Shown: positions 1 to 8,247 of the stretch, in pieces
Numbering within the stretch: position 1 is the first letter of the stretch
Layout of the letters: each line of letters opens with the position of its first letter
Assembly: GCA_025453925.1 (NCBI GenBank)
Contig: JALOPK010000251.1
Span: 1 to 8,247 of the forward strand
Length of the DNA: 8,247 nt
Origin: Candidatus Eiseniibacteriota bacterium
GTDB lineage: Bacteria > JAFGKV01
Reading direction: 5' to 3'
Program-made: the position numbers and the translations under genes
Notes under the pieces: generated by a model
Database searches by the model: none
The model's input: the letters and a program-made list of their open reading frames with translations, nothing else
What the model was told of the DNA's origin: nothing

Positions 1-8
1 TTTCTTTG

Positions 9-1871
9 CTACCGGTCGTTCCCCACCCAGACGGGGCTCGACCATGCCTGGTGCCCGTCGGCCTGCCTGACGCGGGCATAGTAGTAGTCGCCCGGCGTTG
101 CGGCGCTGCTGTCAGTGAAATCCACACGCTCCACGAGTCCGTCCGTGGAGAATGCCCTGTGCACCGACCCGTTCTTGATGATCTCCAGGTGTTCGACGGG
201 TGCGGTCCCCAGCACGGCCAGTGTGCCACTCCTCGGCCCACGGCACGCCGAATCGGGCAGAACATCCCCCATGGACGAGCCACCCACCGTGAACTGCAGG
301 AGAATCCTCGCGCCTGAGGTCCCATACACATGGCGTGAGGTGAGTGCGCCCCAGATTGCTTCCCTCGTCAGCGTGTCGGCCTGAAAGGCCACCAGACCCT
401 GGGTGTTGCCGGAACTCCACCGACCAGGATGCCCGACATGGCCATCCCCCGAGGCAATAAGACCAAGGCGGTATCCACGAGCCAGGGCGTCCTGGACAAA
501 CTTGCCCTCGGCCGGGGAGTAGATCATGCCCGCGCACCCGAAGCACTCGGAATTCCCATGCACTGAGTAGACTTCCACGAGCATCTCCTGCTCGGGCGGC
601 GGGTGGTGGCTCCAATCTGTTCCGACAGGGCCGCCACCGACATGGTGCGCGACGGTGATTGCGTTCCATGGCTTGATCGCCGCCCACAGTTCTTCCGGGG
701 TGTCGGTGGCGGCATCGTCAAATGGAAACACGGCTCCAGCCTCTCCGGGGAAGTACACATTGCGGTGGCCGTAGGTCCAACTGGTCCACTCGTAGCCCAG
801 GAGCGTGACGAATCTGCCGGGAGCATGAAAGGCCGAGGTCTCCGTCGTCACACTATCCCAACCACCGCCCCGCAATGGCCGGAATCCCCACGCGTCATGA
901 TCGGTGACTGACGCCACATCGAGGCCGGCCGTATCCCTGGCGTAGCGATAGTAGTCGCCCGGGGTCCCCGTACCGTCGCTGAGGCCGGTGTGACCGTGGA
1001 TGTCGCCCCAGAACACGCGGTGGAATACGCCTCCTGACCCGCAGAGTATGGGGTTGGAGGATGCCCGCATGCCGGAGAGGCTGTCGGAGACGTGGAAAAC
1101 CACGAGCCCGGGAACGGGGATCGTGGCGGCGAAACGGGAGGCACCCCTGTCGACGGGCGTGAGTTCCAGCGAAGGAGGCGCGGAGGCCTGGCCGTCACTC
1201 GATAACGCGATGACGCCGACGTACCCACCGTCGCAATTGCCGGCCTCATCAAGGGCTGCCACCGTCACCTCGAACTCCTGCCCCGGGGATACCAAACTCG
1301 GCGCGTTGACCCAGAGCGTGACCGCCGGACGTGCGATGACCCGTAGGCCGGGTTGCCGCGAGATCTCCCCGAATACGCCGTCGCCGTCACCGTCGGTCTT
1401 CACGAAGAACTCCTGATGCTGTTCCGCGTAGGGCTCCACCTGGGCCGAGCCTGCGGGGTGGACGCCTCCTCCGGTATCACCGTAGCGTATGGTGACCTCC
1501 TCGCCCTGGCGGAGAGTGTCTCCCCGCACTTCCACCAGCACGTAGTTGCGTGCTGGATCCGCGAAGGGCACGAGGCTGCAGGGGGCAGCGCTGGATACGC
1601 TGCAGAATCCGGGCATGTCGGGATGGGAAATCTGGGGTGGGGACCACTTCCAGAAGGGGCTGATCTGCAGCACGATTCCCCCGCCCGGGGGGAGGCCCTC
1701 CCGGCCGGTTCTGTAAATGATGTCCCATGTACCGAGGGAGCCGGCGACCACGGGTTCGGCAGGGATCATCACGGCGGTGCCACGCCCGTCTTCGGCGGAG
1801 GGATCCGCGGGCTCGGGAGCATCCGTGCGGGCGCAGGAAAGCAGGAGCACCACCAGGAGCATTCGCTTCAT
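9..1871 (-). CDS. DUF3604 (PHP-like) predicted metallohydrolase lipoprotein
   Basis: Predicted secreted lipoprotein of 620 aa with a DUF3604 domain, a family related to PHP-type metal-dependent hydrolases; the substrate is unknown. The N-terminus (MKRMLLVVLLLSC) is a short lipoprotein signal with lipobox LLSC, lipidated Cys at residue 13. Residues ~30-280 look like beta-rich, Ig-like adhesion or linker domains and contain an acidic DGDGDG stretch (160-165) that could bind calcium. The hydrolase domain runs from ~285 to 540. Likely metal ligands are GDIHGHTGLSDG (289-300; His292, His294), VTDHD (322-326), AHH (408-410), VHGNSEC (437-443) and SGDGHVGHPG (474-483). A small beta domain ends the protein. 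The start at 1871 is chosen for the lipoprotein signal and a strong Shine-Dalgarno (GGAGGGAG) 6 nt upstream; the frame stays open to 2213 but that part is antisense to the next gene. Divergent from the aldehyde dehydrogenase. The family call is confident; the enzymatic role is unknown. Confidence 0.88.
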   Translation of the reverse strand: MKRMLLVVLLLSCARTDAPEPADPSAEDGRGTAVMIPAEPVVAGSLGTWDIIYRTGREGLPPGGGIVLQISPFWKWSPPQISHPDMPGFCSVSSAAPCSLVPFADPARNYVLVEVRGDTLRQGEEVTIRYGDTGGGVHPAGSAQVEPYAEQHQEFFVKTDGDGDGVFGEISRQPGLRVIARPAVTLWVNAPSLVSPGQEFEVTVAALDEAGNCDGGYVGVIALSSDGQASAPPSLELTPVDRGASRFAATIPVPGLVVFHVSDSLSGMRASSNPILCGSGGVFHRVFWGDIHGHTGLSDGTGTPGDYYRYARDTAGLDVASVTDHDAWGFRPLRGGGWDSVTTETSAFHAPGRFVTLLGYEWTSWTYGHRNVYFPGEAGAVFPFDDAATDTPEELWAAIKPWNAITVAHHVGGGPVGTDWSHHPPPEQEMLVEVYSVHGNSECFGCAGMIYSPAEGKFVQDALARGYRLGLIASGDGHVGHPGRWSSGNTQGLVAFQADTLTREAIWGALTSRHVYGTSGARILLQFTVGGSSMGDVLPDSACRGPRSGTLAVLGTAPVEHLEIIKNGSVHRAFSTDGLVERVDFTDSSAATPGDYYYARVRQADGHQAWSSPVWVGNDR

Positions 1872-1877
1872 TGACTT

Positions 1878-1885
1878 CTCCCTCC
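1878..1885 (-). promoter_or_regulatory. Shine-Dalgarno of the DUF3604 gene
   Basis: The minus strand reads GGAGGGAG, 6 nt before the ATG at 1871. This near-ideal ribosome-binding site decides the start and excludes the longer open frame that reaches back to 2213. Confidence 0.8.
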
Positions 1886-1896
1886 ATAGGGTACGA

Positions 1897-1923
1897 GTTG
1901 CACGATACAAGAAAGCCTGCAAC
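1897..1923. repeat. Inverted repeat in divergent intergenic region, candidate operator
   Basis: GTTGCA (1897-1902) and TGCAAC (1918-1923) are perfect inverted copies separated by 15 nt, so the half-site centres are 21 bp apart, two helical turns. The element lies between two divergent genes (starts at 1871 and 2000). That geometry suits a dimeric regulator or a loosely paired hairpin. No convincing -35/-10 pair was found on either strand here, so the operator role is inference. Confidence 0.35.
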
Positions 1924-1987
1924 CCCCGGTGAGGAAACCGCGGTGCGTCCCCCAGCCGTGAGACGCGGGGGTCGCCTCTGCGGCGAT

Positions 1988-1994
1988 GGAGGTG
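1988..1994 (+). promoter_or_regulatory. Shine-Dalgarno of the aldehyde dehydrogenase gene
   Basis: GGAGGTG lies 5 nt before the ATG at 2000 and fixes that start, although the frame is open upstream to 1727. Confidence 0.8.
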
Positions 1995-1999
1995 TCGCC

Positions 2000-3433
2000 A
2001 TGCGCAGATTCCTTCCCATCGTTGATGGATGCTCCGTCGAGGATGGGCCACTTCGCACGATACGCAGCCCCTTTGATGACTCCTTCGTGGCCGAGGCGGG
2101 TTGGGGCGATGATGCTCTTGTGGGCCGCGCCATCGAAGCAACGGCCCGCGGCGCGCGCACCATGCGGGATCTGGCGCTGTATACGCGGCAGGAGATTCTC
2201 CGGCGGACCTCAAACCTGCTTTCCCTTCGCACAGAGGAGTTGGCCGAGATCATCGCGAGAGAAGCGGGCAAGCCAATCCGGCATGCCCGGGCCGAGGTAT
2301 CCCGGGCGGCGGTCACCTTCTCTCTCGCGGCCGGAGAGACGTCGGCACTGGCGGGCGAGGTATTGCCGCTGGATGTGAGCCCCAATGGCAGGAGGCGGCT
2401 CGGCATCACCAGGAGGATGCCCGTCGGCGCCATCGCGGGGATCACGCCGTTCAACTTTCCCTTGAACCTGGTTGCCCACAAAGTGGCGCCGGCCTTGGCG
2501 GCGGGCAACGCAATCCTCGTGAAGCCCGCGTCCGCAACTCCTCTCTCCGCGCTGCGCCTGGCGGAGATCCTCGGCGAGGCGGGCCTGCCTCCTGGTGGAT
2601 GCAATGTCGTGCCGTGCAGCGCCCGGGACGCCGGGGCGCTGGCGAGCGATGAGCGAATCGCGATGATCTCCTTCACTGGAAGCGCCGAGGTGGGATGGGG
2701 CATCAAGGCTGCGTGCGGCAAGAAGAGGGTTTGTCTTGAGCTTGGCGGAAACGCGGCCGTGATCGTGGAACCCGATGCCGATTTGGTCCACGCGGCGAAA
2801 CGGATCGCAGCGGGAGGCTACGCCTATGCCGGCCAGGTCTGCATCTCGGTACAGCGGGTGTACGTGCACCACAGTGTGCGCGATGCGTTCCTCGCATGCT
2901 ATCTGCCGGAAGTCGAAGCACTGGTCATCGGCGACCCCATGGATCCGGCCACCGACGTCGGCCCTGTGATTGACGACGACGCCGCGTTGCGAATCGAGGA
3001 ATGGATCGGCGAGGCGGTGGATGCGGGGGGAGCTCTGCTGGTGGGCGGTGGGCGTCGAGGCAGGATGGTGGAGCCGGCGGTGCTGGCCGATGTGCCCGGG
3101 GCATGCCGTGTCGTCGTCGAGGAGGCGTTTGCGCCATTGACCGTGGTGCAATCCTACGGGAACCTGAAAGAGGCACTGAGCGCGGTGAACAGCTCTCGAT
3201 TCGGCCTGCAAGCCGGGATCTTCACCACCAGGCTCGACACCGCCCTGGCGGCGTTCGATGCGCTGGAGGTCGGCGGCGTCATCGTGAACGATTCCTCAGT
3301 GTTCAGGGTCGACAGTATGCCATACGGAGGGGTAAAGGATTCGGGTCTCGGACGGGAGGGTATCGCGTCGGCGATCCACGAGATGACGGAGCCGCGTATC
3401 ATGGTGGTGGAGATGCCGCAGCCGGCGGCCTGA
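2000..3433 (+). CDS. NAD(P)-dependent aldehyde dehydrogenase family protein
   Basis: Cytosolic aldehyde dehydrogenase of 477 aa, a normal full length for the superfamily; it oxidises an aldehyde to an acid with NAD(P)+. All signature residues are present: oxyanion Asn152 in TPFNFP, the nucleotide-binding VKPAS (174-178) and FTGSAEVG (225-232), general base Glu247 in LELGG, nucleophile Cys281 in GQVCISVQR, and the cofactor-contacting Glu375 in EEAFAP. The C-terminal part (NDSSVFRVDSMPYGGVKDSG, 430-449) resembles the lactaldehyde/non-phosphorylating glyceraldehyde-3-phosphate dehydrogenase-like branch rather than betaine- or retinal-type enzymes. The substrate cannot be read from sequence. The start is set by GGAGGTG 5 nt upstream. 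It is monocistronic here, divergent from the DUF3604 lipoprotein, and followed at once by a GC-rich hairpin. The region is also open on the opposite strand, a common artefact of high-GC coding DNA. Confidence 0.95.
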   Translation: MRRFLPIVDGCSVEDGPLRTIRSPFDDSFVAEAGWGDDALVGRAIEATARGARTMRDLALYTRQEILRRTSNLLSLRTEELAEIIAREAGKPIRHARAEVSRAAVTFSLAAGETSALAGEVLPLDVSPNGRRRLGITRRMPVGAIAGITPFNFPLNLVAHKVAPALAAGNAILVKPASATPLSALRLAEILGEAGLPPGGCNVVPCSARDAGALASDERIAMISFTGSAEVGWGIKAACGKKRVCLELGGNAAVIVEPDADLVHAAKRIAAGGYAYAGQVCISVQRVYVHHSVRDAFLACYLPEVEALVIGDPMDPATDVGPVIDDDAALRIEEWIGEAVDAGGALLVGGGRRGRMVEPAVLADVPGACRVVVEEAFAPLTVVQSYGNLKEALSAVNSSRFGLQAGIFTTRLDTALAAFDALEVGGVIVNDSSVFRVDSMPYGGVKDSGLGREGIASAIHEMTEPRIMVVEMPQPAA

Positions 3434-3476
3434 GCCCGGGGGCTCCTCGGCTGGTCCCAATGGGACGCCCCGGGGC
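3434..3476 (+). terminator. Nested GC-rich hairpin directly after the aldehyde dehydrogenase stop
   Basis: GCCCGGGGGC (3434-3443) pairs with GCCCCGGGGC (3467-3476) with one mismatch, enclosing a perfect GTCCC/GGGAC stem (3454-3458 with 3462-3466, loop AAT). The inner and outer stems abut on the 3' side; a 10-nt bulge separates them on the 5' side. The structure starts at the base after the TGA. There is no T-run after it, so it is not a textbook intrinsic terminator; it could still stop transcription or protect the 3' end. Confidence 0.5.
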
Positions 3477-3573
3477 GGCCTCCATTGAAGAGGCGATGAA
3501 CAGCCAGGAAGAACGGGCGGGCCGGCCTCGCTCGGAGGACACAGGGAGGAGGGTTTGGGGTTCAGTGCGGCCG

Positions 3574-3596
3574 CTGAGGTCGGGGGGCCCCCTCAG
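3574..3596. repeat. Strong GC-rich stem-loop
   Basis: CTGAGG (3574-3579) pairs with CCTCAG (3591-3596). After a 2-nt bulge, GGG (3582-3584) pairs with CCC (3588-3590). It is stable on either strand and sits midway between the hairpin after the aldehyde dehydrogenase and the 3631-3649 stem. It is a possible bidirectional terminator, though neither strand has a T-run next to it. Confidence 0.4.
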
Positions 3597-3630
3597 AATT
3601 CTCAGTGTTGAGAGTACATCCAAATGTAGC

Positions 3631-3649
3631 CACGCCGCCCTGCGGCGTG
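3631..3649. repeat. Perfect 8-bp stem-loop
   Basis: CACGCCGC (3631-3638) and GCGGCGTG (3642-3649) are perfect inverted copies around a 3-nt loop (CCT). On the minus strand it lies about 30 nt after the stop of the doubtful ORF at 3680-3943, so it could end minus-strand transcription. The downstream bases on that strand (GCTACATTTGG) are only mildly T-rich. Confidence 0.45.
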
Positions 3650-3679
3650 CCGCCGGGCGCAGAGCCGCGGGGCCAAGGC

Positions 3680-3943
3680 CTATGGCATTCGGATGAGGAA
3701 GACAGAGGTGCTCTCAAGCATGTGGGGCCACCATGGGGAGCGAGGCGGCGTCAGATCCTTCAGGATGGTGAGTTCGGCACCCAGCCGTCCGAGGGGCGAC
3801 CGTTCCTGGTCGCCCGGGTGCCGGGTCGTTGCCGATATCACCATCGGTTTCGGGTTCGACGCCCGACCGGCGAATTCGGCGGCGAGAGCGACCACCAACG
3901 CGACTGCGAGAGCGATGGGTTGGCGACGGGTCGGCGGAACCAC
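3680..3943 (-). CDS. Doubtful small ORF with signal-like N-terminus
   Basis: An 87-codon open frame starting at GTG, which I do not recognise. In favour: the N-terminus has a basic TRR followed by a hydrophobic run (residues ~9-22, mainly Ala/Val/Leu), as in a signal peptide or single membrane anchor, and the frame lies downstream of gspG on the same strand. Against: there is no Shine-Dalgarno, an in-frame TGA lies 6 nt before the GTG, no family motif is visible in the rest, and a perfect 8-bp hairpin (3794-3815) lies inside it. It could be a small exported protein, a fragment of a decayed gene, or chance in GC-rich DNA. Confidence 0.2.
   Translation of the reverse strand: MVPPTRRQPIALAVALVVALAAEFAGRASNPKPMVISATTRHPGDQERSPLGRLGAELTILKDLTPPRSPWWPHMLESTSVFLIRMP
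3794..3815. repeat. Perfect 8-bp stem-loop
   Basis: GGGCGACC (3794-3801) and GGTCGCCC (3808-3815) are perfect inverted copies with a 6-nt loop. Two further perfect 5-bp stem-loops follow closely (3832-3847 and 3850-3866), making a run of three hairpins in about 75 nt. This looks more like a structured RNA or regulatory element than coding sequence. Confidence 0.4.
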
Positions 3944-4082
3944 GCGCTCTCAAACAAGTGCAGCGTGTGCCATGTGCTCCCGCACGCTACCGTGTTCCCG
4001 CTCACCTATCCATCCTTCCATGCTCGCCGTTTCTGATTCTGCGCTCCTGCTGACGCCGGAAGCTGACCGCAGAGTGGTTCCC

Positions 4083-4105
4083 GCACCGGCGATCCGCCCG
4101 AGTGC
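4083..4105 (-). terminator. Two-part hairpin after gspG, candidate operon terminator
   Basis: GCAC (4083-4086) pairs with GTGC (4102-4105), and inside it GGCG (4088-4091) pairs with CGCC (4095-4098) around a 3-nt loop. It begins 15 nt past the gspG stop on the minus strand. No T-run follows. It would suit the 3' end of the gspE-F-G transcript if that operon stops at gspG. Confidence 0.3.
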
Positions 4106-4120
4106 CGCTTGTTCCACCCC

Positions 4121-4552
4121 CTATTCCCAGTTCGTGATGTCGTCGGTCGTCAGTTCCACGCCGTCCGGTCCCGCGGAGATGAGCTCATAGTCGAGGCCCT
4201 TCCTGGGCGACGGGCTGCGGTAGAGGTAGGGCTTACCCCATGGGTCTTTCGGCACTATCGGCCGCCGCACGTAGGGGCCGTCCCATCCCGGTGGCAGGGG
4301 CTCGGTGGATGGCGGTTCGATCAGGGCGCCAAGCCCCTGTTCCGTGGTCGGGAACGCGCCGTTATCCAACTCGTACATGTCCAAGGCAGCAGGGATGTTC
4401 AGCAGCACGTCCGTACGGGCCGCTGCTATCTTCGCCTTCCTGGCCCGACCTGAAAAGCGAGGCACTACCATGTAGGTGAGCGCGGCGAGAATGACAAGCA
4501 CGAGCAGGAGCTCCAGCAGAGTGAAGCCCCGCCGGGGGGAATAGCTGCGCAT
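4121..4552 (-). CDS. gspG: Type II secretion major pseudopilin GspG
   Basis: Major pseudopilin of the type II secretion pseudopilus, an inner-membrane precursor cleaved and N-methylated by prepilin peptidase, then assembled into the periplasmic piston. The 143 aa match the usual family length. The type III leader is SPRRG|FTLLE: cleavage after Gly9, with the conserved Glu at mature position 5 (Glu14), followed by a hydrophobic helix (10-31). GspG hallmarks follow: PTTEQGLGAL (68-77), the DPWGKPY stretch (103-109), and a C-terminal loop ending AGPDGVELTTDDITNWE (127-143), the usual calcium-binding tail. The ATG at 4552 is chosen because GAGGTG lies 4 nt upstream; a GTG at 4564 overlapping the gspF stop is possible but lacks a ribosome-binding site. 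It follows gspF by 8 nt and is probably the last gene of the operon. The peptidase gene is not in this window. Confidence 0.96.
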   Translation of the reverse strand: MRSYSPRRGFTLLELLLVLVILAALTYMVVPRFSGRARKAKIAAARTDVLLNIPAALDMYELDNGAFPTTEQGLGALIEPPSTEPLPPGWDGPYVRRPIVPKDPWGKPYLYRSPSPRKGLDYELISAGPDGVELTTDDITNWE

Positions 4553-4556
4553 GATG

Positions 4557-4562
4557 CACCTC
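4557..4562 (-). promoter_or_regulatory. Shine-Dalgarno of gspG
   Basis: GAGGTG on the minus strand, 4 nt before the ATG at 4552, overlaps the gspF stop codon. It favours that ATG over the upstream GTG at 4564 and suggests that gspG translation is coupled to gspF. Confidence 0.65.
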
Positions 4563-5307
4563 ACGTTGGCAGGTCTATCTGGAACGCCGGCATCAGCATC
4601 GCCTGCGCCAGAAAACCAATCAGCACCGCCGCGAAAGCAAGCAGCACCAGGGGCATCCAGCGGGCCAGACGCTCAAGCCGTCTTGTGAGCAGGACCTCCG
4701 CGTGCCCGGCCAAAGACGCGAAGGCCTGCGGCATGGTGCCGGACACCTCGGCCAGGCCGAGCACCCGGGACGTGCGTGAGGGGAGCCACTGCGCGCGGCG
4801 CGCCGCCGCACCAGGAGCATCCCCTGCTTTGACCCTGCGGGCCAGTTCGGTGGCAACCTCCCGCCAGTCATCGGGTGTGACAACCACTGCGGCGATCTCC
4901 AAGGCTCTGTCCAGAGGAATCGATGCGCGGGACAGGATGGAGAGGACGCCGAAGTACTTCCAGGCCTCGGCCAGCCGCACTGTTTCGGCGAGCCCCGGGA
5001 TGCGCGATGAGATCGTGCGCAGGCGCTCATGGTTCGAGACGGACCAGACCGTGAGACCGAGAACGGTTGCCGCGACCAGCCAGACGACGGCGGAGCCGCC
5101 CGCGCGCCCGATCCAGAGCGCCACCCGGGTGGCCAATGGGGGAGCAGAGCCGAGCTCTTCGGACAACGCGGAAACCGTGGGAAGCACCACGCGAAACAGG
5201 ATCACGCCGGTCAGGATCGTGGAGCCCAGCACCAGCAGCGGGTACGAGGTGACTCGGGTCACTCGATCGCGCCATGCATCTTCACGCTCAAGTTGCGCGG
5301 CGATCAT
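4561..5307 (-). CDS. gspF: Type II secretion inner-membrane platform protein GspF, C-terminal part
   Basis: This is the main part of GspF, the polytopic inner-membrane protein that links the GspE ATPase to the pseudopilus. The 248 aa begin at the end of the first GspF domain (IAAQLEREDAWRDRV), followed by membrane segments at ~22-43 and ~72-90. A second GspF domain spans ~114-215 (YFGVLSILSRASIPLDRALE, then GLAEVSGTMPQAFASLA). A last membrane helix lies at ~218-240. This is the expected topology from mid-domain 1 onward. Full GspF is usually around 400 aa; the start of domain 1 is encoded by the overlapping upstream ORF (5304-5474). Reading this frame upstream of its ATG gives RPSEGLD, which continues the GspF consensus, so the split looks like a -1 frameshift in an ancestral gene. 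The ATG has GGAGGG 7 nt upstream and overlaps the previous stop as ATGA, so it can be translated on its own. Confidence 0.9.
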   Translation of the reverse strand: MIAAQLEREDAWRDRVTRVTSYPLLVLGSTILTGVILFRVVLPTVSALSEELGSAPPLATRVALWIGRAGGSAVVWLVAATVLGLTVWSVSNHERLRTISSRIPGLAETVRLAEAWKYFGVLSILSRASIPLDRALEIAAVVVTPDDWREVATELARRVKAGDAPGAAARRAQWLPSRTSRVLGLAEVSGTMPQAFASLAGHAEVLLTRRLERLARWMPLVLLAFAAVLIGFLAQAMLMPAFQIDLPT

Positions 5308-5474
5308 ATCGAGGCCCTCCGACGGCCGCTCTTGACCATGGCCGCGATGAGGGCTTCCGGAGAGCCGGCACCGGCCTCGCCGGCCACGAGATCAACCGCC
5401 GCGGCCAGCGGGACCCCGTGCCGCAGCAGCAGCGCCAGGTCGCCGCAGTACTCAACCCGCTGTCGGGAGTTCAT
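5304..5474 (-). CDS. gspF: GspF N-terminal fragment (split gene)
   Basis: A 56-codon ORF starting within the last codons of gspE (ATGA overlap) and ending in an ATGA overlap with the larger gspF piece. RVEYCGDLALLLRHGVPLAAAVDLVA matches the first helices of a GspF domain, and LIAAMVKSG matches the helix before the usual GE-x-G turn; after that the frame drifts into RRRASI and stops. The family consensus resumes in the -1 frame. Compared with typical GspF it lacks the ~60-residue cytoplasmic N-terminus and roughly 35-40 residues between these two helices (the region that normally includes the SLSEAL-type motif), judged from memory of the family. It may be a real small subunit working in trans, half of a frameshifted gene, or the result of a sequencing error. 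Confidence 0.7.
   Translation of the reverse strand: MNSRQRVEYCGDLALLLRHGVPLAAAVDLVAGEAGAGSPEALIAAMVKSGRRRASI
5315..5320 (-). promoter_or_regulatory. Internal Shine-Dalgarno for the second gspF ORF
   Basis: GGAGGG on the minus strand, 7 nt before the ATG at 5307, lies inside the end of the first gspF fragment. It is as strong as those of the other genes here. It supports re-initiation on the C-terminal piece, and is relevant to whether the split is functional. Confidence 0.55.
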
Positions 5475-6850
5475 GCTGTCGGGACACCCATGACGCGGGC
5501 GAGCTCGGCGTTTGTGGTCACCCCGTCCTCGATCATGCAACGCGCCTGTGTTTCCAGCGATGCCGCGCCGGTGCTCTCGATCCGCCGCCGCAGCTCATCC
5601 TCCGAAGCGCCTCGGCGGATCGCCGTTCTCAACTCCTCCTTGACCCGGGTCACTCTGAATATGCCGATCCGGCCGTGATAACCGGAGCCGCCGCATGCCG
5701 GGCACCGCACATCCCGGGAAACGGTGACTCCCGTGCAGGAGTCGCACCGCCGACGCACGAGACGCTGGGCGATCAGTGCCCGCAGCGCTGCGGCCAGGAG
5801 TTCCCGCTCCATGCCGAGCTGATTCAGCCTGGTGACCGCCTGGGCCTCGTCATCGGTGTGCAGACTGGTCAGCACGAGGTGTCCGGTGAGGGCGGCCTGC
5901 ATCGCGATCCTGGCGCTTTCCGCATCGCGCATCTCCCCGACGAGTATCACGTCGGGATCATGACGCAGTACGGCGCGCAGCGCCTGGGCGAAGGAGAGTT
6001 GCGGGCCGACTTCCACCTGCACGGCTCCCGGAATCTGGATCTCCACGGGATCTTCCACGGTGATGATCTTCTCAGTGGATGGAACGCCGGTACGCAGGAG
6101 TACGTGCAGCGTAGTGCTCTTGCCGGAACCGGTCGGCCCGCATGCCACCAGCAGGCCGCTCCGCACGCGCATGACGTCCCCGAGTATCTCCCTGGCCTCC
6201 GGGGAAATCCCCAGGTCCTGAAGCACGGGGAACTCTGTGGGGGATGGCAGGAATCGAACGTGAACCGCCTCTCCGTGCGGCGTGGGGAGCACCGAAATCC
6301 TGAGATCTCGGCCGTCGGTGCGGATCCTGCCCTCTCTGGGGATCATCGACGGCGTGGGATCCAAGCCAGCCATGACCTTGACCCGGGCGGCAATTCGTCG
6401 CCCATGCTTGGCGAGATCATGCGGCGCCGGCACTGGCTGCAGCAATCCATCGATCCGGAGCCGGATGCCGAGGCAATCAAGGGACGGTTCCACGTGAAGA
6501 TCTGTTGCCCTTCGCCTGCCGGCTTCGGCGATGAGTTCATCGACGAACCGGACGACGCCCGCGTCCGGCGGCAGCACCGATTCACCCTCGGAGCCGGGCG
6601 CATCCTCCGCGGCGATAGCCGCCGCCCCGATGCCGTAGAGCCGGACGAGCTGGGTGCGAAAGACCTCGGGGGCGACCGTGACTACCCCGACCCGCACCCG
6701 GGTGAGCTGCTCGATCTCCGCCCGGGCAGAGGAGGACAGAGGCTCCGCGGCCACCAGGGAGACGAGATCGCCGATGACTTCCATCGGAGCCACCGCATAG
6801 TGCAGGGCGACGGATCTGGGGATTCCGTTGACGTTTGTTGAAGCCGGCAT
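5471..6850 (-). CDS. gspE: Type II secretion / type IV pilus assembly ATPase GspE
   Basis: Hexameric cytoplasmic ATPase that powers pseudopilus assembly, 459 aa. Residues ~15-75 look like a reduced N-terminal (MshEN/T2SSE-type) domain. The linker domain contains TDLHVEP (116-122) and RLRIDG (130-135), normal for GspE. The motor domain has Walker A GPTGSGKST (238-246), Asp box TVEDPVE (264-270), Walker B DVILVGEMRD (300-309) and His box TGHLVLTSLHTDD (322-334). A four-cysteine zinc motif (Cys369, Cys372, Cys383, Cys386) precedes GYHGRIGIFRV, but only 10 residues separate the two CxxC pairs, where GspE/PilB usually have around 30. The protein is somewhat short, mostly at the N-terminus. The start at 6850 is backed by GGAGGG 8 nt upstream. 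The stop overlaps the next start as ATGA. PilB/PilT-type ATPases are close relatives, but the gspG-type neighbour favours a secretion system. Confidence 0.95.
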   Translation of the reverse strand: MPASTNVNGIPRSVALHYAVAPMEVIGDLVSLVAAEPLSSSARAEIEQLTRVRVGVVTVAPEVFRTQLVRLYGIGAAAIAAEDAPGSEGESVLPPDAGVVRFVDELIAEAGRRRATDLHVEPSLDCLGIRLRIDGLLQPVPAPHDLAKHGRRIAARVKVMAGLDPTPSMIPREGRIRTDGRDLRISVLPTPHGEAVHVRFLPSPTEFPVLQDLGISPEAREILGDVMRVRSGLLVACGPTGSGKSTTLHVLLRTGVPSTEKIITVEDPVEIQIPGAVQVEVGPQLSFAQALRAVLRHDPDVILVGEMRDAESARIAMQAALTGHLVLTSLHTDDEAQAVTRLNQLGMERELLAAALRALIAQRLVRRRCDSCTGVTVSRDVRCPACGGSGYHGRIGIFRVTRVKEELRTAIRRGASEDELRRRIESTGAASLETQARCMIEDGVTTNAELARVMGVPTA

Positions 6851-6858
6851 GGGGGCTG

Positions 6859-6864
6859 CCCTCC
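6859..6864 (-). promoter_or_regulatory. Shine-Dalgarno of gspE
   Basis: GGAGGG on the minus strand, 8 nt before the ATG at 6850. It supports this start and separate translation of gspE from the gene upstream. Confidence 0.7.
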
Positions 6865-7005
6865 GGAGTAACTCGCCGCTACTCAGCGCGCCGTTCGTGG
6901 AGTACCGTGGAACCTGCCGTTCGAAGCCGTCTTCCCTGCGGGGTTGCGTAACCGGGATGCCCTCACTGCGTGCAACGCTTCTCTTCGCTTCGCGCGTGAT
7001 CTGAA

Positions 7006-7022
7006 CGCCGGCCGCACCGGCG
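7006..7022 (-). terminator. Hairpin after the phosphoesterase-cytochrome gene
   Basis: CGCCGG (7006-7011) and CCGGCG (7017-7022) are perfect inverted copies with a 5-nt loop, 26 nt past the stop on the minus strand. The following bases (TTCAGATCACG) give no clear T-run. It could partly separate the cytochrome transcript from gspE. Confidence 0.3.
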
Positions 7023-7048
7023 GGCCGACCTGCTCCCCAACCAGGTTT

Positions 7049-8247
7049 CTAGTGGATGCCAGTGAGGTTGCCGTCACGGTACTCGAAATCCGGATCTCGC
7101 TCGGGAGTGTGGCACTGCAGGCAGACGGTCGGCCCGACGCGCGGGAACCGGCGAGCCTTCTCCGAGGCGGCCTGCGTCACTCCCGATAATGCCTCTTCGC
7201 CCTTGGTGCGATACATGACGTGGAGGCTCCCCTGCCCATGGCACTGCTCGCACTGCACATTGGCGAGCTCGGGATTCACCTTCAGGCTGATGAATCCCGT
7301 CGGTTTGCCATAGCCGGTGCTGTGGCAGCGAACGCATTCGGGGTCGAAGTGCTTCTGCTTCTGTTCCAGAGTGACCATGGCATGGGCATGCTTCGAGGCC
7401 AGCCACCGTTCGTACACGCCGCTGTGGCATGCTCGGCACTGCTGGGCGCCTGAGTAGCGGTAGTTCATCTGCGTGGGGGGCGGCGCGGCGGGGTGCTGGC
7501 CGCGGGAATCCGCGTAGTACCGCGTGACGCGGGCACCGTAGTTGGCCACGATCTGCTTGATCTCCGGGTCTTCGGGAGTGTCCGTGCCGAGGCCGACCAG
7601 CGTGCCCGTGGATTTGCCCTTGCCGCGGAGCCCGGTCATCTGCAGGCGACCGACCCGCTTACCCTGATCGCCCGCCTGCACCAGAATCGTGTTCCCCACG
7701 CGCTGGGGTTCCTCAGTCAGATGCGAGCCGTGTCCCGCGACGATCACGTCAATCCCCGGCACCTGCTGGGCCAAGGAAAACGCACCGCCCCACCCGAGAT
7801 GCGCCAGCACCACCACGATGTCGGCCTTGGCGGCGACTTCCGGCACCAGCTGCTTGGCCCATTGCATGGGGTCCTCAATCCGGAACCCCAGAGTGTCGAT
7901 GACTCCGGGAGCGGTGAGCATGGTCAGGCCGATGACGCCGACGCGGGTGGTTCCGATCGTGACGATCTCATAGGTCTTGGTCAGCCGCGCGCCGGTGGCA
8001 GGGTCGGAGATGTTGGCCGCCAAAAGGGGAAACGGCATGCTCTTCAAGATCGAATCCACGAACGCGCGCCCAAGCGCAAGTTCGCGTTCGCCAAGCGCTC
8101 CCGCATGATACCCCGCCTTGGCCATGGTCTCCAGGACCGTCTCCGCCTGCATTCGCCCCTGCACGTTCGGCTGACCGGAAAAATCACCCGAGTCAACCAG
8201 CAAGAAATCTCCCTCAGCCCTGATCCGATTCAGATAGGTGGCCCGCC
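7049..8247 (-). CDS. UshA/SoxB-like phosphoesterase fused to tetraheme cytochrome c554-type domain (5' partial)
   Basis: The C-terminal 398 residues of a larger protein; the frame is open through the right edge, and the TTG at 8203 is only an internal Leu codon. Residue numbers start at codon 8245. Residues 1-~235 are a 5'-nucleotidase-type metallophosphoesterase domain: VDSGDF (17-22), AHLG (148-151) and GIDVIVAGHGSH (164-175) match the family, but the usual GNHE is GERE (52-55) and the last motif is HGSH instead of H-x-H/Q. The usual C-terminal nucleotide-binding domain is absent. Instead residues ~265-398 form a cytochrome c554-type domain with four CxxCH heme sites at 270-274, 304-308, 332-336 and 375-379, plus the typical HSTGYGKPTGF (308-318) and CHTPERDPDFEY (378-389). 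It is probably periplasmic or surface-exposed, because c-type heme attachment happens there; the signal peptide would be outside the window. It is on the same strand as the gspE operon. Activity as an esterase is doubtful; electron transfer is likely. Confidence 0.92.
   Translation of the reverse strand, partial: RATYLNRIRAEGDFLLVDSGDFSGQPNVQGRMQAETVLETMAKAGYHAGALGERELALGRAFVDSILKSMPFPLLAANISDPATGARLTKTYEIVTIGTTRVGVIGLTMLTAPGVIDTLGFRIEDPMQWAKQLVPEVAAKADIVVVLAHLGWGGAFSLAQQVPGIDVIVAGHGSHLTEEPQRVGNTILVQAGDQGKRVGRLQMTGLRGKGKSTGTLVGLGTDTPEDPEIKQIVANYGARVTRYYADSRGQHPAAPPPTQMNYRYSGAQQCRACHSGVYERWLASKHAHAMVTLEQKQKHFDPECVRCHSTGYGKPTGFISLKVNPELANVQCEQCHGQGSLHVMYRTKGEEALSGVTQAASEKARRFPRVGPTVCLQCHTPERDPDFEYRDGNLTGIH

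Follow-up and report, generated by a model that had tools for sequence, protein, structure and literature searches.

A probable disruption of gspF by an out-of-frame deletion in a metagenome-assembled Fermentibacterota genome

The type II secretion platform gene gspF is likely to be disrupted, by a recent out-of-frame deletion, in the strain from which this contig derives, and it is the only platform gene found in a metagenome-assembled genome (MAG) that is 82% complete. A single deletion, removing about 85 bp of the sequence for the first cytoplasmic domain (Cyto1), would break the gene, so that translation from the gspF start would give a 56-aa fragment and, at most, reinitiation at an overlapping ATG would give a membrane protein of 248 aa that has the second T2SSF domain and no complete Cyto1. 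With gspF disrupted and no complete Cyto1 in either product, the type II pseudopilus can probably no longer be assembled, or only very poorly.

The broken gene and its neighbors

The window, as we call the whole 8,247-nucleotide stretch that was analyzed, belongs to a 3.9-Mb MAG of the Fermentibacterota in 502 contigs (hereafter G000), and the contig carrying the broken gspF is 8.2 kb long. On the minus strand lie, in order, gspE (6850-5471), the broken gspF (5474-4561), and gspG (4564-4121), which places gspF between gspE and gspG in a type II secretion system (T2SS) operon, as befits a member of the GspF family. The features of this region are as follows.

5471..6850, minus strand: gspE, extension ATPase, 459 aa with MshEN and T2SSE domains; intact
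5304..5474, minus strand: gspF ORF1, 56 aa, the N-terminal 50 GspF residues (first Cyto1 helices) and an out-of-frame tail
5319..5333, minus strand: deletion junction, AAGAGCGG followed by CCGTCG, with 85 nt absent relative to G001 and the breakpoint ambiguous within a few bases
5315..5320, minus strand: GGAGGG, a Shine-Dalgarno (SD)-like word ahead of the ORF2 ATG, also coding for S-E-G of RPSEGLD
4561..5307, minus strand: gspF ORF2, 248 aa, the last Cyto1 helix, transmembrane segments, and a complete second T2SSF domain
4121..4564, minus strand: gspG pseudopilin, with N_methyl and T2SSG domains; intact

Much of what the original prediction described was found as stated. There are two overlapping ORFs (ORF1, 5474-5304; ORF2, 5307-4561) joined as ATGA, both halves are GspF-like, in one frame up to MVKSG and in the other from RPSEGLD, the ORF2 ATG is preceded at about 7 nt by GGAGGG, and the flanking gspE (5471-6850) and gspG (4121-4564) are open.

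Several other features of the window can be recorded here. The listed start of gspG is the GTG at 4564, but translation more likely begins at the ATG at 4552, which has a 6-nt SD-like word (4552-4564, minus strand). An aldehyde dehydrogenase gene (1727-3433, plus strand) converges on the gsp operon, in the same order as in G001. The listed ORF of a DUF3604 protein (9-2213, minus strand) probably starts too far upstream. Lastly, an ORF open at the window edge (7049-8245, minus strand) encodes a C-terminal multihaem cytochrome c554 domain (PF13435), and its N-terminal part, judged by eye only, is 5'-nucleotidase/metallophosphatase-like.

Comparison with intact relatives

Three genomes of the phylum were compared: G000, G001 from the same genus, and G002 from the same family. 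Both relatives carry an intact gspF between gspE and gspG, of 332 aa in G001 and 334 aa in G002, and against these syntenic orthologues the reading frame in the window is broken, as in a disrupted gene. Alignment to G001 shows that a block of 85 nt is absent from the window gspF, with no other indel; on either side of the break the two genes are colinear, over 141 nt upstream (as far as AAGAGCGGC) and 759 nt downstream (from the codons preceding GLD to the stop). When the window gspF is aligned to G002 instead, the gap is 91 nt. Because 85 is 1 mod 3, the frame shifts as observed; the window gene has thus both lost sequence and changed phase. A short microhomology, CGGC, lies at the junction, and the deletion may have arisen by slippage.

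The original prediction had proposed that a -1 frameshift broke an ancestral single gene. The intact relatives bear out the broken ancestral gene, but a one-base frameshift is ruled out by the length difference of 85 nt in the absence of any other indel. Alignment to related gspF genes likewise upheld the change of phase while revealing the missing block, which is invisible without relatives. The proposal of a two-part gene was to be given up if close relatives all kept gspF whole here; in both family members the gene is intact, at the same operon position.

The GspF proteins of these Candidatus Fermentibacteria MAGs (contigs JAFGKV010000144.1 and JAUXFG010000044.1) have in common with the window the gspE-F-G operon and 56% and 46% identity over ORF2, and unlike the window gene they are encoded without a deletion, in one ORF (332/334 aa) that specifies two T2SSF domains. 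Fermentibacterota gspF is itself short (332-334 aa; L003 1234-2232, L004 1243-2247), starting directly at Cyto1 without the classical GspF N-domain, and the window gene has this same short form. With pseudogenes that arise by out-of-frame deletion, the window gene shares one 1-mod-3 deletion, a premature stop, intact relatives, and a preserved remainder of the gene; it differs in that its deletion may not be fixed in the population.

At the protein level, the missing block amounts to about 28 residues, approximately 50-77 of the relative's GspF. The relative's protein was modeled with AlphaFold2 (mean pLDDT 80); the model, which matches the cytoplasmic domains of EpsF, OutF, and PilC, places two of the six predicted Cyto1 helices (53-57 and 64-75) within this block, and in the family alignment it also contains the conserved E-x-x-G motif of Cyto1. 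GspF/PilC platform proteins (PF00482) have two T2SSF domains, Cyto1 and Cyto2; Pfam detects both in each relative, as two stretches, but only the second in the window. ORF1 has no T2SSF match, its 50 GspF residues including no transmembrane segment. ORF2 retains the second domain in full, the transmembrane segment at the C terminus, and, in the first transmembrane segment, the conserved Tyr-Pro. Joining ORF1 and ORF2, whether by coupling, frameshifting, or association, does not restore the missing Cyto1 residues. Programmed frameshifting, which the original prediction had already thought improbable, was rejected; the overlap holds no classic slippery heptamer (X XXY YYZ), and a joined product would still be without the roughly 28 residues.

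No second T2SSF gene was found in G000, an 82%-complete MAG, and a DNA query for the missing block elsewhere in G000 found nothing, a weak result given that the query relative is only 56% identical in protein. Two secretin genes lie elsewhere in G000, on contigs C293 and C399 (L048, L046), the C399 copy being truncated by the contig end.

Reality and age of the break

As an alternative to disruption, the gspF of the population may be intact and the deletion in the contig spurious or rare, owing to an assembly, chimeric-read, or minor-strain artefact. We consider this unlikely. The fragmentation and incompleteness of the MAG and the short contig favor it, as does a coding pattern that is pristine, with no extra decay, on both sides of the break. 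So does the rarity of such lesions: in a background sample of contigs covering about 0.5 Mb of G000, gspF was the sole clear colinear internal frame break among about 40 orthologue-like G000/G001 pairs; inspection of the other flagged pairs covered one, L065/L090, whose stop lies upstream of the real start. However, a single 85-nt loss is atypical of base-call error, synteny is kept on both sides, and no repeat of at least 12 nt that might explain a k-mer or assembly collapse was found at the junction.

Substitutions were polarized with G002 as the outgroup. Amino-acid changes specific to G000 and to G001, respectively, numbered 22 versus 29 in the ORF2 region and 2 versus 4 in the N-terminal part, compared with 25 versus 40 in gspE and 10 versus 11 in gspG. 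Neither half of gspF thus shows an excess of G000-specific changes, whether against G001 or against the flanking genes. Such counts suggest that the break is recent, or absent from most cells, or that both halves are still constrained. The deletion looks recent because neither half has accumulated excess substitutions or further lesions, its age being poorly constrained by two relatives only, at 56% and 46% identity. On the other hand, products that were still in use would likewise leave the codon structure intact on either side of the break.

Coupling signals and platform architecture

We rank the readings in which gspF still functions, taken together, after both disruption and an artefact or minor strain, and regard them as distinctly improbable. 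That the lineage builds its T2SS platform from ORF2 alone, or from ORF2 coupled with ORF1, without a complete first cytoplasmic domain, is very unlikely.

In the first of these variants, which was raised in the original prediction, ORF1 and ORF2 would be translationally coupled and associate in the manner of TadB and TadC. To gauge the coupling signals, we simulated breakpoints of this phase at every codon of 212 long ORFs from G000. Over half of them (55%) end on a stop overlapping a restored-frame ATG, GTG, or TTG, and 15% give an ATGA overlap, which is therefore an ordinary, largely arithmetic by-product of such a deletion. An ATGA with an SD-like word of at least 5 nt at 4-12 nt is rarer (1.3% of simulated breakpoints; 1.6% per distinct stop). 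At about 1.5% of breakpoints, the ORF2 ATG and its respectable SD-like word are a point against disruption, and given this rarity translation of ORF2 from its own start is possible. The combination is mildly unusual, and it is weak evidence of function because it was noticed after the fact; the SD-like bases also encode residues beside the GLD that is conserved in the family.

Platform gene fission does have precedent. Platform proteins normally contain two T2SSF domains, and TadB and TadC of the Tad pilus arose via gene fission, each keeping one (PMC10191384, PMC6668835). What the window has in common with them is that two adjacent ORFs code for a platform of the T2SSF family, and the lack of any sign of relaxed constraint in either half would agree with this precedent. 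However, TadB and TadC each have a whole T2SSF domain, whereas in the window the break falls inside domain 1, part of which is gone, rather than between intact domains, and ORF1 has no detectable domain; a TadB/TadC-like fission was rejected on this account. As the roughly 28 Cyto1 residues, with two helices and a conserved motif, are in neither ORF and absent from the DNA, and as the relatives are unsplit, a functional two-polypeptide GspF is scarcely credible.

It is equally doubtful that ORF2 works by itself as a shortened platform protein: it has its own start and SD-like word and the retained segments described above, but this form is seen in no relative, and loss of Cyto1 would remove three of six ATPase contacts in the PulF and ComGB models, in which each Cyto domain takes one ATPase subunit, six per trimer (PMC10790770, PMC10191384). 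In the PulF model the protein forms a trimer with six Cyto domains in all, every one of which touches a single PulE subunit (PMC10790770). The window arrangement fits neither the TadB/TadC split nor this normal two-domain platform.

The gspF case looks ordinary, with a gene disrupted rather than divided into two working parts, and its chief lesson is that an ATGA overlap with an SD-like word should not be taken for a sign of a functional split. An ORF2 that still functioned would be a test of whether the platform needs both Cyto domains for coupling to the ATPase hexamer. If the deletion is real and fixed, the strain would lack the one type II secretion platform gene detected in it, which would make it a modest natural example of secretion loss.
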